Origin: Candidatus Poribacteria bacterium
GTDB lineage: Bacteria; Poribacteria; DTPJ01; WJIO01
Assembly (NCBI GenBank): GCA_014730235.1
Contig: WJIO01000075.1
Location: 1-8,257, forward strand
DNA length: 8,257 bases
Reading direction: 5' to 3'
Shown here: in pieces, positions 1 to 8,257 of the stretch
Layout: every line of letters starts with the position of its first letter
Numbering within the stretch: position 1 is the stretch's first letter
The notes under the pieces: model-generated
Told to the model about the DNA's origin: nothing
Seen by the model: only the letters and a program-made list of their open reading frames with translations
The model's database searches: none
Position numbers and translations under genes: made by a program

Positions 1-384
1 CACTCGCGCACTGGATTGGCAACAGAATATCTTGGCAAAGAGTGGTTTCAATTGACTAACGCTTGCGCCGATGAATTTCGAAAGTCACAAAGCCGTTGGT
101 GATTGGCAGGTGCTTTTTGGAATTAATTTACGTTGCCAGCATCTTTCATGGTATACAATGCAAGGAGAGGCAAAGCGTGACTATCCTGCCAGCATTCTCC
201 ATCAGTCGGCCTGGTGGAAAGATTAACTCGACGAAACACTTTTGGTCCTCTACACCAGATACCATTAAGAGCAAATGGATATGGGCCAGGTAATTTTGTG
301 ACCAGTGGCAAAGCCTTCTCGGAAAACTATATGCTTTACCCATCAGGCCTACTGGAGGCCCCGGTGGTGCAATTTGCTAAGTGA
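1..384 (+). pseudogene. Decayed remnant of a large glycoside hydrolase (N-terminal part off window)
   Basis: No intact frame exists here, but protein-like motifs occur in order in two frames. Frame 1 at about 10-39 reads LATEYLGK. Frame 2 then carries SGFN, an in-frame TGA (53-55), and from 71 to 223 MNFESHKAVGDWQ, FGINLRCQHLSWYTMQG, AKRDYP and SAWWKD, ending at TAA 224-226. Frame 1 resumes from about 211 with NTFGPLHQIPL, NGYGPGNFVTSG and YPSGLLEAP, ending at TGA 382-384. From memory, the GDW...GIN...QHLSLYT...KRDYP...WW string is typical of the catalytic region of a large family of bacterial glycosyl hydrolases (alpha-L-rhamnosidase-like), and NT(F/L)GPLH...GPG resembles their C-terminal beta-sandwich domain. 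In intact relatives these two blocks are separated by hundreds of residues, so I infer a big internal deletion near 211-226 plus at least one frameshift near 40. The family call is from motif recall and is less certain than the pseudogene call. Confidence 0.55.
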
Positions 385-505
385 TGGTCTTTGGAAAAAT
401 CCTTCATGAATAGGATACAGTTTACCACGATATGGATAATAACATATTTAAGCCTATCCAACGGGTTTAACATCCGAACAGATAGGAACTCTACAGGAGA
501 AAACG

Positions 506-1495
506 ATGCAAAACTCAAAGAAAAAGAATCCCAAGGGCCTGGTACCGTGCGGTGCGGGTATCAATTACACCATCTGGCAGGCCCATGAAGAGAGATTGGA
601 AAAGCTCAAAGAAGAATGTCCCCACGTTAGAATAGGTGGCAAACCAAGTAGTGATTCACCGCGCTCTGTTGAACATAAGAGTCGTGATGCATGGGGTTGC
701 CTCTGGCATTTTCCAGGGATGGATCTTGACGGTCAAGTCATCGAACATCCGCTGGATAGCTGGGACAAGTTCGAGTCATGGCAGCCTCCTTCGGTAGAAG
801 AAGCAGTCCAGAACATCAAGAAAAAAGCCAGGGAATCTCAAGAAGGGAAGGTTCATAGCGCTGGCATGGAGCATGGGTTTCTATTCCTGCGTCTGACATA
901 TTTACGTGGCTTTCAGAATTTCATGATCGATGTGGCGGAGGAAAATCCCAGGATCTATAAACTCCGGGATATTGTAACTAACTACTGGTACGAGATCGTA
1001 AAAGCCAGTCTTGACTGTGGAGCAACGCATGTGGGTGGCGGTGACGATCTAGGGATGCAGGACAGATTACCTGTTAGTCCTGAAGCGTGGCGGAAACTAC
1101 TAAAACCCGGTTTCAGTCGTATATTTGGTCTGGCTCGTGAGCGGAATGTTCCATTAAGCCTTCATACCGATGGCTACATAGTTGACATTATTCCCGACCT
1201 TATTGAGATCGGTGTGACAAGTCTGAATCCACAAGATCTGGTTAACGGGTTGGATAATCTGGAAAGACTTGCCAAAGGGAAAGTTCACATCGCTCTGGAC
1301 ATTGACCGACAAAATATCACAGTTTTTGGCACAGTGGAAGAGATCGACATCCATATTAAGAATTGCATAAGAATCCTGGGTTCACCAGAAGGTGGACTTA
1401 GTCTTGGTTGGGGAGTCTATCCGGGTACTCCCATTGAAAATATCGAAGCCACCGTCCGGGCAATGGAGAAGTATCATGATATGTGGGCAAACTGA
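506..1495 (+). CDS. Uroporphyrinogen decarboxylase (URO-D) superfamily protein, MtaA/CmuA-like, function unknown
   Basis: The 329-residue product has the hallmarks of the URO-D/methyltransferase TIM-barrel superfamily, close to the usual 330-370 length. Visible segments are DAWGCLW (61-67) followed by IEHPLDSWDKFESWQPP, the GGGDDLGMQDRLPVSPEAW block (177-195), LHTDG (219-223), IIPDLIEIGVTSLNP (228-242), and a C-terminal GWGVYPGTPIENI (301-313). True HemE carries an N-terminal RQAGR-type arginine motif, which is absent. Corrinoid:coenzyme M methyltransferases such as MtaA bind zinc with His-X-Cys plus a distal Cys; here the matching site is His-Thr-Asp-Gly, so the zinc cysteine is missing. A classic haem or methyltransfer role is therefore not supported. 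No corrinoid-binding domain gene is present nearby. The start has a good ribosome site, AGGAGA at 495-500, five bases before ATG. It may be cotranscribed with the following genes, though a 129-nt gap separates it from the next. No signal peptide is seen, so it is probably cytoplasmic. Confidence 0.85.
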   Translation: MQNSKKKNPKGLVPCGAGINYTIWQAHEERLEKLKEECPHVRIGGKPSSDSPRSVEHKSRDAWGCLWHFPGMDLDGQVIEHPLDSWDKFESWQPPSVEEAVQNIKKKARESQEGKVHSAGMEHGFLFLRLTYLRGFQNFMIDVAEENPRIYKLRDIVTNYWYEIVKASLDCGATHVGGGDDLGMQDRLPVSPEAWRKLLKPGFSRIFGLARERNVPLSLHTDGYIVDIIPDLIEIGVTSLNPQDLVNGLDNLERLAKGKVHIALDIDRQNITVFGTVEEIDIHIKNCIRILGSPEGGLSLGWGVYPGTPIENIEATVRAMEKYHDMWAN

Positions 1496-1611
1496 TATAT
1501 TCGTGACATATAAATTGCAGCCAATTATTTGCAGTGCGTAAAGAGCAGACACGTATTTAGAAAGGTTGGTTTACACTTACTGAATCTAAATAAAAATATT
1601 GAGTTGTAAAT

Positions 1612-1617
1612 GGAGGG
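1612..1617 (+). promoter_or_regulatory. Ribosome binding site fixing the start at 1625
   Basis: GGAGGG lies seven bases before ATG 1625. An in-frame ATG at 1610 overlaps this site and has no Shine-Dalgarno of its own, so 1625 is the better start and five codons are removed from the longest possible reading frame. Confidence 0.8.
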
Positions 1618-1624
1618 AACAGTT

Positions 1625-2689
1625 ATGAGTGCTAAAACTATTGATATTAATGTGGAAGACACTCAGTTATTCAAGAAGGTACTTGGCTGTCTTGCCATTG
1701 GTGCTATTGGAGATAATCTGGGCCGCCCGGTGGAAAATTGGCATTATAAGAATATAGAGGAAAAATATGGTCGTCTGGAAGACCCCTGGGCAGACTTGAA
1801 GGGTGGAGACACTGGTTTCGATGTGGGAACAGACGACACTGCTCTAGGTCAGATCCTTTGCCATTGCTATATTGATAAGGGACGACCAATACTGGTTGAA
1901 GATTATGCCGAATACTGGCTCAAGGAGATGAATCCCATCAAGTTTTTCTTCTGCCTCAGGAACACCTATGAACTCCTGAAAATGGGATACTCCCCACGAC
2001 TCAGCGGTGCGCTCAATATTGTCACCGGTTCTGGTCTGATGGCAATCAATCCGGTGGGTATTTTCAACGCTGGCGATCCCGAAAGCGCATATGTAGACGG
2101 TGTCAACTTATCATCAATTGTTCAGAGAGATCTTGATATTTTCATACCGGGCATTATTGCCGCGGCTATTGCTGAGGCCTTTCGTCCTGGAGCTAACTGC
2201 GAAAGCGTAATTGATGCCGCTATTAAAGTTGCTCCTGCCAAGTCCATTATCACCTTTGACAAACGAGATCCGGACAATCTAAAGGATACTTTAATTCAGG
2301 CTGTAGAGGTGGCCAGCAGGTATGATGATGTATTTTCTGCACGAGAAGGTCTTTATGAAAAGTGTCTTCAGTATGCCGCCATTGATCCACAGGAAGTAAT
2401 AGCACTGACTTTTGGTATCTTTAAGGCTTCTCGAGGCGACACGCGTATGGCCGTGATAGGTGGGGCTAATACAGGACGTGATGCAGACACTCTGGGTAGC
2501 TTAAATGGACAGATATGTGGAGCGCTCAATGGTGTGGATTCTGCTCCTCAGAAATGGATGGAAGGCCTGAAGCAATGCTCAGGTTGGGATAAATTTTATG
2601 AGACTGCTGTGAAAATGACGGAACTGGTGATTGAAAAGAATAAGAAAACTCAACAAAGAGTAAATCAGATTCAAAGCATGATGCAATAG
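1625..2689 (+). CDS. ADP-ribosylglycohydrolase (ARH/DraG) family hydrolase
   Basis: This 354-residue protein (start MSAKTIDINVED) shows the whole metal-site pattern of the all-helical ARH fold: GAIGDNLGRPVE at residues 26-37, GTDDT at 68-72, a mid-protein MAINPVGIFNAGDPESA segment (139-155), and a C-terminal NTGRDADTLGSLNGQICGALNG (282-303, quoted in parts: GRDADT at 284-289). In characterised members the Asp residues of TDDT and of the C-terminal D-x-DT motif bind two magnesium ions that activate water to cleave an N- or O-glycosidic bond to ribose. All these residues are present, so an active hydrolase is likely. The GRDADT form, rather than the GGDTDT of DraG, marks a branch common in catabolic clusters, where the substrate may be a nucleoside-like or glycosylated metabolite and not ADP-ribosyl-protein; that is inference. 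It is cytoplasmic by appearance. Its stop is three bases before the transporter start, which indicates a shared transcript. Confidence 0.88.
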   Translation: MSAKTIDINVEDTQLFKKVLGCLAIGAIGDNLGRPVENWHYKNIEEKYGRLEDPWADLKGGDTGFDVGTDDTALGQILCHCYIDKGRPILVEDYAEYWLKEMNPIKFFFCLRNTYELLKMGYSPRLSGALNIVTGSGLMAINPVGIFNAGDPESAYVDGVNLSSIVQRDLDIFIPGIIAAAIAEAFRPGANCESVIDAAIKVAPAKSIITFDKRDPDNLKDTLIQAVEVASRYDDVFSAREGLYEKCLQYAAIDPQEVIALTFGIFKASRGDTRMAVIGGANTGRDADTLGSLNGQICGALNGVDSAPQKWMEGLKQCSGWDKFYETAVKMTELVIEKNKKTQQRVNQIQSMMQ

Positions 2690-2692
2690 GAT

Positions 2693-3958
2693 ATGGAAAA
2701 AGAAGAAAAAACATCGTATAAGAATTCACAAAAACATGATCCCTACCTCGCAATGCGCCAACGGAATTATCGCCTGTATATCCTTGGCACCATTTTCACC
2801 ATGGTCGGGGTGCGTATTCAGGGAATGGCTATTGCATGGGAGATATACAACCGTACTGACGAGGCATTTGCTCTTGGCCTCACCGCCCTGATGCAAGGTT
2901 TGCCCACAATGCTCCTTGCTTTGCCTGCTGGATACCTGGCTGATGCCTTTAACCGGCGCAAGGTTGTGATACTCTCTCTTTTAGGAGCGACTCTGACCTC
3001 TCTGGGTCTGGCGGTGCTATCATATACCAAAAGCCCTGTGGTTTTTATGTATATCGTTTTATTTCTCGATGCAACTATCATGGCTCTGGGAAGACCTGCG
3101 CGAACTGCACTCTTACCGCAGATTGTTCCCCGGGAAGTGTTTCCAAATGCCGTGACGTGGAGCAGCAGTATAAGACAACTGATATCTGTTTTTGGTCCGG
3201 CAATCGGCGGATTTATTCTGCTGTGGAACATCCCTGCCGCTTACGTCATCTGTGCTGCTGGATCATTATCTTACATATTCCTGCTGTTGAGGGTAACGAT
3301 AAGAGAAGTTCCCAAACAGTCAGAGCGCGCATCGATCCGGACACTACTGGCTGGTATCAATTTTGTCAAGAAGGAAAGGCTTGTTCTGACTCTCATGGCT
3401 TTGGATATGTTTGCTGTCCTGCTGGGTGGTGCTGTTTATTTACTGCCTATATTCGCTAGAGATATACTTCAGATAGGTGAGCGCGGTTTCGGTATGCTCC
3501 GCGCTGCTCCTGCAGCCGGAGCGTTTTGTATGGCAATCCTCTTGGTATATCTCCCACCCATGAAACGTGCCGGGCGAAACTTGCTATTGGCAGTAGCGGG
3601 ATTTGGCGTAGCAACTATTGTGTTCGGGTTCTCAAAGTCATTCTGGCTATCGCTGGCTATGCTATTTCTGACGGGTTTGTTTGATAATGTAAGTATGGTA
3701 ATTCGGCACACACTCATTCAGTTGCTGACTCCAGATGAAATGCGCGGTAGAGTATCCGCAGTCAACAGCGTGTTTATCGGCGCCTCAAACCAACTGGGCG
3801 GATTCGAATCAGGCATTGTTGCCCATTGGTTTGGGCCTGTCTTTTCAGTTGTGAGTGGCGGGATTGGAACTATCCTGGTCGTGCTTCTGACGGCAGTTGC
3901 TTCACGAAGACTACGCAATTTCGGCACAATACATGAAGCCAAACCCTCCTCAGACTAG
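2693..3958 (+). CDS. MFS transporter, EntS-like (MFS_3) family
   Basis: This 421-residue hydrophobic protein with about 12 predicted membrane helices belongs to the major facilitator superfamily. After a short charged N-terminus comes DPYLAMRQRNYRLYILG, typical of the first helix entry in this branch. The loop 2-3 motif A appears as PAGYLADAFNRRKVV (78-92), followed by the family sequence ALGRPARTALLPQIVP (131-146). The C-terminal half has TPDEMRGRVSAVNSVFIG (346-363) with SNQLGGFESG (365-374), which is diagnostic of the EntS/MFS_3 group. Known relatives export siderophores or drugs, but many are uncharacterised and sit in sugar or nucleoside clusters, so direction and cargo are open. The ATG at 2693 follows the preceding stop by three bases with only a weak Shine-Dalgarno, which fits coupled translation with the hydrolase gene. 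No alternative start is better placed: the next Met in frame (2753) would cut off the conserved DPY segment. Confidence 0.9.
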   Translation: MEKEEKTSYKNSQKHDPYLAMRQRNYRLYILGTIFTMVGVRIQGMAIAWEIYNRTDEAFALGLTALMQGLPTMLLALPAGYLADAFNRRKVVILSLLGATLTSLGLAVLSYTKSPVVFMYIVLFLDATIMALGRPARTALLPQIVPREVFPNAVTWSSSIRQLISVFGPAIGGFILLWNIPAAYVICAAGSLSYIFLLLRVTIREVPKQSERASIRTLLAGINFVKKERLVLTLMALDMFAVLLGGAVYLLPIFARDILQIGERGFGMLRAAPAAGAFCMAILLVYLPPMKRAGRNLLLAVAGFGVATIVFGFSKSFWLSLAMLFLTGLFDNVSMVIRHTLIQLLTPDEMRGRVSAVNSVFIGASNQLGGFESGIVAHWFGPVFSVVSGGIGTILVVLLTAVASRRLRNFGTIHEAKPSSD

Positions 3959-4035
3959 CAAATTCTGACCCGGATCAGTTCATTATTTTGTGGTGTAATC
4001 TTCGCGATTTTCCCTATATATTATATTAAACCTTT

Positions 4036-4076
4036 GCTATAATAGTAATTACTATCGTCTTTTTGACTATTATAGT
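4036..4076 (+). promoter_or_regulatory. Candidate promoter with overlapping operator dyads for the GRE gene
   Basis: A perfect TATAAT sits at 4038-4043. It overlaps the 14-bp perfect palindrome ATAGTAATTACTAT (4042-4055). A second dyad, ACTATTATAGT (4066-4076), lies 10 bases further, and CTATAATAGT (4037-4046) is the exact reverse complement of ACTATTATAG (4066-4075), giving 10-bp arms with a 19-base loop. No clear -35 box is present at 16-18 bases upstream (only AT-rich sequence). The pattern suggests a regulator binding over the -10 region, which would repress or control the GRE. A transcribed hairpin is an alternative. No regulator gene is seen in the window. Confidence 0.5.
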
Positions 4077-4131
4077 CGCGCAGGAATATTTACAGACATA
4101 AAAGAACAGAATAAGTTCATGGCATTGGTAG

Positions 4132-4139
4132 AGGAGAGG
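4132..4139 (+). promoter_or_regulatory. Ribosome binding site fixing the GRE start at 4143
   Basis: AGGAGAGG lies just before ATGATG. Counting from AGGAG (4132-4136), ATG 4143 is six bases away, while ATG 4140 abuts the site and ATG 4119 is upstream of it. The GRE family's usual N-terminus (TERVNRL close to the start) also favours 4143. Confidence 0.8.
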
Positions 4140-4142
4140 ATG

Positions 4143-6422
4143 ATGATTCCAGTTACTGAACGTGTTAATAGGCTTAAAGCCGAACTTTTCGAGACAAAAA
4201 ACAGTGTCTGTTTTGAACGAGCAAAGATTATAACTGAATCATATAAGAAAACAGAGGGACAGCATTCGGCTTTGAGAAGAGCAAAAGCTTTATATGACGT
4301 ATTTGCCCAAATGCCAATATTTATTCGTGAAGGAGAACTTATTGTCGGACAGCGTGCATCTTCACTGGGGGCGCGGTCAGTTTATCCTGAGTTTAACCTT
4401 CATGGTTTGAATCGCAAGAATACACCAACAGCGATATGGGACTACTGGCATGACCGATGTATAGGTGCTATGGTAAAATCTGCCCATCCTGCGCGATTAA
4501 AGCTGGTGGAGAGTGAACTCGCGGCGGGTTTCTGTACAGGAACATCAAGTGGATTCGGGCATGTTATTGTAGATTATGAAAAAGCTTTAAATCGTGGTTT
4601 TAAGTTCATTATAGCTGAGGCAGATGAAATACTGAATAATACTCCTGAGAGTGACTTAGAGGGAAAAGCTTTTCTGGAATCAGTTAAAATAGCAGGAGAA
4701 GGTATTATCCTGTGGGCTAATCGCTATGCAGATATGGCAGATCAGAAGGTAAGTAGCGAAAGTGATCTTGTAAGAAAAAACGAGTTAAGACGGATTGCCA
4801 GAGCATGTCGTCATGTTCCTGCTGAACCTGCAAGAAATTTCTTCGAGGCTATTCAATGCTTCTGGCTGGTACATCTGGCAATGCACATTGAGCAATATGG
4901 CTGGTCAATCTCAGCAGGTAGATTTGACCAATATATGTATCCATTTTATATTCAGGATATTGAATCAGGCGCGCTGTCTAGAGAGCAAGCATGGGAATTG
5001 GTGCTTAATCTGTGGGTCAAGTTTATGGAGAACGTTGGCACACGCATCAAGGAATCAACTTTCCAGAACATGACTCTGGGTGGGCAAGATCAAGATGGTA
5101 ATGATCAATCTAATGAGTTGTCATTTCTCTGTATTGATGCCACTATCGCTCTACATGTTCATCAACCAGCACTATCTGTAAGATGGAACCCCAATATATC
5201 CCCTGACTTCTGGAGACATGTTCATCAGGCGATCTCAAAAGGACTCGGTCTGCCGGCACTTTTCAATGATCAAGTCATAATACCTGCATTAATAGCTCAT
5301 GGTGTATCTCATGAAGATGCCATTGGCTACGGGATTGTTGGCTGTGTAGAAGCCAGCATACCGGGTAAGGAGCAGGGAGTTACAGCAGGAGGACATATTA
5401 ATATCGCAAAAGCTCTTGCACTGGCACTGAATGACGGAAAGTCAATGATAACAGATAAACAGATCGGGCTTCCTACTGGCAATCCGAAAACTTTTCTTTC
5501 ATTTGATGACCTTTGGCAAGCCTATGTTACCCAGGTGGAATATCTGGCTGGACTGAATATACTTGCAACACACATCGCAGGAGAACAGCAAAAGCGCACG
5601 GGATATTGTCCTCTTATGTCATCTCTACTTGACGATTGTCTCGAAAACAGGCGTGATCTGGTTTTCGGTGGAACTCGATATAACTTACCGGGGATTGCTA
5701 TCTACGGTCCCAGCAATGTCTATGATGGCCTGATGGCTATAAAGCTTTGTGTCTGCGAGGAAAAGTTAATCACATGGGCAGAACTACATGAAGCTCTATT
5801 GAATGACTTTGAAGGAGCAGAATTTATAAGCCAGGTTCTAATAAATAGCGCGCCAAAGTTTGGAAACGGTATAGAAGAAGTGGATAATCTGGCAAATGAG
5901 GTTAATGCTATCCATGCAGATTTCTCATGGAAACAGGTGGATTCAAGGAATGGTCGCTATACCTGTGGCGTGTGGCCGGTTACGGCTCATGTTGGTGCTG
6001 GACACTGGGTTGGGGCGACACCAGATGGACGTCATAGCGGAACACCTCTTGTTGATGGAGTTGGCGCATGTCATGGGATGGACAAAAATGGCCCAACTGC
6101 TTTACTTCAGTCTGTTTCAAGGCTAAATAACATAGACCATTGGCCTGCTGGTAATGTATGTAATATAAAATTTTCAAAGAACAATATAAATTCAGGTGAA
6201 TGGCTGGATAGTTTTCAGGATCTGACAACTACTTTCATGAATATGGGCGGACAGCAGTTGCAGATAAACGTGGTTGACGCAGAAACATTAAGAGATGCAA
6301 AGGCCAATCCAGAACTTCACAGCGACCTGATAATAAGAGTTGCTGGATACAGTGCGTATTTTACTCAGCTTGGTTCAGACGTTCAGGATGAGATAATTAT
6401 GAGAAGCGAGTATACAGTTTAG
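4143..6422 (+). CDS. Glycyl radical enzyme, pyruvate formate-lyase-like family (dehydratase/lyase type), substrate unknown
   Basis: This 759-residue protein is a full-length glycyl radical enzyme. The PFL-type N-terminal domain starts TERVNRLKAELFETK and contains MPIFIREGELIVGQ (57-70). Mid-protein are EQYGWSISAGRFDQYMYPFY (250-269) and HQPALSVRW (340-348). The thiyl-radical loop reads YGIVGCVEAS with Cys401 and the general base Glu403. The C-terminal glycyl loop is IIRVAGYSAYF with Gly735, followed by LGSDVQDEIIMRSEY, so the radical site is intact about 25 residues from the end. A single Cys followed by Val-Glu excludes true pyruvate formate-lyase, which has adjacent cysteines, and places it with the GCVE enzymes (glycerol, propanediol and hydroxyproline dehydratases, choline and isethionate lyases, arylacetate decarboxylases). 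I cannot match its pocket to any one of these. Activity needs a radical SAM activase, which is not in the window. It has its own promoter region and is oxygen sensitive by class. Confidence 0.92.
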   Translation: MIPVTERVNRLKAELFETKNSVCFERAKIITESYKKTEGQHSALRRAKALYDVFAQMPIFIREGELIVGQRASSLGARSVYPEFNLHGLNRKNTPTAIWDYWHDRCIGAMVKSAHPARLKLVESELAAGFCTGTSSGFGHVIVDYEKALNRGFKFIIAEADEILNNTPESDLEGKAFLESVKIAGEGIILWANRYADMADQKVSSESDLVRKNELRRIARACRHVPAEPARNFFEAIQCFWLVHLAMHIEQYGWSISAGRFDQYMYPFYIQDIESGALSREQAWELVLNLWVKFMENVGTRIKESTFQNMTLGGQDQDGNDQSNELSFLCIDATIALHVHQPALSVRWNPNISPDFWRHVHQAISKGLGLPALFNDQVIIPALIAHGVSHEDAIGYGIVGCVEASIPGKEQGVTAGGHINIAKALALALNDGKSMITDKQIGLPTGNPKTFLSFDDLWQAYVTQVEYLAGLNILATHIAGEQQKRTGYCPLMSSLLDDCLENRRDLVFGGTRYNLPGIAIYGPSNVYDGLMAIKLCVCEEKLITWAELHEALLNDFEGAEFISQVLINSAPKFGNGIEEVDNLANEVNAIHADFSWKQVDSRNGRYTCGVWPVTAHVGAGHWVGATPDGRHSGTPLVDGVGACHGMDKNGPTALLQSVSRLNNIDHWPAGNVCNIKFSKNNINSGEWLDSFQDLTTTFMNMGGQQLQINVVDAETLRDAKANPELHSDLIIRVAGYSAYFTQLGSDVQDEIIMRSEYTV

Positions 6423-6733
6423 CAGGGAGTATAAAAATATCATCTCAACAGATGCCAGTCCATTCGCTACAGTGGATTTTCTTTGTGTAGTTATGACCTT
6501 ATTCTGCAAGATAATTCCCTGAATCATATCATCTCTCAAAATTTAATAATTGAGAAAAAACCTTTAAGGTAAACATAAAAACCCATGTCAAATGAAGCAC
6601 CAATGGGGTGATAACGATAATTTTTACCCCAGACATTCCGCACAAGAAGACTTGCTTGTAATCTTCTTCGCCAAAACCATTTTTTGAACTGTAAATCAAA
6701 AACAAAGGTTAATATCCCGGGAGAGTATCGAAG
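6423..6733. other. Intergenic stretch between GRE and transposase remnant
   Basis: Apart from the possible terminator I see no gene here. A short imperfect hairpin (AAGAAGA at 6645-6651 paired with TCTTCTT at 6662-6668) and a TGGGGT/ACCCCA pair near 6604-6631 are present. The frame of the transposase C-terminus stays open on the minus strand past its TGA at 6734-6736 down to about 6540, but that extension has no recognisable transposase sequence. The left end of the insertion sequence probably lies in this stretch but I could not place it. Confidence 0.4.
6457..6487 (+). terminator. Possible weak rho-independent terminator after the GRE
   Basis: AGTCCATT (6457-6464) can pair with AGTGGATT (6471-6478) across a six-base loop, including two G-T wobble pairs, and is followed by TTCTTTGTG. 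It lies 35 bases past the GRE stop. The stem is short and AT-rich, so this is a tentative call. Confidence 0.35.
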
Positions 6734-7850
6734 TCATGAAAGAGCCATGTAATTGAGCATACAGACGCAGAGATGAGCAGATATTCCGCTGAAATGTCTC
6801 ATATGGAAATCAGGTAAGTAAACCAAGGCTTTGTTTGGCGTTCCTTATCACTGTTTCTATCTTCCATCTCTTACTATATTCCTCAATTATCCAGGGTCCA
6901 TTGGCTTCCAGATTGTTGGTCACTAACAGGAAATATTGTGGACTGCGTTTGGGATCATATACAACCATGGCATACACCCATCCTTATTTGGGAAGGTAGC
7001 AGCGGCCAATGTTGTAATACCATACTCCTTTTCGATGCAGGAGCTTCATTTTGCTCTTTGACATAGAGATGAGTTCAGAGGCTTTCTTCTTGATAGTGGG
7101 ATTGCCTTTCTCATCAGTAAAAAGGAAATTCCGGTTGGTCTTGCTCTGAGTTATCCATAGCATTCGGTTTTGATCCACGGCTTTGCATAGTTCCACAGCG
7201 AAGTACCAGGTGTCGAAAACAACTACCATTCCTGATATATTCAGATTAGCTTTCCTGGCTTGTCTGCCAAAGTGTTTCACTGTGGCTATTGCCATACTTA
7301 CCTTGCTCTCATATCCTGGAACACAGGATGGAACCCAGGCTCTGCAGGCTATGGGAATAGCTATTTCCGGAAGATATATACAGGCAAGAAATGCTACATG
7401 ACCTATGCCTATTCTGCCTTTACTGACCCTTACTCCTGAAATGTTCTCCATGTGTATGCCGAACTTCTCCATGGAAGTATCATCAAGAATCATTACTCCA
7501 TTCTTTGCCATGTCTGGAAAACGCTTCTGATGAAACAGAAGTTCATCTGACACAGATACTATCAGTTGCCACCAGGAAAGGGGATTTACCTTATCCCAAA
7601 GATATGTAAATACTCTCTGATGGTATGGCAGATTATCTGCCAGTTGGTTCATGGAACTGGCGTTTATAAATGGCAGATAGGTCATATGCTGGATATTCTC
7701 GTTGAATGGTGTTCCGTGGTGTTTGTTTATGCCCATGTTACATAACTTTTTATCTATCTTCAATTCCTTCCACACAATCATGAGAAATGGAAGGACTGAT
7801 ATTGACCCTTGAAATATTGATACTAATGTTTGTATACTCAGGTAATTCAC
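6734..7850 (-). pseudogene. Broken DDE transposase, IS4-like (Y(2)R(3)E(6)K signature)
   Basis: Reading the minus strand from a GTG at 7850, the frame encodes 288 residues and stops at TAA (6986-6984). The catalytic first Asp is in VMILDDTSMEK (Asp123) and the second in VVVFDTWYF (Asp213). The same frame goes on past the TAA as GWVYAMVVYDPKRSPQYFLL and reaches YSKRWKIETVIRNAKQ, an exact Y(2)R(3)E(6)K signature with the third catalytic residue at codon 332, before TGA at 6812-6810. Shifting by one base near 6814 restores PDFHMRHF and then AHLCVCMLNYMALS, the typical family C-terminus, ending at TGA 6736-6734. So the gene has one nonsense and one frameshift lesion, and the first open part lacks the catalytic Glu: the element cannot transpose on its own. 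The true start is unsure because a TAA directly precedes the GTG and the ribosome site is poor. IS4 versus IS701 grouping is not settled. Confidence 0.85.
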
Positions 7851-7851
7851 T

Positions 7852-7899
7852 TAGTACCCCCGTTGTTTTTGTTGATATTACTTATTCTTGGGGGTACTA
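7852..7899. repeat. 10-bp perfect inverted repeat upstream of the transposase
   Basis: TAGTACCCCC (7852-7861) and GGGGGTACTA (7890-7899) are exact reverse complements separated by 28 AT-rich bases. The pair sits directly in front of the transposase reading frame. It may be a transposase-promoter operator, part of the insertion sequence end, or a chromosomal dyad. No matching copy was seen on the far side of the transposase, so I do not call it a terminal inverted repeat. Confidence 0.6.
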
Positions 7900-7981
7900 T
7901 ATCATCCAAGATGGCTTATTTTCAATACTTTTCGCCATTTGCAAAACTTTTGTTTAGAAAAAATTGCAAGAAAAATTTTAA

Positions 7982-8034
7982 TAAACCAAGTATAAAGTTT
8001 ATACTTGGTTTAATTCATCCAAGCATAAATTTTA
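7982..8034. repeat. 14-bp inverted repeat with a degenerate third copy
   Basis: TAAACCAAGTATAA (7982-7995) and TTATACTTGGTTTA (7999-8012) are perfect arms around a three-base loop. A related direct copy, TCCAAGCATAAATTTTA, follows at 8018-8034 and matches the left arm region with a few changes. It has no strong GC stem or T-run and so does not look like an ordinary terminator. Confidence 0.6.
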
Positions 8035-8042
8035 CATCCCTG

Positions 8043-8070
8043 TGTTATTGCGAAGGACGGAGTAGCAAAT
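8043..8070. repeat. Degenerate REP-like dispersed repeat
   Basis: TGTTATTGCGAAGGACGGAG followed by TAGCAAAT resembles a decayed copy of the dispersed intergenic repeat of the form TGTCATTGCGA-n-GGAGCGAAGCAATC seen in many environmental bacterial genomes. Recognition is from memory, and only one copy lies in the window. Confidence 0.35.
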
Positions 8071-8163
8071 AAAGTTTTTAGTCTGTATCAAAATTTTTGG
8101 CTCATCCAGTTTAAGAGTGGAAGTGTAAAAGACATTGTCCAATTAAGAAAAAATATCCTCCAT

Positions 8164-8214
8164 TTGTCATTCCTGCTTCAAGCTTTTTGAAAAAGCTTGA
8201 AGCAGGAATGACAA
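8164..8214. repeat. 51-bp near-perfect palindrome (25-bp arms, 1-base centre)
   Basis: The arm 8164-8188 starts TTGTCATTCCTGCTTCAAGC and ends in five T; 8190-8214 is its exact reverse complement, with a single G (8189) between. Such long perfect palindromes around TCATTCCTGC are typical of REP/MITE-like intergenic units. It could act as a bidirectional transcription stop as RNA, but no gene abuts it within the window. Confidence 0.85.
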
Positions 8215-8257
8215 GCTGAGAAAATTTTCAAATTATTACCATACTCAAACCGGAAGA

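Follow-up and report, generated by a model that had tools for sequence, protein, structure and literature searches.

The glycyl radical enzyme (GRE) encoded in the window, which is the entire 8257-b contig C440 of a 5.5-Mb draft genome labelled G000, forms together with five orthologs a real subfamily outside the characterised groups with which it was compared. With moderate confidence, we consider it a catalytically competent eliminase that is related most closely, among solved structures, to the B12-independent diol dehydratases, that is activated in trans, and that acts on a small hydroxylated, probably sugar-derived substrate. By means of a radical carried on the protein itself, GREs remove water or comparable groups from small molecules in the absence of oxygen. 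Their eliminations would otherwise depend on coenzyme B12, and the assignment of new members has brought metabolic pathways to light. The usual arrangement is one activase per GRE. Since many GRE groups are still unassigned, one more such subfamily is a limited surprise, to which the occurrence of genomes rich in GREs and poor in activases adds; this genome pattern is a more interesting lead than the subfamily itself.

The GRE gene and its subfamily

The window presents the following features around and within the GRE gene:

506..1495, + strand: URO-D superfamily member that lacks the HxC zinc motif (PF01208, 5e-14; motif scan)
1610..2689, + strand: ADP-ribosylglycohydrolase-fold protein (PF03747, 6.7e-30)
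2693..3958, + strand: MFS transporter, EntS-like (PF05977/PF07690; NF007792 at 186 bits, below the cutoff of 324)
4131..4139, + strand: Shine-Dalgarno-like GAGGAGAGG before ATG 4143 (direct reading)
4143..6422, + strand: GRE gene, with an alternative upstream start at 4119 (PF02901, 4.7e-175; PF01228, 4.3e-23; orthologs at 64-68% identity)
5151..5186, + strand: LHVHQPALSVRW segment, residues 345-356 from start 4119 (translation)
5340..5396, + strand: Cys loop GCVEASIPGKEQGVTAGGH, residues 408-426 from 4119 (translation; Cys and Glu present in every family member)
6336..6362, + strand: glycyl radical loop RVAGYSAYF with Gly743, or 735 from 4143 (PF01228; Gly invariant in 22 GREs)

The GRE frame is open over 4119-6422 (767 aa) and encodes 759 aa from ATG 4143. 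The latter start is favoured because of the Shine-Dalgarno-like element that precedes it and because the start Met of the orthologs aligns with Met9 of the 4119 frame. Residue numbers given for pocket and structure nevertheless count from 4119, and are lower by eight when counted from 4143. Both Pfam profiles score far above cutoff, at levels that exclude a chance match, and none of the 22 aligned GREs departs from Cys409, Arg740 and Gly743: membership of the GRE superfamily is confirmed by PF02901 and PF01228 and by the conserved Cys and Gly. The first-pass annotation had described the thiyl Cys401, the base Glu403 and the radical Gly735 as intact, and translation from ATG 4143 bears this out (409, 411 and 743 from 4119); the two flanking signatures that it singled out were both found. 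A promoter and terminator scan of the window gave counts no higher than in shuffles.

The same annotation had been unable to place the enzyme with CutC, HypD, IslA, glycerol dehydratase (GD) or arylacetate decarboxylase, and had left its specificity unassigned. Both judgements hold. The window GRE reaches about half or less of any NCBIfam equivalog cutoff: 512 bits against 1100 for HypD (NF043068), 420 against 1050 for CutC (TIGR04394), 530 and 439 against 1000 for HpsG (NF048011 and NF048009), 377 against 1100 for indoleacetate decarboxylase (NF033718), 286 against 1150 for arylacetate decarboxylase (NF033715), 113 against 994 for PFL (TIGR01255) and 478 against 1109 for the PflD type (NF007437). 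The adjacent Cys-Cys pair of pyruvate formate-lyase is absent from the window GRE, which has Gly-Cys-Val-Glu at the site. Identity to the characterised GREs aligned is at most 39%, and the pocket differs from those of GD and propanediol dehydratase (PD), HypD, CutC and IslA; a characterised GRE combining high identity with the same pocket, the finding that the annotation had set against novelty, was not found among those compared.

When the GTDB release 220 species genomes were scanned, four orthologs emerged (64-68% identity), each from an Anaerolineae MAG, and a search of 396 Anaerolineae genomes added a fifth (in G343); the other 83 searched genomes of the window's own phylum held none. In a tree of 31 GREs, drawn without IslA, HpsG, HPAD/decarboxylases and BSS, the window GRE and its five orthologs form one clade (support 100), with a divergent paralog from the window's genome (C105) next to it (support 96). 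This clade of six lies apart from the branch comprising HypD, CutC, PflD, YbiW and GD/PD, and GD, PD and 9rco make up a separate clade of their own (support 100). The phmmer scores of IslA, HpsG, the decarboxylases and BSS to the window GRE are all lower than that of GD. Relatives were absent from the viral contigs searched, and plasmid and phage records yielded GREs only at <60% identity.

Compared with two of these Anaerolineae genomes, G000 shows ~74% 16S identity. GC content is 0.43 in the window and 0.60-0.62 in the Anaerolineae loci, and given this strong difference a transfer between the phyla, had there been one, would have to be old; vertical loss is the other possibility. At its end, the window carries a dispersed repeat of 245 bp (8013-8257), present on >30 other G000 contigs at 75-99% identity, which has an internal inverted repeat at ~8150-8228 and looks like a miniature mobile element. 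An IS4/IS701-like transposase ORF (6984-7850, minus strand), with weak sub-cutoff matches, is probably a truncated element. A binning error was considered and is unlikely, since the repeat is common to so many contigs of the genome and the base composition fits (tetranucleotide r 0.88 between window and G000, with a GC content in keeping with the genome).

Neighbouring genes

None of the window's three neighbours has a counterpart of the same form next to the orthologs. A different URO-D-fold protein lies directly downstream of the GRE in L009 and L010, an enolase-superfamily sugar-acid dehydratase is found near the GRE of L012, and a melibiase adjoins that of L062; sulfatases, GH28 and further enolase-superfamily genes adjoin other GREs of Anaerolineae genomes. 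Because neighbours differ between family members and none recurs in all of them, no single pathway is indicated, and the derivation of a pathway from conserved neighbours was rejected. At two orthologous loci, sarcosine-oxidase-like FAD and iron-sulfur proteins are encoded divergently from the GRE (L009:475-3848 and L011:1-1935).

URO-D genes number 69 in G000, 35 in G058 and 33 in G059, far above the needs of haem synthesis. In each of the latter two, both Anaerolineae genomes, a URO-D gene is found within 1 kb of three of the 11 GRE loci, where 0.35 would be expected (P ~0.004 each, the two values not being independent). The single such case among the 16 GRE loci of G000, for which its 69 URO-D genes predict 0.9, fits chance. 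The URO-D protein of the window was rejected as a partner of the GRE, given this chance-level adjacency, the missing HxC motif and its unlikeness to the URO-D proteins beside the orthologs. Five copies of mutually related proteins, the one scanned being DUF6785/DUF6784, lie near four GRE genes of G000 and may be transporter partners (L034:1999-3930, L037:4259-6226, L039:3967-5865 and 10004-11914, and L040:3240-5198).

Structure, pocket and proposed reaction

An AlphaFold2 model of the window GRE, built from 22 sequences, has a mean pLDDT of 90.7. Its top structural matches are 5i2a (PD, Z 51.9) and 1r8w (GD, Z 51.1), with an rmsd of 1.7-1.8 Å over 752 residues, followed by 5fau (CutC, Z 49.1), 9rco (PD, Z 49.0) and 6vxc (HypD, Z 48.4); structures of IslA and HpsG give Z 43, and the decarboxylases 7e7l and 2y8n Z 42-43. 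The best PDB sequence match is likewise 1r8w, at 505 bits.

The CXE motif also occurs in arylacetate decarboxylases, so that CXE alone does not fix the reaction class. GRE eliminases are recognised by C-X-E together with a nearby His, Asp or Gln on beta1 (positions per PMC7077986 and PMC8473560), and all six members present this combination as Cys409-Val-Glu411 and His148. Pocket residues were assigned purely by alignment, with the functional roles of the HypD, CutC and IslA residues taken from the same two papers. In six of six members, the CXE motif, the catalytic His and the glycyl loop are kept, His148 matches HypD His160 and GD His164, and Ser263 matches GD Ser282. Equally invariant are several replacements: Ser144 at the site of HypD Arg156 and IslA Arg189, Trp262 at that of HypD Asp278 and GD His281, Ala423 at that of GD Asp447, His426 at that of HypD Tyr450 and CutC Tyr506, and Val621 at that of HypD Thr645. 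In all, 63 positions are invariant in the family yet invariantly different in GD/PD, including Trp262, Ala423, His426 and Trp619, and ~19 residues between 85 and 152, present in the characterised eliminases compared, are missing. Read in this way, the pocket is of eliminase type, its general-base machinery apparently kept and its substrate-binding wall changed.

GD His281 and Asp447, which from the GD structure we take to be the ligands of the substrate hydroxyls, are kept in GD, PD and 9rco and are replaced by Trp and Ala throughout the family, making glycerol and 1,2-propanediol unlikely substrates. The substrate is probably another small hydroxylated, sugar-derived compound, a type hinted at by the kinship to diol dehydratases and by the sugar-type genes at L012, L062 and other Anaerolineae GREs.

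The sequence has the residues needed to relay the radical (Gly743, Cys409) and to transfer the proton (Glu411, His148). In the mechanism that we propose, with numbering from 4143, a radical-SAM activase encoded elsewhere would put the radical on Gly735; Cys401 would become a thiyl radical and abstract hydrogen from a hydroxyl-bearing carbon of the substrate; and Glu403, tuned by His140, would accept the hydroxyl proton. The ketyl-type radical would then expel the adjacent group, for which water is the likeliest candidate, so that an aldehyde or ketone results, and hydrogen would be re-abstracted.

The leaving group might instead be an amine, sulfite, or an ether or ring oxygen, as in CutC, IslA or YbiW/PflD. 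GRE eliminases have one fold with variable pockets (PMC8473560), the structures of YbiW and PflD contain anhydrohexitol phosphates according to their titles, and sugar-type genes occur beside the family; however, the sites of IslA Arg189 and Gln193 are Ser and His, and those of CutC Asp216 and Tyr506 are both His, so that we regard this departure from water as rather unlikely. It is improbable that the enzyme is a diverged glycerol or 1,2-propanediol dehydratase acting on the ordinary substrate: these dehydratases are the closest solved relatives in both sequence and structure, and equivalents of GD Ser282 and His164 are kept, but the two presumed hydroxyl ligands are lost in six of six members, and GD, PD and 9rco, at 36-39% identity, stand in their own fully supported clade. 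An arylacetate-type decarboxylase, which would also carry CXE, is very improbable in view of scores far under the NF033718 and NF033715 cutoffs and of Z values that are 42-43 with 7e7l and 2y8n but 51-52 with GD and PD.

Activase supply and comparison with known GREs

For the trans-activated eliminase that we prefer, the source of the radical would lie outside the locus: there is no activase gene in the 8.3-kb window, nor near the orthologs as far as their contigs reach. G000 has ~16 GRE loci and two matches above the TIGR02494 cutoff, that is, two canonical activases. The ratio of activases to GRE-like matches is 2:~19 in G057, 2:~14 in G455, 1:~7 in G001, 3:~14 in G058, 3:~15 in G059, 1:~10 in G343 and 3:6 in G060, with two activase fragments to ~6 in G061. 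Overall, 6 to 19 GRE-like matches face one to four activases per genome. These ratios are approximate, since fragments and first-look candidates are among the GREs counted and genes can go missing from draft genomes; the activases counted are those within TIGR02494, and radical-SAM families outside it could also act.

One of the two G000 activases (C407) adjoins a GRE. The other (C371, L049:1016-1933) stands alone, with no GRE in the 1 kb before or the 10 kb after it, and groups with the stand-alone activases G001:C152, G057:C136 and G455:C641 (support 86, the fork being drawn open); within this group, the G000-G001 pair has support 99 and 69% identity. All four genomes are GRE-rich and belong to the window's phylum, and the absence of a neighbouring GRE is firm mainly for C371 because several of the others lie near contig ends. 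Activation of the window GRE in trans by a shared activase is the simplest reading, and a likely one. The scarcity of activases, and their absence nearby, could also mean that the protein is inactive in its host for want of activation, or repurposed, which is hardly probable when all catalytic residues are conserved across two phyla and the genome encodes a stand-alone activase.

Among ten other G000 GREs scanned against NCBIfam, one (L035, HypD) reaches an equivalog cutoff. In the alignment, the Glu of CXE is replaced by Trp in L046 and L047 and by Gln in L037 and L042. In the literature covered, a search found nothing relevant on Anaerolineae GREs or shared activases, which is weak evidence of absence. 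We tentatively suggest that GRE-rich bacteria of two phyla harbour a radiation of at least 12 GREs with new carbohydrate-type substrates, for whose activation one or two promiscuous enzymes suffice, a stand-alone activase among them, and that the window GRE represents one new specificity. Should many GREs share a single activase, that enzyme would provide a general laboratory tool for activating uncharacterised GREs, and the sharing would explain how GREs expanded in a lineage without an expansion of activases.

Set beside known enzymes, the window family shares with GD (1r8w) and PD (5i2a, 9rco) the fold (Z 49-52), the CXE motif, the catalytic His, the Ser282 equivalent and the Gly loop, at 36-39% identity. 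It differs in having Trp for His281, Ala for Asp447, His426 for Phe, Phe382 for Tyr and Trp619 for Tyr, in lacking the ~19 residues between 85 and 152, in its separate clade and in having no adjacent activase. HypD is alike in fold (Z 48.4), CXE and the equivalents of His160 and Phe340, and unlike in its Asp278, Tyr450 and Thr645 (Trp, His and Val in the window family) and in Asp339, which is not conserved in the window GRE; identity is 33%, and the true HypD of G000 is another gene, L035, with 1342 bits against the NF043068 cutoff of 1100. CutC differs at Asp216 and Tyr506, whose sites are occupied by His148 and His426. YbiW and PflD, the 1,5-anhydrohexitol-6-phosphate GREs, have an eliminase-type fold, CXE and sugar-derived substrates, yet show 31-35% identity and lie on a separate branch. 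IslA and HpsG share fold (Z 43) and CXE. HpsG is set apart by the scores of the window GRE, below both HpsG equivalog cutoffs, and IslA by its sulfonate-binding Arg189 and Gln193, which correspond to Ser144 and His148 through the HypD equivalence given in PMC8473560. The site of IslA Arg678 on beta8 is placed tentatively at Gly617. The pocket of the window subfamily is unlike those of the characterised eliminases with which it was compared at these positions, namely GD/PD, HypD, CutC and IslA.
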